Source: Phycisphaerales bacterium (GTDB lineage: Bacteria; Planctomycetota; Phycisphaerae; Phycisphaerales; UBA1924). From it: DNA of 64,000 bases. Shown in pieces: positions 1 to 64,000 of the stretch. The position numbers and the translations under genes are program-made. The stretch spans positions 1-64,000 of the forward strand of contig JAJDDC010000102.1 in NCBI GenBank assembly GCA_029260515.1, given 5' to 3'. How positions within the stretch are numbered: position 1 is the first letter of the stretch; every line of letters starts with the position of its first letter. The notes beneath the pieces are model-generated. The model was not told where the DNA came from, ran no database searches, and saw only the letters and a program-made list of their open reading frames with translations.

Positions 1-13
1 TTCTCTCCGATCC

Positions 14-51
14 CCCCCTCTCCCCCCTGGGGAGAGGGCCGGGGTGAGGGG
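14..51. repeat. Dispersed palindromic repeat, family 1, copy 1
   Basis: Short palindrome with arms CCTCTCCCCC and GGGGAGAGG, followed by GCCGGGGTGAGGGG. The same block recurs near 2882, 2953, 7291 and, inverted, 52899. Here it lies in the gap upstream of atpC. Repeats of this type are common intergenic elements in planctomycetes; no function is evident. Confidence 0.8.
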
Positions 52-167
52 CTCCGTCTCCTCCTCTTCCTCCTCCCCGACCTGCCGACCTGACGACCTC
101 CCACCTGCCGATTCCCCCTCCCGCCGACTATCATCCGCCCCGATCCCGCTTAACCCGGAGCCCGCCC

Positions 168-617
168 GTGTCCAAGCCCGCCTTCCACTGCCGAGTCGTC
201 ACCCCCGCCGCCCAACTCCTCGACCACGAGGCGAAGTACGCCTCGGTCCCCCTCTGGGACGGCATGATGGGCATCCTCCCGGGCCGCGCCCCCATCGTCG
301 CCCGCCTCGGCGCCGGCGAACTCCAGCTCGACATCCCCGACGCCAACCACACCAACCCCGCCTCCCGCTCCTACTTCATCGCCGGCGGCTTCATGCAGAT
401 GTCCACCGACACGCTGACGATCCTCGCCGAGCAGGCCATCCCCGCCGAGCAACTCAGCGAGGCCGAGGCGCAGGCCGAGCTCGCCGAGGCCGAGGCCCGC
501 CAGGTGCCACACGACGCGCCCGACAAGGCCGCCGCCGCCGACAAGATCCGCGCGCAGCGCGACGCCGCCCGATGGAAGCTCCGCATCGCCCGCCAGGCCA
601 AGGGCCGCGGCATCTGA
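168..617 (+). CDS. atpC: ATP synthase F1 subunit epsilon
   Basis: Epsilon subunit of the F-type ATP synthase, 149 aa, part of the central stalk that couples F1 to the rotor and can inhibit ATP hydrolysis. The N-terminal beta-sandwich is recognisable (FHCRVVTPAAQLLD at residues 5-18, then a GILPGRAPIV segment near 35-44), followed by the C-terminal two-helix region rich in Ala, Glu and Arg (about 90-149). The start is a GTG preceded by GGAG seven bases upstream. atpD is expected just before the window. Nothing is unusual in length or composition. Confidence 0.93.
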   Translation: MSKPAFHCRVVTPAAQLLDHEAKYASVPLWDGMMGILPGRAPIVARLGAGELQLDIPDANHTNPASRSYFIAGGFMQMSTDTLTILAEQAIPAEQLSEAEAQAELAEAEARQVPHDAPDKAAAADKIRAQRDAARWKLRIARQAKGRGI

Positions 618-624
618 AGCAGAA

Positions 625-758
625 GGCATGAGGGATGAGGGATGAGGGATTAGGGATTAGGGATTAGGCAATAGAGAGCCTCTGCGCACACGCGGTCTCT
701 ACCTATTGCCTATTGCCCATGCCTAATGCCTAATGCCCAATGCCCAATGCCGAATGCC
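625..758. repeat. Head-to-head tandem octamer repeats
   Basis: The left arm is an array of eight-base units (GGGATGAG, then GGGATTAG, then GGCAATAG). The right arm holds the complementary units (CTATTGCC, CTAATGCC, CAATGCC). The arms are inverted around a core at about 683-698, so the whole block can fold into a long imperfect hairpin. It fills the gap between the convergent atpC and smpB, so it could end transcription from both sides. A related array lies at 32189-32228. Confidence 0.8.
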
Positions 759-764
759 TTCCAC

Positions 765-1250
765 CTACTGCCTCTTCGACATCGCCCTCTGAATATCCCG
801 CTTCGCGTCGCGGTCCGCGATCGTCTGCCGCTTGTCGTGCGCCCGCTTGCCCCGCGCCACGCCGATCAGCAGCTTCGCCATCCCGTCCTTGAAGTACAGC
901 TTCAGGGGCACGATCGTCACGCCCTTCTGCTCCACCTGCTTGGCCAGCTTGACGATCTCGCGCTTGTGCGCCAGCAGCACGCGGTTGCGGACCGCCGGGT
1001 GCTGGCTCTGCCCCGCCGGGCCGTACACCCCGACGTTGATCCCGTGCAGCGTCAGCCGCAGCGGCGACGACTGGGCCATCACGTACCCCTCCGCGATCGA
1101 GCAGTTCCCCGCCCGGATCGACTTGACCTCCGACCCCTGCAGCTTGATCCCGACCTCCAGCGACTCGTCGATGAAGTACTCGTACCGCGCCCGCCGATTC
1201 TCGATCGTCGGCGCCCCCTCCCCCTTCGACTTCTTGCCCTTCTTCGCCAT
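765..1250 (-). CDS. smpB: SsrA-binding protein SmpB
   Basis: Partner of tmRNA in ribosome rescue (trans-translation). The 161-aa product has the OB-fold core (ENRRARYEYFIDE near 17-29, LQGSEVKSIRAG near 37-48, EGYV) and the basic C-terminal tail with KRAHDKRQTI and DAKRDIQRAM that reaches into the mRNA channel. The ATG at 1250 is preferred over an upstream in-frame start at 1301 because the protein then begins MAKKGKKSK as in the family. No Shine-Dalgarno is seen. A TATCGT hexamer lies 8 nt upstream and may be a -10 box. Confidence 0.95.
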   Translation of the reverse strand: MAKKGKKSKGEGAPTIENRRARYEYFIDESLEVGIKLQGSEVKSIRAGNCSIAEGYVMAQSSPLRLTLHGINVGVYGPAGQSQHPAVRNRVLLAHKREIVKLAKQVEQKGVTIVPLKLYFKDGMAKLLIGVARGKRAHDKRQTIADRDAKRDIQRAMSKRQ

Positions 1251-1324
1251 CGAACGCAACGATAGACGCCGGCGCCCCCGAGCCCCGCACCCCACGCCCA
1301 CGACGAACCGCGATTCGCGGGGTC

Positions 1325-2047
1325 CTACCCGTCCACCACCCGGTTCCGCAACACCCCGACCCCCGAGATCTCCACCTCGACCTCGTCACCCGCCTTCAGG
1401 AACACAGGCGGCTTCCTCCCGAAGCCCACCCCGCTCGGCGTCCCGGTCAAAATCACCGTCCCCGCCCCAAGCGTCGTCCCGCGGCTCAGCTCCGCGATCA
1501 GCCCCGCCACCGGGAAGATCATGCCCGCCGTCGTCGCGTCCTGCCGCACCTCCCCGTTCACCCGGCACACGATCGACAACGCCTGCGGGGCCGCGACCTC
1601 ACCCGCCGGAACCACCCGCGGCCCCAGCGGGCAGAACGTATCAAAGCTCTTGCCCCTGCAGAACTGCCCCCCCGCGCCCTCCTTCTGCCACCACCGCGCC
1701 GACACGTCGTTCGCGCAGCAATACCCCAGGACATGCTCGAGCGCGCGCGCCGCCGGCACGTCCTTGCACGCCGTGCCGATGATGACCGCCAACTCCGCCT
1801 CGTAATCGACCTGCTCTCCCCCCGTCGCCCCATCGCGGCACAGATCCGGGATCACGATCTCGTCCCCGTCCAGACACGCCGAGCACGGGTTCTTCGTGAA
1901 GTACATCGGGCGCTCGGGCGCCTTGCCCCCCATCTCGCTCGCGTGATCGGCGTAGTTGCGCCCGATCCCGATGATGTGCCCCAACCCGAGCGGCGCACCG
2001 CCATCACGCTCGACCGCAACACCATGCCCAACCCGAACCAGCTTCAT
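1325..2047 (-). CDS. Fumarylacetoacetate hydrolase family protein
   Basis: Metal-dependent FAH-fold enzyme, 240 aa, of the group that hydrolyses or decarboxylates 2-oxo acid derivatives; the substrate is unknown. Visible core motifs are IGRNYADHASEMG (about 26-38), DYEAELAVIIG (about 81-91) with the metal-binding acidic residues, the CANDVSAR segment, KSFDTFCPLGP, and TGTPSGVGFG near the C terminus. It lies 70 bp after mqnD on the same strand, so it may be the last gene of the purF-mqnD operon. A degenerate C/G-rich palindrome fills that gap. GGAGG lies about 11 bases before the ATG. Confidence 0.88.
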   Translation of the reverse strand: MKLVRVGHGVAVERDGGAPLGLGHIIGIGRNYADHASEMGGKAPERPMYFTKNPCSACLDGDEIVIPDLCRDGATGGEQVDYEAELAVIIGTACKDVPAARALEHVLGYCCANDVSARWWQKEGAGGQFCRGKSFDTFCPLGPRVVPAGEVAAPQALSIVCRVNGEVRQDATTAGMIFPVAGLIAELSRGTTLGAGTVILTGTPSGVGFGRKPPVFLKAGDEVEVEISGVGVLRNRVVDG

Positions 2048-2117
2048 GTGTCTGTTCTCCTCCCTCTCCCCTTGGGGGTGTGGGGGGGGTGGGGGGCCCC
2101 CCCGTCCTCTCCGCCGT

Positions 2118-3194
2118 CTACACCACCTCGATCTCGCGACTACCTGGCACAAACCCCGCCCCCGCCCCCCGCGACAGCAACTCCTCGATCGCCCCCCGTC
2201 CCCGATCACCCATCTCCACCGTCAGCCCGCTCACGTACATCGCAAGGTAATTGTCCACCAGCGCATCATCCTCCCACTCCGCCCGATCCCCCGCGTTGCG
2301 CCGCAGGAACTCCCGCGACTCGGCCCGATGCTCGACCGCGAACCGCACCGATTCGCCGAGCAACCCCGCAACCTCGCGCACCGTCCCCGCCCCGAACCGC
2401 TCGTCCAGGTCCCGACGCACGACATTGAGACCGAGCGCCAGGGGCGCCCCCGTCTCCCCCGCCCACCACTGCCCCAGGTCTATAACCGCCCGCAACCCCA
2501 ACTCCCCGAACGTCAGCTGCGCTTCATGGATCAGAAGCCCCGCGTCCACCTCTCCGCGTGCCACCGCCCCCGGGATCTCACTGAACAACATCTCGACATG
2601 CTCGAACCCGCGATCACCCCCCGCCCGCGAACGAGCCGTCGCGTCCTCGCGACGGACTCCCCCGAGCATCAACCCGAGCGTCAGGAACGCGCTCGTCCGC
2701 ACCCCGGGCACCGCGACCCTTAACCCACGCAGGTCCTCGGGCGTGCGCACACCGCTGTCCTCCCGCACAACAACCTTCGGACCGTACCCCTCCCCGAACG
2801 ATCCCCCGCACGCCGTGATGACGTACCGATCCGCGATATACGGGTACGCCGCGCACGAGATCGCCGTGATGTCGTACGCCTCCCTCCCTCTCCCCCCCGG
2901 GGAGAGGGCCGGGGTGAGGGGCTCCGTCCCCTCCGTCTCCTCCTCTTTCCTGCTCCCTCTCCCCCGTGGGGGAGAGGGCCGGGGTGAGGGGGTCTCCATC
3001 ATCTCGCCGTGCCGCGTGTGCCCTTCCCCAACAACCAACCGATTCAACTCCTCCACATCGCGCGCAACAGTCTTGAACCGGTACCGCCCCGTCTCAACGC
3101 CAACCCCCATCGCCCCCGTCAAGGGCCACCACATCACCAGATCATCCGAGTCCGGCGAGTGCGCGAGCGTCAGTTGGACGGTGTCAGTCGTCAT
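2118..3194 (-). CDS. mqnD: Menaquinone biosynthesis protein MqnD (1,4-dihydroxy-6-naphthoate synthase type)
   Basis: MqnA/MqnD/SBP-fold enzyme of the futalosine menaquinone pathway. MqnD converts cyclic dehypoxanthine futalosine to 1,4-dihydroxy-6-naphthoate. The N-terminal AHSPDSDDLVMW, then YDITAISCAAYPYIADRY, GGSFGEGYGPKVVVRE, and a C-terminal VSGLTVEMGDRGRGAIEELL are characteristic. The ATG at 3194 overlaps the preceding gene by 11 bases. The 358-aa length is inflated by about 48 residues (59-106) encoded largely by two family-1 palindromic repeats in frame, between the helix ending LVVGEG and the strand starting YDITAIS. The related MqnA is less likely because the family's ISxHA-like segment and the C-terminal helix match MqnD better. 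Confidence 0.85.
   Translation of the reverse strand: MTTDTVQLTLAHSPDSDDLVMWWPLTGAMGVGVETGRYRFKTVARDVEELNRLVVGEGHTRHGEMMETPSPRPSPPRGRGSRKEEETEGTEPLTPALSPGGRGREAYDITAISCAAYPYIADRYVITACGGSFGEGYGPKVVVREDSGVRTPEDLRGLRVAVPGVRTSAFLTLGLMLGGVRREDATARSRAGGDRGFEHVEMLFSEIPGAVARGEVDAGLLIHEAQLTFGELGLRAVIDLGQWWAGETGAPLALGLNVVRRDLDERFGAGTVREVAGLLGESVRFAVEHRAESREFLRRNAGDRAEWEDDALVDNYLAMYVSGLTVEMGDRGRGAIEELLSRGAGAGFVPGSREIEVV
2882..2992. repeat. Two family-1 palindromes inside mqnD
   Basis: Two copies of the CCCTCTCCCCC...GGGGAGAGGGCCGGGGTGAGGGG palindrome, at about 2882-2921 and 2953-2992, separated by a C/T-rich spacer. They are read in frame on the minus strand as PSPRPSPPRGRG and LTPALSPGGRGRE. No stop codon is introduced and the flanking mqnD sequence is continuous. 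Confidence 0.85.
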
Positions 3195-3660
3195 CGCCCG
3201 ATCGTAGTCTCCAAACGCCCCCGCACTCCTCGCACACCGCGACGTCCGGAGCCGTCTCTGGCAGACGGGCATTGCAGGAAGGGCACAAACCGTGGGCCAA
3301 ACGGCAGCGGGCCTGTCCGATGGCGCCGCCGATCGAACCCGCACGAGCCATCCCAAAAAGGCCCACCCCCAGCGCAACGAACGGCAGCGCGATGGGAGAC
3401 AGCGCGATCAACGCCGACGAACTCGATGCCGCAACTTTCAGCAACAGTGCAGTCAGAAGAAGCGCGACAAGAAATCCAATGAATGCGCCCGCCAACCAGC
3501 GAACTGCGCCGGCACTGTGCCGCCGCTCGTCCTCATGCAACCACTCTCCCGCAGTCGTACCGTCAAACAATCGCTTGGACACGCAGTAGGGGATCTTCCG
3601 GCGCTGGTCCGATTCATCCGTGACCTCCACCCCGATGAACCGCCGCTTGGGATCACGCAT
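3184..3660 (-). CDS. Membrane-anchored zinc-ribbon protein A (fifth of five paralogs)
   Basis: Unknown function. The 158-aa protein has a basic N-terminal segment, two membrane segments (about 55-77 and 87-105) and a C-terminal zinc ribbon CPSC-x13-CEEC followed by GGVWRL. It is the last and most divergent of five tandem paralogs; its ribbon spacing is 13 rather than 16 residues. The ATG at 3660 overlaps the stop of paralog B in the string ATGCGTGA, and its own stop overlaps the mqnD start, so translation is probably coupled throughout. Two-membrane-segment proteins ending in CxxC...CPECG are frequent in Phycisphaerae but have no assigned role. Confidence 0.8.
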   Translation of the reverse strand: MRDPKRRFIGVEVTDESDQRRKIPYCVSKRLFDGTTAGEWLHEDERRHSAGAVRWLAGAFIGFLVALLLTALLLKVAASSSSALIALSPIALPFVALGVGLFGMARAGSIGGAIGQARCRLAHGLCPSCNARLPETAPDVAVCEECGGVWRLRSGDDD

Positions 3661-4174
3661 CGCCCGTTTCACCCACAACCCGCCACGCACACCCGCACTC
3701 CGGGCACACAACCACCCCCGACTCCCGCTCGGGCGTCCCCCGCAGATCATAAAAGCAACCCACGCACACCCGCATCGACAGCATCGCCCGCGTCGCCGCC
3801 GTGTCGTCCACGTTCATCATCGCCAGCCCCGCCACGATGACGGCCACGATGCTCACGAGCATCGCGTACCCGACCACCCGCCCCGCCAGGCGCCCGGACT
3901 CGAAGCCAAACGCCTCCGACGCGACCGTCATCCCGATCACGCACGCGATCAGCACCAGGAACACGACAAAGGGCGCCCCGATCATCCACCTCGCCCAGAC
4001 GGGCGTCGCCCGCCACCGCGCCCGCCCGAACGCCTTCCGCCGGTCCCAGCGACGCACGACCTTCCGCCGCTTCTCGGCCCGCAGATGCCGCACCCGCCGC
4101 CCGTCCTCGTCGCGCACCGTCCCCCACATGTGATCCAACAGCGTCCGCCTCGGATGCGGCGGGAACTCACGCAC
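3653..4174 (-). CDS. Membrane-anchored zinc-ribbon protein B
   Basis: Unknown function; fourth of five paralogs, 173 aa. A basic Arg-rich N terminus precedes two membrane segments (about 67-90 and 103-122) and the ribbon CVGC-x16-CPECGCAWRV. The start is taken as GTG at 4174 because it forms the overlap GTGCGTGA with the stop of paralog C, the same 8-base geometry as the A/B junction. An internal ATG at 4129 is the alternative. The first cysteine pair sits after a MRVCVGCFYDLRG segment shared in pattern with the other copies. Confidence 0.78.
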   Translation of the reverse strand: MREFPPHPRRTLLDHMWGTVRDEDGRRVRHLRAEKRRKVVRRWDRRKAFGRARWRATPVWARWMIGAPFVVFLVLIACVIGMTVASEAFGFESGRLAGRVVGYAMLVSIVAVIVAGLAMMNVDDTAATRAMLSMRVCVGCFYDLRGTPERESGVVVCPECGCAWRVVGETGDA

Positions 4175-4679
4175 CCCCGCTACCCCCGTCCGTCTCCCCC
4201 ACCAACCGCCACGCCGCCCCGCACTCAGGACACACCACGCACCCATCCGCCTCCCGCGGCACCCCCTCCACCTCGTACAAGCACGCCGGACACACACCCA
4301 CGCGCAGCATCGCCAGCGCCCGCACGCGCGCCTCCTCGCCCGCCCCCGTCGCGACCACCGCCGCCGTCAGCACGATCGCGGCGCCGAGCGACATCAGCAC
4401 CAGCCCCCCGAAAAACGCCTCGCCGATGCCCACCCCGACGATGTCCGAGAGCGTGTGTCCCACCAGCGACAACCCCCCCAGCACCCACGCTGCCTGACAC
4501 GTCCAGACCAGCCGCCGCCGCCGCCCCGCCGTCATCTCCCGCACCGCGACCGCGTGCTCACGCCGGCGCTCAAACGCCCGCAAGAACGCACGCACCTCCT
4601 CCAGGCTGGCGAGCGTGACCTCGCGCCCCCGCGCGTCGTCCGCCCGCCGCCGCCGCCGCTTCATCGCGATCCCGAGCAT
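4167..4679 (-). CDS. Membrane-anchored zinc-ribbon protein C
   Basis: Unknown function; third of five paralogs, 170 aa. The N terminus is strongly basic (MKRRRRRADDARGRE), followed by a charged helical stretch, two membrane segments (about 63-85 and 91-113) and the ribbon CPAC-x16-CPECGAAWRL. It starts 28 bases after the stop of paralog D, the only non-overlapping junction in the array. The ATG at 4664 (MKRRRRR) is an alternative start. The tail GGSGGA is low complexity. Confidence 0.78.
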   Translation of the reverse strand: MLGIAMKRRRRRADDARGREVTLASLEEVRAFLRAFERRREHAVAVREMTAGRRRRLVWTCQAAWVLGGLSLVGHTLSDIVGVGIGEAFFGGLVLMSLGAAIVLTAAVVATGAGEEARVRALAMLRVGVCPACLYEVEGVPREADGCVVCPECGAAWRLVGETDGGSGGA

Positions 4680-4707
4680 GACCCGATTGTTCGCACCCGC
4701 GCACACA

Positions 4708-5220
4708 TCAGCCCGCCGAATCCCCCGATTCACCCAAACGCCACGCCGCCCCGCATTCCGGGCACACGACACACCCGTCGTCCTCGACCGCCAGCCCGCC
4801 CAGCCCGTATTCGCACGCCGCACACACCCCGTCACGCAGCCTCGCCCCCCGCTCCACACGCGTCCGCCGACCGGGCCACGTCAAGTACATGAGTGACACA
4901 ACGAGGGTGAGCATCGCCATGACAATCCCCACCTGCGAACAGCGCGCCGCGAGCAGGACGATGTCGATGCCGTCCCCACCGGATCGGGTGAACTGCCACG
5001 ATGCGATCGCAATCACGCCCATCATCCCAAGCGGGATCAGCAAGGCCGCCACCAACGAACTCCACACGAGCACATGCAACGCCCGTCGCTCCCCGCGGCT
5101 CAGCCGCACCGATCGTCTTCGCCGTGGGTACTGCAAGGGACGCTCCACGCCCCGGTCATCCCGTGTCCGCTTTCGGCCGTCCGTGCTCAGTCGTACGCCG
5201 AGGATCTTGCGGTCAGCCAT
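4708..5220 (-). CDS. Membrane-anchored zinc-ribbon protein D
   Basis: Unknown function; second of five paralogs, 170 aa. It begins MADRKILGVRL, has an Arg-rich juxtamembrane segment, two membrane segments (about 48-75 and 85-112) and the ribbon CAAC-x16-CPECGAAWRL. The ATG at 5220 overlaps the stop of paralog E in the string ATGGCTGA, so it is probably translationally coupled. The juxtamembrane RRRRSVRLSRGERR and the small C-terminal domain predict a cytoplasmic ribbon. Confidence 0.78.
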   Translation of the reverse strand: MADRKILGVRLSTDGRKRTRDDRGVERPLQYPRRRRSVRLSRGERRALHVLVWSSLVAALLIPLGMMGVIAIASWQFTRSGGDGIDIVLLAARCSQVGIVMAMLTLVVSLMYLTWPGRRTRVERGARLRDGVCAACEYGLGGLAVEDDGCVVCPECGAAWRLGESGDSAG

Positions 5221-5671
5221 CGCCGGCCTCCCCCCCGAGCCGCCACGCCGCCCCGCACTCCGGGCACATGATGCACCCGTCCATCTCCGCCTTGAGCCCT
5301 TCGAGTGGGTACAAGCAACTCGGGCACTCGCCCGTCTCGCAAACACGCTCCACCGCCAGCCGCCATCCGGTCCGAACACACAAAACGCCCAGTGCCACAA
5401 GGGGCACAAACGGTGTCGCAAACGTCACGATGATCCACCACGTCAGATCGGGCTGATCCGTAAAGTCAATATCCGAAGGTTTCCACGAATACCACAGCAG
5501 CCCCGTCGCAGCGACCGCAAAGACGATGCCGCACACCCCGGCAAGAACGAGCACCAGTACACGCCCCGCCCGCGGAACGTCTCGAAACCGGATCGGCGCT
5601 CGAGCCGGCACGTTCGGATGCAGGCCGACCCATTTCCCACGGCCATCCCGCCATGGAATCCCTCTCCCCAT
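5213..5671 (-). CDS. Membrane-anchored zinc-ribbon protein E (first of five paralogs)
   Basis: Unknown function; promoter-proximal member of the array, 152 aa. It has two membrane segments (about 37-60 and 77-100) and the ribbon CPSC-x16-CPECGAAWRL. Its ATG shares one base with the purF stop (TGATG), a classic coupling signal, so the whole array is likely co-expressed with purF. Its ribbon is the closest match to those of C and D, which suggests local duplication. A role in purine or quinone metabolism is only suggested by position. Confidence 0.78.
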   Translation of the reverse strand: MGRGIPWRDGRGKWVGLHPNVPARAPIRFRDVPRAGRVLVLVLAGVCGIVFAVAATGLLWYSWKPSDIDFTDQPDLTWWIIVTFATPFVPLVALGVLCVRTGWRLAVERVCETGECPSCLYPLEGLKAEMDGCIMCPECGAAWRLGGEAGDG

Positions 5672-7167
5672 CAGAACATCCCCATCTGATCCTTCATCAA
5701 AACCTGATCCGTCCGCGGATGCTCCACGTCGATCCGGTAGTCCCCGCTGTAGCACGCCGTGCAGTACGACGCCGCCGGGTGCTTCATCACGCCCAGCAAC
5801 CCCTCGAGCGTGAGAAAATGCAGCGAGTCCACGCCCAGGTAGTCCCGGATCTGATCGACCTCGCGCCCGTGCGCGATCAGTTGCTCGCGTGTCGCGAAGT
5901 CCACGCCGAAGAAACAAGGGTGCCGGATCGGCGGGCAGCTGATCCGCAGGTGGATCTCGCTCGCCCCCGCCTCGCGGATCTGCTTCATCTTCTCCCGCGT
6001 CGTCGTCCCCCGCACGATCGAGTCATCGACCACGATCACCCGCCTGCCCCGGACGATCTCGCTGACGACGTTGAGCTTCAGCCGCACCGCCGTCCGCCGC
6101 TCGTCCTGCGTCGGCTTGATGAACGTCCGCCCGACGTACCGGTTGGGCACGATGCCCTCGCGGTACGGGATCCCGCTCTCGGTCGCGTACCCATTCGCCG
6201 CACTCCGCCCCGAGTCGGGCATCGGCATCACGAAGTCCGCGTCCACCGCCCCCTCGCGCGCCAGCGCCGCCCCCATCGCCTCACGCGCCACCAGCACGTT
6301 CTGCCCAAAGACAACACTCGACGGGTTCGAGAAGTACACGTGCTCGAACACGCACATCGCCGGCCGCTCCGCGGCCTCCGCGAACCGCCTGCTCTCCACC
6401 CCCGCGTCCGACAGTGTCACGATCTCCCCCGCCTCCACCTCCCGCACGAACCGCGCGCCGACCACATCCAATGCCACCGTCTCGCTCGCGACGATCGGCA
6501 TCCCGTCGTCCAACTCCCCCAGCACCAACGGCCGCCACCCCCACGGATCCCGCGCCGCCTCGATCCGATCCGGGAACAGGAACACGACGCTGAACGCCCC
6601 CTGCAGCCGCCGCAGCGTCGCCGCCAGCGGGTCCGCCGCCTCCCGCTGCTCGGGCGACGCGAGAAGGTGGATCATCACCTCCGTGTCGCTCGTCGTGTGG
6701 AAGATCCGCCCCTCCTCGGCGAACACCCGCCGCAACGCGTCCGCGTTCACCAGGTTCCCGTTGTGCGCCACCCCCACCTCGCCCCCGAGGTACCGCTCGA
6801 CCAACGGCTGCGCGTTGCAATGCTGCGACCCGCCCGTCGTCGAGTACCGGTTGTGCCCGATCGCACCCGCCGTCCGCCCGTGCCGCGCCCCCAGCGACAC
6901 CAGCTCACGCAGCGACCGCCCGTTGAACACCTCCGCGACCAGCCCCATCCCCACGTGCGCGTGCAGCTCCTCGCCGTCCGAGACCGCGATCCCCGCAGAC
7001 TCCTGGCCCCGGTGCTGCTGGGCGAACAACGCCGTGTACGTCAGCTCCACCCCGTCCCCGCGCCCCCACACGCCGATGACCCCGCACTTCTCCTTCTTCT
7101 CCGGAGCGCGTGCAGGCGCCGACAGCACTTCCAGCGGAACTCGACGCGGCGGGTTCGTCTCTGGCAC
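5671..7167 (-). CDS. purF: Amidophosphoribosyltransferase
   Basis: First step of de novo purine synthesis: PRPP plus glutamine gives 5-phosphoribosylamine. The 498-aa product has the N-terminal glutamine amidohydrolase domain starting at Cys28 (CGVIGVWG, then QQHRGQESAGIAV) and the phosphoribosyltransferase domain with the PRPP loop VIVVDDSIVRGTT. Cysteines in HPCFFGVD and YCTACYSGDY match the iron-sulfur class typified by Bacillus. The GTG at 7167 has GAGAG about 7 bases upstream. The residues before Cys28 would be a propeptide, longer than the 11 of Bacillus subtilis. It is the first gene of the operon leading into the zinc-ribbon array. Confidence 0.95.
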   Translation of the reverse strand: MPETNPPRRVPLEVLSAPARAPEKKEKCGVIGVWGRGDGVELTYTALFAQQHRGQESAGIAVSDGEELHAHVGMGLVAEVFNGRSLRELVSLGARHGRTAGAIGHNRYSTTGGSQHCNAQPLVERYLGGEVGVAHNGNLVNADALRRVFAEEGRIFHTTSDTEVMIHLLASPEQREAADPLAATLRRLQGAFSVVFLFPDRIEAARDPWGWRPLVLGELDDGMPIVASETVALDVVGARFVREVEAGEIVTLSDAGVESRRFAEAAERPAMCVFEHVYFSNPSSVVFGQNVLVAREAMGAALAREGAVDADFVMPMPDSGRSAANGYATESGIPYREGIVPNRYVGRTFIKPTQDERRTAVRLKLNVVSEIVRGRRVIVVDDSIVRGTTTREKMKQIREAGASEIHLRISCPPIRHPCFFGVDFATREQLIAHGREVDQIRDYLGVDSLHFLTLEGLLGVMKHPAASYCTACYSGDYRIDVEHPRTDQVLMKDQMGMF

Positions 7168-7543
7168 AGCGTTCTCTCGTTTCGAGGGCGTCTCGACCGG
7201 CGGGCGCGTCAGTCTAGCGGCCTCCAACCACACTCCCCCGCGCACCAAGAGAGAGGACCCGTGCTCCGACTCTCCGTGCCCATCCCCTTCTCCCTCCCTC
7301 TCACCTTGGGGGAGAGGGCCGGGGTGAGGGGTCTCCACCCCCCCCCCCTCCTACCCCCAGTCCGCCGCTGCGTCTCTCCGTCTCTCTCCCCCGCCTTGAC
7401 CCCCTCCCCCCCCCGACCTTCAATCCACCCCTGGGCATCGAATGCCCGGACCGGCCAGCCCGAAGCCTCGGCCCCCTGCCCGGTCGCTGAACCACAGCAC
7501 CCCGCCCACACACGGGCGGGAGACGGAAGAAAGGAACGATCCC
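7168..7543. other. Divergent intergenic region purF/rpsD
   Basis: This 376-bp gap separates purF from rpsD. It contains a family-1 palindrome at 7291-7331 (CCCTCTCACCTTGGGGGAGAGGGCC...) and a long pyrimidine-rich tract at about 7334-7425. The rpsD Shine-Dalgarno (GGAAGAAAGGAA) is at its right end. Open frames read through the repeat but have no coding character. Promoters for both genes must lie here; I cannot place them with confidence. Confidence 0.6.
7291..7331. repeat. Family-1 palindromic repeat, intergenic copy
   Basis: TCCCTCTCACCTTGGGGGAGAGG followed by GCCGGGGTGAGGGG, the same block as at 14-51 and inside mqnD. It lies in the purF/rpsD gap. Confidence 0.8.
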
Positions 7544-8143
7544 ATGGCCAACTACACAGGCCCCAAGGTCCGCCTCTCCCGACGCGTCGGCGTCCCCATC
7601 GCCGACCTCCCCAAGCACACCTCCAAACGCCAGCTCAACCCCCCGGGCATGCACGGCTACCGCGGGCGCCGCCTCCGCGACTACGGCATCCGCCTGCAGG
7701 AAAAGCAGAAGCTCCGCTACCACTACAACATCCTCGAGAAGCAGTTCCGCAACACCCTCGAGGACGCACGCTCCAAGCAGGGAAACACGGGCGAGCTCCT
7801 CCTCCAGTACCTCGAGCGCCGACTCGACAACGTCGTCCGCCGCATGGGCATCTCGCGCTCCATCTGGGGCGCCCGCCAGATGGTCGTCCACGGCCACGTC
7901 CTGGTGAACGGCCGCAAGACCGACCGCCCCTCCTTCTCCGTCTCCGTCGGCGACCACATCACCCTCAAGCCCGGCATCCAGAAGGTCGCCCGCGAGGCGA
8001 TGGAGTCGCTCGCCGGCCACGAGATCGCCGACTGGATCGACTTCAACCCCTCCGAGCTGAGCTGCAAGATCGTCAGCCTGCCCACGCCCGATCAGATCCC
8101 CTTCGACGTCAACACCAACCTCATCATCGAGCTCTACAAGTAA
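7544..8143 (+). CDS. rpsD: 30S ribosomal protein S4
   Basis: Primary 16S rRNA-binding protein of the small subunit and assembly initiator, 199 aa. It begins MANYTGPKVRLSRRVG; it lacks the zinc-binding cysteines of the C+ S4 type. The S4 domain (RLDNVVRRMGISRSIWGARQ, then GHVLVNGRK, about 93-125) is intact. A strong Shine-Dalgarno precedes the ATG. It appears to be transcribed alone: an intrinsic terminator follows 48 bases after the stop, and no other ribosomal or rpoA gene adjoins it. Confidence 0.97.
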   Translation: MANYTGPKVRLSRRVGVPIADLPKHTSKRQLNPPGMHGYRGRRLRDYGIRLQEKQKLRYHYNILEKQFRNTLEDARSKQGNTGELLLQYLERRLDNVVRRMGISRSIWGARQMVVHGHVLVNGRKTDRPSFSVSVGDHITLKPGIQKVAREAMESLAGHEIADWIDFNPSELSCKIVSLPTPDQIPFDVNTNLIIELYK

Positions 8144-8190
8144 GCAGGCCGATCTCGACTCCGCCGGGACGCCGGGGATGAGCCATCGCG

Positions 8191-8224
8191 AATCCTCGGG
8201 GCCCGGCCCCGAGGATTTTTCTTT
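8191..8224 (+). terminator. Rho-independent terminator after rpsD
   Basis: Perfect 10-base stem (ATCCTCGGGG and CCCCGAGGAT) around a CCCGG-type loop, followed by a T-rich run (TTTTTCTTT). It directly follows rpsD and precedes the next plus-strand gene by about 30 bases. Confidence 0.9.
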
Positions 8225-8253
8225 CCGCCCACGCCCAGGAAAGCGACGACCAC

Positions 8254-10284
8254 ATGCTCAAGTTCCTCCGCAAGTACAACCTCATCATCCTCGTCGTAGG
8301 CGGCTCCCTGCTCATGGTCGTCTTCCTCCTCCAGCCCGTCCTCACACGCCTCCAGCCAAGCCCGGCCTCCCGCAAGGTCGGCACCATCGGCCCCGACAAC
8401 AAAAAGGTCACCCAGGGCGACTTCCAGCAAGCCTCCGACGACCTCCGCGTCATCGAGTCCATCGCCCCGTTCATCCCCCGCGCCGGCCTGGGCCTCCAGC
8501 CCAACCGCGAGATGGCCCACTACTACCTCCTGCTCCACGAGGCACAGCGTGCCGGCGTCGTCGGCGGCGTGGACGACGGCGCCTCCTGGATCCCAGAACT
8601 CGCCACCGAGCAGGCACGCATCGACGAGATCTCCCAGTACCCACGCCAGTACTGGAACATGATCGCCTCGCAGCCCTTCTTCGCACAGGCCGTCGCCCAG
8701 CGCGCCATACAGCTCGAACCGCAGCTCATGGAACGCCGCGAGCAGCTCGCCGGGCGCCTGGGCATCCCCGTCGCACGCGTGGACCAGGCCCTCGCCAACG
8801 CCCGCGGCATCTTCCGCCTCCGCACCAGCTACACCTCCACCCTCCGCCTCTCCGCCCCCGACACCCTCGAGCTCGCCCACGAGCGCTTCGACGCCGCCCT
8901 CGCCGACCTGCTCGTCGTCCCCGCCTCCCGCTTCGAGAGCGAGATCCCCGCACCGACCGACGCCCAGCTCGCCGCGCACTTCGAGGCGTACAAGGCCGAG
9001 ATCCCGGGCACGGGCGAGTTCGGCTTCGGCTATCTCCAGCCCGCGTCCGTCAAGCTCGAGTGGCTCATCCTCGACCCCGCCGCGTTCAACGCCGCCGTTG
9101 ACCCCGACCCCATCGAGGTCCGCAAGCGCTGGACACAGAACCGCGCGACCTACACGCGTGACTTCGCAGACGAGCGCGCCCGCATCGAGACCGAGCTCCG
9201 CGCCCAGGAGGCCGAGCGCCTCATGGTCGAGGCCGACGGCGTCATCCGCCGCGAGGTCCTCGCCAAAACCCGTCAGCTCGAGACCGACGACTCGGGCCAC
9301 CTCGTCGTCCCCGCAGACTGGGACCAGCGCCGCCCCCGGATGTCCGACATCGCCCTCCGCCTCGTCGCCGACCTCGAGGCCAGCGAGGGTGTCCGCGTGC
9401 CGATGCCCCGTGTCGAGTCACGCGAGGCGGGCTGGCTCAACGCCCAGGACCTCTCCACGATCCCCGAGCTCGGCCGCGCCAGCTTCCGCGTCGGCGCCAC
9501 CCCCATCCCGGCGCCGCTCCTGCCCCTCATCGTCCGCGAGAACGAGACCGGCCAGCGCTCCCCGCTCAACCCCCAGGTCGGCGTCCCCATCGTCGAGACC
9601 CCCGCGACCGACGACACCGGCCGCCGCTTCTACGTCACCATCCTCGCCGCCCGCCGCGAATCGCCGCCCGACACGCTCGACGACGTCCGCGCCCAGCTCA
9701 CCGCCGACCTGACCTCCAAGCTCGCCTACGACAAGCTCCTGGCCGAAGCAACCCGGTACGCGCAGCTCGCCCGCGAGGAGGGCCTGCCCGCGGTCGCCGC
9801 GATGCTCGCCCCGTCGGAAGGCGCCGCGCCACACACCGTGGACACCGACGTCCTGCTCACACGCCTCAGCGCCACCCCGCTGGTCGCCCCCGAGCTCTCC
9901 GACCCCCGCGTCCGCCAGGCGACCGACTTCCTCGAGGCCGCCGTGGACGCCGCGGCACAGCGCCTCGACCCCGTCGCCCCGATCGGCGCCTCCCCGCTCG
10001 ACGAGTCGATCGTCTGGGGCGCCGCCCCGCTCGAGCGCCTCGTCGTACTCGCCCGCCTGACCGCCTACCGCCCGGTCACGATCGAGGACTTCCGCCTGCG
10101 TTCCCGCGCCCTGGTCCGGGCCGAAGCGTCGCAGCTGCTCGCCGAGGCGACCGAGGCCGACGAAGTAAACCCGTTCTCGTTCGACGCGCTCTCGTCGCGG
10201 GCGAACTTCATCGTCGAGTCCGACAAGGACGACGAGCCCGCCGAGGACGACGACGCGACCGAGGGCGACCCCGCCCAGGGCTGA
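8254..10284 (+). CDS. Membrane-anchored SurA/PpiD-like periplasmic protein
   Basis: A 676-aa protein with a short cytoplasmic N terminus (MLKFLRKYN), one membrane anchor (about 10-31) and a large periplasmic part. The N-terminal anchor plus long helical region resembles the SurA N-terminal/PpiD chaperone architecture in planctomycetes. A conserved parvulin catalytic signature is not obvious, so isomerase activity is uncertain. A repeated pattern of aligned AQLxxxFEAYKAEI and VRKRWTQNRATY helices supports a chaperone-like helical body. The C terminus ends in an acidic tail (DKDDEPAEDDDATEGD). AGGAAAG lies upstream of the ATG. The likely role is folding of exported proteins. Confidence 0.6.
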   Translation: MLKFLRKYNLIILVVGGSLLMVVFLLQPVLTRLQPSPASRKVGTIGPDNKKVTQGDFQQASDDLRVIESIAPFIPRAGLGLQPNREMAHYYLLLHEAQRAGVVGGVDDGASWIPELATEQARIDEISQYPRQYWNMIASQPFFAQAVAQRAIQLEPQLMERREQLAGRLGIPVARVDQALANARGIFRLRTSYTSTLRLSAPDTLELAHERFDAALADLLVVPASRFESEIPAPTDAQLAAHFEAYKAEIPGTGEFGFGYLQPASVKLEWLILDPAAFNAAVDPDPIEVRKRWTQNRATYTRDFADERARIETELRAQEAERLMVEADGVIRREVLAKTRQLETDDSGHLVVPADWDQRRPRMSDIALRLVADLEASEGVRVPMPRVESREAGWLNAQDLSTIPELGRASFRVGATPIPAPLLPLIVRENETGQRSPLNPQVGVPIVETPATDDTGRRFYVTILAARRESPPDTLDDVRAQLTADLTSKLAYDKLLAEATRYAQLAREEGLPAVAAMLAPSEGAAPHTVDTDVLLTRLSATPLVAPELSDPRVRQATDFLEAAVDAAAQRLDPVAPIGASPLDESIVWGAAPLERLVVLARLTAYRPVTIEDFRLRSRALVRAEASQLLAEATEADEVNPFSFDALSSRANFIVESDKDDEPAEDDDATEGDPAQG

Positions 10285-10303
10285 CCCCCCCGGGGCGCCC
10301 TGC

Positions 10304-11911
10304 TCAGACCCGCGCCCGCGCCCACCCGCCCTGCACGAACCGCGCGCTGAATATCAGCGACCGCAGCGCAACCTCCCCGCACAGCGCGATCCACATCCCC
10401 ACCAGCCCCCAGTCCACCGGCGACGGGTTCTCCAAGAACCGCCCCCCGCCCAGGGGGATGTCCACCCCGCTCAGCAGGTACGCCGCGGGCAGGCGGATCG
10501 CGTACGTCGCGATCCAGCTCAGCCACATCACCACACGCACGTCCCCCGCCCCACGCAACGCCCCGCGCACCACGATCGTCACCGCGAACGGCGTCTGGAT
10601 CACCCCGCACACCACCAGCAAGTCCGGTGTCGTCAGCATGTGCTCGGGCTGATCGCTCAGCACCGACACGATCCATTCGGGCACACTCACGAACGCCACG
10701 CCCAGCAGGCTCATCACTACAGCCGCGACCATCGTGCACCTGATCACCGCACGGCGCGCAAGCTTCGCGCTTCCCGCGCCCAGATACTGGCCCGCGAGCG
10801 TCGCGGCCGCCGTCCCCAGCGCGAACCCGGGCAGGAAACTAAACGACTCGATCCGCACCGCGATGATGTGCGTCCCCAGTTGTCCCCCGGCGTCCCCCGC
10901 CGCAAGCGCCGCCGCCCCGAGCCACCCCACCATCACCATCACCAGGAAGTTGCCGACCCACATCCCGAGCGACTCGAGAAAGTTCGGCAAACCGAGCCGC
11001 ACCAGCCGCCGGACCGTGTGCCAGTGTGGCCTCAGCCACCGCGCCTTTAGCCGGATCCCCCACCCCCCGCCCAGCGCCATCCACACGATCATCCCCGCCG
11101 CGACCAGATCACCCGCGACCGTCCCGACCGCGATCCCCGTCACCCCCAGGTCGAACCCGAACGGGTTCTCGAGCACCATCTCCCGCACACCCCCCTCGCC
11201 CGCCCGCGTCATGTCGTACCCCGACAGCGCGTAGCTCACCAGGATGTTGACGATGTTCCGCACCGTCATCGCGATCAGAGGGCGTTTGGCGTCCCCCGCC
11301 CCGCGCGAGCACGCCGCCAGCACGAACAACACCGACGCCCCGGGCACGCCCAGCGAGATCACAAGCATGTACCGCTCGAACGCAGCCCCCGCCCCGGGCG
11401 TCATGTTCAAGAGCCACGTCACGACCGGCGCCCCCACCGCGACGACCGCCCCCACGCCGATGCCCGCGACCACCGCCAGCGTCGCCGCCTGCCCGAGCAC
11501 CGCGTTCGCGACCCCCACACGCCCGCGCCCGACCGACCGCGCGATCAACGCCGTCGCACCCACGCCCAGCGCCATCACCACCAGCCCGATGAACCACATG
11601 ATGTAGCTGGCGCCCCCTATCGCGTCGGTCTCATCGACGCCGAGCCCCGCCGCAAGCTTCGTGTCCGTCAGCCCCACCAGCGAGTTCAGGAAGCTCTCGA
11701 GCGTCACAGGCCACGCCAGCACCCACACCGCCCCCCACATGCTCAGGCCCGCGAGCTTCCCCGACTTGAGCCGCCCGTCTGGCGTCAGCCCCCCCCCGCC
11801 CCGACGCACCCCCCCGCCCCGAACCGCCGGCCCCTCGGTCAGCTCGACCCGCTCACACTCCAGCGGCTCGATCCGCCCGCCCTCCGAACTTTCCCCCGGC
11901 TCACGCCCCAT
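10304..11911 (-). CDS. MATE family efflux transporter
   Basis: Polytopic inner-membrane exporter of the MATE (NorM/DinF) family, 535 aa, about 12 membrane segments in two homologous halves. Recognisable pieces are LAWPVTLESFLNSLVGLTDT at the first helix, GVGATALIARSVGRG, and in the second half the matching GTAAATLAGQYLGAG and RGALRGAGDVR. Substrates are probably drugs or small cations driven by Na+ or H+. The ATG at 11911 is chosen because GGAGGG lies 8 bases upstream. The N-terminal 60 residues are hydrophilic and Gly/Arg-rich, longer than in characterised homologs. Confidence 0.9.
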   Translation of the reverse strand: MGREPGESSEGGRIEPLECERVELTEGPAVRGGGVRRGGGGLTPDGRLKSGKLAGLSMWGAVWVLAWPVTLESFLNSLVGLTDTKLAAGLGVDETDAIGGASYIMWFIGLVVMALGVGATALIARSVGRGRVGVANAVLGQAATLAVVAGIGVGAVVAVGAPVVTWLLNMTPGAGAAFERYMLVISLGVPGASVLFVLAACSRGAGDAKRPLIAMTVRNIVNILVSYALSGYDMTRAGEGGVREMVLENPFGFDLGVTGIAVGTVAGDLVAAGMIVWMALGGGWGIRLKARWLRPHWHTVRRLVRLGLPNFLESLGMWVGNFLVMVMVGWLGAAALAAGDAGGQLGTHIIAVRIESFSFLPGFALGTAAATLAGQYLGAGSAKLARRAVIRCTMVAAVVMSLLGVAFVSVPEWIVSVLSDQPEHMLTTPDLLVVCGVIQTPFAVTIVVRGALRGAGDVRVVMWLSWIATYAIRLPAAYLLSGVDIPLGGGRFLENPSPVDWGLVGMWIALCGEVALRSLIFSARFVQGGWARARV

Positions 11912-12241
11912 CAACCCAGCCCTCCGTGACCCAGCCGCGATCGTAGGCCCCGCCGTCGCCCGCTCCGTCGGACGGATCATCCTACATGAACCGAGTTTCT
12001 CGCCCGACCAAGCCCAACTCGGATCCAATAAACTCGCACGTACGCACGGCGCGTCATGTACCGTGAACCGCACTCGCCCCGGAGCACATCGACGACGACT
12101 GGCTCATCGACGAGCTCGCGATGGAGGTTCATGAACAGCTTCAGCCTGTTCGACATCCTCTGGGTCTTCCTCGCCGTCGGGGCCGCGTTCGGCGTCGCCT
12201 CCGGAGAGGGGTTCAACCTCATCGGCGACTGACGCGACCGA
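11912..12241. other. Intergenic region with a small-ORF relic
   Basis: This 330-bp gap between two minus-strand genes has lower GC than its surroundings around 11970-12070. It contains the 33-codon plus-strand ORF described separately at 12131-12232. The frame immediately upstream of that ORF (12081-12130) can be read as EHIDDDWLIDELAMEV in another phase, as if a longer gene had suffered a frameshift. No other feature is evident. Confidence 0.5.
12131..12232 (+). CDS. 33-codon membrane ORF, possible remnant of a larger gene
   Basis: ATG to TGA encodes 33 residues starting NSFSLFDILWVFLAVGAAF, a single hydrophobic segment. It closely matches the C-terminal membrane segment of the protein at 30376-31053 (DSFSLFDLLWFGLAVLTAF), with 14 of 19 positions identical by eye. 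GGAGG lies only three bases before the ATG, unusually close. It is either a free-standing small membrane protein or the surviving 3' end of a decayed paralog; the protein-like reading of the upstream frame favours the second. Confidence 0.45.
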   Translation: MNSFSLFDILWVFLAVGAAFGVASGEGFNLIGD

Positions 12242-13429
12242 TCACGCCAGCAGCGCATCCAGCAGCTCGGGCACCCCCTGCGCCCGAGTCGCCACCGTCT
12301 CGAGCACCGGGCGCCTGCCCGCCACGTCCTTCAGGTCCCGCACCAGCTCGTTCTCACCCGGGTGGTCCGCCTTGTTGCACACGAACAGGTCCGCGATCTC
12401 CAGGATCCCCGCCTTGTCCATCTGCACCGCGTCGCCCATCCCCGGCGTCAGCACCACCGCCGTCGTGTCCACATGCTCACGGATCTTCGTCTCGTTCTGC
12501 CCCGCGCCCACCGTTTCCACGAACACCGTCTGGTACGCATCCCCCGGTGGGACAGGCGTCCCGCCTGTCTTCTCGCCCGCCCCCCCGATCAGCCCGATGA
12601 TCGCCTCCAGCGACCGGTAGTCCTCCCCGCTGATCGCCAGCGACCGGTAGAACACCCGCTCGCCCAGGTTGTTGAAATCCACTCGGAGCCGATCCCCCAA
12701 GAGCGCCCCGCTCGTGATCGGGCTCATCGGGTCGAACGCAACGACCGCACACCGCCCGAGCCCGCCGCCCGGGTCCGCCTCGCTCCGCCGCGTGTACTCG
12801 CCCACCAGCTGCGCCACGAGCGTGCTCTTGCCCGCCCCGGGCGAGCCCGTCACGCCGATCACACGCGCCGGGCGCCTGCGAACCGCGTCCGATCGCACAC
12901 CCCCGCCCTCGTGCACCAGCGAGATATCCCGTGCCAGCTGCGCCGTCGCGTGCCCGCCATCGACCGACGGCGTGCGCCCGCGCGTCGCCTCGCGCACCGC
13001 CCCGACGATGTCCAGCAGCCCCGTCCCGGTCGTAAAGCACCGCGCGATCCCGAGCCCGAGCAGCTTCGGGATATCTTCCTGCGGCAGGATCCCGCCCATG
13101 TGCACCGTGATGTCCCCACGCCCCACCTTCGCCAGCGACTCGATCAGCCGCGCCCCCAGCGTCAGGTGCGAGTTGCTCATCATGCTCGCCGCGACGACGT
13201 CCACGTCCTCGTCGCGCGCCGAGATCGCCAGGCTCTTGGGCGTCTGCCACAGCCCCGAATAAATAACATGCGCCCCCGAGTCGCGCAGCGCCCGCGCAAT
13301 CACCTTCACCCCACGATCGTGCCCGTCCAGACCCATCTTGCCCAGCAGCACCCGCGGCCGGTGCCCCAGGTCCCCCACCCGGTCCTTCTTCTCAAACTCG
13401 CTCGTCGCCGTCCCGAGTGTCGAGGTCAT
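12242..13429 (-). CDS. Fused B12-binding domain and MeaB-type GTPase (acyl-CoA mutase small subunit/chaperone)
   Basis: 395-aa fusion. Residues about 23-150 are the cobalamin-binding domain, with the DGHDRG (35-40) base-off histidine motif and YSGLWQTP. Residues about 186-395 are a MeaB/ArgK-type G domain with Walker A GSPGAGKS (195-202), FDPMSP, VETVGAGQNE and NKAD (352-355). Together these equal the N-terminal half of IcmF, which carries cofactor and GTPase chaperone; the mutase barrel is a separate gene at 25707-27491. Residues 284-296 (AGEKTGGTPVPPG) derive from an in-frame palindromic repeat just before the strand leading to VETVG. The ATG at 13429 has GGGAG upstream. Confidence 0.88.
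   Translation of the reverse strand: MTSTLGTATSEFEKKDRVGDLGHRPRVLLGKMGLDGHDRGVKVIARALRDSGAHVIYSGLWQTPKSLAISARDEDVDVVAASMMSNSHLTLGARLIESLAKVGRGDITVHMGGILPQEDIPKLLGLGIARCFTTGTGLLDIVGAVREATRGRTPSVDGGHATAQLARDISLVHEGGGVRSDAVRRRPARVIGVTGSPGAGKSTLVAQLVGEYTRRSEADPGGGLGRCAVVAFDPMSPITSGALLGDRLRVDFNNLGERVFYRSLAISGEDYRSLEAIIGLIGGAGEKTGGTPVPPGDAYQTVFVETVGAGQNETKIREHVDTTAVVLTPGMGDAVQMDKAGILEIADLFVCNKADHPGENELVRDLKDVAGRRPVLETVATRAQGVPELLDALLA
12551..12569. repeat. Family-2 palindrome inside the B12/GTPase gene
   Basis: Perfect 7-base inverted repeat GACAGGC-GTCCC-GCCTGTC. It is read in frame on the minus strand as the core of KTGGTPVPPG. The same decapeptide pattern is familiar from many unrelated planctomycete ORFs, as expected for a mobile palindrome. 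Confidence 0.8.
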
Positions 13430-13539
13430 ACCGCTCCCGCCAGCAAAGCCCTGGGCCCCAGGGAGGCAATCGTAGGGTTCCCCCCGCCACGCCGCGCCCG
13501 CCGCCCGACCACCCCGATCCGCCCTACAACTGCCCACCC

Positions 13540-13821
13540 ATGAAGGCCGTCCTGCTCATCGCCGCCGCATACCTCGTCGTGAGCATCGCCACGTTCGCGA
13601 TGTTCGCCCGCGACAAACGCGCCGCCCGCCGCCGCCTGCCGCGCACCCCCGAACGCGTCCTGCACACCCTCGAACTGCTCGGCGGCTGGCCCGGCGCCCT
13701 CGCCGCACAACGTCTGCTCCGCCACAAATCCCGCAAACCCTCCTACCGCCTCGTCCTCGCCCTCATCATCTGCGCCCACCTCATCGCCTGGGCCGCCCTC
13801 GCCTGGCTCCTGCTCAACTGA
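13540..13821 (+). CDS. DUF1294 family membrane protein
   Basis: Small inner-membrane protein, 93 aa, function unknown. It has two hydrophobic segments (about 2-20 and 72-91) and the family signature between them: FARDKRAARRRLPRTPE followed by LHTLELLGGWPGALAAQRLLRHKSRKPSYR. DUF1294 proteins occur alone or fused to cold-shock domains; this one is stand-alone. No Shine-Dalgarno is visible before the ATG; a TACAAC lies 9 bases upstream. It is divergent from the B12/GTPase gene. Confidence 0.85.
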   Translation: MKAVLLIAAAYLVVSIATFAMFARDKRAARRRLPRTPERVLHTLELLGGWPGALAAQRLLRHKSRKPSYRLVLALIICAHLIAWAALAWLLLN

Positions 13822-13835
13822 CGCATCCCCCCGGC

Positions 13836-13979
13836 GGGACCGGTTTCCAACCGGCCCGGGATGTTCGCCACAGTGACACAGAGACCCAAGGCGGGATTCA
13901 CGGGCGTGGGATCGGCGCACATTCTCGCCCGATTCATCTTCTCTCGTTGCCCTCTGCGCCTCCGCGGCGAATCCCGCGC
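13836..13979. repeat. Intergenic repeat cluster
   Basis: The left part is a palindrome CCGGTT-TCC-AACCGG inside GGCGGGAC...GGCCCGG (about 13833-13859). The right part is an inverted pair: TTCGCCACAGTGACACAGAG at 13864-13883 against CTCTGCGCCTCCGCGGCGAA near 13953-13972, roughly two thirds complementary. The cluster sits between the convergent DUF1294 and ThrE-type genes. Confidence 0.65.
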
Positions 13980-15233
13980 TTACAACGCCTTGCGCGCCGG
14001 CAGCACCACGTTCGCCAGCAGCAGCCCCGCCACCAGCGACACCGCGATCACGATCATCTCGAACGCCAACTCCACGCCCGCGATCGCGTCGTGGCTCGTG
14101 AACGCCGCGAAGCTGCGGAACCCGATCGCCCCGGGCACCAGCAGCAGGATCCCGGGCACGCTGGCCACAACGCTCGGCCGGTTCAGCACCCGCGCGTACC
14201 CGTTCGAGAACACGCCGATCGCGAACGCCGCGACGCACACGCCCACCTCCGCCCCAAGCTCGCGCACGCCCACCCGAGCACCGAAGAACGCGACCACCGC
14301 CGACACCCCGATCACCCACACGTCCACCCACCGCGCCCGGAACAGCACCACGAGCGACGGCGCCGTCACTACCAACGCCGCCCACACCGTCCACTCCGGG
14401 AGCGTCGCCCCCTGCTCGCCCATCCCCAATCCCAGAAGCCGCCCAAGCCGCTGGCCCACGAGCACCCCGAACCCGATCGACACGAGCACCGTCAGCGCCC
14501 CGATGAGTCTGGCCGTCCCCGAGACGAGGTTCCGCGTCGACAACTCCGTCACCGCGATCGTCAGCGTCAGCCCCGGGATCAGATAAATCACCCCCGCCAG
14601 CGTGACCGTCTCGACCGACAGCATCCCCCACACACGCGATCCGAGCATCGCCACGAGCACCGCAACGACCCCCGCGACGAACTCGAGCACCCGCGCATAC
14701 GCCCGGTTCCGCCGCGCCAGGTCGCACAGCACGCCGATGACCATGCCCACGACCGCCGCCGTCGCCATCTCGCCCCACGCCCCGCCGAAGAACCGCGCCG
14801 CCGACGCGGACACGAGCATGAACGCGAGCACCGGCACGAGCGACCCGTACCTGTCGCGCGCGCCCACGACCTCCCGGATCCGAGCGATCCCATCGCGCAC
14901 GCCAAGACGCTCGTCCCAGACGTCGTTGAGCACCGTGTCCAGCAGCACCAGCCGCTCGAGGTTCACGTCGCTCGAGTTCACCTCGACCAGCCGCGTCTCG
15001 CTCTCGCCGTCGATCTCGTAGACCGCGAACACCGCCGTGGGCGTCGCGAAGAAGCTCGCCTTCACGCCCAGCTGCCCCGCCAGCGCCGACACCGCCTCCT
15101 CGAGCCGGTGCGCCGGCGCCCCGTACGCCGCTAGCCCCGCCGCCAGCTCCGTCAGCAGCGTCACCTCCGGCGTGTGCACGCGCCCGACCGGCCCGCCAGC
15201 ATCGATCTCAGCCATCCGCGCCATGGCGTCCAT
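13980..15233 (-). CDS. Threonine/serine exporter family protein (ThrE type)
   Basis: Inner-membrane exporter of the ThrE family, 417 aa. The hydrophilic N-terminal domain (about 20-130) carries the family's partner motif and TVLLDTVLNDVWDERLG-like segment; about ten membrane helices follow in two modules (PF06738-like and PF12821-like), with GVIYLIPGLTLTIAVTEL and PGILLLVPGAIGFRSFAAF as landmarks. The substrate is presumably threonine or serine. The ATG at 15233 is preferred to an upstream TTG at 15239; a TAGCGT box lies 5 bases before it, so the transcript may be leaderless. Confidence 0.85.
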   Translation of the reverse strand: MDAMARMAEIDAGGPVGRVHTPEVTLLTELAAGLAAYGAPAHRLEEAVSALAGQLGVKASFFATPTAVFAVYEIDGESETRLVEVNSSDVNLERLVLLDTVLNDVWDERLGVRDGIARIREVVGARDRYGSLVPVLAFMLVSASAARFFGGAWGEMATAAVVGMVIGVLCDLARRNRAYARVLEFVAGVVAVLVAMLGSRVWGMLSVETVTLAGVIYLIPGLTLTIAVTELSTRNLVSGTARLIGALTVLVSIGFGVLVGQRLGRLLGLGMGEQGATLPEWTVWAALVVTAPSLVVLFRARWVDVWVIGVSAVVAFFGARVGVRELGAEVGVCVAAFAIGVFSNGYARVLNRPSVVASVPGILLLVPGAIGFRSFAAFTSHDAIAGVELAFEMIVIAVSLVAGLLLANVVLPARKAL

Positions 15234-15288
15234 CCCCAACGCTAGGCCAGCTCCCCACCCAGCCCGCCGCGCCCCTCGCGCTCGACCC

Positions 15289-16314
15289 CTACCCCTCCCG
15301 CACCTCCCTCGACCACCGCACCCCCAGCGACACGATCCGCTCGATCATCCGCCCGTACGCGATCCCCGACGCCTTGCACGCCAGCGCGAACTCGTCGTCC
15401 TGCGACAACTGCGGGTTCGGGTTCGACTCGATCAGGTACGCCCGCCCGTCGCCCGCCAGCCGCAGGTCCATCCGCGCGTACCCCGTCTGCCGCAACGCCC
15501 GGTACGCCCTTCTGCACTGCGACAACACCCGCTTCTCCACCTCCGCCCCCAGCCCCGCCTCCACGATCTCCAGCCCCGTCTGCTTCTGGTAGCTCGGACT
15601 CCGCTTCACCTTCTCCGTCGCGATCCGCGCCGCCCCCTCGGCCATGTTCGTGAACCGCATCTCCATCACCGGCAACGTCTCCAGCCGCCGGTTCCCCACC
15701 ACCGACACGTACAGCTCCCGCCCATCGATGTAGCTCTCGGCGATCGCGTCCGTCCCGATCCGCTCGTGCACGAAAGCCACCCGCTCGCCCAGGCTCTCGT
15801 CGACGTGCACCACCGACGCCTGGCTGATCCCCACCGAACCGTGCGCCGTCAGCGACTTGACGATCAGCGGGAACTCCAGCCGCTTGGGCCGCTTCACCAC
15901 CCGCCCGACCCGGAAGATCGCGTACTCGGGCGTCCGCACCCGCGCCCGCCGCAGCAGCCGCCGCTGCAGCGACTTGTTCGTCGAGAACAACATCCCCGCC
16001 GGGTTGCACCCCGTGTACGCCTGCCCGATCAGCTCCAGGTACCCCAGGCAGTACGCCATCTTCGCCTGGCTGTGCGCAAACTCCTCGAGCAGGTTAAAGA
16101 CAACGTGCGGCTTGAACGAACCGATCGCCTCGTTCAAGGGCGCGAGGTCATCCTCCAGCCCCACCACCTCCACCTCGTGCCCAAGGTGGCGCAGCTCGAA
16201 CACCACGTCGTAGTCCGTCTTGACCCGCTCGACCTCGACCGCGCTCAAGCCGTCGAGCGTCTCGGGCGGGACCAGGTCCTTCCGCGTCATCACCAGCACA
16301 CGCCGAGACCGCAT
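15289..16314 (-). CDS. ATP-grasp ligase, D-Ala-D-Ala ligase-like
   Basis: 341-aa ATP-grasp enzyme. The N-terminal Rossmann-like part (HVVFNLLEEF near 69-78, AYTGCNPAGM) is like Ddl. The ATP-grasp core has FPLIVKSLTAHGSVGIS (the lysine-containing strand and glycine loop), IDGRELYVSVVGN, and the Mg-binding RMDLRLAGDGRAYLIESNPNPQL. It differs from true Ddl in spacing and in the substrate loop, so the peptide or amino-acid substrate is unknown. It is followed 55 bp later by the ThrE-type gene and preceded by a metallopeptidase gene; both the ligase and the peptidase have their own leaderless-type promoters. Confidence 0.82.
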   Translation of the reverse strand: MRSRRVLVMTRKDLVPPETLDGLSAVEVERVKTDYDVVFELRHLGHEVEVVGLEDDLAPLNEAIGSFKPHVVFNLLEEFAHSQAKMAYCLGYLELIGQAYTGCNPAGMLFSTNKSLQRRLLRRARVRTPEYAIFRVGRVVKRPKRLEFPLIVKSLTAHGSVGISQASVVHVDESLGERVAFVHERIGTDAIAESYIDGRELYVSVVGNRRLETLPVMEMRFTNMAEGAARIATEKVKRSPSYQKQTGLEIVEAGLGAEVEKRVLSQCRRAYRALRQTGYARMDLRLAGDGRAYLIESNPNPQLSQDDEFALACKASGIAYGRMIERIVSLGVRWSREVREG

Positions 16315-16320
16315 GAACCC

Positions 16321-16326
16321 AGACTA
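16321..16326 (-). promoter_or_regulatory. Leaderless-type -10 box, ATP-grasp gene
   Basis: TAGTCT on the minus strand, followed by exactly 6 nt and the ATG. No Shine-Dalgarno. Confidence 0.75.
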
Positions 16327-16388
16327 CCCCCGCGCGCCCTAGCTCGCCTTCCCCCCGACCCGCCGATCTCACGGCCTCACAACCCGCC

Positions 16389-17435
16389 CTACATCGACAC
16401 CCGGTGCCTCCCCGAGTGCAGATAGTTCATCGTCTGCACCGTCAGCATGATCGCCGCCTCACGCGCCAGCCCTTCCTCATTCTCGCGGCTCGCCCGCAGC
16501 CCCAGCTCGTCGCCCCGCTCGATCATCTCCCCGAGCACCTGATCGATCATGTACTGGTACTGCCCCGTCCAGTAGCTCACCAGCCGCCGAAGCTCCTTCC
16601 GGTGCGCGCGCAAAAACGCCCCCGCCGACCGCGTCTTGCCCGTCGCCATCTCCTGGGGGAACAGCTTCCGCAGGTGCTGGTCGTGAAACGCCGGGTGGTC
16701 TGTCGCGTACAGCTCCTGCCGCTCGTCGTAATGCGCTCCCAGCGTCCCCCGCATCGTCGCGATCGAGTCCTGCCGCGCCCGCGTCGAGACCAGCGGCTTC
16801 CTGCCTGCGATCTCACCCATCAGCTCATCCACGTACTCGAGCTTCTTGAGCGCCGGCCACCCCGCGTACCGCCGCCGCCACGCGCTCTTGGGCGCGAGCC
16901 ACACCGCGAACGTCTCCGCGAAGTCCTCGTCCGGGTGGCTCTGCGCGTACCAATCGTCAATATGCTGCACGAACCGCCTGCTGTATGGCCGAGGTTGGTA
17001 CGTCTCCGGGTACACCTCGCTCGAACGTCCGAACAGCTCCCGCCACCGCTTGCGCCTGTTCAGCCCGTACGCGTTCTGTATCGCGTGCCCCGTCTCATGA
17101 CGCAGGATCTTCATGCACTCCCGCTCGGTGCTCCCCTCCGCCTCGAACATCATCTTGCGTTCCATCCGCGTCAGCCTCGGATGGCACAGGTAAAAAGGAA
17201 TCCCGAACCCCGTCAGCCCGACCGGCGTCATCCACTCGCCCGACACCCACACGTACGGCCGAAACCGCAGCCCCCGCGCCCCCAGTTCCCCCAGCAGCCG
17301 CTCGACCCGCCGCGCCAGCGCCGTCCCCTCGATCTTCAGATCCAGATCGCAGAACCGCAGCCCGAGCACACCCCGGTCGCTCATCCCCGCAAGCCGGGCC
17401 CCGCCGACCTTGTTGTGTTTCGTGCCCGACGCCAC
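16389..17435 (-). CDS. Putative zinc-binding metallopeptidase
   Basis: 348-aa soluble protein with the zincin motif HETGH (113-117) in LRHETGHAIQNAYGL and a downstream acidic segment HPDEDFAETFAVWL (167-180) that can supply the third ligand, as in the 'putative zinc-binding metallopeptidase' family. The C-terminal half is helical and Arg-rich. No signal peptide is present, so it should act in the cytoplasm. The start is a GTG with a TAGGCT box exactly 6 nt before it. It directly precedes the ATP-grasp gene, suggesting that one makes and the other trims a peptide bond on a shared substrate (inference). Confidence 0.8.
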   Translation of the reverse strand: MASGTKHNKVGGARLAGMSDRGVLGLRFCDLDLKIEGTALARRVERLLGELGARGLRFRPYVWVSGEWMTPVGLTGFGIPFYLCHPRLTRMERKMMFEAEGSTERECMKILRHETGHAIQNAYGLNRRKRWRELFGRSSEVYPETYQPRPYSRRFVQHIDDWYAQSHPDEDFAETFAVWLAPKSAWRRRYAGWPALKKLEYVDELMGEIAGRKPLVSTRARQDSIATMRGTLGAHYDERQELYATDHPAFHDQHLRKLFPQEMATGKTRSAGAFLRAHRKELRRLVSYWTGQYQYMIDQVLGEMIERGDELGLRASRENEEGLAREAAIMLTVQTMNYLHSGRHRVSM

Positions 17436-17441
17436 GTGACG

Positions 17442-17447
17442 AGCCTA
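17442..17447 (-). promoter_or_regulatory. Leaderless-type -10 box, metallopeptidase gene
   Basis: TAGGCT, 6 nt, then GTG. Confidence 0.75.
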
Positions 17448-17514
17448 CGCGCACCGCACCATCGCGTACAAGCACACGGATCGTTCCCCGCGGCGCGGGC
17501 ACGCCGCCACACCC

Positions 17515-18588
17515 TCACGCCTTGACGTACCGCGTCCCGTCGTGCTCCACGCGCACCGCCCTCGCCGCGGGCGCCGCCGTTGAGTCGTGCATCGCCAGTG
17601 TCGCCTCCATCTGCTCACGCAAGGGAGGCGAATCCCCCCCCGAGATCGCGTCGATCAGCCACCGCGCCGCTCGACGCCCCAGCCCCGTCGCGTCCTGGCA
17701 CACCGCCGTGTACACCGGGAACGTCCGCTTGCGCACGTCCGAGTCGTCCACGCCCACGATGGAAAGCTCCTCGGGCGCCCGGATCCCCAGCGTCAGCAAC
17801 CGGTGCAGCGCCCCGACCGTGGACAGCGGGTCGGTCAGGAAGATCGCCGTCGCCGGGTCCTCCAGGCTCAATAACCGCTCCGCCGCCCGCGCCCCCACCC
17901 CCGGGCTGCCCAGCTCCGACGCCTGCACGATCAGCGCCGGATCGGGCTCGATCCCGTGCCGCCTCAGCGCCTCGATGTACGAGTCGTGCCTGACCCGATG
18001 GTCGTGGTCCAGGATCCCGTGCAGGCTCAGCCCGATCCGCCTGTTCCCCAGCCCGATCAGGTGCTCGATCATCAGCACCGTGTGCGCCCGCATCTCCGTG
18101 TAGATGTAGTTCACCCCCGGCCTGGCCGACCGGATCGCGATCATCACACTCGGGATGCCCTCCTCGGCGATCCGCACCGCCGTCACCGGCTCGGGCTGGA
18201 TCGAACGCACGATCACCCCCGGCACGTTCCGGTACCGCAGGAACTGGCGGTACGACTCGTCCGCCTTCTCCCGCTGCTGCGCCGACAAGAGCGTCAGGTC
18301 CCACCCCCGCGCGTGCGTCGCCTCCCGGATCCCGTCGAGCACCGCGCTGTCGAACGACCCCCACTCCGTCCGCACCGGCTCGCCCCCGTACAGCAGCCCG
18401 ATCACCCGCATCTGCCGCTCGGCGATCCTCCGCTGATACCCCAGTTCGTCGGCCGCGTCCTGCACCCGGCGCCGTGTCGCCTCGTTCACGCCCTCGAGCC
18501 CGTTCAGCGCGCGCGACACCGTCGCGATGGACAGGTCCAGCCGCCAGGCGATCTCGCGAATCGATGCTTGTACCCGGCCTCGCGCCAC
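17515..18588 (-). CDS. LacI family transcriptional regulator
   Basis: 357-aa regulator. The N-terminal helix-turn-helix is IREIAWRLDLSIATVSRALNG (about 7-27), with hinge helix RRRVQDAADELGYQ; the rest is a periplasmic-binding-like effector domain (LLYGGEPV..., IVGVDDSDV). The GTG at 18588 is chosen because AGGA lies 9 bases upstream and the HTH then begins at the usual place. The typical Val-Thr-Ile start of the HTH is replaced by Gln-Ala-Ser. No sugar gene is adjacent, so the regulon is not indicated; the ligand is unknown. Confidence 0.9.
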   Translation of the reverse strand: MARGRVQASIREIAWRLDLSIATVSRALNGLEGVNEATRRRVQDAADELGYQRRIAERQMRVIGLLYGGEPVRTEWGSFDSAVLDGIREATHARGWDLTLLSAQQREKADESYRQFLRYRNVPGVIVRSIQPEPVTAVRIAEEGIPSVMIAIRSARPGVNYIYTEMRAHTVLMIEHLIGLGNRRIGLSLHGILDHDHRVRHDSYIEALRRHGIEPDPALIVQASELGSPGVGARAAERLLSLEDPATAIFLTDPLSTVGALHRLLTLGIRAPEELSIVGVDDSDVRKRTFPVYTAVCQDATGLGRRAARWLIDAISGGDSPPLREQMEATLAMHDSTAAPAARAVRVEHDGTRYVKA

Positions 18589-18741
18589 GACGGCCCATCC
18601 TGGCCACGCCACCAGCGAGCCGTGTCGGGCGACGGAACGCGTCACCGACGCGCTCGGCGCGGTTGCCAACGATAGACCCCTGCCCCCACCCCCGCCCGCC
18701 CACCCCCCAACCAACTCCCCGGACCGCCCGAACCGCTCCGA

Positions 18742-19755
18742 TCAACCCGAGGGCTTTACAAACAGCACGTACACCACCATCAACCCCCCCAGCACCAGCA
18801 ACGACACGCTCCATATCACGATCGCCCGCCGCGTCGCCCGCTTGCTCCGCTCCGCCTCCCACCACCGCGCCGGCCTGATCCCCTGCACCAGGAATGTCAC
18901 CACCGCCGCCAGGTTCACGCACACCACATTGATCGCCAGCAGCAGCGCCGCCCCCGCCCCCGCCCGGATGTCCCCCGACCCAAACAGCACGCCCGTCGCC
19001 ACCGTCGGCGGCAGCAGCGCGATCGCCACCATCACCCCAACCAACGCCGCCGAGATCCCCGTCGTAAACGCCAACGCCCCCGCCACCCCCGACGCCAGCG
19101 CCAGCACGATGTCCATCGCCCCCACGTCGCTGCGGCTCAAAATCTGCCCCGACTCGATGTCGATCGGCGCCACCAGCCCGATCAGCAGCGACACCGCCAA
19201 CGCCAGCCCCACCCCCGCCGCAGACGCCCGCACCGCCCGCTTGATCAGCCCCGTGTCCCCCAGCGTCGTCCCCAGCGCCAGCGCGATGTTCGGCCCCAAC
19301 AGCGGCGCGATCACCATCGCCCCGATTACCACCGCCACGTTGTCCCGCCCCATCCCCACCGCCGCCACGACCGTCGCGAGCACCACCTGCCCCAGGTACA
19401 TCCGCGTCAACGCCGCCGACCCCGCGATGTCCTCGTACAGCTCCGCCCGACTCACCCGCTGCGGCTTCTTCTCCCCGTTCTCCTCCACCTCGTACCGCGG
19501 CAGCGTCGCCTCGAGCGCATAAAGAATCGCCCGGAACTGTTCCTCGCCCCCGAACTCCTCCTCCAGGTCGTCCATCACCCGCTCGACGCCCTGGCTCGTC
19601 ACCGCCGCCTTCCAGACCGCGACCTGCTCGTTGCTCGTCAGCGCCCACGCCGCCGCCACGCCGTCGCCCGACAGCAACGCCTCCAGCTCGGACTCCCGCC
19701 CCGCCGGCACGACGACCTCGAGCATCCTGTCCGCGGTCGGCCCGTTCGCACCCAC
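18742..19755 (-). CDS. DUF389 (TIGR00341) family membrane protein
   Basis: 337-aa inner-membrane protein of unknown function. An N-terminal hydrophilic domain (MLEVVVPAGRESELEALL...) is followed by about six membrane helices carrying the family landmarks NVAVVIGAMVIAPLLGPNIA, GDTGLIKRAVRAS, TTGISAALVGVMVAIALLPP. The GTG at 19755 has GGGGAG upstream and lies 4 bp after the preceding stop; the ATG at 19725 is what homologs suggest. It is probably co-transcribed with the esterase gene before it. Confidence 0.85.
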   Translation of the reverse strand: MGANGPTADRMLEVVVPAGRESELEALLSGDGVAAAWALTSNEQVAVWKAAVTSQGVERVMDDLEEEFGGEEQFRAILYALEATLPRYEVEENGEKKPQRVSRAELYEDIAGSAALTRMYLGQVVLATVVAAVGMGRDNVAVVIGAMVIAPLLGPNIALALGTTLGDTGLIKRAVRASAAGVGLALAVSLLIGLVAPIDIESGQILSRSDVGAMDIVLALASGVAGALAFTTGISAALVGVMVAIALLPPTVATGVLFGSGDIRAGAGAALLLAINVVCVNLAAVVTFLVQGIRPARWWEAERSKRATRRAIVIWSVSLLVLGGLMVVYVLFVKPSG

Positions 19756-19759
19756 GCCC

Positions 19760-20782
19760 TCACTCCCCGAGCACGAAGCGCAGCGCCTCGCCCAAGCGCT
19801 TGTCCGCGTCACGCGGGTATGCGTGCCCGATCCCCGCCGACACGTGCAGCCGCACGTCCACCCCCGCCGCCCGCAACGCCGTCTCCCCCTCGCGGAACGT
19901 CCGCACCCAAGGGTCATGCGCACCGATCATCAGCTGCACCCGCGGCAGGCTCTCCGCCTCCGGGATCCGCATGATCTCCGCGTCCCAGTGCCCGCAGCTC
20001 GCCACGATCCCCGCGAAATTCTCCGCGTGCTTCAGCCCCACCTCCAACGCGATGTTCGCCCCCTGACTGAATCCCGCCAGCACCACGCGCTCCATGTCGA
20101 TCTTGTGCTCCCGCGACACCCGCTCGAGCACGTGCAGCACCATCCACTCCGACTCGTCCCGGAACGTCCAGTTGAACCCAGCGCCCAACGGCCGCAGCGC
20201 GCTCGGCGCCACCACGATCGCGCCGACCTCCCCCGCAGCCTTCCTGTGCACATCCGCGATCGGCCCAGGCCTCCCCCCCGACCCGTGCATCACGATCACC
20301 AGAGGCGCCGCAACCCCAGTGTCATACCCCGGAGGCAGGATCGTCAGCAGCTCCGCCTCCTCCGCCTCCGCCCGGAACGCCCCGAACCGCCGATCCCGCG
20401 AAGCACGCACCTTGCCGACGACCGCCCCGAACCGCTCGTCGCCCCGCAGCGCGTCCAGCTCCACGTCCGTCTCGACAGAAGTAATCCCCGCGAACCCGTT
20501 CTCGGCGCTCTTTTCCAGCCACCCCAGCGCCGCCTCGTGCTCCCCCAGCCGCGCGTGCGCGCACGCCAGGTTGTACGACACGACCGACAAGCCCGGCCGC
20601 GCCTCCATGATCTTCTCGCCCAGCCGCACCGCCTTCGACCAGTCCCCCTGGTCCATCGCGTCGTTCATATTCCCCGCCATCCGCTGCAGCTGCTGATCGG
20701 TCAGTGGCTGGGCCCCCGCCGCCCCGACCCACACAAACACCACGACCAGCACCGCCGCACACGCCAGCTTCAGTTCACGCAT
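19760..20782 (-). CDS. Secreted alpha/beta hydrolase with TPR-like N-terminal region
   Basis: 340-aa exported esterase. A signal peptide (about 1-24, ending VGAAGAQP) leads to a short TPR-like region (about 30-100: AMDQGDWSKAVRLGEKIM, YNLACAHARLGEHEAALGWL). The alpha/beta-hydrolase domain (about 125-340) has HGSGGRPGP as oxyanion loop, nucleophile Ser in GFSQG, Asp in GAHDPW and His in GIGHAYPRD. It resembles phospholipase/carboxylesterase or PHB-depolymerase-like enzymes; the substrate is unknown. The ATG at 20782 has a TACACT box exactly 6 nt upstream and no Shine-Dalgarno. Confidence 0.85.
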   Translation of the reverse strand: MRELKLACAAVLVVVFVWVGAAGAQPLTDQQLQRMAGNMNDAMDQGDWSKAVRLGEKIMEARPGLSVVSYNLACAHARLGEHEAALGWLEKSAENGFAGITSVETDVELDALRGDERFGAVVGKVRASRDRRFGAFRAEAEEAELLTILPPGYDTGVAAPLVIVMHGSGGRPGPIADVHRKAAGEVGAIVVAPSALRPLGAGFNWTFRDESEWMVLHVLERVSREHKIDMERVVLAGFSQGANIALEVGLKHAENFAGIVASCGHWDAEIMRIPEAESLPRVQLMIGAHDPWVRTFREGETALRAAGVDVRLHVSAGIGHAYPRDADKRLGEALRFVLGE

Positions 20783-20788
20783 GGTCCG

Positions 20789-20794
20789 AGTGTA
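20789..20794 (-). promoter_or_regulatory. Leaderless-type -10 box, esterase gene
   Basis: TACACT, 6 nt, then ATG of the exported hydrolase. Confidence 0.75.
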
Positions 20795-20918
20795 CCGACC
20801 GCGGGACCCTGTACCGCCTGCACGCCCCGAGAACACGACCACCGCCGCCGGGCCGCTCGCGGCCGCCCGCGCCGTTTCGAACACTCAACGCGCCCCCGCG
20901 CCCCGCCCGGAGCCCGCC

Positions 20919-21404
20919 ATGCCCCCCCGCCCCCGCTCGTGTGCCGCCCACGCCTTCACCCTCGTCGAGATCCTTATCGTCGTCGTCATCCTCGGCATCC
21001 TCGCCGCCATCGTCGTCCCCGCATTCGCCGGCGCCACCGACGAATCTCGCCGCGGCGCCTTCGCCGAGAGCCTCCACTCGCTCATCGAGTCCGCCGAGAT
21101 CTACCAGGCACGCACCGGCCAGCACATCCCAGACTCCTCCTCCGGCGTCTTCCCGCCCGAACTGCTCGGCTACATCCGCGAGTCCGACTTCGAGGGCGGC
21201 ACGCCCGTCGGCGGCGTATGGGACACCGAGTTCAACGACTCGGGCGTCACCTCCGCAGTCGGCGTCCATTTCGACGGCACGGGCGAGACCCAGGACGACG
21301 CCTACATGACCCTCGTCGACGCGATCGTCGACGACGGCGACCTCTCCACCGGCGTCTTCAGGATGCTCGCCGCCAGCCGCTACTACTACGTCCTCGCCGA
21401 GTAG
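20919..21404 (+). CDS. Type II secretion/type IV pilus-like pseudopilin
   Basis: 161-aa pseudopilin. A short basic leader (MPPRPRSCAAHA) precedes the prepilin-peptidase site at A-FTLVEIL, with the conserved Glu at +5, and a hydrophobic helix VVVILGILAAIVVPAF. The C-terminal globular part resembles major pseudopilins of the GspG type but lacks a clear calcium site. No other secretion gene is adjacent; isolated pseudopilins are abundant in planctomycetes. GGAG lies upstream of the ATG. Confidence 0.85.
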   Translation: MPPRPRSCAAHAFTLVEILIVVVILGILAAIVVPAFAGATDESRRGAFAESLHSLIESAEIYQARTGQHIPDSSSGVFPPELLGYIRESDFEGGTPVGGVWDTEFNDSGVTSAVGVHFDGTGETQDDAYMTLVDAIVDDGDLSTGVFRMLAASRYYYVLAE

Positions 21405-21411
21405 GCCTGGC

Positions 21412-22104
21412 TCACGCCCGCGCCCACACCGCCGCGAAGCTGATCGGCCGCCCACGCTTCGATCCCCACTTCGGCTTCGCCGCCACCCACGCGTCGTCCA
21501 CGACCCCCTCGTGCAGCTCCTCCAGCCGCCACCCGTGCGCCCGCGCCGCCCCCACGTGGTCCGCCAGCAGGTGCACGTACGTCTCGATCGCCACAGCCTC
21601 GCCCGTCGCCGTGTGGTAGTGCGTCGGCATCCCATCCATCACGAAATACGGGTGGTACCCGACGAGCACGAACCACCCACCCGCCGTCGCCAGCCGTGCC
21701 GCCTCCGCGTACAAGGGGCCCAACTCCGGGAGGTGCTCGTCCGCCAGCGAGCAGACCACCAGCCCGTACCCGCCCCCCGCCAGCCCGCTCTCCCGGATAT
21801 CCGCCTCACGCAGCGTCGCGTGCACCCCCCGAGCCTCTGCCAGCGCGAGCATCCCGGGCGCGATGTCCACGCCGTCGATCGAGCCCACGCCGCGCCCACG
21901 CAGCCACGCACCCGTCCGCCCCGTCCCGCACGCAAGGTCAGCCGCCCGAGCCACACCCGACCACGCGACACACCCCACCCGCGCAAGCAGGCGCAGATCC
22001 ATCAGATCGAGCACGGACCCGTCGTACGTCGCCGCCCACGCGTCGTACCCATCGCGCGCGCTGACGGTGGGATACCCACGCCTATCAAACATTCCAAAGT
22101 CCAT
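21412..22104 (-). CDS. SAM-dependent methyltransferase
   Basis: 230-aa class I methyltransferase, substrate unknown. Motif I is DLACGTGRTGAWL (about 56-68), with the acidic end of strand 2 at DGVDIAPGML and strand 4 at YGLVVCSLADEHL. The N terminus DGYDAWAATYD is the helix common in UbiE/BioC-like enzymes. The start ATG is preceded by TAGAAT 8 bases upstream rather than a Shine-Dalgarno. It is convergent with the pseudopilin gene, 7 bp apart. Confidence 0.85.
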   Translation of the reverse strand: MDFGMFDRRGYPTVSARDGYDAWAATYDGSVLDLMDLRLLARVGCVAWSGVARAADLACGTGRTGAWLRGRGVGSIDGVDIAPGMLALAEARGVHATLREADIRESGLAGGGYGLVVCSLADEHLPELGPLYAEAARLATAGGWFVLVGYHPYFVMDGMPTHYHTATGEAVAIETYVHLLADHVGAARAHGWRLEELHEGVVDDAWVAAKPKWGSKRGRPISFAAVWARA

Positions 22105-22468
22105 GGCGCAGGATTCTACTCGCCAATGCGACGTTCACAGCGCGTCCCGTGGCGCCATCACCCACAAACTCCCATCCGCACAAACAAGACCGGGCGACGG
22201 CAGAGCCCGGCGCCGCCGGCCCCCCCGCGCCCCGCCGCCGCCCGACGTGTCCCCCCGGACCCGTGCCGCACGAAACCGTAACGACGCCGCCAACACCGCA
22301 CAACACCCACGCACAACCCGCGTCGAACGCTGCCGCACATGTCCCACATCCGCGCAAGTAGAACACGCCGACCGCCACACATGTGCAGCAGACGGCGTGT
22401 TCTTCGTGCAGGTCCAACCCAAAACCGAGCGGACCATCGTCAATAAATAATTCTCACACGAACGACAC
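22105..22468. other. 364-bp intergenic region with AT-rich patch and inverted repeat
   Basis: Holds a perfect 10-base inverted repeat, GAACACGCCG (22361-22370) and CGGCGTGTTC (22393-22402), with a 22-nt spacer. It also has one of the few AT-rich patches in the window, CAATAAATAATTCT at about 22440-22453. Cys-rich open frames on the minus strand lack a ribosome site and conserved features. It is the largest non-coding stretch near the GC-skew switch, about 1 kb away. I see no clear DnaA boxes. Confidence 0.5.
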
Positions 22469-24163
22469 TCACCCCGCGTCCGGGTGGCAGTAACACGACG
22501 CGACGGGCTCGACGTCCGCCCGCGACCACGCCGCCTCGAGCTCGCCCGCCATCGCCGCGTGCTCGCCCGACTTACCCTGCACCTCTAGCGACTGCGACAG
22601 CCCGAGCAGCGACCACCCGTTGTTCGGGTGCCGCTCCAGGTCAGCGCGGTACACATCCTCCGCCTCCGCGGCGTGCCCGCCAGCCAGCAGCAAGGCCCCC
22701 AACGCGTGCCGCACCGGCTGCATCCACCCGGGCGGCTCGTCGTACACCAGCTCCTCCTCCATCGCCACGCCCTCGCGCAGCAGCTCGTACGCCTCCGAGG
22801 TCTTCCCCTCGTTGAACGCGATCTCGCCCAGCATCATGCTCCGCGCCACGCCGATCACGTCCAGCGCCGGGTTGTTGCCGATGTACCAGTCGTCGGTCAG
22901 CTCCGCCGCGACCCCCTCGAACAGACCCGCCTCCTCGCGCGCCTCCTCGAGCCGGTCAAGGTTCGCCAGCGCCACCGCCCGCGCGTAGTGCCGCTCCACG
23001 CGGCTCATCAGCCGCCACGACGGCGCCTCCCCCTCGCCCAGGATCTCCTCCCACATCCCGAACCGGATCATCACGTGCAACGCCGTGGGCATGAACCCGT
23101 CGGCGAACTCCACGTACTCACGCAGGAACTGCTCCGGGATCTGCGCCTCGATCTGGCGGGCCGCGTCCAGGGCGACCTCACGACGCCCCTCCATCATCGC
23201 CGCGTACGCCAGGAAGTGGATGTTGTGCAGGTAGTACAGGCTGTAGAAATCGGGCGCGGGCGCTTCGGAGAAGTACGCCAAGTCCGCCCCGATCGCGCGC
23301 TCGTTCGCGTCCGCCGCCTCGCCGTACCGACCGGTCCGGATGAAGATGTGCGAGGGCATGTGCACCAGGTGGCCCGAGCCGGGCACCAGATCCACCAGCC
23401 GCTCGGCCGACGCCACGCCCTTCTCGGGCCAGGGCGACGCCTCGATCGCGTGGATATAGAAGTGGTTGGCCCCCGGGTGCATCGGGTCGATCGCCATCGA
23501 CCGCTCGAGCACCGCCAGGACCTCCATCGTCCGCCCCTTGGGCTCGCCGTCGTGGGTCCACAGGTCCCAGGGCTGGAGGTTCATCAGCGACTCGGCGTAG
23601 AGGGCGCCCACGTCCGCGTCGCCCGGGTGGGCCGCCCAGGCGCGCTCCATCGCGTCGGCGTACGCCTGGTCCAGATCGGCCCGGTCTTCGGGGACCGGCA
23701 TCGCGTACCGCGTCGCGACAGCCTCGATGAGCGACCGCTCGGTGGGGCTGGCGTGGCCCATGCGCGCGACGGCGTTCTGGGCGGCGTAGTAGGCGAGGCG
23801 GGAGGTCTCGTCGGTCATCTGGGGGTTGTTGATGTGCAGGCCGTGCGCGTAGGCGACACCCCACCAGGCGATGGCGCACTCGGGGTCGGCCTTGGCGGCC
23901 TCGTGGAACGAGCGGATGGCCTCGTCGTGGTTGAAGCCGTACAGCAGCTGCAGGCCCTGGTCGAACCAGCGCTGGGCGTCACGCGAGTTGGTGGTGATGG
24001 ACCGGTGGTAGCCGGAGTAGCCGTCGAAGAGGCGGGGTGCGGGGGTTGCGGGTTGGGCCGCGCCCTCGGCTGGGGCCTCGGGTTGGGCGAGTGTGGTCGG
24101 GGCGAGGCAGGCCGCGAGGGTGGCTGCGATCGCCAGCGTCGTGCGACGGATCGGGGGGTGCAT
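22469..24163 (-). CDS. Exported TPR-repeat protein
   Basis: 564-aa protein with a signal peptide (about 1-26, LAACLAPTTLAQ) and a helical TPR body. Landmarks typical of this family are GLQLLYGFNHDEAIRSFHEA, CAIAWWGVAYAHG, HMPSHIFIRTGRYGEAADAN and HFYIHAIE. The role is unknown; such proteins are common in Bacteroidetes and planctomycetes. The ATG at 24163 has AAGGAG 7 bases upstream. The GC skew of the plus strand reverses within this gene, near 23.1-23.75 kb, yet the reading frame and family motifs are continuous. Confidence 0.85.
   Translation of the reverse strand: MHPPIRRTTLAIAATLAACLAPTTLAQPEAPAEGAAQPATPAPRLFDGYSGYHRSITTNSRDAQRWFDQGLQLLYGFNHDEAIRSFHEAAKADPECAIAWWGVAYAHGLHINNPQMTDETSRLAYYAAQNAVARMGHASPTERSLIEAVATRYAMPVPEDRADLDQAYADAMERAWAAHPGDADVGALYAESLMNLQPWDLWTHDGEPKGRTMEVLAVLERSMAIDPMHPGANHFYIHAIEASPWPEKGVASAERLVDLVPGSGHLVHMPSHIFIRTGRYGEAADANERAIGADLAYFSEAPAPDFYSLYYLHNIHFLAYAAMMEGRREVALDAARQIEAQIPEQFLREYVEFADGFMPTALHVMIRFGMWEEILGEGEAPSWRLMSRVERHYARAVALANLDRLEEAREEAGLFEGVAAELTDDWYIGNNPALDVIGVARSMMLGEIAFNEGKTSEAYELLREGVAMEEELVYDEPPGWMQPVRHALGALLLAGGHAAEAEDVYRADLERHPNNGWSLLGLSQSLEVQGKSGEHAAMAGELEAAWSRADVEPVASCYCHPDAG
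23100..23760. other. GC-skew switch of the plus strand
   Basis: Left of this interval the plus strand is C-rich, right of it G-rich, irrespective of gene direction. Hand counts of 60-base rows: 22501 has C 30, G 18; 22981 has C 30, G 16; 23581 has C 23, G 23; 23761 has G 27, C 15. The switch falls inside the TPR gene. A change from C-rich to G-rich is what a replication origin produces; no DnaA box cluster or dnaA gene is seen. Confidence 0.6.
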
Positions 24164-24234
24164 CTCGTGCTCCTTCGGGTGGGCCGCGGGCGCTCGGTTG
24201 GGCGGGGCCGCGGGGCGGGTTGCCAGGGGGAAGT

Positions 24235-24768
24235 CTAGACCCCACCCCGGCTTGTTCCCGGGGGCGAGCCGCCCTTGGCGATGAGCTGGCGGTGCTGGGC
24301 GCGGATGGCGCCCCTGAGCATCGCGGCGATGGGGTAGAGCAGCGGGCGGGTGAGGCGGCTGGTTGGGTGGAGCTCGAACGTGCGCACGGCGTGGGTCGGC
24401 TCGCCCGTCCCAACCGGGCCGAATCGCCAGGTCTCGTCGAAGTGCGTCGCGAGGCGCGAGAGGGGGCTCGGGAATCCATCGAGGCGGAGGGCGAGGGTGC
24501 GGGGCGGGTCCCAGATCGTGAGCTCTTCGGTGTGGGTGGAGTTGTCGGTGTTGGTGACGCTGATGCGTGTGCCGACGATGTTGTCGGTGCGGCGCTCGAA
24601 CGTTGCGCTTCGGATCCCCGGCATCGGGCCCCAGCCCTTGAAGGCGGGCCACTGGTCGAGGTCGAGGATGGCGTCGGCGATCTGCTGGGGGGACTGGGGC
24701 AGGGTGGCGCGGACCTGGAAGCGGACCGGTCTGCGGGCGGGCCTGGGCGGGGCGGGGGGCACGGGCAA
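24235..24768 (-). CDS. SRPBCC family protein
   Basis: 177-aa START/SRPBCC-fold protein, probably binding a hydrophobic ligand. The N-terminal FQVRATLPQSPQQIADAILDLDQWPAFKGW-type segment, the central strands (TEELTIWDPPRTLALRLD) and the C-terminal helix fit polyketide-cyclase-like members. The start is uncertain: TTG at 24768 or GTG at 24762, neither with a Shine-Dalgarno. It is divergent from the next gene, with 45 bp between them. Confidence 0.7.
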   Translation of the reverse strand: MPVPPAPPRPARRPVRFQVRATLPQSPQQIADAILDLDQWPAFKGWGPMPGIRSATFERRTDNIVGTRISVTNTDNSTHTEELTIWDPPRTLALRLDGFPSPLSRLATHFDETWRFGPVGTGEPTHAVRTFELHPTSRLTRPLLYPIAAMLRGAIRAQHRQLIAKGGSPPGTSRGGV

Positions 24769-24801
24769 CTGTTGGCGCGCCGGGCGGCGGGGTCAGGCGA
24801 T

Positions 24802-24807
24802 TACACT
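24802..24807 (+). promoter_or_regulatory. Leaderless-type -10 box, conserved hypothetical gene
   Basis: TACACT, 6 nt, then GTG at 24814. Confidence 0.75.
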
Positions 24808-24813
24808 CCGTGT

Positions 24814-25227
24814 GTGAGCACCGACAGCGAGTTCGTCGCGTTGTTCGAGGCCAGGGAATGGCCCCTGGAGCGGTGGCATCACCGCGACCACATCCGCCTG
24901 GCGTACCTGTACCTGATCGAGCATGGGTTCGACGGGGCGCTGGCGAGGCTGCGGACGGGGATCATGGCCCACAACGAGGCGCACAGGATCGTGGACATGC
25001 CGACGAGCGGGTACCACGAGACGATGACCGGGGCGTGGCTCACGCTGGTGAAGCTCGTGGTTGACGAGTACGGCCCGAGCGAGTCTGGCGAGGCGTTCTG
25101 CGACGAGCACCCGGAGCTGTCTCAGAAGAAAACGCTGCGGCTGTACTACTCGAAGGACCGGATGATGTCGCCCGGGGCGAAGCGCGAGTTCCTGCCGCCG
25201 GACCTGTCGAGGTTCCCGGGGGGGTGA
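24814..25227 (+). CDS. Conserved hypothetical protein
   Basis: 137-aa soluble helical protein of unknown function. It has a conserved-looking HHRDHIRLAYLYLIEHGF segment (about 21-38), then MAHNEAHRIVDMPTSGYHETMT and a C-terminal LRLYYSKDRMMSPGAKREFLPPD-type tail; the His and Asp residues could form a metal or active site. The start is a GTG with TACACT exactly 6 nt upstream and no Shine-Dalgarno, so its mRNA is likely leaderless. It is followed 58 bp later by an EthD-domain gene on the same strand. Confidence 0.75.
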   Translation: MSTDSEFVALFEAREWPLERWHHRDHIRLAYLYLIEHGFDGALARLRTGIMAHNEAHRIVDMPTSGYHETMTGAWLTLVKLVVDEYGPSESGEAFCDEHPELSQKKTLRLYYSKDRMMSPGAKREFLPPDLSRFPGG

Positions 25228-25285
25228 GCGGGCGGCAGGCTTCGGGCGGCGTCGATGCACGCGAGATCAGAAGGAGGCGGCGGCG

Positions 25286-25660
25286 ATGAAGAAGGACGGG
25301 ATCAAGCTGGTGATGTGCCTGACTCGCAAGGAGGGCATGAGCCTTGCGGAGTTTCAGGACTACTGGCTCAACAGCCACGCCAAGCTCTGGGCCAAGCACG
25401 CGTCGGCGTACCGGTCCAAGCGGTACGTGCAGGCGCACACACTCGAGACGCCGCTCAATGATGGGCTGCGGGCGTCGCGGGGCATGGGCCCGGCGTACGA
25501 CGGGGTGGCCGAGGTCTGGTTCGAGTCAGAAGCAGATCTGATGCAGGCGCTGGGCACTGCGGAGGGCGAGGCGGCGAGCGCGGTGCTTCTAGCCGACGAG
25601 GGGAAATTCATCGACCACGCCAGGTCGGTCGCGTTCATTGTGGTTGAGCACGAGCTGTGA
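25286..25660 (+). CDS. EthD domain protein
   Basis: 124-aa dimeric alpha-beta-barrel protein of the EthD family. The signature LVMCLTRKEGMSLAEFQDYW with HAKLW is clear near residues 8-36, followed by the second strand-helix unit VAEVWFESEADLMQAL. EthD proteins are found with degradative oxygenases, but no such gene is near. A strong AAGGAGG Shine-Dalgarno precedes the ATG. The pair with the upstream hypothetical gene may be an operon. Confidence 0.85.
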   Translation: MKKDGIKLVMCLTRKEGMSLAEFQDYWLNSHAKLWAKHASAYRSKRYVQAHTLETPLNDGLRASRGMGPAYDGVAEVWFESEADLMQALGTAEGEAASAVLLADEGKFIDHARSVAFIVVEHEL

Positions 25661-25706
25661 TGTTCCTGGTAGAGACTTAGATCCTCTCCTCACCGCGTAC
25701 GCTCGA

Positions 25707-27491
<1,785 letters not shown>

Positions 27492-27704
27492 GGGGCCTCC
27501 GTGAGATCGAATGCGAGTCCGGTATCGCGTGTGCCATTGTATGGGCGGGCGTGGCTGGGCGAAGTGTGGGGGCGTGAATCCGGGCGTCTTGGGGCGGCGA
27601 AGGCGGTGGTGAGACCTGCGTCGCCCGGTGAGCCGTGGCGGGCGGCGCGTGCGTCCGGGGAGTCCGGGCGTGGACGGGCCGCGGCCTGCCAGGAGTGCAC
27701 CGGG

Positions 27705-28733
27705 ATGAACAGGTTGATGATGAACGTTGGCGTCGCGGCGATCGCGGCGGTGGCTGGTTCGGCGAACGCGCAGTGCAAGAGCACGACGACGGCGGCGGGC
27801 TGGGAGAAAGACGGCGCGTGCGAGAGCGCGACGGCCAAGTCGGGGTGCGAGAGCGGCTGGGCACAGGGAGAGGGCGCGCAGGCGACTGTCTCGAACGTCG
27901 CGTGGCAGGGCCCGAAGCGTGACATCGTGGACACAGCGGTGAACGCGGGCCAGTTCACGATCCTCGCCAAGGCACTGACCGAGGCGGGGCTTCTCGAGGC
28001 GCTCAAGGGTGAGGGGCCGTTCACGGTCTTCGCGCCCACCGATGAGGCGTTCGGGAAGCTGCCCGAGGGCACGGTCGAGATGTTGCTCAAGCCCGAGAAC
28101 AAGAAGCTGCTCGTCTCGATCCTGACGTACCACGTCGTGCCCGGGAAGGTCACGGCGGAGAAGGTCGTCAAGCTCGACAACGCGGGCACGCTCAACGGGC
28201 AGCGCGTTGACATCAAGACAAGGGACGGCAAGGTCAGTGTCGATGGCGCGAACGTCATCGCGACGGACGTGATGGCGAGCAACGGCGTGATCCACGTGAT
28301 CGACACCGTGATCATGCCCGAGACCAAGGACATCGTGGGTGTCGCGAGCGAGAACGGCTCGTTCGGGACCCTGATCGCCGCGGCGAAGGCGACGGGCCTG
28401 GTCGGGGCGCTGACGGGCGACGGGCCCATCACGGTCTTCGCGCCCACCGACGAGGCGTTCGCGGCCCTGCCCCCTGGCACTGTCGAGATGCTCCTCAAGC
28501 CGGAGAACAAGGACAAGCTTCGTTCGATCCTGCTGTACCACGTTGTCTCGGGTCGGGTGTACAGCGATCAGGCTGCGAAGATGAAGAGCGCCGAAACGCT
28601 GCAGGGCGGCTCGTTCAAGATCACGCCCTCGGGCGAGACGCTCAAGATTGACAGCGCGAGCGTTATCACGGCGGATGTCGAGGCGAGCAACGGTGTTGTG
28701 CACGTGATCGACTCGGTGATTATGCCCGAGTGA
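27705..28733 (+). CDS. Secreted protein with two FAS1 (fasciclin) domains
   Basis: 342-aa exported adhesion-type protein. A signal peptide (about 1-23, ending SANA-QC) and a Cys-containing linker precede two FAS1 domains (about 70-205 and 208-342). Each has the [11 protein letters not shown] or [11 protein letters not shown] motif, LLKPENK and the YHVV box, and ends VIDTVIMPE or VIDSVIMPE. The two domains are very similar, suggesting a recent duplication. AGGAG lies 10 bases before the ATG. It lies directly upstream of a SigK/RskA-like pair, so it is a likely regulon member. Confidence 0.92.
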
Positions 28734-28884
28734 GTGTTGTGATGTATCTCTACGCGGCGCCCGAGAGGTATTCGTGTGGAACGCGGCGGGAGCCGCGGTT
28801 GGACGCGGGGCGGGCCGGGGTCTTGATGGAGGCCCGCCCCCCGATGGCCTACGATCGCCGCGACGCTTGAGAGGGCGGCGCGGC

Positions 28885-29463
28885 GTGTCACAAGAAACAA
28901 TCCTTCAACGAGTTGCGTCGGGTGACGCGGACGCGGTCCGGGAGTGCACGGACCGGTACGGGGGGTTGGTATGGTCTCTGGCGCGTCGGTGGAGCCCGAC
29001 GCGGGCGGACGCCGAGGACGCGGTGCAGGACGTGTTTGTTTCCGTTTGGCGCAACGCGGGACGGTTCAACCCGGCGGTGGCCAAAGAGACGACGTTCGTG
29101 GCGATGATCGCGCGGCGGCGGCTTATCGACCGGATGCGCAAATCTGGGCGTAGACCCACCGAGGTCGAGTTGGACGAGGGCTCGTCGCGGGCGGGGAGCG
29201 GCGGGCTGGCTGCGCGCGGCGTGTCGGCTGAGCTTGGAGAGGACGCGGCGCGGGCCGAGGCGGCGATGCGGGAACTGAGCGAGGACCAGCAGCGGGTGCT
29301 GCGGCTGTCGATCATGCACGGGGTGAGCCACGAGAAGATCGCCTCGGCGACAGGGTTGCCCCTGGGGACGGTCAAGACGCACATCCGGCGTGGATTGATC
29401 AGGCTGCGCGCGGTGCTTGGCGAGAACGAGGCCGTCGGCGCCGGGAAGGGGGCGGGGTCATGA
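28885..29463 (+). CDS. ECF RNA polymerase sigma factor, SigK-like
   Basis: 192-aa extracytoplasmic-function sigma factor. Region 2 has DRYGGLVWSLARR and AEDAVQDVFVSVWRNAGRFN (about 21-62); region 4 has LSEDQQRVLRLSIMHGVSHEKIA and TGLPLGTVKTHIRRGLIRLR. Region 2 and 4 are joined by a Gly/Ala-rich linker. The GTG start has a GA-rich ribosome site. It overlaps the anti-sigma gene by ATGA, so the pair is translationally coupled. SigK-type factors are released by proteolysis of an RskA-type partner, which fits the next gene. Confidence 0.92.
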   Translation: MSQETILQRVASGDADAVRECTDRYGGLVWSLARRWSPTRADAEDAVQDVFVSVWRNAGRFNPAVAKETTFVAMIARRRLIDRMRKSGRRPTEVELDEGSSRAGSGGLAARGVSAELGEDAARAEAAMRELSEDQQRVLRLSIMHGVSHEKIASATGLPLGTVKTHIRRGLIRLRAVLGENEAVGAGKGAGS

Positions 29464-30353
29464 GGCCTTTGCCGAACGACGAGCGGGTGCTGGAACTTCT
29501 GGGCGAGATCGTGTCCGGCGACGGGGGCGAGGGGGCGCGGTCGGAGCTGCGCGGGCTCGTGGGCGTCCGCGAGGCCGAGGCGCTGATCGAGGAGTTCGAG
29601 CTGGGGGCGGCCGCGGGCGAGATGGCGCTGATGGACGGCGTCGAGCAGATGCCCGCGTCGGCGCGTGCGAGGGTCGATGCGGCGGCGGCCGCGTTAATCG
29701 CGTCGCGGGCGGGCGAGGACGCGGACGCGCAGATCCCGTTCGCGACCGGGGGGCGCGGGGCGCCGATGGCGCTGGCGGTCGCGGGGTGGCTGGCGGCGGC
29801 GGCGTGTCTGGCGTTGGCGGCGGTGGCGTGGATGAACAGCGTTTCGGCGAATGTGCCGCAGACGCCTGTCGCGGGGCCGTCGGTGGCGGAGCGGCGGGCC
29901 GAGCTGCTCGAGTCGGCTGGCGACGTGATCAGCGCGGCGTGGCTGGGTATCGGGGACGTCGCGCCGATCGGGGCGCCGGATCACCCGCTCGACCACGGCG
30001 TCGCGGGCGACGTGGTGTGGTCGGACGAGCGGGACGAGGGGTACATGCGGATCAGCGGGGTCGAGGCGAACGACCCGGGCGAGTACCAGTACCAGCTGTG
30101 GATCTTCGACGCGGACCGCCCCGTGGGCCAGCTGCCGCGGTTCGCGGTCGCGGGGCTGCCGGACCTGCTCACGCAGCGCCCGGTGGACGGGGGCGTGTTC
30201 GATATCGCGGTCGGGGAGGACGGCGAGGCGATCGTGCCGATCGACGCGAAGCTGCCGATCGGGGCGGGGACGATCTTCGCGGTGACCAAGGAGCCGCCGG
30301 GGGGCGTGGTGGTGAGCGATCGGGAGATCGTGTTCCTGGCGGTGCGGGGGTAG
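29460..30353 (+). CDS. Anti-sigma factor, RskA family
   Basis: 297-aa single-pass membrane protein. The N-terminal cytoplasmic region (about 1-100: ELLGEIVSGD, ARSELRGLVG...) would bind the sigma factor; a membrane helix follows (about 102-124, ALAVAGWLAAAACLALAAVA). The C-terminal periplasmic part (about 165-297) has the anti-sigma-K RskA domain pattern EYQYQLWIFDADRPVG and VTKEPPGGVVVSDREIVFL. It overlaps the sigma gene by four bases. The signal it senses is unknown. Confidence 0.9.
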   Translation: MRPLPNDERVLELLGEIVSGDGGEGARSELRGLVGVREAEALIEEFELGAAAGEMALMDGVEQMPASARARVDAAAAALIASRAGEDADAQIPFATGGRGAPMALAVAGWLAAAACLALAAVAWMNSVSANVPQTPVAGPSVAERRAELLESAGDVISAAWLGIGDVAPIGAPDHPLDHGVAGDVVWSDERDEGYMRISGVEANDPGEYQYQLWIFDADRPVGQLPRFAVAGLPDLLTQRPVDGGVFDIAVGEDGEAIVPIDAKLPIGAGTIFAVTKEPPGGVVVSDREIVFLAVRG

Positions 30354-30375
30354 GGCGCGCCGGGCGGGATGCGCC

Positions 30376-31053
30376 TCAGGCGGCGGGCGCGTGCGGCTCG
30401 TCGGGCGCTCCGCCGGCCTCGGGGCTCGTCATGCCGATCTTGAACGCGGTGAGCACGGCGAGCCCGAACCACAGCAGGTCGAAGAGGCTGAAGCTGTCCT
30501 TGAAAGCCTGGGCGCGGACGTCGGCGGCGACGATGTCGAGCTGGGTCTGTCGCTGCGACTCGATCGTGTCGCGGTAGTCGGATTGCTCGTCGGGCGACAT
30601 GGCCTCCCAGCGCGCGGAGGCCTCTGCCCAGACATCGGGCGGATAATCGGAGGGCTGGGAGACCTGCGTCGGGTCGACGCCCTCGGGCCAAGTGACGGCA
30701 TCGCCGGCGTTGATTTTCTCGGCGACGACATCGTCGGCGATGTACGAGCAGAGGAGCTCGTCGCCCGCCTCGGCGGTCATGCCGTTCTCTTGCATGTACT
30801 TGTTGACGGCGAAGTGAGCGTCGGCGTATTTCCCGCCCGCGATGCTCAGGACGGAGAGCGTGACGGCGAGGCCGGCGACCATGGGCCCGCCCCGCCCGCC
30901 CGCACCGGCGAGGGTCGCGATGCCGACGATGAAGCCGATGCCCCAGGCGATCCAGCCGATCTCGAAGTGGAGGAAGTAGGAGATTGCGGCCCAGACGGCG
31001 GCGCACAGGGCGCCGGCGACGAGGCCGAGGAGCGTGGCTCGGATGAGATTCAT
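30376..31053 (-). CDS. Hypothetical membrane protein
   Basis: 225-aa protein not assigned to a family. Two or three membrane segments lie at the N terminus (MNLIRATLLGLVAGALCAAV, then GWIAWGIGFIVGIATLAGAG, about 1-70), followed by an acidic extramembrane domain (about 85-185, with YADAHFAVNKYMQ and SPDEQSDYRDTI). One last membrane segment (about 190-210, SFSLFDLLWFGLAVLTAFKIG) is matched by the small ORF at 12131. It is probably downstream of the dehydrogenase gene in the same unit, 89 bp apart. TAGACT lies about 32 bp upstream of the start. Confidence 0.7.
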   Translation of the reverse strand: MNLIRATLLGLVAGALCAAVWAAISYFLHFEIGWIAWGIGFIVGIATLAGAGGRGGPMVAGLAVTLSVLSIAGGKYADAHFAVNKYMQENGMTAEAGDELLCSYIADDVVAEKINAGDAVTWPEGVDPTQVSQPSDYPPDVWAEASARWEAMSPDEQSDYRDTIESQRQTQLDIVAADVRAQAFKDSFSLFDLLWFGLAVLTAFKIGMTSPEAGGAPDEPHAPAA

Positions 31054-31142
31054 GGGGCCCCCCTGCGGCTCGGACAAGCTGCGGACGGGTGAGAGTCTAA
31101 TGTCGCGCGGGCGATCGCTCAAGCGGGCGTGTGCTGCCTGGA

Positions 31143-32003
31143 TCAGGCGCGGGCGTGGTCGAAGACGCCGCGGCCTGTCTTGTCGCCGAGACGCCCGGCG
31201 GTGACAAGCTGGCGGAGCAGCGGGCAGGGGCGGTAGCGGTCGTTGTTGAGGCCTTCGGCGAGGACGTCCATGATGTGGGCGCAGGTGTCGAGGCCGATGA
31301 AGTCGGCGAGGCGGAGGGGGCCCATGGGGAAGTTGCAGCCGAGCTTCATGATGCCGTCGATGTGCTCGGGCTGTGCGACGCCCTCCATCCAGGCGTAGAA
31401 GGCCTCGTTGATCATGGGCATGAGGACGCGGTTGCTCACGAAGCCGGCGCGGTCGTTGGCGGGCAGGGCGGTCTTGCCCATCGACTCGGCGAGGTCGATG
31501 ACGCGCTGGGTGACGTCCTTGTCGGTCGCCAAACCGTTGATGACCTCGACGAGCTTCATGACCGGGACGGGGTAGAAGAAGTGCATGCCGATGACGCGCT
31601 CGGGCCGCTTGGTCGCGGCGGCGATCTCGGTGATGCTGATCGAGCTGGTGTTGGTCGCGAGGATCTGGTCGGCGGTCAGCAGCTCGTCGAGGGCGGCGAA
31701 GACCTTGGCCTTGACGGCTGAGTCTTCCACGACGGCCTCGATGGCGATGTCGGACCCAGAGAGTGCGTTGAAGTCGGTGACGTAGGACAGACGGGCCTTG
31801 GTCGCCTTGGCCTCGTCTGCGGTCATCCGCTCTTTCTCGACGGCCCGGGCGAGCAGCTTGTCGTGGGTCGCCTGGCAGCGGGCGATGGCGTCGGCGGAGG
31901 TGTCGAAGACCGTGGTATTCAGGCCGGCGGTGGCGGCGACCTGGGCGATGCCGCCGCCCATCTGGCCCGAGCCGATGACGCCGACGTTTTTGATGGTGGG
32001 CAT
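31143..32003 (-). CDS. 3-hydroxyacyl-CoA (3-hydroxybutyryl-CoA) dehydrogenase
   Basis: 286-aa NAD(P)-dependent enzyme that interconverts 3-hydroxyacyl-CoA and 3-ketoacyl-CoA. The N-terminal Rossmann motif is GVIGSGQMGGGIAQVAA (8-24); the catalytic region is IGMHFFYPVPVMKLVEVI with the active-site His, and DRAGFVSNRVLMPMINEAF begins the helical C-terminal domain. Its length is right for the stand-alone Hbd/PaaH form. AAGGAGT lies before the ATG. It fits the acyl-CoA metabolism implied by the mutase at 25.7 kb. Confidence 0.93.
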   Translation of the reverse strand: MPTIKNVGVIGSGQMGGGIAQVAATAGLNTTVFDTSADAIARCQATHDKLLARAVEKERMTADEAKATKARLSYVTDFNALSGSDIAIEAVVEDSAVKAKVFAALDELLTADQILATNTSSISITEIAAATKRPERVIGMHFFYPVPVMKLVEVINGLATDKDVTQRVIDLAESMGKTALPANDRAGFVSNRVLMPMINEAFYAWMEGVAQPEHIDGIMKLGCNFPMGPLRLADFIGLDTCAHIMDVLAEGLNNDRYRPCPLLRQLVTAGRLGDKTGRGVFDHARA

Positions 32004-32102
32004 GGGGGGACTCCTTCGGGGATCGGGAGGGAAGGGTAGGGGCGGGGTGGCGGGAGGTGGCGGGGTGTGGGTGGGTTTGACTCACCCCCTCTGGTCCGGC
32101 GC

Positions 32103-32228
32103 TTCGCTTGGACCTGTCTCCCCCGCACGCGGGGGAGAGTGGACCCCACGACTCGGGGACTCGTCGTGGGCGTGGGAGGTCAAGTCATCGCCCATCGCTT
32201 ATTGCATATTGCATATTGCCCGATGCCC
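32103..32228. repeat. Hairpins and tandem heptamer array
   Basis: Two hairpins, CTCCCCCGC-AC-GCGGGGGAG at about 32110-32129 and CCCACGA...TCGTGGG at about 32146-32170, are followed by a tandem array ATTGCATATTGCATATTGCC (about 32201-32220) of the same type as the block at 625-758. This fills most of the 260-bp gap between two divergent genes. Confidence 0.6.
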
Positions 32229-32251
32229 GTTTGTCCCCGGGCCCGGTGGGG

Positions 32252-32257
32252 TAGGCT
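32252..32257 (+). promoter_or_regulatory. Leaderless-type -10 box, TPR-recX operon
   Basis: TAGGCT, 6 nt, then ATG at 32264. Confidence 0.75.
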
Positions 32258-32263
32258 CTGTGC

Positions 32264-32575
32264 ATGCCGACGATGGAACAGCTCGAGAAGTTGCTGGCGG
32301 CGGACCCGCGCGACCCGTTCACGCTGTACGCGATGGCGCAGGAGAACGCGAAGCAGGAGCGGCACGTCGAGGCGATCGCGTTCTACGACCGGTGTCTGGG
32401 CGAGGACCCCCACTACTGCTACGCGTACTTCCACAAGGCCAGGTCGCAGGAGGCGGTGGGCGACGCGGACGCGGCGCGGGCGACGCTCCGCGACGGGCTC
32501 GCGGCGTCGGAGCGGGCGGGCGATGCGCAGGCGGTCGGCGAGATCGGGGCGTACCTCGAGGGATTGGGCGGGTGA
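32264..32575 (+). CDS. Small TPR protein
   Basis: 103-aa cytoplasmic protein made of two TPR-like helix pairs (DPFTLYAMAQENAKQERHVEAI and YCYAYFHKARSQEAVGDADAA), a common stand-alone type in planctomycetes, function unknown. The ATG is preceded by TAGGCT exactly 6 nt upstream and no Shine-Dalgarno. Its stop overlaps the GTG of recX (GTGA), so recX is probably coupled to it. Confidence 0.8.
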   Translation: MPTMEQLEKLLAADPRDPFTLYAMAQENAKQERHVEAIAFYDRCLGEDPHYCYAYFHKARSQEAVGDADAARATLRDGLAASERAGDAQAVGEIGAYLEGLGG

Positions 32576-33084
32576 GCACGAACGACGACGAGGCGGCGCG
32601 CAAGATGGCGCTCAGGATGCTCGAGCGGCGGGCGCTGAGCCGCGCCGAGCTGCGCGACAGGCTGGTCAAGAAGGGGTGCGGGCGCGACGGGGCGGCGCGG
32701 GTCGCCCTGGGGCTCGCGGATCTGGGCCTGGTCAACGACCGGGCACTGGGCGAGTCGGTGGTGCGGATGGAACTGCTCCGGGCGCCGTCGGGTGCGGCGC
32801 GGCTGGAGGCGAAGCTGGCGCGCCGCGGGATCGACGGCTCCACGGCCCGAGAGATCGTCCGAGAGGCGCTGTGCGGGCGCGACGAGGCGGAGGACGCCGA
32901 GACGGTCGCACGCCGGCGCCTGCGGGCGCTGCCCGACGCGCTGGCGCCCGAGGTGGTCCGTCGGCGGCTGCTGGGCGTGCTCGCACGCCGCGGGTTCGGG
33001 GGCGAGCAGTCCCGGGCCGCGGTCGAGCGGGTGCTGGGCGAGCAGGACGACCCTGACCGCCCCGACCCGTACGACGGCGTGTAG
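32572..33084 (+). CDS. recX: Regulatory protein RecX
   Basis: 170-aa RecX family protein, a modulator of RecA filaments. Three repeats of three helices are visible: MALRMLERRALSRAELRDRL (about 11-30), VALGLADLGLVNDRALGESVV, and VVRRRLLGVLARRGFGGEQS near the C terminus. recA is not adjacent. The GTG start overlaps the stop of the small TPR gene in GTGA. Identification rests on the pattern of repeated L(S/K)xxEL(R)xxLxxKG segments. Confidence 0.85.
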   Translation: MSTNDDEAARKMALRMLERRALSRAELRDRLVKKGCGRDGAARVALGLADLGLVNDRALGESVVRMELLRAPSGAARLEAKLARRGIDGSTAREIVREALCGRDEAEDAETVARRRLRALPDALAPEVVRRRLLGVLARRGFGGEQSRAAVERVLGEQDDPDRPDPYDGV

Positions 33085-33091
33085 CGGCGTG

Positions 33092-33097
33092 TAGGCT
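33092..33097 (+). promoter_or_regulatory. Leaderless-type -10 box, lipoprotein-rhodanese operon
   Basis: TAGGCT, 6 nt, then ATG at 33104. Confidence 0.75.
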
Positions 33098-33103
33098 GGC
33101 GCC

Positions 33104-33727
33104 ATGAAACGCATTCGATCGGTGGTGGTTGTCGTCGCGGGCACGCTCCTGGGCGTCTGCGGCGGGTGCGCGGACACGAACTCGCGGACGGTGCTCGGCG
33201 GGCGGAACGCGATCCCCGCGGTCACGCCGGGTGGGGGCGGCGGGCTCGCGAGCGACGCGCCGAGCGTGCGTTCGCTCGATCGGTCCGGCTGGGGGCCGAC
33301 GCTCGCGGTCGTGCCCGTGGACGGGACGGTGCACGCGCCGACGTACTCGCGCCAGCGCCTGTACGACCGCGAGCCGGCGCGCCGGATGGGCCTGTACCCG
33401 ACGCTCGAGAGCGCGCTGGCGCTGGACCGCCCCGGCAACAGCTTGCTTCGGGTCTCGGAGATCCTGGCCCAGCCCGTGCGGGCGTTTGCGGAGGTGGGGT
33501 TCATGCCTGTGCGAGCGGTGCTGACGCCGCCCTGGTCGCGGCGTCAGAGCCCGATGTACCTGTACAAGCGCCAGCCGCCGGGCGGGTGGCTGACCGGCGG
33601 GACCGGCCCGGCGCCCCTGGGCGGGGACGAGGGCGTGACGCTGGACACGGGCACGGTGGGGGGCAGGGTCGAGCCTGTCACTGGCGGGCGTGTGGACACC
33701 ACCCAGGGCGACGGGGCGGCGCCGTGA
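33104..33727 (+). CDS. Putative lipoprotein of unknown function
   Basis: 207-aa exported protein. The signal region (MKRIRSVVVVVAGTLLGVCGGC) ends in a possible lipobox VCGGC, giving Cys22 as the lipidated residue. The mature part is Pro/Gly/Thr-rich with no recognised domain; MGLYPTLESALALD and the aromatic SPMYLYKRQPPGG segment stand out. The ATG has TAGGCT exactly 6 nt upstream. Its stop overlaps the GTG of the rhodanese gene. Confidence 0.7.
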   Translation: MKRIRSVVVVVAGTLLGVCGGCADTNSRTVLGGRNAIPAVTPGGGGGLASDAPSVRSLDRSGWGPTLAVVPVDGTVHAPTYSRQRLYDREPARRMGLYPTLESALALDRPGNSLLRVSEILAQPVRAFAEVGFMPVRAVLTPPWSRRQSPMYLYKRQPPGGWLTGGTGPAPLGGDEGVTLDTGTVGGRVEPVTGGRVDTTQGDGAAP

Positions 33728-34110
33728 GGCGGGCGCTCGACGAACGCGGGCTGCCCGAGGGGTATCCCTTGCACGAGGGCGTGGAGATCTCTCCACGCGA
33801 GGCGAGGCGGCGCCTGGACGCGGACGCGGGCGGTGATGGCTTCGTGCTGCTGGACATCCGCGAGCCGGGCGAGGTCGCGCTGGCGAGCGTCGCGGGGGCG
33901 ACGCACGTGCCGATGGGCGAGCTGGCGTCGCGGCTGGGGGAGCTGGACATCGAGGAGGACACGCCGATCGGGGTGCTGTGCCACCACGGCGTGCGGTCGA
34001 TGAGCGTCGCGGCGTTGCTGCGCGAGCAGGGGTTCGCGGGGGCACGGTCGGTCGCGGGCGGGATCGACCTGTGGTCGGTGGCGGTGGACCCGGGCGTGGC
34101 GCGGTACTGA
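33724..34110 (+). CDS. Rhodanese-domain protein
   Basis: 128-aa single-domain rhodanese, cytoplasmic, probably a sulfurtransferase. Motifs are ISPREARRRLDAD, VLLDIREPGEVALASVAGATHVPMGE, and the active-site loop CHHGVRS with nucleophile Cys, followed by GGIDLWSV. The GTG start overlaps the previous stop by GTGA. Similar single-domain rhodaneses adjoin thiosulfate or molybdopterin genes; here there is none. Confidence 0.9.
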   Translation: MRRALDERGLPEGYPLHEGVEISPREARRRLDADAGGDGFVLLDIREPGEVALASVAGATHVPMGELASRLGELDIEEDTPIGVLCHHGVRSMSVAALLREQGFAGARSVAGGIDLWSVAVDPGVARY

Positions 34111-34232
34111 ACTGCGGCGGTGTGTACACCGGAGCGCGCGGGGCGTGTCGGCGTGATCTGGACCCGTCGCTGACGCTCCGGGCTCGTTGATGCGCGCACG
34201 CGACGAACCCATTTGGGTGGGCATCGCACGGG

Positions 34233-34269
34233 CACAAAAAGAACCCCCCGGGACGGGTGTCCCGGGGGG
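34233..34269 (-). terminator. Terminator after the dockerin-tailed secreted protein
   Basis: Perfect 10-base stem, CCCCCCGGGA and TCCCGGGGGG, loop CGGGTG. On the minus strand it is followed by TTCTTTTTG. It lies 60 bases after the stop of the gene at 34329-35621. Confidence 0.88.
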
Positions 34270-34328
34270 CGTTGGGGTCAGATCCGAGTCAAACAGATGG
34301 ACTCAGAGGCTTGTAGACGGATGCCGTA

Positions 34329-35621
34329 TTACGGGCAGCCGGCGCCGAAGGCGACCAGGAACGCGACGACGTCGTCGAAGTTCCACTCGCCGGCGGGGAG
34401 GGCCAGGTCGGAGCCGCAGCCCGACGCGCCGAAGGAGACGAGGAAGGCGACCACGTCGTCGAAGTTGAGCTCGCCGACGGGGAGGGCCAGGTCGGCCACG
34501 GAGCAGGCGCCCGGGAGGGTCTCGCCACAGCCGCCGCCCGGTCCGTACATCTCGAGGAAGGACTGGGAGTTGGGCGTGCCGCCGGCGCAGGAGAAGCCGC
34601 CGAAGAAGAAGGTGCCGACGTAGGTGGTGATGGTGGGCGGGCAGGAGGGCCCGGAGGTGTAGACGTCCACGGCATCGAGCTCGGTGCCTGTGGGATCGGT
34701 GGGCGTCGCGCAGGGCGCGAGCGTGCAGCCGACCGGGGCGACCATCAGCGCGCCGTTGGCGCCCTTGGTGGCGCCGGCGACGGGCCCGCCGGGCTGCACG
34801 GGCAGCAGCGACTGGTCGAAGCGCATGGAGAAGGAGAAGTCGTTGAGGCCGTCGCCGTCACGGTCGCCGAAGGTCGGGAAGCCGTAGATGGCGCCGCCGG
34901 AGATGCCGGTGCCGGCGTCATCGACCAGGTCCGAGTCGCCGAGCTCGAAGATGAGGCTGGGCGCCGCGGAGGCGAAGTCGAGGGTCAGGGTGTAGGTGGC
35001 GACGAAGCCCGGGGGGATGCCCGGGAGGGCGCCGGGGATGTCGGTCAGGGTCAGGTCGAAGATGCAGGAGCGGCCGGAGGGGCCGGGGAAGTCGGCGCCG
35101 AAGCCGTTGTCGTTGTCCGACCAGGTGAGGATGAGGTCGTAGTCGACGATGCCGTCACCGATCGAGTTGAGATCGGTGTCGGTGTCGGGGGCGATGATGC
35201 CGTAGGCGATGACGATGCAGTCAACGACGCAGTCGGCGCCGATGTCGCCCATCCAGCCGTTCCACGTGCCCTCGCAGGGTGTGGCGGCGGTGGCGCAGAC
35301 GGTGGGGATGCCACCGAAGACGATGTCACCGAGCCCGTCGCCGTCGGCGTCGGGGTTGTCGATGATGCCGACGGTGCCGCCGGTGCCACAGGGATCGCTG
35401 TTGTTCGCGATCCACTTGGGGCTGGAGACGTTGCGCTGCTGGACGCCGTAGGGCGTGGCGATGCGCTCACCAGTCTTGAGGTTGTAGTAGATGTTGGCGA
35501 CGGGCCATGCCTTCATCGTCTTGTTCGAAATCTGCAAATCGGGTGTCTCGGCGCCCATAGCGATGCCGGAGGTCAGACAACCGGCTGCCATCGCGAGACT
35601 CAGACCACACAATGCCTTCAT
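34329..35621 (-). CDS. Secreted protein with C-terminal GC-type dockerin-like repeats
   Basis: 430-aa exported protein. A signal peptide (about 1-23) precedes a large Asp/Gly-rich domain with repeated DPDADGDGLGD and DRDGDGLNDF calcium-type motifs. The C-terminal 58 residues hold two copies of the pattern SDLALPxGEWNFDDVVAFLVxFG and end in GAGCP, the Phycisphaerae 'GC-type dockerin' tail thought to direct sorting or anchoring. Enzymatic function is not recognisable. GGAG lies before the ATG and a strong terminator follows. A second gene with the same tail is at 46584. Confidence 0.82.
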   Translation of the reverse strand: MKALCGLSLAMAAGCLTSGIAMGAETPDLQISNKTMKAWPVANIYYNLKTGERIATPYGVQQRNVSSPKWIANNSDPCGTGGTVGIIDNPDADGDGLGDIVFGGIPTVCATAATPCEGTWNGWMGDIGADCVVDCIVIAYGIIAPDTDTDLNSIGDGIVDYDLILTWSDNDNGFGADFPGPSGRSCIFDLTLTDIPGALPGIPPGFVATYTLTLDFASAAPSLIFELGDSDLVDDAGTGISGGAIYGFPTFGDRDGDGLNDFSFSMRFDQSLLPVQPGGPVAGATKGANGALMVAPVGCTLAPCATPTDPTGTELDAVDVYTSGPSCPPTITTYVGTFFFGGFSCAGGTPNSQSFLEMYGPGGGCGETLPGACSVADLALPVGELNFDDVVAFLVSFGASGCGSDLALPAGEWNFDDVVAFLVAFGAGCP

Positions 35622-36150
35622 GAGAAAGCTCCTCTCGTTTGAACCACAACTTGATACGACCCCAGGTCGGGATCAGCCAGAACTCATCGTGACGGGCGCA
35701 GGCCACGCCCACCCCATCAGCGAGACAAACTACTTACTCGCGCCTCGTGCGCAGACCCTCTCTCCATCCGGCACGCGCCGTGGCCCCGCCCCTGTCAGGG
35801 AGGATTGCCTCCGGTCACGCGCCTCTATCCCCTCCGACCCGCGGGTGTCGGACGGCCAACCAAACGCCGAAACACACCGACACCGCGGGTACGAGACTCC
35901 ATCTCGAATATACCCAGAGGGACGGTGAATGCAATAGCCCAAACCCCGAAAACGGAAACATTGGATCAGACGGTATACGCCCGTCATTCCTCGCCATTTC
36001 GCCAAACAAACCCATTGTCACGCCCTGCCGGAATGCCGGGCATTGGGGTACGCCGCGAGTGCGGCGGATCCCGATACGCACCGCCCCGGGTCCGGATGCG
36101 GGTCGTTCCGAGAAAATGGGCGAGGCAGACGCGCACGGTGTGAAAATGGG
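35622..36150. other. 529-bp intergenic region of lower GC content
   Basis: Lies between two minus-strand genes, carA and the dockerin-tailed protein gene. GC is visibly lower than in the neighbourhood, notably at 35890-36010. Open frames in it have no ribosome sites and no recognisable motifs. The promoter of the secreted-protein gene should be at its left end. The composition suggests an acquired or decayed stretch. Confidence 0.5.
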
Positions 36151-37407
36151 CTACCCCGCCGCGACGCCAGGCGCGGTCGCGCGGGCGCCCATCAGCTCGA
36201 CGAAGCGGTCGAACAGGGGCGCCGCGTCGTGCGGGCCGGGCGACGCCTCCGGGTGGAACTGGACGGCGAAGATCGGACGTTCCCGGACGCGGAAGCCCGC
36301 GAGGGTGGCGTCGTTGAGGTGTGTGTGGGTGGGCTCGGCGCCGAGGGGGGCGAGCGAGGCGGGGTCCACCGCAAAGCCGTGGTTCTGGCTGGTGATCTGC
36401 ACACGCCCGCTCGTCGCGTCCAGGACGGGCTGGTTGGCGCCCCTGTGCCCGAAGGGGAGCTTGAACGTCGTCGCGCCCATCGCCAGCGCGAGCAGCTGGT
36501 GGCCCAGGCAGATGCCAAAGGTCGGGACCGCGATCGGGTCGGCGGCGAAGAGCAGCTCGCGGAGGGTCTCGATGGTCTGTTCGACGGCGGCGGGGTCGCC
36601 CGGGCCGTTGGAGATGAACAGGCCGTCGGCCTCACCTTGCACGAAAATCGCGCGGAGGTCGGCGGCGGGGATGTCGTGGGGGACGAGGCGGACGGCGCAG
36701 CCGCGGTCGGTGAGGTGGCGGAGGATGTTGCGCTTGGCGCCGCAGTCGAGGGCGATGACGCGGGGGTGGTGGTCGTTCGGGCCTGATTTTTCCGGGTCGA
36801 GCCCCGCGTCCATGGGCGGGCGCCAGTCGCCGAGGGTCTCGGCCCAGGACTGCTCGCTGGAGCAGCCGGCGAGGGCGGCGAGGTTCTGGCCCTCCATGGA
36901 CTTGGCGCCGCGGGCGCGGGCGACGAGGTCCTCGTCGGAAATGGTGTCGTCGTCGGTGAGGGCGCCCTGGACGACGCCGCCGGCGCGGAGGATCCGCGTC
37001 AGGGCGCGGGTGTCGAGGCCCTCGATCCCGAGGACGCCCGACTCGGCGAGGAACTCCGAGAGCGAGCGGGTGGCGCGGAAGTTGGAGTGGCGGCGGGCCA
37101 GCTCGTGGACGACGAAGCCCGCGGCCTGGACCTTGGCGGCCTCGAGGTCCTCGTCGTTGACGCCGGTGTTGCCGACGAGGGGGGTGGTCTCGACGAGGAT
37201 CTGGCCCGAGTAGGAGGGGTCGGTGAGCGACTCCTGGTAGCCGGTCATGGCGGTGTTGAAGACGACCTCGCCAAGGGTGACGAGGTTGCGGCCCGCGGCG
37301 CCGAAGGGGCGGCCCCGGAAGACGTCGCCCGTGGCCAACGCGAGGCGGGCGACGCGGGGGGCGTCGGTGGCCTGTCGTGCGTGATCGCGTGGGCGTGCGT
37401 GCGTCAC
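36151..37407 (-). CDS. carA: Carbamoyl-phosphate synthase small subunit
   Basis: Glutamine amidotransferase subunit of carbamoyl-phosphate synthase, feeding arginine and pyrimidine synthesis, 418 aa. The N-terminal CarA domain (NLVTLGEVVFNTAMTGYQESLTDPSY-type segment) is followed by the class-I amidotransferase domain with nucleophile Cys in FGICLGHQLL, and His/Glu in FHPEASPGPHD. The start is the GTG at 37407, as homologs begin shortly before ARLALATGDVF. carB is not adjacent. It is divergent from priA with only 19 bp between start codons. Confidence 0.96.
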   Translation of the reverse strand: MTHARPRDHARQATDAPRVARLALATGDVFRGRPFGAAGRNLVTLGEVVFNTAMTGYQESLTDPSYSGQILVETTPLVGNTGVNDEDLEAAKVQAAGFVVHELARRHSNFRATRSLSEFLAESGVLGIEGLDTRALTRILRAGGVVQGALTDDDTISDEDLVARARGAKSMEGQNLAALAGCSSEQSWAETLGDWRPPMDAGLDPEKSGPNDHHPRVIALDCGAKRNILRHLTDRGCAVRLVPHDIPAADLRAIFVQGEADGLFISNGPGDPAAVEQTIETLRELLFAADPIAVPTFGICLGHQLLALAMGATTFKLPFGHRGANQPVLDATSGRVQITSQNHGFAVDPASLAPLGAEPTHTHLNDATLAGFRVRERPIFAVQFHPEASPGPHDAAPLFDRFVELMGARATAPGVAAG

Positions 37408-37411
37408 TGGG

Positions 37412-37420
37412 TAGAGTCTA
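37412..37420. promoter_or_regulatory. Shared palindromic -10 for carA and priA
   Basis: TAGAGTCTA. On the plus strand TAGAGT lies 9 nt before the priA GTG; on the minus strand TAGACT lies 7 nt before the carA GTG. It is the centre of the 19-bp gap between the two start codons. Confidence 0.55.
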
Positions 37421-37426
37421 GCGCTT

Positions 37427-39883
37427 GTGAGCGATCCATCACTCTTTGCACACGAGGGTTCGGCGGACGATTCGCCCGACGCGGCGTTGGGCGAGGGGGA
37501 GGTGTACGCGCGGGTCGCCGTCGAGCGCGCGATCGAGGGCGAGGCGGGCGAGGGCCTGCTGTACAGGGGCGAGGGGCTGCGGGTGGGCGACCGGGTCGAG
37601 GCGCCCCTGGGGCGGGGCAACAAGACCGCCGGCGGGATCGTCGTCGCGGTCGGGGGCGCGGAACTGCTGGCGGGATTCGACCCGAGGCGGGTCAAGGCGG
37701 CTGCGGGCACGGGGCGGGGGTCGCTGCGCCCGGCGCTGGTCGAGCTGGCGCGGTGGATCAGCTCGTACTACGTCACGCCCCTTGGGACCGTGCTCGCGAC
37801 GATGACGCCGGCGGCGGTGAAGGCGGGGACCGGGCGAAGGACGCGGGTGTGCGTCGAGCCGACGGAGCTACCTGCTCCCGCACCACGGCGCCCGGGTGAC
37901 GAGCCCCCGGCGCGAGCCGGGGGAACCGGGGGCGGCGGGCATGGTTCGGGTCCCCCAGCTTGCGCTGGGGGCTCGTTGGAGGGGGGGTTGACGCCCAGCG
38001 TGCGGGCGGCGCTGGAGAAGATCCGGGCGCTGCCGGCGTCGGCGTTCCCGGTCGAGGCGCGGGAGCTTGCGCGGCTCGTGGAGGCGCCCAACGCGGGTCC
38101 GATCAACAAGCTGGTCGCGGCGGGGTACCTGCGCGAGGTCGAGGTGCGGACGGTGCGGGCGCCCGAGGCGTTCTGGGAGTCGAGGCGGGTCGAGGCGGCG
38201 CAGAGCCGTGTGGTCGAACCGACCGTTGCGCAGTCGGCGGCGATCGGGGGGATCGGGGGCTCGCTGGGCTCGTTCGGCGTGCACCTGCTCCGGGGCGTGA
38301 CCGGGTCTGGCAAGACGGAGGTGTACCTGCGGGTGATCGAGCGGGCGCTGGAGGCGGGCAGGACGGCGTTGGTGCTGGTGCCGGAGATCTCGCTGACGCC
38401 GCAGACGGCCGGTCGGTTTATCGACCGCTTCGCGGACCACGGCGTGGCGGTCCTGCACTCGGGTCTGACGGCATCGACGCGGCACAAGCAGTGGGCGGCC
38501 GCGGCGAGCGGGGACGCGCGTGTGGTCGTGGGTGTGCGGTCGGCGGTGTTCGCGCCCTTGCCGGGGCTTGGCGTGATCATCGTCGATGAGGAGCACGACT
38601 CGTCGTACAAGCAGGACCAGGCGCCGCGGTACCACGGGCGGGACGTGGCGATCAAGCGGTCGCAGATCGAGGGGTGTCCGGTGGTGCTCGGGTCGGCGAC
38701 GCCGTCGCTGGAGAGCTGGCACAACGCGTGGAAGGGGCGGTACCGGTTGTGGGAGTTGCCCGAACGCGTGGGTGGCGGGGCGATGCCTCGGGTCCAGATC
38801 GTGGACCTGGGCGCGGAGCGGCGGCTCCGCCGATCGCTCGACGGGCGCGACCCGCACGTGCTCGACGCGATCGGGCCGACGCTCGAGCGGGCGATCGACA
38901 CGACGGTCCGCGCCGGCGGGCAGGTCATCCTCTTGCAGAACCGGCGGGGGTACGCCGGGTACGTCGCGTGCCCGGACTCGACGTGCGGGTGGCGGCTCGA
39001 GTGCACCGAGTGCGACGCGACGATGGTTGTGCACCGGGCGGGCGCGCGCAGGGGGTATGTCCGCTGCCACCACTGCCTGGCCCAGCAGCTGCGCCCCGAG
39101 GTCTGCCCGGCGTGCGGCAAGCGGCTGATCGACCTGAGCGTGGGCACGCAGCGGGTGGAGGAAGAACTCGAACGCCGGTTCGGCACAACGCTGGGCCTGA
39201 TCGCGGGCGAGACGATGGCGCGGGTGGACTCGGACACGATGGGCAATGCCCGGGCGTACTTCGACGTGCTTGAGCGGTTCGGCAGGGGCGAGCTCAGGCT
39301 GCTGCTGGGCACGCAGATGATCGCGAAGGGGCTCGACTACCCGGGCGTGCGCCTCGTGGGCGTGATCAACGCGGACACGGCGCTGGGGCTTGCGGACTTT
39401 CGCGCCGGCGAGCGGACGTTCCAGCTCGTGTCGCAGGTCGCGGGGCGGGCGGGGCGAGGGGCGGAGACGGGTGTCGTGATCGTGCAGACGTTCGCGCCCG
39501 AGGAGCCGGCGTTGACGCGCGCGGCGTCGCACGACGCGGTCGGGTTTGCGCGCATGGAGCTGGAGACGCGGGTGCGGGCGGGGCTGCCGCCGGCGACGCG
39601 GATGGCGCGGGTTGTGGTGCGGGACGAGGACCTGGACAAGGCGACGGATCTTGCCGAGCGGATCGTTGTCGCGCTCAAGCAGAGCGCGGGCGAGGGTGTG
39701 TGGGTGGACGGGCCGTGGCCGTGCGCGATCGCGCGGGTCGCGGGGCGGCACCGGATCGGGATCGACGTGGTCGCGCCCGACGCGGGGCGTCTGCGCACGA
39801 CGCTGACCGCGGCGCGGGCGGCGGGGCTACTGACGAGCGACCGCCAGGTCGCGGTGGACGTGGACCCGGTGGCGCTGCTCTAG
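37427..39883 (+). CDS. priA: Primosomal protein N' (replication restart helicase PriA)
   Basis: 818-aa superfamily 2 helicase that reloads the replisome at stalled forks. In order: 3'-DNA-binding domain (about 26-110), winged-helix region (about 188-245), helicase with Walker A GVTGSGKT (290-297), DEEH (387-390), GSATPSLESW, the Zn-binding cysteine cluster (CGWRLECTEC, RCHHC, CPACGKRL, about 510-565), and the C-terminal GLDYPGVRLVGVINADT and QVAGRAGRG motifs. Residues about 151-187 (PRRPGDEPPARAGG...SLEGG) are encoded by an in-frame palindromic repeat in the linker between the first two domains. The GTG at 37427 is chosen; another at 37502 is possible. Confidence 0.95.
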   Translation: MSDPSLFAHEGSADDSPDAALGEGEVYARVAVERAIEGEAGEGLLYRGEGLRVGDRVEAPLGRGNKTAGGIVVAVGGAELLAGFDPRRVKAAAGTGRGSLRPALVELARWISSYYVTPLGTVLATMTPAAVKAGTGRRTRVCVEPTELPAPAPRRPGDEPPARAGGTGGGGHGSGPPACAGGSLEGGLTPSVRAALEKIRALPASAFPVEARELARLVEAPNAGPINKLVAAGYLREVEVRTVRAPEAFWESRRVEAAQSRVVEPTVAQSAAIGGIGGSLGSFGVHLLRGVTGSGKTEVYLRVIERALEAGRTALVLVPEISLTPQTAGRFIDRFADHGVAVLHSGLTASTRHKQWAAAASGDARVVVGVRSAVFAPLPGLGVIIVDEEHDSSYKQDQAPRYHGRDVAIKRSQIEGCPVVLGSATPSLESWHNAWKGRYRLWELPERVGGGAMPRVQIVDLGAERRLRRSLDGRDPHVLDAIGPTLERAIDTTVRAGGQVILLQNRRGYAGYVACPDSTCGWRLECTECDATMVVHRAGARRGYVRCHHCLAQQLRPEVCPACGKRLIDLSVGTQRVEEELERRFGTTLGLIAGETMARVDSDTMGNARAYFDVLERFGRGELRLLLGTQMIAKGLDYPGVRLVGVINADTALGLADFRAGERTFQLVSQVAGRAGRGAETGVVIVQTFAPEEPALTRAASHDAVGFARMELETRVRAGLPPATRMARVVVRDEDLDKATDLAERIVVALKQSAGEGVWVDGPWPCAIARVAGRHRIGIDVVAPDAGRLRTTLTAARAAGLLTSDRQVAVDVDPVALL
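37898..37978. repeat. Family-3 palindromic element inside priA
   Basis: 81 nt (27 codons). Two hairpins, CCCCCGGC-GCGA-GCCGGGGG and CCCCAGC-TTGC-GCTGGGG, lie within outer arms CGAGCCCCC and GGGGGCTCG. It is read in frame as part of residues 157-184 of PriA. A second copy lies at 39924-40003, in the same orientation. Confidence 0.85.
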
Positions 39884-39923
39884 GCGGCGGCGAGTCCGGA
39901 GCCGACGGCGCGATGACGCGATT

Positions 39924-40003
39924 GACGAGCCCCCGGCGCGAGCCGGGGGAACCGGGGACCGTGTGTGTTCTCGGGTCCCCTCGCTTGCGCGAGGGGCTCG
40001 TTG
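39924..40003. repeat. Family-3 palindromic element, intergenic copy
   Basis: The same architecture as the copy inside priA: GACGAGCCCCCGGC, hairpin, spacer, TCGGGTCCCC...GAGGGGCTCGTTG. It lies in the 206-bp gap between priA and murD. Confidence 0.85.
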
Positions 40004-40077
40004 TGGAGGGTGTCGCCTCGAGGGGTGTGTTCGGAGGCGGGCTGGATGCCCGCACTCCTGGCGGGCGGGGGGGCGGT

Positions 40078-40083
40078 TAGGAT
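40078..40083 (+). promoter_or_regulatory. Leaderless-type -10 box, murD
   Basis: TAGGAT, 6 nt, then ATG at 40090. Confidence 0.75.
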
Positions 40084-40089
40084 GCGCCG

Positions 40090-41430
40090 ATGGGCGAGTT
40101 CGACGGGCAACGCGTGGTGGTGATGGGGCTCGGGCGCTTCGGCGGGGGGCTGGGCGTGGCGCGCTGGCTGGCGTCGCAGGGCGCGGACGTGCTCGTGACC
40201 GACAAGGAGCCCGAGGCGAGGCTGCACGAATCGGTCCGGGGGCTGCGGGCGTTGGTTGACGCAGGGCGGATCGAGCTGCGCCTGGGCGAGCACAACGTCA
40301 GCGACTTTACGACGTGCGACATGGTTGTGGTGAACCCCGGCGTGGCCAAGCCCTGGGACAACCGGTTCGTGCGCGCTGGCGAGGCGAGCGGGGCGCGGGT
40401 CACGACGGAGATCGCGTTGCTGTGCGAGCGGCTGCCCTCGCGCGAACGCGTGATCGGCGTCACCGGCACGAGCGGCAAGAGCACCACCGCGTCGATGATC
40501 CACCACGGGCTGGGTGGGATGGGCGTGCGGTCGCATTTCGGGGGCAACATCGGCGGGTCGATGCTCGAGAATCTGGGCGAGGTGCGCGCCGAGGACTGGG
40601 TGGTCCTGGAGCTTTCGAGCGCGATGCTCCACTGGCTCGGGCGCGAGCCGGCGGCGCCCGCCCCGGGCGTCGCGGTCGTGACCAACTTCGAGGCAAACCA
40701 CATCGACTGGCACGGCTCGATCGAGCACTACGAGCAGAGCAAGCGGCGCCTTCTCGACATGCAGGCTGCCGGGGATCGCGCCGTCATCGGCCCGGGCGTG
40801 CACGCGTGGGTGACGAGCCCGGGCGTCGAGCGGATCGAGATCGACGCGGGCGAGGGCGTGGGCGGGTGTGTGCTGCCCGGGGCGCACAACGCGCTCAACG
40901 CGGAGGTCGCGGCACGGGCGATCGGGGCGGCGCTCGGACGCGGGCGTGTTGACGAGGCGCGTGACGCGGTCCGGTCGTTCGCGGGACTCCCCCACCGACT
41001 GCGTCTGGTGCACGAGGTCGGGGGCGTGCGTGCGTACGATGATTCCAAGTCCACGACGCCCGCCGCGACGCTGCTGGCGGTCGAGGCTGTCTCCGGCGCG
41101 ATCGACAACGGCGAGGCGGGCGTGCACCTGATCGCGGGTGGGTACGACAAGGGCGTGGACTTGTCTGCGATCGCCGCGCTGGGCGACCGGATCGGCGGGC
41201 TCTACGCGATCGGGCAGACCGGCGGATCGCTTCTGGGCGGGTCCAACGCGCTGGCGTGCGGCACGCTCGAACGCGCGGTGGGCGAGGCGATGGGGCGTGC
41301 GAAGAACGGCGACGCGGTTCTGCTGAGCCCGGGGTGCGCGTCGTGGGATCAGTTCGAGAACTTCGAGCAGCGCGGCAGGCGATTCGCCGACCTGGTGCGG
41401 GGCGCGGGCGGGCGGAGGCGGACCGCGTGA
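40090..41430 (+). CDS. murD: UDP-N-acetylmuramoylalanine--D-glutamate ligase
   Basis: Adds D-glutamate to UDP-MurNAc-L-Ala in peptidoglycan synthesis, 446 aa. The N-terminal VVVMGLGRFGGGLGVARWL domain, the ATP loop VIGVTGTSGKSTTASM (about 118-134), ILNAxNFEANHIDWHGS and the C-terminal DDSKSTTPAATLLAV and LIAGGYDKGVDLS motifs identify it. It shows that this lineage makes peptidoglycan precursors. No other mur gene is adjacent. The ATG has TAGGAT exactly 6 nt upstream. Its stop overlaps the next GTG by GTGA. Confidence 0.95.
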   Translation: MGEFDGQRVVVMGLGRFGGGLGVARWLASQGADVLVTDKEPEARLHESVRGLRALVDAGRIELRLGEHNVSDFTTCDMVVVNPGVAKPWDNRFVRAGEASGARVTTEIALLCERLPSRERVIGVTGTSGKSTTASMIHHGLGGMGVRSHFGGNIGGSMLENLGEVRAEDWVVLELSSAMLHWLGREPAAPAPGVAVVTNFEANHIDWHGSIEHYEQSKRRLLDMQAAGDRAVIGPGVHAWVTSPGVERIEIDAGEGVGGCVLPGAHNALNAEVAARAIGAALGRGRVDEARDAVRSFAGLPHRLRLVHEVGGVRAYDDSKSTTPAATLLAVEAVSGAIDNGEAGVHLIAGGYDKGVDLSAIAALGDRIGGLYAIGQTGGSLLGGSNALACGTLERAVGEAMGRAKNGDAVLLSPGCASWDQFENFEQRGRRFADLVRGAGGRRRTA

Positions 41431-42266
41431 AGAGACTCCTGGGCATCTGTATTGTCGCGGCGTGCGTGGGCCTGTGCGGATGCGCAGGTGCGCCCCCGGT
41501 GGTCGCGCACGAGCCGGCGGACACGGGCGAGGGCGTCGGCGGGGAGACGATCGATGCCGAAGGGCCCGGCGATGCGGCGCCCGCCGATACCGATGACGCT
41601 GGCGGGCTGATGGACGTTTTTCCGCACGTGCGTGTGGACACGTTGCGCGGCGTGGTGGAGTTCGACGGGATCGTACCGCTCGACTGCCACGACCCCGAAA
41701 CGCCGGATGTGTACCTGGAGCTGGTCGCGTGCACGAGGGGGACGCGTGAGCACGAGTCGCTCGTCATGACCGAGGCGAAGCCCTCGCACGTGCACGCGGC
41801 GCTGCTGCTGGCGGGCTTCGAGCCCGGGTCGCCCGGCGGGCTGGGCGGGCGGGCGGCGGACGGGTCGCGCGTCGCGGCGTCGGACCCGCGCGGGGACCCG
41901 GTGCGGGTGACAATCGTGTACGAGGACGCGGAAGGCAGGACAACCGAAACGGACGCGGCTGAAATGATTGCGCACATCGACACCGGCGCACGGATCGAGA
42001 CGGCGGGGTGGGTGTTCGGCGGGTCGGCCTTCGTCGAATACCGGGAGAACGAGTTCTACGACGCGGACGGGACGGGGCTGCTGATCGGGCTGGCGACGTT
42101 CGGGGCGCCGCACCTCGACGGGCCCACGTTCGGGGGCGAGACGATCGGGCTCGCGGAGGTCTTCAGCCCCGAGGCGGCGGTGGCCGAGCCGGTGTGGGTC
42201 GCGGACGCGGCACGCGTGCCGGCGTATCTCACGCGGGTGGTCGTGCGTCTGAGCCGGCCCGAGTAG
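41427..42266 (+). CDS. YdjY-domain lipoprotein
   Basis: 279-aa exported protein with a YdjY-type domain. A signal with lipobox (VGLCGC, Cys19) precedes an acidic linker and the conserved block VVEFDGIVPLDCHDPETPDVYLELVACTRGTREHESLV (about 72-108, shown in part) then TEAKPSHVHAALLLAGFEPG. The function of the family is unknown. It overlaps murD by four bases and is probably co-expressed. The C-terminal half repeats a strand-rich pattern (GGSAFVEYRENEFYDADGTG). Confidence 0.82.
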   Translation: MKRLLGICIVAACVGLCGCAGAPPVVAHEPADTGEGVGGETIDAEGPGDAAPADTDDAGGLMDVFPHVRVDTLRGVVEFDGIVPLDCHDPETPDVYLELVACTRGTREHESLVMTEAKPSHVHAALLLAGFEPGSPGGLGGRAADGSRVAASDPRGDPVRVTIVYEDAEGRTTETDAAEMIAHIDTGARIETAGWVFGGSAFVEYRENEFYDADGTGLLIGLATFGAPHLDGPTFGGETIGLAEVFSPEAAVAEPVWVADAARVPAYLTRVVVRLSRPE

Positions 42267-42282
42267 GGTCTGCGGGGTTGAC

Positions 42283-43728
42283 TCAGGGCGAGAGGCGGAA
42301 GGAGATGTCGCGGGACTCGTCGCCGCGTCCCGGGCCCTCGACGCTGAGCGTGGTGCGGCGCCCGAGCATGGTGTTCTCGCGGACGAGGGCCAGGTAGAAC
42401 TCCTGGAGGTTCTCGACGGGCTCGCCGTTGACTGCGGTGACGCGCATGCCCACGGTCAGACCCACCTCCTCGGCGAGCGAGTTGGTATCGACTCGGGTGA
42501 TATAGAGGGGCGCATCCGACCCGACGTCGCGCCTGCGCGATCCGATCTGTGCGCCGAGCTGAGAGGCGACGGCGTTGGGGATGCGCTGCGCAAGGACGAG
42601 GTCGGGCATGACGCCGAGGGTGACGGCGACGGTCCGCGTCGCGTCGATCTCGGGCGAGTAGACAACCATCGGGATCTGTGCGCCGGGCGCAGAGACGCTG
42701 ACGATGGCGGTGAGGATCTCCGAGTCGGTGATGGGCTGGCCCAGGACCTCGGTGATGACGTCGCCCGTGCGGAGGCCGGCGGAGGCGGCGGGGCCGTCCT
42801 CGACAACGCCCGTGACTCGGAGACCTCGGACGAAGCTGTCGCCAGAGTCGATTCGTTCGATGCCGAAGGGGTAGAACGAGACGCCCAGGTAGCCCCTCGC
42901 GACCTCGCCCTTGGAGATGATCTGGTCGGCGACAAACTCGACGGCGGCGATGGGGATGGCGAACGAGATCCCGGCCGAGTCGCCCGACTCGGCGGGGGCG
43001 CCCGTGGTGTCGCGCCCCGTCGCGATGGCGACGTTCATGCCGATGGCCTCGCCCCGGACGTTGACGAGCGGGCCCCCGGAGTTTCCCGGGTTGACGGCGG
43101 CGTCGGTCTGCAGGTAGTTGGTGTAGCCTGCCAGCGCGGTGCTGACGCCCGAGGGGGCGCGACCGAGCGCCGAGACGATGCCCTCGGACATCGAGAACTT
43201 GAAGCCGAACGGTGAGCCGAAGGCGAAGACGCGTTCGCCCTGGCGTGGGGGATAGGAAGTTGGGGCTCGACGCAGCGGGAACACAGCGCCGTTGGCGTTG
43301 ACGGTGAGGACCGCGACGTCGGTGTACGGGTCGGCCCCGAGGAGCGTGGCGCCCGCGACGCGGCCGTCGGCGAACTCGACGGCGAAGCGTTCGCCCACGC
43401 CCCGGACGACGTGGGCGTTGGTGACGACGTGGCCCTGGTCGTCGTAGACCCAGCCCGCGCCAGAGACGCCCGAGATCGGGAAGCCGCGGGCGCCGGCGGG
43501 GGGTGTGATATGCACGAGCGAGGGGCGGACCGAGTCGGCGACGGCGGAGACGGCCCGGTCGATGCGTTCGAGGACGTCGTCCTCGTCGATGGTCTGGCGG
43601 GCGAGGCTGATCTGGGCCGTGGTATGCGCGTCGGCGAGGCGGAGGAAGATCGCCGGCGCAACGAGCAATGAGACGGCGCAGGTGATGAGTACAACGATCG
43701 CGGGCCCGTAGGCGACGAAACGACGCAT
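42283..43728 (-). CDS. HtrA-like serine protease with two PDZ domains
   Basis: 481-aa membrane-anchored DegP/HtrA-type protease. An N-terminal membrane segment (about 8-28) is followed by the trypsin-like domain with His106 (TNAHVV), Asp137 (YTDVAVL) and Ser217 (NPGNSGGPL), then two PDZ domains (about 270-350 and 375-470, FYLALVREN at the end). It probably acts in the periplasm in quality control. GGAGGG precedes the ATG. Its operon partners are not apparent; panB follows upstream with a 46-bp gap. Confidence 0.92.
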   Translation of the reverse strand: MRRFVAYGPAIVVLITCAVSLLVAPAIFLRLADAHTTAQISLARQTIDEDDVLERIDRAVSAVADSVRPSLVHITPPAGARGFPISGVSGAGWVYDDQGHVVTNAHVVRGVGERFAVEFADGRVAGATLLGADPYTDVAVLTVNANGAVFPLRRAPTSYPPRQGERVFAFGSPFGFKFSMSEGIVSALGRAPSGVSTALAGYTNYLQTDAAVNPGNSGGPLVNVRGEAIGMNVAIATGRDTTGAPAESGDSAGISFAIPIAAVEFVADQIISKGEVARGYLGVSFYPFGIERIDSGDSFVRGLRVTGVVEDGPAASAGLRTGDVITEVLGQPITDSEILTAIVSVSAPGAQIPMVVYSPEIDATRTVAVTLGVMPDLVLAQRIPNAVASQLGAQIGSRRRDVGSDAPLYITRVDTNSLAEEVGLTVGMRVTAVNGEPVENLQEFYLALVRENTMLGRRTTLSVEGPGRGDESRDISFRLSP

Positions 43729-43774
43729 GGGATCCCTCCGGTGGGGCGCGCGTCGGGCGCGACTTCGGGGCGGG

Positions 43775-44713
43775 TCAGGCGCCGGCGTGTCGCGGACGGC
43801 GCGTCGGGTCCGAGGGTTGTTCGCGTGGGGGCGGGGACAGTTTCGCGGCCTCGCCCTCTCGCATTGTGTAACGCTGCCCCCCGATCTGGTTCGCCGCCAC
43901 CCGTTCGACCCATGTCCGGGCGGCGTTGACGATATCCGGACCCATCTGTGCGACCGGATCGGCGAAACGGGGCGGCTGGTCGGTCAGGCCCAGCAGGTCC
44001 TGGACAACGAGGATCTGGGCGTGGCAGGCCGTCCCGGCGCCGATCCCGATGACCGGGACCGTCGTCCGCCTGACCAGGGCCTCGGTCACCTCGGGGGGCG
44101 TGGCCTCGATGAGGAGCATGACCGCGCCGGCGCGTTCGAGGGCGACGGCGTCTTCGATCAGGCGCTGCGCGTCGTCGGCGGTGCGACCCTCGGCGGTGTA
44201 CGCGCCCTTGAGCGAGACACGCTGGGGGAGCAGGCCCACGTGCGCACAGACCGCGATCCCGGCGCGGGTCATCTTGTGGACCAGGGGCGCCATCGAGGCG
44301 TCGGCCTCGATCTTGACGAGGTCTGCCAGCCCCTCGGTCATGAACCGCCCGGCGGCGCGGATCGCCGACTCGTCCGAGGCGTGGGCGGTCAGGAAGGGCA
44401 TGTCTGCCATGACGACGGTGTTGGGCGCGCCCCGCTTGACGGCCGCGGTCAGGGCGACCGCGAGGTCCAGGGGCATGTCGATGGTGCGGTCGTAGCCGAG
44501 GATGACCTGGGCGGCCGAGTCACCGACCAGCATCAGGTGCACGCCGGCACGCTCTAGCCATCGGGCGGTGGTGGCGTCGTAGGCGGTGAGGCAGGCGAAC
44601 GGCTCGCCGCGGCTCGCCATGCGCGTGAGCGTTCGCAGCGTCACGCGTGGCGGGGCGGGCTCGGCGCGGGCCGGGTCGCCCGGGGGCGGGCTCGGGCTGG
44701 GGCGCTCGTACAC
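43775..44713 (-). CDS. panB: 3-methyl-2-oxobutanoate hydroxymethyltransferase
   Basis: First committed step of pantothenate and CoA synthesis, 312 aa. The TIM barrel is shown by PFACLTAYDATTARWLERAG, MLVGDSAAQVILGYDRT, MADMPFLTAHAS, VKIEADA, CAHVGLLPQRVSLKGAY and VIGIGAG. The GTG at 44713 gives a 20-residue Pro-rich extension compared with known enzymes. A TATACT box lies exactly 6 nt before it. The gene is divergent from the sugar dehydrogenase gene, 65 bp away. Confidence 0.95.
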   Translation of the reverse strand: MYERPSPSPPPGDPARAEPAPPRVTLRTLTRMASRGEPFACLTAYDATTARWLERAGVHLMLVGDSAAQVILGYDRTIDMPLDLAVALTAAVKRGAPNTVVMADMPFLTAHASDESAIRAAGRFMTEGLADLVKIEADASMAPLVHKMTRAGIAVCAHVGLLPQRVSLKGAYTAEGRTADDAQRLIEDAVALERAGAVMLLIEATPPEVTEALVRRTTVPVIGIGAGTACHAQILVVQDLLGLTDQPPRFADPVAQMGPDIVNAARTWVERVAANQIGGQRYTMREGEAAKLSPPPREQPSDPTRRPRHAGA

Positions 44714-44719
44714 GTCGAG

Positions 44720-44725
44720 AGTATA
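44720..44725 (-). promoter_or_regulatory. Leaderless-type -10 box, panB
   Basis: TATACT, 6 nt, then GTG at 44713. Confidence 0.75.
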
Positions 44726-44766
44726 GCGCCGGGGCGGGCGGCCCCCCCTGGCCGGGCGTGGGCGTG

Positions 44767-44772
44767 TACGCT
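44767..44772 (+). promoter_or_regulatory. Leaderless-type -10 box, sugar dehydrogenase gene
   Basis: TACGCT, 6 nt, then ATG at 44779. Confidence 0.75.
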
Positions 44773-44778
44773 TCGGGC

Positions 44779-45984
44779 ATGAGCATCCGAAACACACTCC
44801 TGGCGGCCCTGGGCGTCTCGATCCTCCTGGCCCCCGCGGCCCGTGCGCAGCAGGCCCAGGCCTGGATCGAGGGCGGGCTCGACCGCCCGCTCGACTTCGT
44901 CGCCGACCCCACCGACCACGAACGGTTCTACGTCGTCGAGCAGACGGGCCGGATCCGCGTGATCGAGGGAGGCGAGTTGCTCGACGAGCCCTTCTTCGAG
45001 GTCGATCGGTCGGACTTCACGACCGACAACTGGGAGCAGGGCCTGCTGGGCATGGCCCTGGACCCTGGGTTCGCGGGCAACAAGCGGTTCTACGTGAACT
45101 ACTCGGGCAAGGACGGGCGGACGGTCGTCTCGCGGTTCACGGCCGACACGCCCCACCATGCGCCCGAGTCGAGCGAGGAGGTCCTGCTCGAGGTCGCCCA
45201 GCCCTGGGGCAACCACAACGGCGGCTGCCTCCGCTTCGGGCCCGACGGGATGCTGTACATCGGGTTGGGCGACGGCGGCTCGGCCAACGACCCACGGGGC
45301 GCGGGCCAGAGCCTCGACACGCTGCTGGGCAAGCTGCTGCGGATCGACGTCACGGGCGAGCCCGACGAGGGGCTCGCGTACGCGGTCCCCGACGACAATC
45401 CGTTCCTGGAGATCAGCGACGCGCGGGGCGAGATCTGGGCGTACGGCCTGCGCAATCCCTGGCGGTTCGAGTTTGATTCCGACGGGCGCCTGTGGATCGC
45501 GGACGTCGGGCAGAACCGCTTCGAGTGGGTCCACGCCCAGAAGGCGAGCTCGAAGGGCGGCGAGAACTACGGGTGGAACGTGATGGAGGGCAAGGGGCGG
45601 TTCAAGCCCGGGCGGGCGCGGTTCCAGGACCCGCCCCGCCTGGACGCGAGCGCGTTCAAGGAACGCGGCATCCAGACGCCCGTCTTCGAGTACCGCCACC
45701 ACCCCGTGGCGTCGATCACCGGCGGGTACTTCTACGAGGGCGCGTCGGTCGCCAGGCTCAAGAACCGGTACGTCGTCGCGGACTTCATGTCCGGGCGTAT
45801 CTGGAGCTTCAAGCTCGGCGACGACTGGCAGGCCGACGACGTGGTGGAGCACACCGCCGCGTTCGCCCAGACATTCGGCGGCAACGGCCCGGAGCTGGCG
45901 ATCTCGAGCTTCGGGCGTGATATGGACGGGGAGCTGTACATCCTCGACCACAAGGCGGGGCGGGTGCTCAAGATCGTGGAGTGA
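44779..45984 (+). CDS. PQQ-dependent sugar dehydrogenase family protein
   Basis: 401-aa exported six-bladed beta-propeller of the glucose/sorbosone dehydrogenase family. A signal peptide (about 1-24, AARAQQ) precedes blades with ERFYVVEQTGRIRVIEGG, GLLGMALDPGF, the catalytic-site NHNGG segment, IGLGDGGSANDP and GYFYEG. PQQ-binding basic residues in FELRNPWRF-like GLRNPWRFEF are present. The substrate may be a sugar; some members act as Hedgehog-interacting-like binding proteins. TACGCT lies exactly 6 nt before the ATG. Confidence 0.9.
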   Translation: MSIRNTLLAALGVSILLAPAARAQQAQAWIEGGLDRPLDFVADPTDHERFYVVEQTGRIRVIEGGELLDEPFFEVDRSDFTTDNWEQGLLGMALDPGFAGNKRFYVNYSGKDGRTVVSRFTADTPHHAPESSEEVLLEVAQPWGNHNGGCLRFGPDGMLYIGLGDGGSANDPRGAGQSLDTLLGKLLRIDVTGEPDEGLAYAVPDDNPFLEISDARGEIWAYGLRNPWRFEFDSDGRLWIADVGQNRFEWVHAQKASSKGGENYGWNVMEGKGRFKPGRARFQDPPRLDASAFKERGIQTPVFEYRHHPVASITGGYFYEGASVARLKNRYVVADFMSGRIWSFKLGDDWQADDVVEHTAAFAQTFGGNGPELAISSFGRDMDGELYILDHKAGRVLKIVE

Positions 45985-46388
45985 TGGGCTGGGACAACCC
46001 ACCGGTCCCGCCTGAGTTTGAGGATCAAGTTCGGAAGCTGCACGCGCGCGCCAGGACGAACGCCATTACGCAGTGGGCGGTGGCGTTGAGTCTGGGCGTT
46101 ACCACGCTGTCAGTGCTCTCCACACTTCGGCATACATCACTTACTCACTGGGTCTTCATCTGGGGCGCCAGGGTGTGGCTCGTCGGCAGCGCCTCGCTTG
46201 TCTTCGTGCTGCTCGTGCGCGCTATACGTGCGAGTGCTTCGTTGCGCCTGTGGTCGGAGCGTGTGAAACGGATCCGAGAGGCTCGTTGTTCTTGGTGCGG
46301 GTACTCGCGCGACGGCCTGCTGTCCTGGGATGGCTGCCCGGAGTGCGGGCGTGAGCCGCGGCTCGACGAGGATGGCGACGCCGGATGA
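45984..46388 (+). CDS. Small two-TM zinc-ribbon protein
   Basis: 134-aa membrane protein, unknown function. Two hydrophobic segments (about 29-46 and 57-75) precede a C-terminal ribbon CSWCGYSRDGLLSWDGCPECG. The spacing between the cysteine pairs is 12 residues, unlike the 16 of the five-gene array, so it belongs to another branch. Its ATG shares a base with the preceding stop (TGATG), indicating coupling to the sugar dehydrogenase; a GTG at 45981 is an alternative start. Confidence 0.75.
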   Translation: MGWDNPPVPPEFEDQVRKLHARARTNAITQWAVALSLGVTTLSVLSTLRHTSLTHWVFIWGARVWLVGSASLVFVLLVRAIRASASLRLWSERVKRIREARCSWCGYSRDGLLSWDGCPECGREPRLDEDGDAG

Positions 46389-46583
46389 TGGAACCCACGT
46401 CGGCGCTGGGCGTATAGCCCGCCACGCCGGCGGGGCCGTTGTCTCGCCCGGCGTGCGTCGGACGCTCGGGCGTCCCGGAGGCTGGATCCGCGGCTGATGC
46501 CCGGGTCACCCACGCCGCGGGACCGATCGGGCGCGCACGGGGCGTGGAGCCGGCGCGGATTCTCAACACGAGCGGAGGTTTCT

Positions 46584-47252
46584 ATGACCAGGGTCTTGGC
46601 GTGCGTGGTCGCGTTGGCGGCGGGCGGTTCGGCGAGTCTCGGGGGCGGGGATGTCGTGATCGGCTTCGAGGCGTACCCGCCCGGGTCGCTGATGTCGTCG
46701 TACACGGAGCGTGGTGTGCTGTTCACGCCCCTGGGCCCGGCCGGGCTCATGTCGGCGACGGTGCACTTCACCGAGGGCGTCGCGGTGTTCGACGCGTCGG
46801 GGGACGTGGACGGGTTCCTGCGGGCCGAGCTGCCCGAGGAGGCGTCGGCGGTGAGCGTGTCGTTTATCGCGACCGTCAACGCCGTCGTGATTGTCGATGC
46901 GTACGACGAGGACGGCTTCGAGGTCGATTCGGACGCGGAGTTCGGGGCGGACAGCGCGTTCGACGTGGTGACCGTCAGCGTCTCGGGCGCGGGGATCAGG
47001 CGGGTCGAGTTCGGGGGGGTCGGCGAGGGCGCCTCATCGACGCCGACGTTCACGTACACGCCATCGGTCCCGGCGTGCAGCGTCGCGGATCTGTCGCCGC
47101 CCAGGGGGGTGCTCGACTTCGACGACGTGCTGGTCTTCCTGACCGCGTTCGGGTCCGGCGGGGACGAGGCGGACCTGGGCGAGCCGTTCGGCGTGCTCGA
47201 CTTCTCCGACGTGTTCGCGTTCCTGGTCGCGTTCGGGGGCGGGTGCCCCTGA
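46584..47252 (+). CDS. Secreted protein with GC-type dockerin-like tail
   Basis: 222-aa exported protein. A signal peptide (about 1-20) and a beta-rich domain (about 25-150, VVIGFEAYPPGSLMSSYTERG) precede the C-terminal tail CSVADLSPPRGVLDFDDVLVFLTAFG and ADLGEPFGVLDFSDVFAFLVAFG, ending GGGCP. The tail matches that of the gene at 34329. The globular domain may bind polysaccharide or fold with calcium; no enzyme motif is seen. A GGAGG site precedes the ATG. Confidence 0.8.
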   Translation: MTRVLACVVALAAGGSASLGGGDVVIGFEAYPPGSLMSSYTERGVLFTPLGPAGLMSATVHFTEGVAVFDASGDVDGFLRAELPEEASAVSVSFIATVNAVVIVDAYDEDGFEVDSDAEFGADSAFDVVTVSVSGAGIRRVEFGGVGEGASSTPTFTYTPSVPACSVADLSPPRGVLDFDDVLVFLTAFGSGGDEADLGEPFGVLDFSDVFAFLVAFGGGCP

Positions 47253-47270
47253 CGCGCGCTCGCCCGGCTC

Positions 47271-47276
47271 TACAAT
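47271..47276 (+). promoter_or_regulatory. Leaderless-type -10 box, ABC-F gene
   Basis: TACAAT, 6 nt, then ATG at 47283. Confidence 0.78.
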
Positions 47277-47282
47277 CGGCCC

Positions 47283-49271
47283 ATGCCGATCCTCGCGGGG
47301 ACCAACATCGGGCACGCGTACGGGCACGACATCGTGCTCGAGGGGGTGTCGCTCTCGGTCGAGCCGGGCGAGCGGATCGGCGTGGTCGGGCGGAACGGGA
47401 CGGGCAAGAGCACGCTGCTCAAGATCCTGGGCGGCCTCCAGGCGTGTGATTCGGGGACGGTGACGCTCCAGAAGGGCGCGCGGGCGTCGTACCTGCACCA
47501 GGACCCGGACCTGGACCCCGCCGAGACGCTGCGGGGGGCGGCCGAGGAGGCGTTCGCCGAGCTGCACGCGATGCACACCGAGCTGGAGGGGGTGTACGAG
47601 GCGATGGGCTCGGCCCAAGGGGCGGCGCTCGAGAAGCTGATGCGTGAGCAGGAGCGGCTGGAGAAGGCGATCGAGGCCGCGGGCGGGTACGCGATCGACC
47701 ACCTGATCGACGCGGTGCTCCACGGCCTGGGGTTCGACGACACGCAGTTCAAGATCCGCGTCCGCGACCTGTCGGGGGGGCAGAAGGGGCGCCTGGCGCT
47801 GGCGCGGGCGCTGCTCGAGGGGCCCGACGTGCTGCTGCTCGACGAGCCGACGAACCACCTGGACCTGGCGGGGCGTGAGTGGCTCGAGGGGTTCTTGCGT
47901 GACGAGTTCCGCGGGGCGGTCGTTATGGTCTCGCACGACCGGTACCTGCTCGACCGGGTGGTGCACCGGATCGTGGAGGTCGAGCAGGCGCGGCTGATTG
48001 ATTACCCGGGCAACTACAGGGCCTTCCGCAAGCTGCGGGCCGAGCGCCGCGAGGCGCAGATGCGGGCGTACGAGAAGCAGCAGACCGAGTTTAAGCGCGA
48101 AGAGGCGTTCATCCGCAAGTACAAGGCCGGGCAGCGGGCCAAGCAGGCCAAGGGACGCGAGTCGCGCCTGGACCGGGCGAAGGAGGCCTCGACGCTCGAG
48201 CGCCCGATGGAGCTGGCGGAGCTGCGCCTGAGCCTGGCCAGGGCCGAGCGGACGGGCGACATCGTCGTCTCGGCCCGCGAGCTGAGCAAGAAGTACACGA
48301 ACGACGACGGCTCGGAGAAGGTGCTCTTCGACGACCTGAGTGTGAAGATCGGGCGCGGCGAGCGCTGGGGCATCATCGGGCCCAACGGCGCTGGCAAGAC
48401 CACGCTCGTGCGCACGCTCCTGGGCGAGATCAAGCCCGACTCGGGGGGCGTGCGCCTGGGCAGCAAGCTCGAGGTCGGGTACTTCCGCCAGTCCGACGAG
48501 GGGCTGGACCCCGAGCGGATGCTGTACCGACAGATGCAGGATCTGATCAAGAAAGAGACGAACGAGAAGGTCGTGCTCAGCGAACAGGAGGCGCGGAACC
48601 TGGCGGGTGCGTTCCTGTTCTCGGGGCGAGAGCAGGAGAAAGAGGTCGGCGTCTTGTCGGGCGGCGAGCGGGCGCGTGTGCGTCTGGCGGCGCTGCTCGC
48701 GTGCGCCAAGAACGTGCTCGTCCTCGACGAGCCGACGAACCATCTGGACATCCCCAGCGCCGAGCGGATCGAGGAGGCGCTTGCGCGGATCGACCCCGAC
48801 GACCCGAGGTCTGGCGGGGCGTTCGAGGGGACGCTGCTGCTCATCAGCCACGACCGGGCGCTGATCGACGCGACGTGCGACCACCTGCTCGTGCTCGACG
48901 GCGAGGGGGGCGCCGAGGTCTTCGCCGGCGGGTACACCGACTGGCACGACCGCCAGGCACGGCGCGCGCAGGAGGCGGATGACGCGGGCGGACGGCGGCG
49001 CGAGGCCAAGCCCGGCGGCGCGCGCGCGAACACGGTCGCGATGCCCACGAAGCCCGACGAGTCCAAAAGCAAGTTCTCGTGGATGTCGGTCGAGAAGATC
49101 GAGGCGCGGATCACGTTGCTCGAGTCGCGGGTGGGCGACATCGACCGGGAGCTGGCCGACCCGGACGTGTGGGCGGACGTGGCGCGGGCCAACCGCCTGA
49201 CCGAGGAGCGGGACCGGCTTCGGGGCGAGATGGAACCGTTGGAGGCCGAGTGGGTGAGGAAGGCGGAATGA
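47283..49271 (+). CDS. ABC-F family ATP-binding protein
   Basis: 662-aa soluble protein with two ABC ATPase domains, of the ABC-F translation-factor type (Uup/EttA). Domain 1 has GRNGTGKST (about 38-46), LSGGQKGRLALARALLEG and LLDEPTNHLD; domain 2 has GPNGAGKTT, LSGGERARVRLAALLA and LDEPTNHLD. A charged linker (about 240-310, RRAERREAQMRAYEKQQ) separates them; the C-terminal coiled coil (about 600-662) resembles Uup, which acts on DNA or ribosomes. TACAAT lies exactly 6 nt before the ATG. The next gene overlaps by ATGA. Confidence 0.92.
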   Translation: MPILAGTNIGHAYGHDIVLEGVSLSVEPGERIGVVGRNGTGKSTLLKILGGLQACDSGTVTLQKGARASYLHQDPDLDPAETLRGAAEEAFAELHAMHTELEGVYEAMGSAQGAALEKLMREQERLEKAIEAAGGYAIDHLIDAVLHGLGFDDTQFKIRVRDLSGGQKGRLALARALLEGPDVLLLDEPTNHLDLAGREWLEGFLRDEFRGAVVMVSHDRYLLDRVVHRIVEVEQARLIDYPGNYRAFRKLRAERREAQMRAYEKQQTEFKREEAFIRKYKAGQRAKQAKGRESRLDRAKEASTLERPMELAELRLSLARAERTGDIVVSARELSKKYTNDDGSEKVLFDDLSVKIGRGERWGIIGPNGAGKTTLVRTLLGEIKPDSGGVRLGSKLEVGYFRQSDEGLDPERMLYRQMQDLIKKETNEKVVLSEQEARNLAGAFLFSGREQEKEVGVLSGGERARVRLAALLACAKNVLVLDEPTNHLDIPSAERIEEALARIDPDDPRSGGAFEGTLLLISHDRALIDATCDHLLVLDGEGGAEVFAGGYTDWHDRQARRAQEADDAGGRRREAKPGGARANTVAMPTKPDESKSKFSWMSVEKIEARITLLESRVGDIDRELADPDVWADVARANRLTEERDRLRGEMEPLEAEWVRKAE

Positions 49272-49666
49272 GCACGGGCGAACGGAACGACGGCGAGCAC
49301 GTGGTGCAGGCGCCGCCGATCCTGCGCCCGGATGCTCAAGAGGGCGGCGCGCCCGATGGGATGGGCGTGGTCGAGTCGTACAACGCCGTCGCGGAGACGG
49401 TCGGGTTCATGCCCTCGATGCGGGTGCGTGACAACGTGCTGCAGATCGTGTTCGTGGTGGCGGTGACGGGGGTGTGCGCGCTGGTGGGGTGGTACTCGAC
49501 GGGGCAATCAGGCGCGACGGCGTGGACGATGCCGCGCCAGACGGGCGCGCTGATCGCGGGCGTGATCGGGCTGATCGCCTCGACGTTTCTGAGCGGGCTG
49601 GTGCTGATGGTGCTCGGGTTCGTGCGGGCGCTGCGGAGGCGGGGCGATCGCCCACGCCGCGGTTAG
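49268..49666 (+). CDS. Hypothetical two-TM membrane protein
   Basis: 132-aa protein, unknown function. A hydrophilic N-terminal part (about 1-55) is followed by two membrane segments (about 57-78 and 92-118) and a basic tail RALRRRGDRPRRG. Its ATG overlaps the ABC-F stop (ATGA). Its stop overlaps the stop of the convergent gene by three bases. Confidence 0.75.
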   Translation: MSTGERNDGEHVVQAPPILRPDAQEGGAPDGMGVVESYNAVAETVGFMPSMRVRDNVLQIVFVVAVTGVCALVGWYSTGQSGATAWTMPRQTGALIAGVIGLIASTFLSGLVLMVLGFVRALRRRGDRPRRG

Positions 49667-50742
49667 TCGCCCGCGGCGAAGCGCCCCTGGACAACACCGA
49701 GCACGCGGGGCCAGGCGCTGCGGAAGTAGGCCTCGGTCTCGTCCCAGGCTTCGGCGTCGCCGAAGCCCAGGTGGGTCAGGGTGAGCATCGTGCGATCGTC
49801 GTCGAGCCCGTCGAGTTCGACGACGACCCAGGTGCGCTTCGCACGGTTCTCGGGCTGGTCGGGGGGCGCGTTCCAGGTGAACGAGATCATGCGGTTGGGG
49901 ATGTAGCTGAGGACCTGGCAGCCGTTGGAGCCCAACGCGCCGTCGAAGAGCCACTCGTAGCGCCCGCCGATCGCCAGGTCGATGTTGGCGTCGGCCTCGG
50001 GGCGCCCGGCGGCGTAGACCGACTCCCAGCCCGCGGCGGTCGCCCAGACGTCGAAGACGTCTGAAGGCGGGGCGTCGATCTGCGCGGCCTCGGTGAACGA
50101 GCGGAGGTCGGCGCCTTGTGCAACGAAGAGCGCGGGGTTGATGGGGCGCGGGCCGTTGGTGGGCGCGGCGCTGGACGAGGCCCACGGGTCGTCGGAGCCG
50201 GGGGCGTCTCTGGTCACGCGGCGCCAGACGCCGTCCATGATCAGCTGCTCGGTGTCCGAGCCCGCGGGTGTCATCCAGGCCTTCCACGTGTAGGTATCGG
50301 GGCCGTCGGTCTCGAAGCGCTGGCGGAGGCGCGTGCCGTTGGTGGTCGAGTCGGTGGTGAGGGCGATGGATTCGCCGTCGTTTTCGAGCGTGTAGGGGAG
50401 CTGGGAGAACGAGCCGTCGTATGTGAGGCCGATGGCGGTGTAGTCGCCGTTGTGGGTGGTGTAGAAAGAGAGGTAGCGTTCGTAGATCGGGCCGTCGTTG
50501 TCCTGGACGATTGTGGTGACCTCGACGATGTTCCCGCCGAGGCCGACGCGGTACTCGTTGCGGGCGCGGAGGGTGGCGCCCCAGGCCCAGGTGGCCTCGA
50601 TCTCCCAGTCGCCGATGAAGTAGTCGAGCAGGACGAGGGGCCCGTCGCTGACGTGCTCGGGGCGGGGCGGGGCGGCGAGGGGCGCTTGGGCACAGGCGAT
50701 GGTCGAGAGCGAGAGCGCGAGGGTGGTGATTGTGGCTCGCAT
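49663..50742 (-). CDS. Exported protein with a DUF1579-like and an AHSA1-type SRPBCC domain
   Basis: 359-aa exported protein. After a signal peptide (about 1-18), the N-terminal part (about 30-175) has FIGDWEIEATWAWGATLRARNEYR and a repeated GDYTAIGLTYDG pattern like DUF1579. The C-terminal part (about 205-355) is an AHSA1/SRPBCC domain with DLAIGGRYEWLFDGALG and MLTLTHLGFGDAEAWDETEAYF. The fusion of these two lipocalin-like modules suggests a ligand-binding or stress role; no enzyme motif is seen. Confidence 0.72.
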   Translation of the reverse strand: MRATITTLALSLSTIACAQAPLAAPPRPEHVSDGPLVLLDYFIGDWEIEATWAWGATLRARNEYRVGLGGNIVEVTTIVQDNDGPIYERYLSFYTTHNGDYTAIGLTYDGSFSQLPYTLENDGESIALTTDSTTNGTRLRQRFETDGPDTYTWKAWMTPAGSDTEQLIMDGVWRRVTRDAPGSDDPWASSSAAPTNGPRPINPALFVAQGADLRSFTEAAQIDAPPSDVFDVWATAAGWESVYAAGRPEADANIDLAIGGRYEWLFDGALGSNGCQVLSYIPNRMISFTWNAPPDQPENRAKRTWVVVELDGLDDDRTMLTLTHLGFGDAEAWDETEAYFRSAWPRVLGVVQGRFAAGD

Positions 50743-50833
50743 GGGTGGTCCTCTGGGACGGGGCTGCGTGGGCTGTTCGACGTGTGTCGCTCGCGCCCGC
50801 GGCTCGGGCCCCGGTGGCGACGGTTGGTGATTC

Positions 50834-51865
50834 TCACTGGGCCGCGAAGAAGCGTCGGTGGTGGGCCAGGATCTCGCGGCAGAGGCGCTGGTCGGGCTCG
50901 GGGTCTGCGACGTCGATCTCGAAGCTGCCGCCGAGCAGCAGGGCGTCCTCGCGGGGGAACATGTACTTGTACCCGTCGTGGACGATGTAGCCGAGTGGCT
51001 GGGGCTTGAGGTGCAAGAGCAGGCCCCGGGCGGGGAACATGGCGTGGTCGTCGAAGAGCTCGCGCGAGCCGAGGGCGAGGCAGTTGACGAGCACGGGCTC
51101 GGGGAGGGCGGCCAGCTCGTCGCGTGACGCGAAGGTGCGCTGGACGAAGCGGGCGCCACGGGCGGTCGCTTCGTCGGTGAGCGTGCGCAGGAAACGGGGT
51201 GTGTGGATGAAGTCGGTGTTAAAAACGCGTCCGGCGCGGGGCGGGCCCGGGATGGGGAGGCGCTCGAGGGGCGTGGGCGGTTCGAGCGTGCCGTTGTCGA
51301 AGTAGCGTGCCTCGTAAGGGGCGTAGTCTGGCTCGTAGACGGGGAGCTGCTCGACCCCCCACGTGTCCCGGTCGAGATCGAGGAACGCGCGGCGGGAGCG
51401 GTTGAGGACGTCGAGCAGCAGCGCGCGGGCGTCGGGGGTGGCGCCGAAGTCGATGCCGGTGGGGAGCCAGAGCGCGCCGGCGATGTTCGAGGTCGTGTCG
51501 TGGGCCTGCTTGGCGGCGTAGAGCGTGACCGCGTGGCCGCGGGACAGGAACTCGCGGGCGGTGGCGAGGGCGGTGACGCCGGCGCCGAGGACGGCGACGG
51601 GCGGGCGCGGCCCGGCTGCCCCTCCGGGGTCAGCCTTGGCGCCGGTCGCCTGCTCGACCAGGTCGGCGGCGCGTTGGGCGGAGCCGAAGCAGAGGGTGAC
51701 GCCGCACCCGCTCTGGCCGTAGTTGTGGACGAGGGTCTTTGCGCCGCCGGGCGTGTCGAGGGAATCGGTCTCGATGCGGAGGCCGCCCCTGCGGCATGGG
51801 CGGACGCCGGCGACCAGGCGGAGGACGGCGGCGTCGGAGAGGTCCGGAGCGGGGAGGGTAATCAT
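50834..51865 (-). CDS. FAD-dependent oxidoreductase of the D-amino-acid oxidase family, apparently circularly permuted
   Basis: 343-aa DAO-type flavoprotein. In normal DAO proteins the dinucleotide motif is N-terminal and the block G(L/F)RPxRxxxRLE...VIHNYGHGGxGxT is C-terminal. Here the second block comes first (residues 15-72: GVRPCRRGGLRIE, then LVHNYGQSGCGVTLCFGSA). The FAD loop follows as VAVLGAGVTALATAREFL (90-107) with IAGALWLP. The protein ends at LLLGGSFEI...HHRRFFAAQ, where ordinary members continue into the block now at the front. The substrate is unknown; no Shine-Dalgarno is evident. Confidence 0.78.
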   Translation of the reverse strand: MITLPAPDLSDAAVLRLVAGVRPCRRGGLRIETDSLDTPGGAKTLVHNYGQSGCGVTLCFGSAQRAADLVEQATGAKADPGGAAGPRPPVAVLGAGVTALATAREFLSRGHAVTLYAAKQAHDTTSNIAGALWLPTGIDFGATPDARALLLDVLNRSRRAFLDLDRDTWGVEQLPVYEPDYAPYEARYFDNGTLEPPTPLERLPIPGPPRAGRVFNTDFIHTPRFLRTLTDEATARGARFVQRTFASRDELAALPEPVLVNCLALGSRELFDDHAMFPARGLLLHLKPQPLGYIVHDGYKYMFPREDALLLGGSFEIDVADPEPDQRLCREILAHHRRFFAAQ

Positions 51866-51897
51866 GGCCGGCCTGAGGTTAGGCTGCGGAAGGGAAC

Positions 51898-52293
51898 ATG
51901 GACCGACCACCACCGAAGCAGCAAGAGTCGAAGAACTACCCGAGCAACCGGCTTGCTCGCAGGCTCCTCACGCTGGTGTTTGTAGTTGGGTGTGCGTTGT
52001 TTGTCATATCCCTCGGGCGTATTCGCTTGTGGCGAGACCCACTGTGGCCGACCGAGTGGTTGGGCGCCGCACGCCCCTGGGTCATGTGGGGAGGGCTTGG
52101 TTCGGCGGTGATCGCCGTCCTCGTGCTTGCCTTTCGTAACGAGCGGAGCGTCGCCCGTGAGAAGCGAGAACATGCACGCACGGAGCGAAACGCCTGCTCT
52201 CGGTGCGGCTACGACATGACGGGCTCGGCCGAGCGTGCGACTTGTCCGGAGTGCGGCTGGGACACCCGCCAGGTCTGGATCGGTGAAGACTGA
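51898..52293 (+). CDS. Small two-TM zinc-ribbon protein
   Basis: 131-aa membrane protein, unknown function. Two hydrophobic segments (about 21-39 and 59-80) are followed by a charged stretch and a C-terminal ribbon CSRCGYDMTGSAERATCPECG with 12 residues between pairs, as in the gene at 45984. GGAAGGGA precedes the ATG; TAGGCT lies 12 bases upstream. It is divergent from the permuted oxidoreductase gene. Confidence 0.75.
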   Translation: MDRPPPKQQESKNYPSNRLARRLLTLVFVVGCALFVISLGRIRLWRDPLWPTEWLGAARPWVMWGGLGSAVIAVLVLAFRNERSVAREKREHARTERNACSRCGYDMTGSAERATCPECGWDTRQVWIGED

Positions 52294-52295
52294 AC

Positions 52296-52787
52296 TCAGA
52301 GCGCCCGGACCGCCGCGAGCACTTCCTCGGCGTGCCCGGGGATCTCGACCTTGTCCCAGCGGCGCGCGACCTTGCCCTCCGCGTCGATGAGATAAGTAGT
52401 GCGGGCGATGCCCATGTACTTGCGGCCGTACATGGACTTCTCGACCCAGACGCCGTACTTGCGGCACACGAGCGGGTCGGGCTTCTTGTCCTTGTTCACG
52501 CGGTCGTCGGCGAGCAGGGGGTAGGTCAGCCCCTCCTTGTCCGCGAACTTCTTCTTGGACTTGGGCGGGAGGATGGAGATCGCCAGGACGCGTGCCCTGG
52601 AGCGTTTGAAGCGTGGGAGCAGGCCTTGGAACTGGCAGGCCTCGTCGGTGCAGCCGCTGGTCATGTCCTTGGGGTAGAAGAACAGGACGACGGGTGTGCC
52701 CTCGTGGTCTGAGAGCGTGTGGGTTGTGCCGTCCTGGTCCTCGAGTGAGAAGTCGGGGGCCTTGCGTCCTGGATTGATGAGGGGCAT
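52296..52787 (-). CDS. bcp: Thioredoxin-dependent peroxiredoxin, BCP type
   Basis: 163-aa cytoplasmic peroxidase reducing hydroperoxides with thioredoxin. The peroxidatic cysteine is in MTSGCTDEACQF with the resolving Cys five residues later; APDFSLEDQDG and VVLFFYPKD are typical. It contains extra Lys residues in PKSKKKFADKEGL relative to Escherichia coli Bcp. The start is the ATG at 52787, with a repeat-filled 280-bp stretch upstream. Confidence 0.92.
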   Translation of the reverse strand: MPLINPGRKAPDFSLEDQDGTTHTLSDHEGTPVVLFFYPKDMTSGCTDEACQFQGLLPRFKRSRARVLAISILPPKSKKKFADKEGLTYPLLADDRVNKDKKPDPLVCRKYGVWVEKSMYGRKYMGIARTTYLIDAEGKVARRWDKVEIPGHAEEVLAAVRAL

Positions 52788-53067
52788 GGGGGGTCTCGTG
52801 AAGTCGGCAGGTCGCGAGGTCGGCAGGTCGGCAGGTCGAGGAAGACGGAAGGCGGAAGGTAGGAAGCCAGAGATGGGGAGATGACGGAGGAGTTGTAGCC
52901 CCTCACCCCGGCCCTCTCCCCAAAGGGGAGAGGGAGGTCGGAGAAAGCCGTATTCATGGTTCGGTCGGCGCGCGCAGCCAGCGCGCCGGCCCTGCGTACC
53001 GGCGCGCTGGCGCGCGTGCATGATGTCCCCACTCAGTCGAGCGGGGTGATGTCCCCCTCAGAGGGGG
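52788..53067. repeat. Repeat-rich intergenic region
   Basis: Contains a tandem GGTCGGCAGGTCGGCAGGTC array (about 52804-52840), an inverted family-1 palindrome (52899-52934), and a palindrome CCAGCGCGCCGG...CCGGCGCGCTGG (about 52979-53010), all in 280 bp. No ORF with coding character is present. It separates bcp from a hypothetical gene. Confidence 0.65.
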
Positions 53068-53610
53068 TCAGCCACCTCCGATGGCCCAGGTCGAGACAAC
53101 CCAGACCACGAGGGTGGCTGTGGTGGCGGCGCTGGCGATGACGACGAGCGCCAGCGACGCCCAGGAGGCGCCCCGTTGTGCGGCGGGGCGGATGAGACCG
53201 AGACGCTCCTCGACCGACGTGCCGAGTGGATCGCCCGAGCGGGCGGCGTCTTGGACAATGGCGATGATCAGGTTCGCGTCGAACGGACGCAGGCCGAGCG
53301 CTTTGGCGATGCTCAGCAGGCGTCGTCGGCGGTCCGACGGGAGCGAGGGCTCGGGCCCGGGCTCGATCGCGTAGGCGACGCGGACGGCGAACACCCAGCG
53401 GGCGTCGGCCGCGGCGAGGTCCGCCGAGGGCGCGGCGCGTTTGCTCTGTTCGGCGAGCTCGTGCAGCGGGTCTGTGCCCGAGGGGCGGAGCTCCTGGGGG
53501 CGGGACGGCGAGGGGCGTCGGGTGTTGCGTGCGGGCGACATGTTGCCGCCGGGCGACGCGATTCCGTTGACAAGACGCAACGATGGGGCTTGAGAGGGCT
53601 TTGTGGTCAT
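53068..53610 (-). CDS. Hypothetical protein with C-terminal membrane segment
   Basis: 180-aa protein, function unknown. A Pro/Ser-rich N terminus (about 1-60) is followed by a helical block with RRRLLSIAKALGLRPFDANLIIAIVQDAAR (shown in parts, about 101-130), a type seen in many planctomycete proteins, and a single membrane segment near the end (WASLALVVIASAATTATLVV). The ATG at 53610 is the best start. A tail-anchored topology is likely. Confidence 0.65.
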   Translation of the reverse strand: MTTKPSQAPSLRLVNGIASPGGNMSPARNTRRPSPSRPQELRPSGTDPLHELAEQSKRAAPSADLAAADARWVFAVRVAYAIEPGPEPSLPSDRRRRLLSIAKALGLRPFDANLIIAIVQDAARSGDPLGTSVEERLGLIRPAAQRGASWASLALVVIASAATTATLVVWVVSTWAIGGG

Positions 53611-53732
53611 GGCATAGGCGGTACAGGCAGAACACGTGCCACAACCGTTCGAATCCTCACAAACGTCACAGACGGACCGTCCGAGAGCGCGCGTGGACGC
53701 GGGCGGGGGGCCCTGCCGATGATCTGGGGCCG

Positions 53733-54290
53733 ATGCGCGAGAAGGAAACCGAACCCGGAACGAGTGATGGCGGCGACGCGCTGCCCGCCGTGACGACCGA
53801 GAAGTCTGCGGAGCAGGTCGTCGCGGCGCTCGAGAAGCTGTCGAAGCAGGGCGAGTTGCCCGGGTTCGAGAGGGGCGGGGGCGGCGGGTTGTTCTCGGTC
53901 GATGCCCAGGGGGCGCCGTTCGACCGCAGGCTGGTCGCGACGCGGGGCGGCGGATCGGGGGAGGGCCCGACGCGTCTGGAGTGGGCGCTGGTGACACCCA
54001 GGCGGTGGCCGATCGGGATGGCGGTGGTGCTGGCGGTGAGCGTCTGGCCCGGGCTGCCGATCACGCACAGCCTGCTGGTGACCTACTTCCCCGAGTGGTA
54101 CGGCGGGCTGATCAGCGGGTGGTTTGACACGTGGATGTGGTACCTGCCTTTGACCGTTCTGCCCATCCCCTGGGCGTGGCGGTCGGTGATGAAGAAGATG
54201 CGGGCGAGCACGCACGCGGCGGCGCTGGAGACGGTCGGGAAGATCGCGGGGGCCGTCGGGGGGCGGGTCGAGGGCGCCGGCGCGTCGTAG
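53733..54290 (+). CDS. Hypothetical membrane protein
   Basis: 185-aa protein, unknown function. An N-terminal cytoplasmic region (about 1-85, with EQVVAALEKLSKQGELPG) precedes two membrane segments (about 95-115 and 132-150) and a C-terminal helix with Ala/Gly-rich end. The start at 53733 lacks a clear Shine-Dalgarno. It is divergent from the tail-anchored protein gene. Confidence 0.65.
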   Translation: MREKETEPGTSDGGDALPAVTTEKSAEQVVAALEKLSKQGELPGFERGGGGGLFSVDAQGAPFDRRLVATRGGGSGEGPTRLEWALVTPRRWPIGMAVVLAVSVWPGLPITHSLLVTYFPEWYGGLISGWFDTWMWYLPLTVLPIPWAWRSVMKKMRASTHAAALETVGKIAGAVGGRVEGAGAS

Positions 54291-54325
54291 CGCCGGCGCG
54301 AGTCGATCAAATCGGTATGGAGAAT

Positions 54326-54356
54326 GAAAAAGCCCAGGGTCGGGTGACCCTGGGCT
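54326..54356 (-). terminator. Terminator after the AGCS symporter gene
   Basis: Perfect 11-base stem, AGCCCAGGGTC and GACCCTGGGCT, loop GGGT; on the minus strand it continues TTTTTCATT. It lies 45 bases after the stop of the symporter gene. The short A/T tracts would allow bidirectional function. Confidence 0.88.
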
Positions 54357-54401
54357 TCGTGTGTTTCACGGGATCTCAGGCGGGATCTCGTCGCGGGCGG
54401 C

Positions 54402-56291
54402 TTACTCGACGTCCTTGCCCTCGACGACGTCCTCGATCGGGGGCGCCTCGTGGGGCATGTCCTCGCCCGACTTCATGTGCCTGAAGTAGGTGTGGTAGGC
54501 GCTCATGGCCTTGAAGCCGAAGATGAGCATGATGGGGATGTTGGCGACCAGCATGACGCCCAGGCCGAGCGTGGTCCACATGTCGAGCTGGTGGTCGTTG
54601 GCGATGAAGGCCTGCTTGGTGCCGTCGGAGGCGGTGAACAGCGGCATCGCGAGGAGGGTGGTCAGCAGGATGAGCAGGCAATAGATGAGCTTGTAGAGCA
54701 GGACGACCGGCTTGATGCCCTTGTCGCCAATCCATCCGAAGAGGTAGTAGACGCCCTGCTCGCCGTAGTACGACCAGGAGATCATGGTCGAGACGGCGAA
54801 GAGCCAGGCGGCGAAGGTGACGAGCCACTTGCCCAGGCCCGGGAAGTTGCGGTCGAAGGCGTAGGCGGTGAGCGAGGCGCCGGCGTAGTCGCCGTAGATG
54901 CCCAGGTCGGGATCGCCCTCTTCGTTGGGTCGGAATGTCGGGACGGCCTCGGACACGAGCGTGCCCCACGCGACTGTGAAGACAGTCTGGCCCGCCTCGT
55001 TCTCCGACTTCTTGACCGAGCCCGTGATCTTGCGGAGGTCGCGCCCGGTGTTGGAATCGACGTCGGCCTCAACGACGACGAAGACTGTTTCGCCGTCACG
55101 CCAGCCCGCGTCGTTCTCGCCTGTCTTGCGGATACGGCGGGCGTCCTGGGTCATACGAGGGAGGGTGGTGTCCTCGAGGGTCCAGGTATTCTCGATCGGG
55201 CCGTCGTTGTTGGTGGCCTGGACGACCTGGACCTGGGAAACCGAGTCGAAGGCGGCCTCGGCCTCGCGGTTGTACGCGCCCGAGGAGAGGATGACGAGGG
55301 CGGTGAGCGTGCAGACGACGATGGTGTCGATGAATGGCTCGAGGCCGGCGACGACTCCCTCGCGGACGGGCTCGTCGGTCTTGGCGGCGGAGTGTGCGAT
55401 GGGGCTGGAGCCCTGGCCGGCCTCGGAGGAGAAGAGTGCCCGCTTGATGCCCCACATGGCGGCGTAGCCGAAGGTGCCGCCGAGGAAGGCGCCGGTGGCG
55501 TCGGGAGACTCGCCACCCAGGAAGCTGGGCAGGCCGCTCTTGACGATGAGCCCGAGCATGGCGGGGATCTCGCCGGCGTTGACGCCGAGGACGACGAATG
55601 CGGCGAGCATGTAGATGATGCACATGACGGGCACGATCTTGCCCGCGACGGAACCGATGCGCTTGATGCCGCCGATGATGACGAGGCCGACGACGACGGT
55701 GAGAACGATGCCGGTGACGCCCTGGGGGACCTGGAAGTAGGTGAAGGTGATGTCGGCGACGCTCCAGGCCTGGAACATGTTGCCGCCGGTGAGCGCGGAG
55801 ATGAGGAGCGTGATGACGAAGATGCCGCCGATGATCGCGCCGATAGGCCCGAGCCCCCACTCCTTGAACCCTTCCTTGACGACGAACATGGGGCCGCCGT
55901 GCGGGTTGTCGGGATCATCGGTGTTGCGGTAGAGCATGGACTGGGTGACCTCGGTCATTTTCAGCGCCATGCCGAGGATCCCGATGACCCACATCCAGAG
56001 GACAGCGCCCGGCCCGCCCAGCGCGACGGCGACGGCGACGCCTGCGATGTTGCCGAGGCCGACGGTCGCGGACAAGGCGGCGGAGAGCGCCTGGAAGTGG
56101 TTGATGGCGCCCGGGTCGTCCTTGTCGTCGTACTTGCCCCGGACAACGGAGACTCCGTGGGTCAGGGCGCGGTACTGCCCGAAGATGGACCAGAAGGTGA
56201 AGAGGGCGCCGGTGAAGAGGAGGGCGTAGACGGTGTAGTTGGAAAAGAGGATGCCGTTGAGCGTCCCGACGAAGTTGTTGACAGCTTCCAT
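54402..56291 (-). CDS. Alanine/glycine:cation symporter (AGCS family)
   Basis: 629-aa sodium-coupled amino acid transporter. Family landmarks are ALSATVGLGNIAGVAVAVALGGPG (shown from 71), MGALKMTEVTQ-like ILGMALKMTEV, GGPMF, and SSEAGQGSSPIAHSAAKTDEP. About ten membrane helices are visible. Between the helix ending LSSGAYN and the segment GASLTAYAFDRNF there is a hydrophilic insertion (about 341-468) absent from typical members; it contains TLEDTTLPRMTQDARRIRKT and VFVVVEADVDS. It is the only large gene in its unit; AGATCGG precedes the ATG. Confidence 0.92.
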   Translation of the reverse strand: MEAVNNFVGTLNGILFSNYTVYALLFTGALFTFWSIFGQYRALTHGVSVVRGKYDDKDDPGAINHFQALSAALSATVGLGNIAGVAVAVALGGPGAVLWMWVIGILGMALKMTEVTQSMLYRNTDDPDNPHGGPMFVVKEGFKEWGLGPIGAIIGGIFVITLLISALTGGNMFQAWSVADITFTYFQVPQGVTGIVLTVVVGLVIIGGIKRIGSVAGKIVPVMCIIYMLAAFVVLGVNAGEIPAMLGLIVKSGLPSFLGGESPDATGAFLGGTFGYAAMWGIKRALFSSEAGQGSSPIAHSAAKTDEPVREGVVAGLEPFIDTIVVCTLTALVILSSGAYNREAEAAFDSVSQVQVVQATNNDGPIENTWTLEDTTLPRMTQDARRIRKTGENDAGWRDGETVFVVVEADVDSNTGRDLRKITGSVKKSENEAGQTVFTVAWGTLVSEAVPTFRPNEEGDPDLGIYGDYAGASLTAYAFDRNFPGLGKWLVTFAAWLFAVSTMISWSYYGEQGVYYLFGWIGDKGIKPVVLLYKLIYCLLILLTTLLAMPLFTASDGTKQAFIANDHQLDMWTTLGLGVMLVANIPIMLIFGFKAMSAYHTYFRHMKSGEDMPHEAPPIEDVVEGKDVE

Positions 56292-56385
56292 GAGGGGTCC
56301 GATCTCCGGCAGAGGGCTTCGGGCTCGGGTGAGGGGGGATGATCGCCGAATCTTGACCAGAATGCAACGCGGGGGCTTTGGCGGG

Positions 56386-56391
56386 TAGCCT
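56386..56391 (+). promoter_or_regulatory. Probable leaderless-type -10 box, hypothetical gene
   Basis: TAGCCT, 7 nt, then ATG at 56399. Confidence 0.5.
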
Positions 56392-56398
56392 CGGGGTG

Positions 56399-57124
56399 AT
56401 GGGCGGCGTGTGGTCAGGCTCTGAGCTGGTGCGGATCGCCGCGCAGGCGCTGCGCGACGCGGACGCCCGGCTCCGCGACGAGCAGGCGGTCCGGGGGATC
56501 GACGCCCTGGACGAGGTGGGCCTGCACCCGGTGCTGGGCGGGGGTTTTTCGGAGGCCGGGTACGGCGTCTGGCCCGAGCGGCCCTACGCCGGGCGCGTCG
56601 CCGACCGGGCGATCAGACGGGACCGCGAGCGTTGCGACCTGGTGCTCACGGGAGAGCCGGGGGCGAGGCTGCTGGACCCGGTGAGCGAGCTGGTCGAGAT
56701 CGACCGGGCGACGGGGACGCTCTTCGAGCCGCTGGCCGAGTCGATCGCGGGCGCGATGTCCGGGGCGGACGAGCGGGTGGTCGAGCCCGGCGAGGCGTTC
56801 TGGCTCGAGGTCAAGGCGGTGGCGCAGTACGCGTACGTCGAGGGCGTGCCCAGGGCGAACCGGGCGTACGCGACGCAGCTTGTCAAGGGACCACTGGACG
56901 ACGCGAAGAAGCTGGCGCGGGAGGCGACGATCGAGCACGCGGGGGCGATGGTCGTGCTGTTCGCGTGCGACGAGGCGACGGTCGAGCACGACCTGGGGCA
57001 GATGGCCCACCGCCTGCTCGACAAGGACGCGCCGATCCGCGCGCCCGAGTGGGAGGTGTTCGCGATCGAGGACCGGGCGGGAAACGGGGCGTGCGGGGTG
57101 GCGCTGGCGCCGATCCGGTTGTGA
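56399..57124 (+). CDS. Hypothetical protein, possible PD-(D/E)XK nuclease fold
   Basis: 241-aa soluble protein, family not recognised. A helical N terminus (LVRIAAQALRDADARLRDEQ) leads to RERCDLVLTG (Asp80) and FWLEVKAVAQYAY with an E-x-K triad-like motif (137-139), an arrangement compatible with PD-(D/E)XK enzymes. The order helix, Asp, ExK fits, but the spacing is long and conserved flanking residues cannot be judged. TAGCCT lies 7 nt before the ATG. It is convergent with lpxB, 11 bp apart. Confidence 0.55.
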   Translation: MGGVWSGSELVRIAAQALRDADARLRDEQAVRGIDALDEVGLHPVLGGGFSEAGYGVWPERPYAGRVADRAIRRDRERCDLVLTGEPGARLLDPVSELVEIDRATGTLFEPLAESIAGAMSGADERVVEPGEAFWLEVKAVAQYAYVEGVPRANRAYATQLVKGPLDDAKKLAREATIEHAGAMVVLFACDEATVEHDLGQMAHRLLDKDAPIRAPEWEVFAIEDRAGNGACGVALAPIRL

Positions 57125-57135
57125 CACAGCCCGGT

Positions 57136-58353
57136 TCAGGCCGAGGCGCGGGCGGGCTCGTGCGCGTCGGCGGTCCGCTCGCGCGGGTCCAGGAACCGCT
57201 CGATCGCGTCGGCGGCGGCGGTCGCGGCGCTGTGGCCCTCGAAGAGCGAGGCGAGGCGGCGGAGTTCGTGGCGCTGCTCGTCGGCGCGGGCGGGGTCTTC
57301 GAGCAGAGCGACGGCGAGGTCGGCGATGGGCTCGGAACCGCCGAAGTGCGGGATCAGCTCCGGCACGATCCGCGTGCCCGCGACGAGGTTTGGCAGGCTC
57401 AGGTCACGCGGCTTGAGCAGCCAGCGGGCGACGAGCGCCCAGACGACGCGGCTCGAGCGGTAGACCACCACCATCGGCTTGGCCTGGCGGGCGATCTGGA
57501 GTGTGACCGTGCCCGAGACGACCAGCGCCAGGTCGCACCAGCGGACGACCTCGTCTGTCCGCGCGGACTCGATGCGGAGTGACCTTGGCCACTCGCCCGC
57601 GAGGGCACGCAGCTGGGGCTCGATCTCGGCGCGGGTCGCGGCGACGACGCCGGCGATGCCCTCGTGCTCGCGCTCCAAGCGGCGGTAGGCGCCGACGAGG
57701 AGCGGGAAGTTCTTGGTGATCTCGCCCGGGCGTGACCCGGGCATGAGCGCGACGCGGGGCTCGCCGCCGGGCCAGTCGGCGGTGCGCTGGTCGAGCAGCG
57801 GCTCGTCGAGCGGCTTGTCGAAGAGCGGGTGCCCGGCGAACGTCGCGTCCACGCCGCGCTTCCGGAACCAGTCCTCCTCGAAGGGCAGGACGCACAGCAC
57901 GTGGTCGGTGCTCCGCTTGAGCTTCCTGAGGCGCCAGGCGCCCCAGGCCCAGAGCTGCGGGGCGACCAGGTGGACGACGCGGGCGCCCTGGGCCTTTGTG
58001 ATCGCGCAGACCGGGAAGTTGGCGGCGGGCGAGTCCACGGGGACGTGGACGCGGATCGGGTGGTCGGCGATCCATCGCCTGATGTGGGCGTTGATGCGCC
58101 GGTGCTCGCGGATCTTGGCCAGGCCGGGCACGCCCATGACGGCGTCCTTGCCGGTCTCGTGGATGATCTGGGCGCCCGCGGCGCGCATCTTGGGCCCGCC
58201 CCAGGCGTAGATCGTGAGGTCGGGGTCGCGGGCCTTGAGCTCGGTGATGACGGCGGCGGCGTGGTCGTCGCCCGAGGGCTCGAAGCCTGTGAACAGGACG
58301 GCGCCGCGGTCGCCCCCCCCACCGTCGCCGGGATTGCACGTCGCGTCGCTCAC
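57136..58353 (-). CDS. lpxB: Lipid-A-disaccharide synthase
   Basis: GT19 glycosyltransferase making the lipid A disaccharide at the inner membrane, 405 aa. Motifs are EPSGDDHAAAVI (about 25-36), GGPKMRAAG, VPVDSPAANF, APQLWAWGAWR, LPFEEDWF, GHPL and MPGSRPGEI, with SGTVTLQIA near the C terminus. It indicates a Gram-negative envelope with lipid A. The start is a GTG at 58353. Other lpx genes are not in the window. Confidence 0.95.
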   Translation of the reverse strand: MSDATCNPGDGGGGDRGAVLFTGFEPSGDDHAAAVITELKARDPDLTIYAWGGPKMRAAGAQIIHETGKDAVMGVPGLAKIREHRRINAHIRRWIADHPIRVHVPVDSPAANFPVCAITKAQGARVVHLVAPQLWAWGAWRLRKLKRSTDHVLCVLPFEEDWFRKRGVDATFAGHPLFDKPLDEPLLDQRTADWPGGEPRVALMPGSRPGEITKNFPLLVGAYRRLEREHEGIAGVVAATRAEIEPQLRALAGEWPRSLRIESARTDEVVRWCDLALVVSGTVTLQIARQAKPMVVVYRSSRVVWALVARWLLKPRDLSLPNLVAGTRIVPELIPHFGGSEPIADLAVALLEDPARADEQRHELRRLASLFEGHSAATAAADAIERFLDPRERTADAHEPARASA

Positions 58354-58429
58354 GGCGCAGTCAAGACCCCGGGGGGCGTGTTGTCAACGATCGCGGGCGC
58401 CCGCCCGCCCAAACACGCACGCTTCATAC

Positions 58430-59074
58430 TCAGAACCCCGCGGCCCGGAGCCAGGCGGAGGGCGTCTTGCCCAGCGCCGTCGCGATCGAGAGAAGCGATT
58501 CGACGCTCGGCAGGTGGGCGCCGCGCTCTATGGACGAGAGCTGGCTGACCGAGACACCCGCGGCCTCGGAGAGCTCCTTGAGGGTCCAGCCGCGTTCGGT
58601 CCGGGCGAGGCGGACCTGGCGCCCCAGCTCGGCACGCAGGCGGTCCTGGGGGCGCCTGCCCAGGGCGAACGCGTCGGCTGCCTGGGCGAGGACCCGGCGC
58701 AACTCGTCGAGCGTGAAGGGTTTGGCGAGGTAGTCGAAGACGTCCTGCTTGAAGGTCTGGCGCATCGAATCGAGCGAGGGATACCCCGTCACAACGATGA
58801 CGCACAGTTTGGGCCAGCGGTCTCGGATCTGGGCGAGGACCTCCTCGCCGCTGGCGCCGCCCATCTTGATGTCGAGCAGGACCAGGTCGGGCAGGCCCGA
58901 CTCGCAGGCGGTGAAGAAGGCCTCGGGGGTGGCCAGGGCGCGGACCTCGTGCCCGTCGGACTCCAGGATGGAGCTGACGTACTCGCGGAAGTCGGCGTCG
59001 TCGTCGAGGGCGACGACGGAGAGCGGCGCCGTCGAGTTTCCCGACGGCTCTGCTCGCTGTGCGGGTTCAGCCAT
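58430..59074 (-). CDS. Response regulator with XRE-type helix-turn-helix output
   Basis: 214-aa regulator. The receiver domain (about 17-135) has acidic pocket DDD (24-26), phosphoacceptor Asp68 in LVLLDIK, VVTGYPS and the conserved Lys in YLAKPF. The output is a Cro/C1-type HTH (about 152-210, GRQVRLARTERGWTLKELSEAAGVSVSQLSSIERG shown in part), unlike the usual OmpR, NarL or Fis types. Its ATG overlaps the stop of the kinase gene by 8 bases (ATGGCTGA), so the pair is coupled. Confidence 0.9.
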   Translation of the reverse strand: MAEPAQRAEPSGNSTAPLSVVALDDDADFREYVSSILESDGHEVRALATPEAFFTACESGLPDLVLLDIKMGGASGEEVLAQIRDRWPKLCVIVVTGYPSLDSMRQTFKQDVFDYLAKPFTLDELRRVLAQAADAFALGRRPQDRLRAELGRQVRLARTERGWTLKELSEAAGVSVSQLSSIERGAHLPSVESLLSIATALGKTPSAWLRAAGF

Positions 59075-60629
59075 GGGCGTCCTCGGTGGGTGTCGCGGGA
59101 TCGGCCTCGGGATCGGGTCGGGGGGCGGCGGTCAGGGGAAGCATAACTTCGAAGACGGCGCCGCCGCGCCCGGGGCGGTTGCGGGCCAGGATCATCCCGC
59201 CGTGCTCGCGGACGATGCCATCTGCGACCGCCAGCCCGAGGCCGGTTCCCCTCGCGTCGAGGCGGGTGGAGACGAAGGGTTCGAAGAGCGAGGGTATGAG
59301 GTCAGGGTCGATACCCGGGCCGTTGTCGGAGATAGTGATGCTGACCCACTCGGCATCGTCGCGGCGTGTGCGGTCGCAGGCGATCTCCAGGGCGGGGGCG
59401 CGCGTGCCGTTGGTCGGGGCCTCGCGCATCGCATCGACCGCGTTGCGGATGAGGTTCACGAAGACCTGCACCATCCTGTCCGCGTCGCACTCGATGATCA
59501 GGTCGTCGGGCACACGGACGTCGAGGCGGACGTCGGAGGCGTCGCGGTCGAGGCGGACGAGCGTCGCGGCTTCGTTGATGATCTCGGCAACGCTGGACGG
59601 ACGCGACTCTGGCTGGCGGGCGCGGGCGAAGTCGAGCAGGCTCTCGCTGAGACGTTCCAGGCGCCCGACGACGCGGGCGAGCAGGGCCATCTCGGTGGGC
59701 GGGAGCGAGCCGTCGCGTCCGAGTTTCTCGACGAGGCCGGTCGCGACCGCGAGGGGCGTGTTCAGCTCGTGGGCGATGCCGGCGGACATCATGCCCAGGC
59801 TCGCGAGACGGTCGGCGCCCTCGAGATTTCTGCGGGCGTTTTCGAGCAGGTGATTCTTGCGGCGCAGGTCCGTCGCGACCTGCTCGAGGCGGTCGAGCGC
59901 GTCGGCCAGGGCGGACTCGTGGCGGCGCAGGGCGCGGATCGAGTCGTTGCGCGAACGCATGATCTCGCCCAGCTCGTCGGCCGGGATCTGCGACTCCGGG
60001 ATCAGCTCGTGCTCCTGCTCACCGCGTTGGACCGCTCGGTCGGCGCGGAGCATCCTGCGGATCGGGGCGTAGACGTGGCGGGGAAGGACGAACAGCTCGA
60101 GCGCGATGGCGACGAAGGCATAGACGGCGAATACGGCGACGCCCGCGACGATGTAGATCTTGAAGGCCGCGGCGCGGGCCGCATCGTGACGGGCGCGGAC
60201 GACCCACGCGCCGCCCTCGCCCGGGAGCGCGACGACCGCGCCGCCCGCGTCGGCGACGGTCGCGAGCAGCGCCGGTTCGCCCGGCGCGGCCCGGGCGGAC
60301 GCGAGCGATTCGTGGGGAACGTCGCCCGCCAGCCCCGGGCCCAGGCGCTCGATCGAGAGGCCGGGCATCCCGCTGACCTGTGCCGGATCGAGCGAGCCCG
60401 CGGCGAGGAGTTCGGCGACGCGGGCGGCGTCGGTCGCCTCGGCCAGCAGGACCGTCTTGCGGAGCGCCGGGCGGAGGGGCGCGAGCAGGACCCCGGCGAG
60501 CACGAGCGAGAAGAGCGTGTGCAGGACGATGAGCTTCTTGCGGATGCGCAGCGAGGCCAGCAGGCCGCGCTGGCGTTCGCGGGTACGCCTGGCGTCGTTC
60601 GAGAGGGTGTGTGGCGGTGTGTGCGTCAT
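59067..60629 (-). CDS. Membrane sensor histidine kinase
   Basis: 520-aa sensor. Two membrane segments (about 33-54 and 156-182) bracket a periplasmic domain of about 100 residues; a HAMP-like segment follows, then a coiled coil (about 235-275), the dimerisation/phosphoacceptor His287 in MSAGIAHELNTPLA, and the ATPase domain with NLIRNAVDA (N box), DNGPGID (G1) and RGTGLGLAVADGI (G2). The start is the ATG at 60629. It is the partner of the XRE-type regulator. The ligand is unknown. Confidence 0.92.
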   Translation of the reverse strand: MTHTPPHTLSNDARRTRERQRGLLASLRIRKKLIVLHTLFSLVLAGVLLAPLRPALRKTVLLAEATDAARVAELLAAGSLDPAQVSGMPGLSIERLGPGLAGDVPHESLASARAAPGEPALLATVADAGGAVVALPGEGGAWVVRARHDAARAAAFKIYIVAGVAVFAVYAFVAIALELFVLPRHVYAPIRRMLRADRAVQRGEQEHELIPESQIPADELGEIMRSRNDSIRALRRHESALADALDRLEQVATDLRRKNHLLENARRNLEGADRLASLGMMSAGIAHELNTPLAVATGLVEKLGRDGSLPPTEMALLARVVGRLERLSESLLDFARARQPESRPSSVAEIINEAATLVRLDRDASDVRLDVRVPDDLIIECDADRMVQVFVNLIRNAVDAMREAPTNGTRAPALEIACDRTRRDDAEWVSITISDNGPGIDPDLIPSLFEPFVSTRLDARGTGLGLAVADGIVREHGGMILARNRPGRGGAVFEVMLPLTAAPRPDPEADPATPTEDAHG

Positions 60630-60640
60630 ACTCGCGGGCG

Positions 60641-60646
60641 TAGACT
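60641..60646 (+). promoter_or_regulatory. Leaderless-type -10 box, rsmB
   Basis: TAGACT, 6 nt, then TTG at 60653. Confidence 0.65.
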
Positions 60647-60652
60647 CGCCTC

Positions 60653-62056
60653 TTGGGCAACACCCGCGAGAGATCGTTCGGAGGGCCGGCGCCCGCGGCA
60701 AGCCGCGGCCCCGCGGAAAGCACTGACGCCCAGGCCCCGGCCACTCCCAGGGACCTGGTCTGTCGTCGCCTGACCCGCGACGCCCAGACTTTCCCAGAAA
60801 TGATGATCGAGCCCCTGGAGACCGGGAGCCTGAGCGCCCGCGACGCGGCCCTGGCGACGACGATCCAGCGCGAGTGCGCCCGGCGCTGGCTCACACTCGA
60901 ATGCCTCGTCGGGCATGCGTTGTCACGCCCGGTCGATTCGATCGAACCCGGGGTGCGGGCGGCGCTGCACGCGGGGGTCGCCCAGTTGGTGCTGCTCGAC
61001 CGGGTTCCGGCGCACGCGGCGATCCACGAGTCGGTCGAGTGGGCCAAGCGCAACGTCCGCCCCAAGGCGGGCGGGCTCGTGAACGCGGTGCTCCGCAAGG
61101 TCGCCGGGCTGACAGGCGAGCGGATCGACGCGTGGGACCAGTCGAGCCGGCGCCAGATCCCTCGGTCCGACGGGGGCGCGGTCGAGCTGCGCGAGGACGT
61201 CCTGCCCGGGGGCGGTCTCGAGCGGGCCGCGGCGGCCGCGTCCGTGCCCGGGCGCCTGCTCGAGAAATGGGCGAACGACTTCGGCGTGGACGCCGCCCGC
61301 GCGCTGGCGGCGCACTCGCTGTGTGACGCGCCGATCTTGCTCAATATCGCGCACGCGGTGGAGCCGATCGATCGCGCCCTCGTAGGCGATCACGAGACCG
61401 CGGGGTGCGCTGTGTTCCAGGGGACGCGGGCGCAGCTGGGCGAGCTGCTCGGATCGCGCAGCGACATCTGGGTGCAGGACGCGGCGGCGTGCGACGCTGT
61501 GAGGTCGATCCGCGACCTAGATCCACTCCTGATCGTGGACTCGTGCGCCGGGCTGGGCACCAAGACGCGCCAGCTCGCGTGTGTCTTCCCGGGGGCGGAG
61601 GTGATCGCCTCGGACGTGGACGGGCGGCGGATCGCGGAGCTGCGCCGATTGTTCGCGGGGCACGATCGCGTCCGAGTCGTCGCGTACGAGTCGCTGGCGG
61701 GCGAGGTCGGAGGACGGGCAGACCTGGTGCTCTTGGATGTGCCGTGCTCGAACACGGGCGTGCTGCCCAGGCGCCCGGAGGCGAAGTACCGCGTCTCGCG
61801 GCGTCAGCAGGACCGTCTGATGAAGATCCAGCGTCAGGCGGCGCGTGACGCCGCGCCCTGGCTGAGCGGGGACGGGCGGATCCTGTACTCGACCTGCTCG
61901 ATCGAGCGTGAGGAGAACGAGGCCCTGGCGGACTGGGCGGGGCGGGACCTCGGGCTCCGGACCACGAGGACGGGCCGACAGACACCGTCGGGGACACCCG
62001 CCGACCCGCCCTCACGCTACCGGGACGGGGCGTTCGCCTGCCTGCTCGAACGCTGA
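60653..62056 (+). CDS. rsmB: 16S rRNA (cytosine-967-C5)-methyltransferase RsmB-type
   Basis: 467-aa rRNA methyltransferase. The N-terminal NusB-like domain (about 35-165: RDAALATTIQRECARRWL, AGVAQLVLLDRVPAHAAIHESV) is followed by the m5C domain with VDSCAGLGTKTRQLA, DVPCSNTGVLPRRPEAKYR and catalytic Cys in STCSIEREEN. The start is TTG at 60653, with TAGACT exactly 6 nt upstream. No Shine-Dalgarno is present. The N-terminal 30 residues are Pro/Ala-rich and may include a later true start. Confidence 0.88.
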   Translation: MGNTRERSFGGPAPAASRGPAESTDAQAPATPRDLVCRRLTRDAQTFPEMMIEPLETGSLSARDAALATTIQRECARRWLTLECLVGHALSRPVDSIEPGVRAALHAGVAQLVLLDRVPAHAAIHESVEWAKRNVRPKAGGLVNAVLRKVAGLTGERIDAWDQSSRRQIPRSDGGAVELREDVLPGGGLERAAAAASVPGRLLEKWANDFGVDAARALAAHSLCDAPILLNIAHAVEPIDRALVGDHETAGCAVFQGTRAQLGELLGSRSDIWVQDAAACDAVRSIRDLDPLLIVDSCAGLGTKTRQLACVFPGAEVIASDVDGRRIAELRRLFAGHDRVRVVAYESLAGEVGGRADLVLLDVPCSNTGVLPRRPEAKYRVSRRQQDRLMKIQRQAARDAAPWLSGDGRILYSTCSIEREENEALADWAGRDLGLRTTRTGRQTPSGTPADPPSRYRDGAFACLLER

Positions 62057-62122
62057 GGGCGGGGGGCCAACAATCCGCGATGCCCCCGGCGAGAAAGACG
62101 CGCGGGGCCGGGCAGGCGCAGG

Positions 62123-62128
62123 TAGACT
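62123..62128 (+). promoter_or_regulatory. Probable -10 box, ptsN
   Basis: TAGACTCGCCTC, identical over 12 bases to the rsmB box region at 60641. Transcription would begin near 62135, about 60 nt before ptsN. Confidence 0.45.
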
Positions 62129-62147
62129 CGCCTCCCCGAGCAGAGAG

Positions 62148-62180
62148 ATGACTGAATCAACCGACCCGACGAATTCGTGA
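62148..62180 (+). CDS. Ten-residue upstream ORF before ptsN
   Basis: ATG to TGA, product MTESTDPTNS. It follows a TAGACT box at 62123-62128 by 19 bases, and its stop overlaps a GTG (GTGA) that is in frame with ptsN. It could be a leader peptide whose translation couples to ptsN; the weak GAGAG upstream makes it uncertain. Confidence 0.3.
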   Translation: MTESTDPTNS

Positions 62181-62194
62181 TTGAAGGACGCAAC

Positions 62195-62656
62195 GTGAAC
62201 CTTCTGGATATCCTTTCTCCCGAGTGCGTCAAGGCGCCGCTCGAATCCGAGGACAAGCGCGGCGTGATCGACGAGCTGGTCGATCTGCTCGCCGAGCAGG
62301 GCAAGTCGTCCGACCCCGAGGCGCTCAAGGAGGCCGTCTGGACGCGTGAGCAGACGCGCACCACCGGCATCGGGCACGGGCTGGCGATCCCGCACGGCAA
62401 GTGCTCGGGGCTCAAGGGCCTGGCGATGGCGATCGGCAAGCCGACCGGGCCGATGGACTTCGAGGCGATCGACAAGCAGCCCGTCCAGCTCATCGTGCTG
62501 CTCGCCAGCCCTCCCGACCGGACGAGCGACCACATCCAGGCGTTGGCGCGGATCAGTCGTCTGATGACGATGGAGGAGTTCCGCACACGGATCTACGAGG
62601 CGACGGAGGCCGCGGAGATCTTCGAGTTGCTCAAGGAGCAGGAAGCGCACGCCTAG
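62195..62656 (+). CDS. ptsN: PTS IIA-type regulatory protein (EIIA-Ntr/PtsN-like)
   Basis: 153-aa cytoplasmic EIIA domain of the fructose/nitrogen PTS family. The phosphorylated His is in GIGHGLAIPHGK; the start LLDILSPECVKAPLES and the C-terminal helix ELLKEQE are typical. In the family it is phosphorylated by PtsP/NPr and regulates K+ and nitrogen metabolism, but no ptsP or rpoN gene is in view. GAAGGA lies 6 bases before the GTG at 62195; the in-frame GTG at 62177 is an alternative. Confidence 0.88.
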   Translation: MNLLDILSPECVKAPLESEDKRGVIDELVDLLAEQGKSSDPEALKEAVWTREQTRTTGIGHGLAIPHGKCSGLKGLAMAIGKPTGPMDFEAIDKQPVQLIVLLASPPDRTSDHIQALARISRLMTMEEFRTRIYEATEAAEIFELLKEQEAHA

Positions 62657-62683
62657 CGGGAACGGCCCGGCGTCGGCCCGGGC

Positions 62684-63373
62684 TCATGCCGAGGCACGCG
62701 TGTCGGGGGTGGCGAGGCTCGGACGCTGGGATGCCCCCGGCGCCCGCGGGAGCGACTCGGCAACAGTCGCCGCGATCGTCTCCAAACGCGAGAGCATCCG
62801 GTCCGACTGCGTGCGGAAGATCACGTACGGGAAGAGCGTCACGAGGGCCACAACGAGCCCAAACGCGGTCGTGTAGAGCGCGACGGCGATACCCGCGGCG
62901 ACCGCGGCGGGGTCCGTGACCGTGCCCGACCCGCCCAGCAGGCGGAAGCTCTGGATGATGCCCGTGACCGTGCCCAGGATGCCCAGGAGCGGGGCCGCGG
63001 TGATGATCGTCGAGAGCACGACACCGAAGCGTTCGACCGCGGGCCTCGCGTCCTCGATCAGCTCCATCGCGGCGGGCTCGATCCGGGCGGCGTCGGCGCC
63101 TGGTCTCGATGCGTGGTCGAGCAGGGCCGCGGCATAGCGGAACTGGATGGCCGAGGCCCGCTCGGCGATGGCGATGGCCGAGGGCAGGTCGCCCGCACGC
63201 AGCTTGGCGGACATCCGCGAGAGGCGGTATCGGTTGCGCCGCGAGTTGGTCCGGGCCCAGAACGCCGCCCGCTCGACCGAGAGCGCGACCGAGACGACGC
63301 TCAGCGCCAGCAGCGGGTACATGACCCAGCCGCCGGCACGGAAGAACGTGATGAGGTCATCGACGATGCCCAT
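62684..63373 (-). CDS. MotA/TolQ/ExbB proton channel family protein
   Basis: 229-aa inner-membrane protein with three membrane segments (about 17-35, 121-146, 157-180). The core TTIITAAPLLGILGTVTGIIQSF-type motif (about 125-146) and TAFGLVVALVTLFPY identify the ExbB/TolQ family, energising TonB- or Tol-type transport. A partner ExbD gene is not in the window. TACCAT lies 8 nt before the ATG. Confidence 0.92.
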   Translation of the reverse strand: MGIVDDLITFFRAGGWVMYPLLALSVVSVALSVERAAFWARTNSRRNRYRLSRMSAKLRAGDLPSAIAIAERASAIQFRYAAALLDHASRPGADAARIEPAAMELIEDARPAVERFGVVLSTIITAAPLLGILGTVTGIIQSFRLLGGSGTVTDPAAVAAGIAVALYTTAFGLVVALVTLFPYVIFRTQSDRMLSRLETIAATVAESLPRAPGASQRPSLATPDTRASA

Positions 63374-63449
63374 GGGTTGGGATGGTAGTCGGGGCGGGGA
63401 ATCGGGGTTTGCGGCGTATCTGATCCACCTTGTATCGCCCGGCGCCGAC

Positions 63450-63455
63450 TACGAT
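63450..63455 (+). promoter_or_regulatory. Probable leaderless-type -10 box, polyprenyl synthase
   Basis: TACGAT, 5 nt, then GTG at 63461. Confidence 0.5.
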
Positions 63456-63460
63456 CCGGG

Positions 63461-64000
63461 GTGAGCAAGCCCGGGATAGCACCCCTGTCAGGCAAGGGCG
63501 CGGTCGCCCTGACGCGCGAGCCAGCGTCGGGCGTCGACGCGTTCCTTGGCGACTACCTCGATGTGGCCGGTCTAGCGCCCGGTCTCGACGACGCGGTCCG
63601 TTACGCGCTGTTGGGTGGGGGCAAGCGGATCAGGCCCACGATGGCGTGGTGGTGCGGCGTCGCGTGTGGCGCGCCGGGCGAGGCGACGCTGCCCGCGGGC
63701 GCCGCGGTCGAGCTGGTCCACGCCTTTAGCCTCGTGCACGACGACCTGCCCGCGATGGACGACGACGACCTGCGGCGTGGGCGCCAGACGCTGCACGTGC
63801 GCTCGGGCGAGGCGATGGCCATCCTCGCGGGCGACGCGATGCTCACGCTCGCGTTCGGGGCGCTGCGTCACACGCCGCCAGGCTCGGACGCGCTGCCGGG
63901 CGACGTGGTCGCGGCGCTGGTGGATGAGCTTGTCGCGGGTACGACCGGGATGATCGACGGGCAGATCTACGACACTCTGGGCGGGCTGGACGAATCGCTC
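63461..64000 (+). CDS. Polyprenyl synthase, farnesyl/geranylgeranyl diphosphate synthase type (partial)
   Basis: The first 180 codons are present; the gene runs off the window. The GGGKRIRP substrate motif (about 49-56) and first Asp-rich motif LVHDDLPAMDDDDLRRGRQ identify a trans-prenyltransferase making FPP or GGPP for quinones and carrier lipids. GTG at 63461 has TACGAT 5 nt upstream. The second Asp-rich motif lies beyond the window. Confidence 0.93.
   Translation, partial: MSKPGIAPLSGKGAVALTREPASGVDAFLGDYLDVAGLAPGLDDAVRYALLGGGKRIRPTMAWWCGVACGAPGEATLPAGAAVELVHAFSLVHDDLPAMDDDDLRRGRQTLHVRSGEAMAILAGDAMLTLAFGALRHTPPGSDALPGDVVAALVDELVAGTTGMIDGQIYDTLGGLDESL

Follow-up and report, generated by a model that had tools for sequence, protein, structure and literature searches.

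In-frame palindromic repeats in a loop of MqnD from a Phycisphaerales bacterium: a probable insertion of REP-type units

The gene mqnD of a Phycisphaerales bacterium contains, within its open reading frame, two head-to-tail copies of a palindromic repeat that is dispersed over the rest of the genome. We think it very probable that two REP-type units were inserted here in frame, in a permissive loop on the surface of MqnD, and are translated as a neutral and disordered peptide. Such a state would be reached if a repeat copy landed in a tolerant loop, the net gain in length being a multiple of three, and was then translated into a hydrophilic and disordered stretch that left the fold and the active site unharmed; insertions that break the frame or the fold would be purged by selection, and the survivors would drift neutrally. 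That the insert peptide is made, kept and neutral is what we infer. The source genome (G000 in what follows) is a draft MAG of 3.83 Mb in 113 contigs, with Phycisphaerales MAGs as its nearest named relatives, and "the window" refers to the whole stretch of DNA that was analysed, that is the first 64,000 nucleotides of its contig JAJDDC010000102.1 (assembly GCA_029260515.1).

The long loop of MqnD and the state of the enzyme

The gene for MqnD (menaquinone biosynthesis, futalosine pathway) is read on the minus strand of the window from position 3194 to position 2118, as an open frame of 358 codons with the insert included, and its product matches the profile PF02621 over residues 105-343 (E=2.5e-50). 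From RDVEELN (counted in) to YDITAIS this protein has 62 residues, compared with 14-18 in most of the 79 MqnD loops that were measured. The net gain over most relatives is thus about 46 residues, close to the 48 claimed in an earlier note on this DNA, which had been made by a model from the sequence alone. The full extra loop, as delimited by the loop-length survey, alignments and AlphaFold2, corresponds to residues 58-106 (positions 2877-3023, minus strand), where just a few residues are found in typical relatives, and is largely made of two repeat units, both of them covered by the narrower span that had been proposed before (2882-3010). The unit adjoining YDITAIS (2881-2945, minus strand) is composed of a hairpin at 2886-2908 and a CCGGGGTGAGGGGCTCCGTC tail, and is read as EPLTPALSPGGRGREA; the distal unit (2951-3003, minus strand) has its hairpin at 2955-2978, also followed by a tail, and is read as TPSPRPSPPRGRGS. 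The two palindromes have perfect stems of 10 and 11 bp, the same CCGGGGTGAGGGG sequence follows each of them, and the units are in direct orientation. When 201 bp spanning the insert were used as a query, the hits in the rest of the genome were to the insert and not to the mqnD sequence on either side of it. The presence of two dispersed palindromes in frame inside mqnD, which was the central claim of the earlier note, is confirmed by the open frame, the PF02621 match and the 23 genomic copies of the repeat (see below), and the note's interpretation is supported on its main points.

AlphaFold2 (70 sequences) gives MqnD a mean pLDDT of 86, with most of the core above 90 and residues 63-103 below 50, and so predicts an intact core fold with a disordered insert connecting helix 47-55 with strand 109-113. 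This agrees with the previous placement of the insert in a loop before YDITAIS, since the model has here a low-confidence loop in an otherwise confident fold. Among solved homologs, 1zbm aligns on both sides of the insert site and 2czl downstream of it.

The earlier note had itself named an inactive mqnD as something that would count against its proposal. Dying genes can accumulate insertions, and one could therefore imagine that mqnD is decaying or inactive and that the insertions mark a pseudogene; however, the frame is open, all columns that are invariant in 70 MqnD homologs are kept, and dN/dS between G000 and its sister species (G001) stays under 1 in both flanks of the insert (about 0.22 upstream and 0.43 downstream, rough values that count as support rather than proof because dS is probably underestimated at 70% GC). 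A second mqnD was not seen and an MqnC-like gene of the same pathway is present (with a score below the model's cut-off), which also speaks against a pseudogene, and we consider that the chance of a dead gene is very slender. In the aligned part of the insert, the changes between the two species are evenly distributed over the three codon positions (13/12/13). These figures support, and do not prove, the idea that the flanks of mqnD would be under purifying selection and the insert free of it. The sister MAG, for its part, independently has the same kind of mqnD insert as the draft MAG G000. As for the extra residues of MqnC, inspection by eye revealed no recognisable repeat in them.

It could also be argued that the repeats are removed from the RNA or from the protein, in the manner of an intron or an intein, leaving a mature enzyme without the peptide. 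As RNA, the two hairpins together are indeed predicted to form a stable fold (-73.9 kcal/mol, z -1.9), but the folding z-scores are modest, a splice or protease signature was not seen, and several unrelated repeats behave alike, which argues against a specific removal system. We regard such a removal as extremely unlikely and favour a translated insert.

Family 1 as a dispersed repeat and its known counterparts

The repeat found in mqnD (family 1) consists of a hairpin CCCTCTCCCC..GGGGAGAGGG followed by the tail already described, in a unit of about 50-60 bp. Its core, GGGGAGAGGGCCGGGGTGAGGG, has 23 copies in G000 when up to three mismatches are allowed (11 of them are exact), for a single match of a reversed control pattern. 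Double units occur at three places, namely mqnD, C40:198603 and C48:86309, the latter two with 83-84% identity to that of mqnD. On the strand of the repeat (CCCTCACCCCGGCCCTCTCCC) all frames are free of stops, and on the opposite strand a TGA is present in one frame only; five of the six frames are thus open, and translation can pass through a copy in any of these. In the window, copies with no convincing coding context lie at 11-75 (plus strand) and at 52877-52937 (minus strand). Another one (7290-7352, plus strand) is located at the 5' end of a purF-like ORF (5674-7350, minus strand), either in its 5' leader or in its N-terminal coding part: the longest version of this ORF starts inside the repeat, and the choice of the start codon decides between the two.

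The window also harbours repetitive features of other kinds. Four similar stretches of about 113 bp (family D1), spaced by about 500 bp, are present at 3661-5333 within a run of small related ORFs that end in CPECGAAWR-type motifs, which looks like a tandem gene family, and palindromes outside called ORFs are found at 39925-40001 (ACGAGCCCCC...GGGGGCTCGT) and 54330-54357 (AAGCCCAGGGTC...GACCCTGGGCTT).

In a broad sense, REPs are stem-loop repeats of 20-60 bp that occur in many copies, are mostly intergenic and are often paired. Family 1, with stems of 10-11 bp, 23 copies of which about eight are coding in frame, and doublets at three places, corresponds to this description. No GTAG adjoins the stem in the aligned copies; about half of them have a CTCCGTC motif, but it comes after the GGGGTGAGGGG tail and lies far from the stem. 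Since GTAG is absent there, and the CGTC-like motif is both remote from the stem and limited to about half of the copies, we refer to family 1 as REP-type in this broad sense, and not as a GTAG REP or as one of the palindromic elements of Rickettsia (RPEs).

The likeness to Rickettsia suggested in the earlier note holds good as a working analogy; it does not extend to membership. If family 1 is set against the RPEs as they are described in PMC3733652, both are palindromic dispersed repeats that are in frame in unrelated conserved genes and form part of apparently functional proteins. In that source, the RPEs of R. conorii (for instance RPE-1, RPE-4 and RPE-6) have a terminal CGTC tag at one repeat end, whereas in family 1 the CGTC is not directly at the stem; family 1 also differs by being GC-rich, by its presence in Phycisphaerales and by its unit of about 50-60 bp. 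Di Nocera et al. 2013 (PMC3733652) have described intragenic GTAG/CGTC REPs, for instance in uvrA and the DNA ligase gene of Opitutus terrae (Verrucomicrobia), in truA/truB and in recB, where two Xanthomonas species carry different REPs at nearly the same site. Like these, the repeats reported here are short hairpins, often double, that are in frame in DNA-repair and tRNA-modification genes; unlike them, family 1 has neither the GTAG tag nor CGTC at the stem, its core is common to several phyla, and several of the genes reported here show recurrence in the same loop. Translated intragenic palindromes are thus of a published kind; what is less documented is that unrelated families colonise the same loops repeatedly. 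A literature search for a published description of the family-1 core or its peptide returned nothing relevant.

Of 392 planctomycete genomes, 44 contain the exact core, two of its bases being variable (with a maximum of 212 copies in one of them), and family-1-like sequence was found on 85 plasmid records, mainly from Azospirillum and also from Sphingobium, Variovorax, Deinococcus and others. It is possible that some of these matches reflect convergence on a simple GC-rich hairpin.

The double units, together with RAYT-type Y1_Tnp genes in the genome, are reminiscent of REPIN/REP doublets and their RAYTs, and a relative (G053) has in its MqnD loop an element that forms an inverted pair, as in REPINs; the family-1 units of mqnD, unlike those of REPINs, both point the same way, and none of the RAYT genes of G000 has family 1 on its flanks. 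Y1_Tnp genes exist in both G000 and G001. At the four Y1_Tnp matches of G000 we found no flanking family-1 copies, three of them having no family-1 palindrome nearby. The fourth, L141 (G000:C63:118430-118968), is flanked on both sides by an unrelated inverted pair (GGGGGGGCTTCCAGCCCCCCC / GGGGGGGCTGGAAGCCCCCCC), an arrangement that makes it a candidate transposase with a palindrome of its own. In G001, one RAYT-like gene is situated about 1.6 kb from a family-1 cluster, i.e. not flanking it. No transposase could thus be assigned to family 1. We would suggest that family-1 repeats move and are perhaps mobilised in trans by an enzyme of the RAYT/HUH type. The RAYT-like gene L131 of G001 (G001:C83:14478-15036) itself holds a different repeat, family 5, in frame (NGATADPKGSRA), and the same peptide is encoded in ligA of G000.

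Occupation of the same loops in relatives and in other genes

The earlier note had anticipated that relatives would lack the segment, and this is right for most of them: the family-1 segment is absent, most of the measured loops are short, and relatives without repeats have kept the shorter loops. It does not hold for the sister species, as G001 has one degenerate family-1 unit beside YDITAIS, with 37 of 45 bases identical and at an equal distance from the conserved strand. The simplest reading of this alignment is that the YDITAIS-proximal unit was inherited by both species from a common ancestor, an independent insertion at the same place in each being possible. The distal unit is present in G000 only; in its place G001 has a palindrome of another family, family 2 (CCTCCCCCGCC..GGCGGGGGAGG), copies of which are scattered across many sites of the G001 genome.

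MqnD loops of at least 40 residues exist in only five of the measured lineages, and each of them contains a repeat: family 1 twice in G000, families 2 and 1 in G001, family 3 in G053 (GAGCCGCGGGCGTGAGCACGCGG as an inverted pair, with several genomic copies), family 4 in G035 (GGCTCCCTCGCCGGCGCTTCGGGCTCGT, about ten genomic copies) and, by sequence match, a family 4-like repeat in PLA8 (L168; 0 of 2000 shuffles matched as well). Four unrelated repeat families occupy this one MqnD loop across the five lineages. This bears on the possibility that the long loop is a functional extension under selection (for binding or regulation), recruited from a repeat and now kept for itself. One copy is common to two species of the genus and has therefore persisted; however, the insert still resembles more than 20 dispersed copies, it is devoid of codon-position constraint, it is predicted to be disordered, and in relatives the loop is filled by unrelated repeats. 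A selected role appears very improbable to us, and a neutral insert remains our preferred explanation.

Coding copies in other genes, for which a survey of the genome had been proposed, are widespread, with Pfam matches across the repeat or on both sides of it in mnmA, ccsA, truA, ligA, aroA, tsaD and others. Eight of the 23 family-1 copies of G000 pass a two-flank codon-usage test, applied to loci of about 3 kb around the copies, as in-frame coding (L045, a 109-aa ORF, is doubtful), and ccsA (with a run of serines next to the repeat) is counted as coding on top of these from its Pfam match. The genes of G000 with family 1 in frame are mnmA, metH (where the copy lies between the B12-binding and activation domains), aroA, ccsA, a DUF58 gene and an SPP1-portal-like gene; Pfam profiles cross the repeat or flank both of its sides in the first five, and match on one side only in the last. 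In G001, family 1 is read in frame in truA, ligA, a DUF58 gene and a FAD oxidoreductase gene, and in G043, which belongs to another genus, it is read in frame in tsaD. Sites without insert are seen in mnmA of G001, G053 and G026 and in ccsA of G001. In the loci of G192 and G132 the frame analysis detected no copy that codes in frame, and such copies are therefore not equally common in every genome.

Recurrence in the same loop is observed in ligA (family 1 in G001, family 5 in G000), in truA (family 1 in G001, family 2 in G053), in ccsA (family 1 in G000 and G053, none in G001) and in DUF58, which is occupied in both G000 and G001 by different repeat mixtures; the repeat matches of metH and aroA in relatives are weaker or uncertain. 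The consensus strings for families 2, 5 and 6 came from G001 DUF58, G000 ligA and G000 DUF58, respectively, so that self-matches in these genes carry no weight; dispersal was checked separately for families 2 and 5, the latter having 32 matches in G001 and six in G000.

The earlier note had also spoken of three palindrome families inside conserved genes of the window, adding to mqnD a priA case and a B12/GTPase case. The latter was not found in the ORFs examined, and the count of three families is not established: ORF 25710-28904 encodes a methylmalonyl-CoA mutase without a strong internal palindrome, and ORF 29232-30350 matches an anti-sigma-factor domain. The PriA-like ORF 37415-39880 (plus strand; PF17764, PF18074 and helicase domains) has between its 3'BD and helicase domains an insert-like stretch, DEPPARAGGTGGGGHGSGPPACAGGSLEGG, that is plausibly, from its sequence, another repeat read in frame.

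We would put forward, tentatively and with less than even confidence, that some enzyme loops are recurrent landing sites for unrelated REP families, an existing repeat possibly attracting others and the loops growing by serial accretion. A refinement of our main explanation would be that repeats are drawn to sites that already hold repeats, the recurrence then reflecting nested targeting more than the permissiveness of the loop. Family-1 and family-2 units are indeed found side by side elsewhere in G001 (C83:9057-9157 and others), and the double units at C40 and C48 of G000 go in the same direction. On the other hand, the loops of G053 and G035/PLA8 are each occupied by one family, not the same in both cases, and show no visible remnant of a repeat that came before it, and intergenic clustering can arise simply because intergenic DNA is tolerant; we think this refinement rather unlikely.

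These observations would add Phycisphaerales, with several independent families, to the bacteria that have translated mobile palindromes, which so far comprised Rickettsia and a few others. In mqnD, ligA, truA, ccsA and DUF58, related species provide natural series in which the same loop is empty, singly occupied or doubly occupied. These series make testable both the origin of coding tolerance to selfish DNA and the idea that such inserts are raw material for new protein segments.

Follow-up and report, generated by a model that had tools for sequence, protein, structure and literature searches.

Rickettsia palindromic elements (RPEs) are palindromes that lie in frame within genes and have a preferred reading frame. 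The insert described here fits that description in being a palindromic element in frame within a protein gene; the two intragenic copies in this genome, in contrast, are read in different frames. REPINs (Bertels and Rainey 2011, PMC3116915) consist, as does the present element, of two inverted REPs in a unit of ~80 bp that is dispersed and mostly extragenic, and here, as there, a Y1 transposase gene is flanked by the same REPs. The foot of those REPINs is GTAG rather than the CGAG found here, and the copies here are few (eight); in this genome one REP pair encloses the transposase gene, an arrangement that recalls the hypothesised IS200-like ancestor. In the part of Di Nocera et al. (2013, PMC3733652) that we drew on, intragenic REP dimers of the GTAG and CGTC superfamilies keep the frame in uvrA, recB, dnaE2 and other genes, many of the intragenic REPs are in replication and repair genes, ~20-30 amino acids are encoded, and survivorship is discussed. 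Frame-keeping intragenic REP insertion has been known since 2013, and the case in priA, which likewise has REP dimers in a gene with the frame kept, is a clean further example; priA is not among the genes named in that part of the paper, and the foot here is unlike those of both superfamilies. Class 3 TnpAY1 transposases, according to the authors who described them, may stand midway from insertion sequences to REP systems (PMC6006769, 2018).

A REPIN in frame within priA

The window, the whole stretch of DNA that was analysed, comprises 64,000 nucleotides (C102:1-64000) of a 3.83-Mb Phycisphaerales MAG (G000). Positions 37898-37978 are a REPIN that lies in frame in priA, and a second REPIN follows the gene:

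37427-39883, plus strand: priA, replication restart helicase PriA, 818 aa, putative start (TIGR00595 and Pfam)
37898-37978, plus strand: REPIN in frame within priA, 81 bp, PriA residues 158-184
37899-37976: core unit ACGAG...CTCGT, 78 bp
37899-37923, plus strand: left REP in priA, ACGAG foot and hairpin CCCCCGGC-GCGA-GCCGGGGG, pattern match with 0 mismatches
37952-37976, minus strand: right REP in priA, inverted, ACGAG foot and hairpin CCCCCAGC-GCAA-GCTGGGGG, pattern match with 0 mismatches
39925-40001, plus strand: second REPIN, 77-bp core, 80 bp with flanks, intergenic
39925-39949, plus strand: left REP of the second REPIN, with the same sequence as its counterpart in priA
39977-40001, minus strand: right REP of the second REPIN, with a different stem, CCCCTCGC-GCAA-GCGAGGGG

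The 81-bp span is made up of the 78-bp core with a semi-conserved G before it and TG after it, and the core is laid out as ACGAG-CCCCCGGC-GCGA-GCCGGGGG-AACCGG...CGGGT-CCCCCAGC-TTGC-GCTGGGGG-CTCGT. Each REP combines a CGAG foot with a stem of 8 bp and a loop of GCRA, and the two are arranged head-to-head. The preliminary description had placed an 81-bp palindromic element correctly at this position: its arms (37899-37928 and 37947-37976) form an inverted repeat that is 87% complementary, and the closely spaced, inverted REP pair is predicted to fold into one long hairpin both as RNA (-66.1 kcal/mol, z = -7.0) and as single-stranded DNA (-35.2, z -6.1). The window contains four matches to the REP pattern, whereas shuffled sequence would give 0.06, and an Rfam search of the region returned no match. 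No direct repeat flanking the priA element is apparent by eye; insertion of IS200/IS605 elements leaves no flanking direct repeat. The priA reading frame runs unbroken through the element, although, the source being a MAG, misassembly at short repeats keeps a small probability.

A near-identical 80-bp copy had also been reported at 39924-40003. The copy is indeed present, 40 bp past the priA stop, but only its left 35 bp are identical to the copy in priA, and identity over the whole is only 86% because the spacer and the right REP differ. Downstream of it, the next ORF, at 40090, is one that we take to be MurD-like. This second copy, 2 kb from the first, would represent an independent insertion into the usual type of site, just past a stop codon.

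Copies in the genome and a REP-bracketed transposase gene

Further copies of the element and a REP-type Y1 HUH transposase gene, both of which the preliminary description had proposed to look for, were found in the genome. Copies were counted by searching with the motif ACGAGCCCNNNGCGCRAGCNNNGGG and by similarity. The motif has 18 perfect matches, dispersed over several contigs, and at one mismatch or fewer a comparison with a reversed control pattern gave 10 + 10 matches against 0 + 0. Eight short head-to-head pairs, with cores of 77-95 bp (77 in five, 78 in two and 95 in one), account for fifteen of the perfect REPs and one degenerate partner. These REPINs are thus dispersed, multicopy and mainly extragenic: two are intragenic, and inspection of ORFs placed the remainder between ORFs or near gene ends, with one assignment unsure. 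Membership in the known REP superfamilies was considered and rejected. The feet of the priA REPs and of all copies found by similarity are ACGAG or a close variant, with no GT[AG]G as in the GTAG superfamily; the CGTC superfamily has a CGTC end motif and stems that start with A-T, whereas the stems here start with C-G and the reverse complement of the foot is CTCGT.

A further REP pair, measuring 563 bp end to end, encloses a gene:

G000:C60:10483-11045: REP-bracketed span, with REPs at 10483-10507 (plus strand) and 11021-11045 (minus strand)
G000:C60:10526-10990: Y1 HuH transposase ORF between these REPs, 155 aa, with NHVH, WT and YVSRFQ

Identification of the product as a Y1 HuH transposase rests on profile score, HuH motif, catalytic tyrosine and fold. 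It scores 31.3 bits against Pfam Y1_Tnp (PF01797; cut-off 23) and 28.3 bits against the NCBIfam RAYT model NF047646, which is below the curated cut-off of 80; against the NCBI IS200 equivalog it also falls below cut-off. Residues H90, H92, W129 and Y150 are invariant across 16 relatives, and its AlphaFold model (mean pLDDT 86.7) is matched by Foldseek to the IS200, IS608 and ISDra2 TnpA proteins and to the RAYT-REP hairpin complex 4er8, with E values from 4e-6 to 9e-5. REPs of the type that makes up the REPINs are found on both sides of this Y1 (RAYT-like) transposase gene. Because the inner tails of the REPs that flank it (GGGGAACCGG and CCGGGTCCCC) are similar to those of several short REPINs, the short REPINs look like the transposase unit without its gene, that is, like non-autonomous versions of it.

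By published signature rather than by clustering, the transposase resembles class 3 TnpAY1 (PMC6006769). It shares with these proteins NHVH, W[TA], Y----Q, a length of ~155 aa and a planctomycete host, and the associated repeats, which for class 3 are termed "atypical secondary structures", are in both cases multicopy hairpins with a non-GTAG foot. The foot is CnGA in class 3 and CGAG here, and the segment from Y to Q reads YV[VI][AENY]EQ there and YVSRFQ here.

The genome also holds a second, related Y1 transposase gene (C60:77252-77707), bracketed by head-to-head REPs of a second family (G000:C60:77178-77777). A single REP of this second family, ACGAGCCCGGAGCGTCAGCGACGGG, lies at 34163-34187 of the window (minus strand), ~50 bp after a stop codon, and downstream of it there is a terminator-like hairpin at ~34245-34272. 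REPs of the same type as those in priA occur in 18 to 78 copies in relatives G005, G010, G011, G012, G016, G023 and G036, with one copy in the same-genus genome G001 and none in the same-genus genome G002, a patchy expansion. Directly downstream of priA in G016, a genome of a different genus, there is again a REP pair, but arranged tail-to-tail, the reverse of the order here (L065, about 3495-3575).

The PriA linker and the reading frame of intragenic copies

The protein that carries the insert is a clear PriA, scoring 540 bits against TIGR00595 (cut-off 230) and containing the Pfam domains PriA_3primeBD, DEAD, Helicase_C and PriA_C. A codon of the priA ORF begins at 37898, such that the element encodes residues 158-184 (DEPPARAGGTGGGGHGSGPPACAGGSL). 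PriA_3primeBD spans residues 51-128, and in the AlphaFold model residues 146-189 are coil, followed by the first helix of the next domain (winged helix), in agreement with the earlier placement of the insert in the linker between the 3'-DNA-binding and winged-helix domains. In that model pLDDT falls below 50 exactly at residues 158-183, which is in part expected of a segment that all aligned relatives lack. The insert is accordingly, as modelled, ~26-27 extra amino acids in a predicted disordered linker, with the priA frame intact. Its GC content by codon position (0.81/0.85/0.70, versus 0.75/0.54/0.92 for priA) lacks the pattern of the host gene, which would suit a recent insertion. A search of the literature on tolerance of the PriA linker to change found nothing.

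Comparison with relatives places the insertion in this lineage. The REPIN is absent from PriA in all 26 relatives that were aligned, each with an open PriA frame and including the same-genus G001, and the translation of PriA from the same-genus G002, read by eye, also lacks it. The corresponding linker segment measures 86 aa here, 59-60 aa once the REPIN is subtracted, and 51-78 aa (mean 57) in the 26 relatives. The preliminary description had named comparison with the PriA of close relatives as a check, and conservation of the segment in distant PriA with non-palindromic DNA as the outcome that would speak against an inserted element; the segment proved absent from PriA of every relative compared. 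Since the closest relatives compared are only ~63-68% identical in PriA, the exact empty site and insertion point are not fixed to the base. A scan of GTDB 220 named genomes returned no PriA closer than 54%, the relatives so found being Phycisphaerales (Planctomycetota).

The second intragenic copy lies in a permease gene:

G000:C70:255804-255898: 95-bp REPIN, lying in frame where an ArsP_1-type permease has a variable loop (Cys-rich in relatives)

The G001 homologue, 77% identical, has no such copy. The REPIN in the permease gene is read as TSPRRKPGD..., as opposed to DEPPARAGG... for the copy in priA, and because the two are read in different frames no particular peptide is conserved or under selection. 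Nor is an open frame through a REPIN remarkable, since five or six of the six frames are stop-free in every short copy. The modal REPIN length is 77 bp and that of the priA copy 78, a one-in-three coincidence; the frame is retained in priA because a working PriA requires it, the chance being one in three per insertion. Retention of frame is survivorship, not the mark of a selected peptide, and the earlier hint of selection for frame stands in the former sense only.

Long ORFs that cross REPs in the relatives proved mostly spurious in Pfam scans. A clear case is found in G016, in which two tandem REPs lie in frame within a glycosyltransferase group 1 domain (...VPSLARGARQDLDPSLARGALRK...; L264 1501-1561), and a possible one in G011, in which a lone REP-like hairpin lies within the N-terminal domain of the apolipoprotein N-acyltransferase gene, lnt (L165 1501-1525).

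Origin of the insertion and its meaning

We consider it very probable that the REPIN was spread by a transposase of the same genome, that its insertion into a tolerant linker of PriA is specific to this lineage, and that the second copy is independent. The element would then be a non-autonomous, hairpin-forming mobile element of two head-to-head REPs, spread by the IS200/IS605-like single-strand cut-and-join reaction of a HuH Y1 transposase (RAYT/TnpAREP-like, of the class-3 type). It would have moved as single-stranded DNA, with the class-3-like transposase working in trans on both hairpins and their CGAG feet, and would have entered the priA linker after the lineage split from its same-genus relatives; mobility is judged here from presence and absence among relatives. 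The priA copy would have survived in that a length of 78 or 81 bp leaves the gene in frame, the phase in which it entered was stop-free, and the linker tolerates ~26-27 residues, probably without effect on fitness. Rather doubtful, by comparison, is the broader proposal of a single element that is mobile to this day, with the REP-bracketed, class-3-like transposase gene as its autonomous form and the 77-bp REPINs as its non-autonomous form, an intermediate on the way from IS200-type insertion sequences to domesticated REP/RAYT systems whose copies enter priA and other essential genes where a linker tolerates them.

An insert that kept its frame and both its hairpins, with an RNA fold of -66 kcal/mol (z -7), might instead be a selected protein module or regulatory device, the linker or an mRNA hairpin tuning the activity or amount of PriA; in the part of Di Nocera et al. 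(2013, PMC3733652) considered here, intragenic REPs are often in replication and repair genes, and altered activity is speculated upon. We find this improbable, as the element is present in one lineage only and shows no codon adaptation, the other gene hit in the genome encodes a permease, the copy there specifies an unrelated peptide from a different frame, and, with nearly every frame open in each copy, an open frame comes cheaply. Less probable still, to the point of being hardly credible, is that the palindrome is a pair of transcription terminators or attenuators, rather than a mobile repeat, in two copies that arose by local duplication. The downstream copy does occupy the place expected of a terminator, after the stop codon, and the identical left 35 bp would suit duplication; yet by eye no T run follows either hairpin, one copy lies within a translated gene, and the copies differ in right REP and spacer. 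Moreover, at least 18 perfect REPs, most of them paired head-to-head, occur on several contigs, and a REP pair of the same kind has a transposase gene inside it.

A replication-restart gene thus joins those in which in-frame REPIN insertion is known to be tolerated. On the preferred reading, the insertion in priA is also tied to one particular transposase of the same genome, from a class that has been little studied. The layout seen here, with one kind of REP pair placed around a transposase gene or else around a spacer of <30 nt, is as predicted by the view that REPINs descend from the ends of IS200-like elements. The priA site may also serve as a simple test case for the neutrality of such insertions.

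Follow-up and report, generated by a model that had tools for sequence, protein, structure and literature searches.

The 64,000-nucleotide stretch of Phycisphaerales DNA analysed here (the window) carries on its minus strand a gene for a D-amino-acid-oxidase (DAO)-type flavoprotein, P0001, whose two main segments stand in the reverse of the order found in D-amino-acid oxidase (DAAO). The reading frame runs from an ATG start at 51865 to a terminal stop at 50834, and its 343 codons are uninterrupted, in agreement with the initial annotation; reading the same interval on the plus strand as a gene was ruled out by an internal stop. The gene, its parts and its relevant neighbours are:

50834 to 51865, minus strand: permuted DAO-type flavoprotein gene, P0001, 343 amino acids plus stop (PF01266, E 3.9e-27, two stretches)
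51644 to 51865, minus strand: P0001 residues 1-74, corresponding to the C-terminal block of ordinary DAAO and D-aspartate oxidase (sequence match, model, conservation)
51602 to 51643, minus strand: P0001 residues 75-88, linker that joins the former C and N termini (alignment, rotation optimum 72-87)
50837 to 51601, minus strand: P0001 residues 89-343, corresponding to the N-terminal and middle part of ordinary DAAO and starting with the FAD loop (structural alignment)
51569 to 51586, minus strand: GxGxx(G/A) FAD loop, residues 94-99, GAGVTA (sequence, conservation)
47283 to 49271, plus strand: ABC-F type ATPase, found after the permuted gene and on the same strand in 10 related loci
52299 to 52787, minus strand: AhpC/TSA peroxiredoxin, same family within about 6 kb in 6 of 14 related loci
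54402 to 56291, minus strand: sodium:alanine symporter family protein, a near neighbour of the gene in 13 of 14 related loci

The block that closes an ordinary DAO protein had been described as coming first in P0001, with the FAD loop VAVLGAGVTAL following at residues 90-100, and this is what the sequence reads: the C-terminal DAO block, residues 7-74 (VRPCR...HNYGQSGCG), and within it VAGVRPCRRGGLRIE...LVHNYGQSGCGVTL (about 17-58), precedes the loop, the reverse of the usual PF01266 order of an N-terminal FAD loop and a C-terminal GxRP/HNYGHGG block. The segment spanning residues 1-74 contains R22, aligned with pig DAAO Arg283, and HNYGQSGCG (47-55), and Y301, aligned with pig DAAO Tyr228, sits within residues 89-343. 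The protein ends at LLLGGSFEI...HHRRFFAAQ, where ordinary members go on into G(F/L)RP, which confirms a further point of the initial annotation. As to the linker that it proposed, the junction at about residues 73-88 stands (best cut 72-87), but the Gly/Pro-rich form of about 14 residues is peculiar to P0001, L001 and L002; it exceeds the usual length by about 10 residues, most relatives having a join of about 4-10 residues in the alignment and in a listing of linkers.

When compared by phmmer with human D-aspartate oxidase, P0001 gave two segments, residues 7-77 against 272-341 (independent E 6.9e-5) and residues 212-334 against 142-265 (independent E 3.2e-7), and given that both match the same protein with their order swapped, chance is excluded; the order was likewise swapped against pig DAAO. 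We also rotated the protein in silico by moving the part ahead of the FAD loop to the end. PF01266 matched native P0001 in two stretches at 96.1 bits, above the curated cut-off of 27.9, and the rotated protein in one stretch covering profile positions 2-353 of 353, at 106.6 bits. With a profile of length 312 built from 27 linear homologs only, the best single match to native P0001 scored 133.7 bits over positions 2-250, and the protein rotated at cuts 72-87 scored 192.8 bits over positions 2-311. Scanned in steps of 3 residues, the score formed a plateau maximum at cuts 72-87, that is, at the linker, and was lower at other cuts. Rotation therefore yields a single end-to-end alignment with the best cut at the junction, as is the mark of a circular permutant.

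An AlphaFold2 model of P0001, made with 16 natural homologs, had a mean pLDDT of 88.3 and a pTM of 0.89, with pLDDT 83-97 in the N-terminal block through residue 70. Its elements are three strands and a helix (E14-25, E30-38, E41-49, H52-74) followed by the FAD strand. A pTM of 0.89 argues against an unplaced N-terminal block, given that 22% of the chain adrift would not give such a value. In the alignment of the model, residues 85-343 matched residues 1-266 of human D-aspartate oxidase (6rkf_A; Z 20.2, rmsd 2.8, 252 residues), and the predicted fold of residues 88-343 matched DAAO 1-271 (1kif, 2du8) with Z about 19.5; that only the chain from residue 85 on was aligned is expected for a permutant under order-dependent alignment. 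In the linear planctomycete sister L068 (model pTM 0.91) the corresponding strands and helix come last (257-314), and the same aligner matched residues 1-315 of L068 end to end with DAAO 1-336 (315 residues, Z 42). From the high pTM, the order of the secondary-structure elements and the conserved active-site Arg, we infer that the N-terminal block occupies the DAAO C-terminal position in the predicted fold. Sequence searches gave no solved structure in the permuted order; every DAAO-type match in the PDB was in two pieces.

P0001 thus shares with DAAO (pig and human) the FAD loop, the HxYGHGG segment, the equivalents of Arg283 and Tyr228 and the predicted fold of residues 88-343, but the DAAO segment 272-340 comes first, the loop ahead of the catalytic Tyr is shorter, and identity is about 22%. 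Human D-aspartate oxidase is its best single match in both sequence and structure, and differs in having the ordinary order. The nearest linear relatives are planctomycete DAAO-like proteins such as L068, L067 and L030, which have the conserved residues alike but the ordinary order. ThiO glycine oxidase (TIGR02352) has the FAD loop and fold class in common with P0001, whereas the score against its profile was 36.5 bits for a cut-off of 250.8, with the match limited to residues 90-132.

Metagenome-assembled genomes supply many members of the family, and it might be supposed that fragments of a linear gene had been joined in the wrong order in assembly or annotation. However, the search for homologs of the same order, which had been proposed as a check, recovered at least 40 distinct ones with uninterrupted frames, from many independent planctomycete assemblies and including complete plasmid records, and the genes flanking them are conserved; with so many independent loci sharing the order we rejected an artefact, the likelihood of which we consider negligible. 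The claim of a circular permutation relative to DAO proteins is accordingly supported by the sequence tests and by these homologs, and is consistent with the predicted structure, for which the linear control aligned end to end. The permuted form is an old, conserved family in several bacterial phyla and not a sequencing error.

Scanning genome contigs gave 15 relatives, all from Phycisphaerales or other Planctomycetota assemblies, of which 14 have the same order over nearly their full length and one is truncated by the end of its contig. In whole-genome searches the permuted order turned up in 9 of 392 planctomycete genomes drawn from across the phylum and in 21 of 150 closer relatives; other genomes of those same groups have linear DAAO-like genes. 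P0001 is the sole match to the permuted-family profile in its own genome. The order also occurs on recorded plasmids or large replicons of Rhizobium ruizarguesonis, Bradyrhizobium elkanii, Niveispirillum cyanobacteriorum and Nonomuraea gerenzanensis, where the genes, if annotated, are called only 'FAD-dependent oxidoreductase'. A phage origin was considered and set aside, a phage collection having given no match. One relative (G572:C24:18542-25850) carries a pair of permuted DAO genes separated by about 6 kb, and in 37 Burkholderia plasmid records (e.g. Burkholderia glumae NC_012718.1:59099-59221) the match is confined to the HNYGHGG block.

For a tree, permuted sequences were first recast in linear order and combined with linear proteins from planctomycetes and a few plasmids, giving 66 proteins (39 permuted, 27 linear) with L109, the longest-branched permuted row, left out. 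One branch divides the 39 from the 27 (97% ultrafast bootstrap, 83% SH-aLRT); in a quicker tree that included L109 the support for this split was 72. The alternative, that the permutation arose several times independently, draws on the long branches and weak placement of L087 and L109 in the quick tree and on the restriction of the linear sample to planctomycetes and a few plasmids. Against it, 98% of bootstrap trees need no more than one order change, and all permuted members break at the identical point, immediately ahead of the G(L/V)RP strand, so that repeated origin appears quite improbable. A single origin is in our view supported rather than proven by these sequence comparisons. In such an event a linear DAAO gene would probably have been duplicated in tandem and fused, with loss of the outer parts, or else have passed through fission and fusion; these are the standard routes to permutation (PMC3320104), and both are possible for the DAO permutant. 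In a six-frame profile search of the loci checked we found neither leftover copies of either segment beside permuted genes nor an intermediate with a C-M-C duplication. A 756-amino-acid open frame around L028, considered as a duplication intermediate, proved to be only an in-frame upstream extension whose last part is the permuted gene.

In DAAO, a textbook flavoenzyme, the FAD-binding strand opens the chain, a position usually regarded as fixed. A 1998 note on circular permutation reportedly concerns a different, beta-barrel flavin domain. In the freely available literature on circular permutation together with D-amino acid oxidase or flavoproteins, we found no account of this permuted family, an absence that is not proof. 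Natural permutations have precedents in saposin/swaposin, DNA methyltransferases and transhydrogenase, described in a review without mention of FAD, flavin or oxidases (PMC3320104). The fold and chemistry considered here are known; as far as we have checked, the order of connection is new.

Residues were mapped from phmmer alignments to DAAO and D-aspartate oxidase, with the DAAO roles (Arg283 for the substrate carboxylate, Tyr228 as catalytic, and Tyr224) taken by us as established. The carboxylate Arg, R22 in P0001, is present, as is Arg25, in every permuted (40 of 40) and every linear (27 of 27) protein; the catalytic Tyr, Y301, is present in 39 of 40 and 26 of 27. His47, Tyr49 and Gly50 occur in every sequence of both sets (40 permuted, 27 linear), and all permuted members retain the flavin segment HxYG(H/Q)xG. 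Y299 of P0001 aligns with Tyr224 through gaps; it is kept mainly in the window's clade and has no sure equivalent outside it. P0001 itself has two replacements of glycine: the third Gly of the FAD loop is Ala (G99A, 51569-51571), as in L001 and L002, and Gly52 of HNYGHGG is Ser (G52S, 51710-51712), which is unique among the 40. Arg216 and Arg237 of human D-aspartate oxidase, which bind the acidic side chain, align with His296 and Phe315 in P0001. Given that the carboxylate Arg, the Tyr and the flavin segment are kept and the D-aspartate oxidase arginines are replaced, P0001 is best read as DAAO-like, for a neutral amino acid.

Among related Phycisphaerales the permuted gene adjoins panB and has the ABC-F gene after it, with the symporter near and the AhpC/TSA peroxiredoxin often near; a DegP-like protease also belongs to this conserved neighbourhood. 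The window retains these neighbours in a somewhat rearranged order. A combination of alanine import, D-alanine oxidation and removal of H2O2 would fit, a reading weakened by the mixed strands and by general synteny; because the chromosomal conservation spans mixed strands, the neighbours do not prove a pathway. A plus-strand frame at 51898-52293, divergent from the oxidase gene, encodes a small protein that is predicted to lie in the membrane, bears a zinc-ribbon-like CxxC...CxxC motif at its C terminus and has no Pfam match. On plasmids of Rhizobium (L084:3560-7786) and Bradyrhizobium (L086:3429-7756) the permuted gene is the central one of a three-gene cassette, flanked by genes for a berberine-bridge-type FAD enzyme and a thiamine-diphosphate enzyme, with copper-protein genes near; this may represent an unknown pathway.

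The most likely identity of P0001 is a predicted cytoplasmic D-amino-acid oxidase. The old C-terminal segment, about 70 residues predicted to fold as beta-beta-beta-alpha and bearing the carboxylate Arg and HxYGHGG, now comes first, and the short linker ties it to the FAD-binding strand that formerly stood at the N terminus. The chain now begins and ends in the loop that connects the helix following LGG(S/T/C)F with the strand preceding G(L/V)RP, and it would be expected to form the same GR2-type FAD fold and active site. A D-amino acid, or a similar alpha-amino acid, would be oxidized to the imino acid, and the electrons of FADH2 would pass to oxygen with release of H2O2, as the residues and neighbours suggest. 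It might instead be proposed that the same permuted fold serves another function, as a dehydrogenase or with another amine, imino acid or glycine-like substrate and an electron carrier other than oxygen, given that the Arg and a single Tyr are all that is kept throughout, that the Tyr224 position and the active-site lid differ, that the rhizobial context is unlike that in planctomycetes, and that the DAO superfamily spans many substrates. Yet the carboxylate Arg and HxYGHGG are as in true DAAO and D-aspartate oxidase, and these two enzymes are the top matches in sequence and structure, above the glycine, sarcosine and proline enzymes, so we regard another function as unlikely, if still a serious contender. 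The reading that best accounts for the observations jointly, and one that we hold with good confidence, is that P0001 is a permuted DAO member of predicted GR2-type fold that would oxidize amino acids, with a probable single origin of the permutation and a cytoplasmic location in the window's clade.

In many permuted proteins outside the window's clade the permuted block is preceded by a twin-arginine motif and a hydrophobic stretch, frequently with a lipobox cysteine at the end of it. A simple rule, a heuristic on motifs, called such signals in 11 of 40 permuted proteins, and L058 was recognized by eye; L109 has a Sec-type lipoprotein signal. Permuted homologs with twin-arginine or lipoprotein-like signals are L056, L057, L059, L060, L061, L062, L087, L101, L103, L105, L106 and L118. 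P0001 and its clade of 23 show no such signals. Two matches of the rule among linear proteins were unconvincing as signals, being probably in-frame sequence ahead of the true start. Judged from these motifs, the signal-bearing homologs are probably exported as folded flavoproteins. Export may have accompanied the permutation, since the N terminus, and hence the signal peptide, has been moved away from the FAD-binding strand. We therefore offer, as a tentative scheme that we would not yet favor, an undescribed and ancient family of permuted DAAO proteins with a single origin, spread over Planctomycetota, Alphaproteobacteria and Actinomycetota, in which twin-arginine export of the folded, FAD-loaded enzyme may have accompanied the permutation and the window's clade later became cytoplasmic again.

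A permutant that keeps its active-site residues and has linear sisters within one phylum provides a direct test of the N-terminal start of the FAD domain, and such a permuted/linear pair can probe contributions to folding, FAD loading, export and stability. The rearranged fold has been hidden among genes annotated only as 'FAD-dependent oxidoreductase', and order-dependent domain searches give two partial matches. Three contigs classed as viral in IMG/VR (L116, L117 and L118) also carry permuted DAO genes and may be misclassified bacterial DNA; the protein on L118 bears another of the N-terminal signals.
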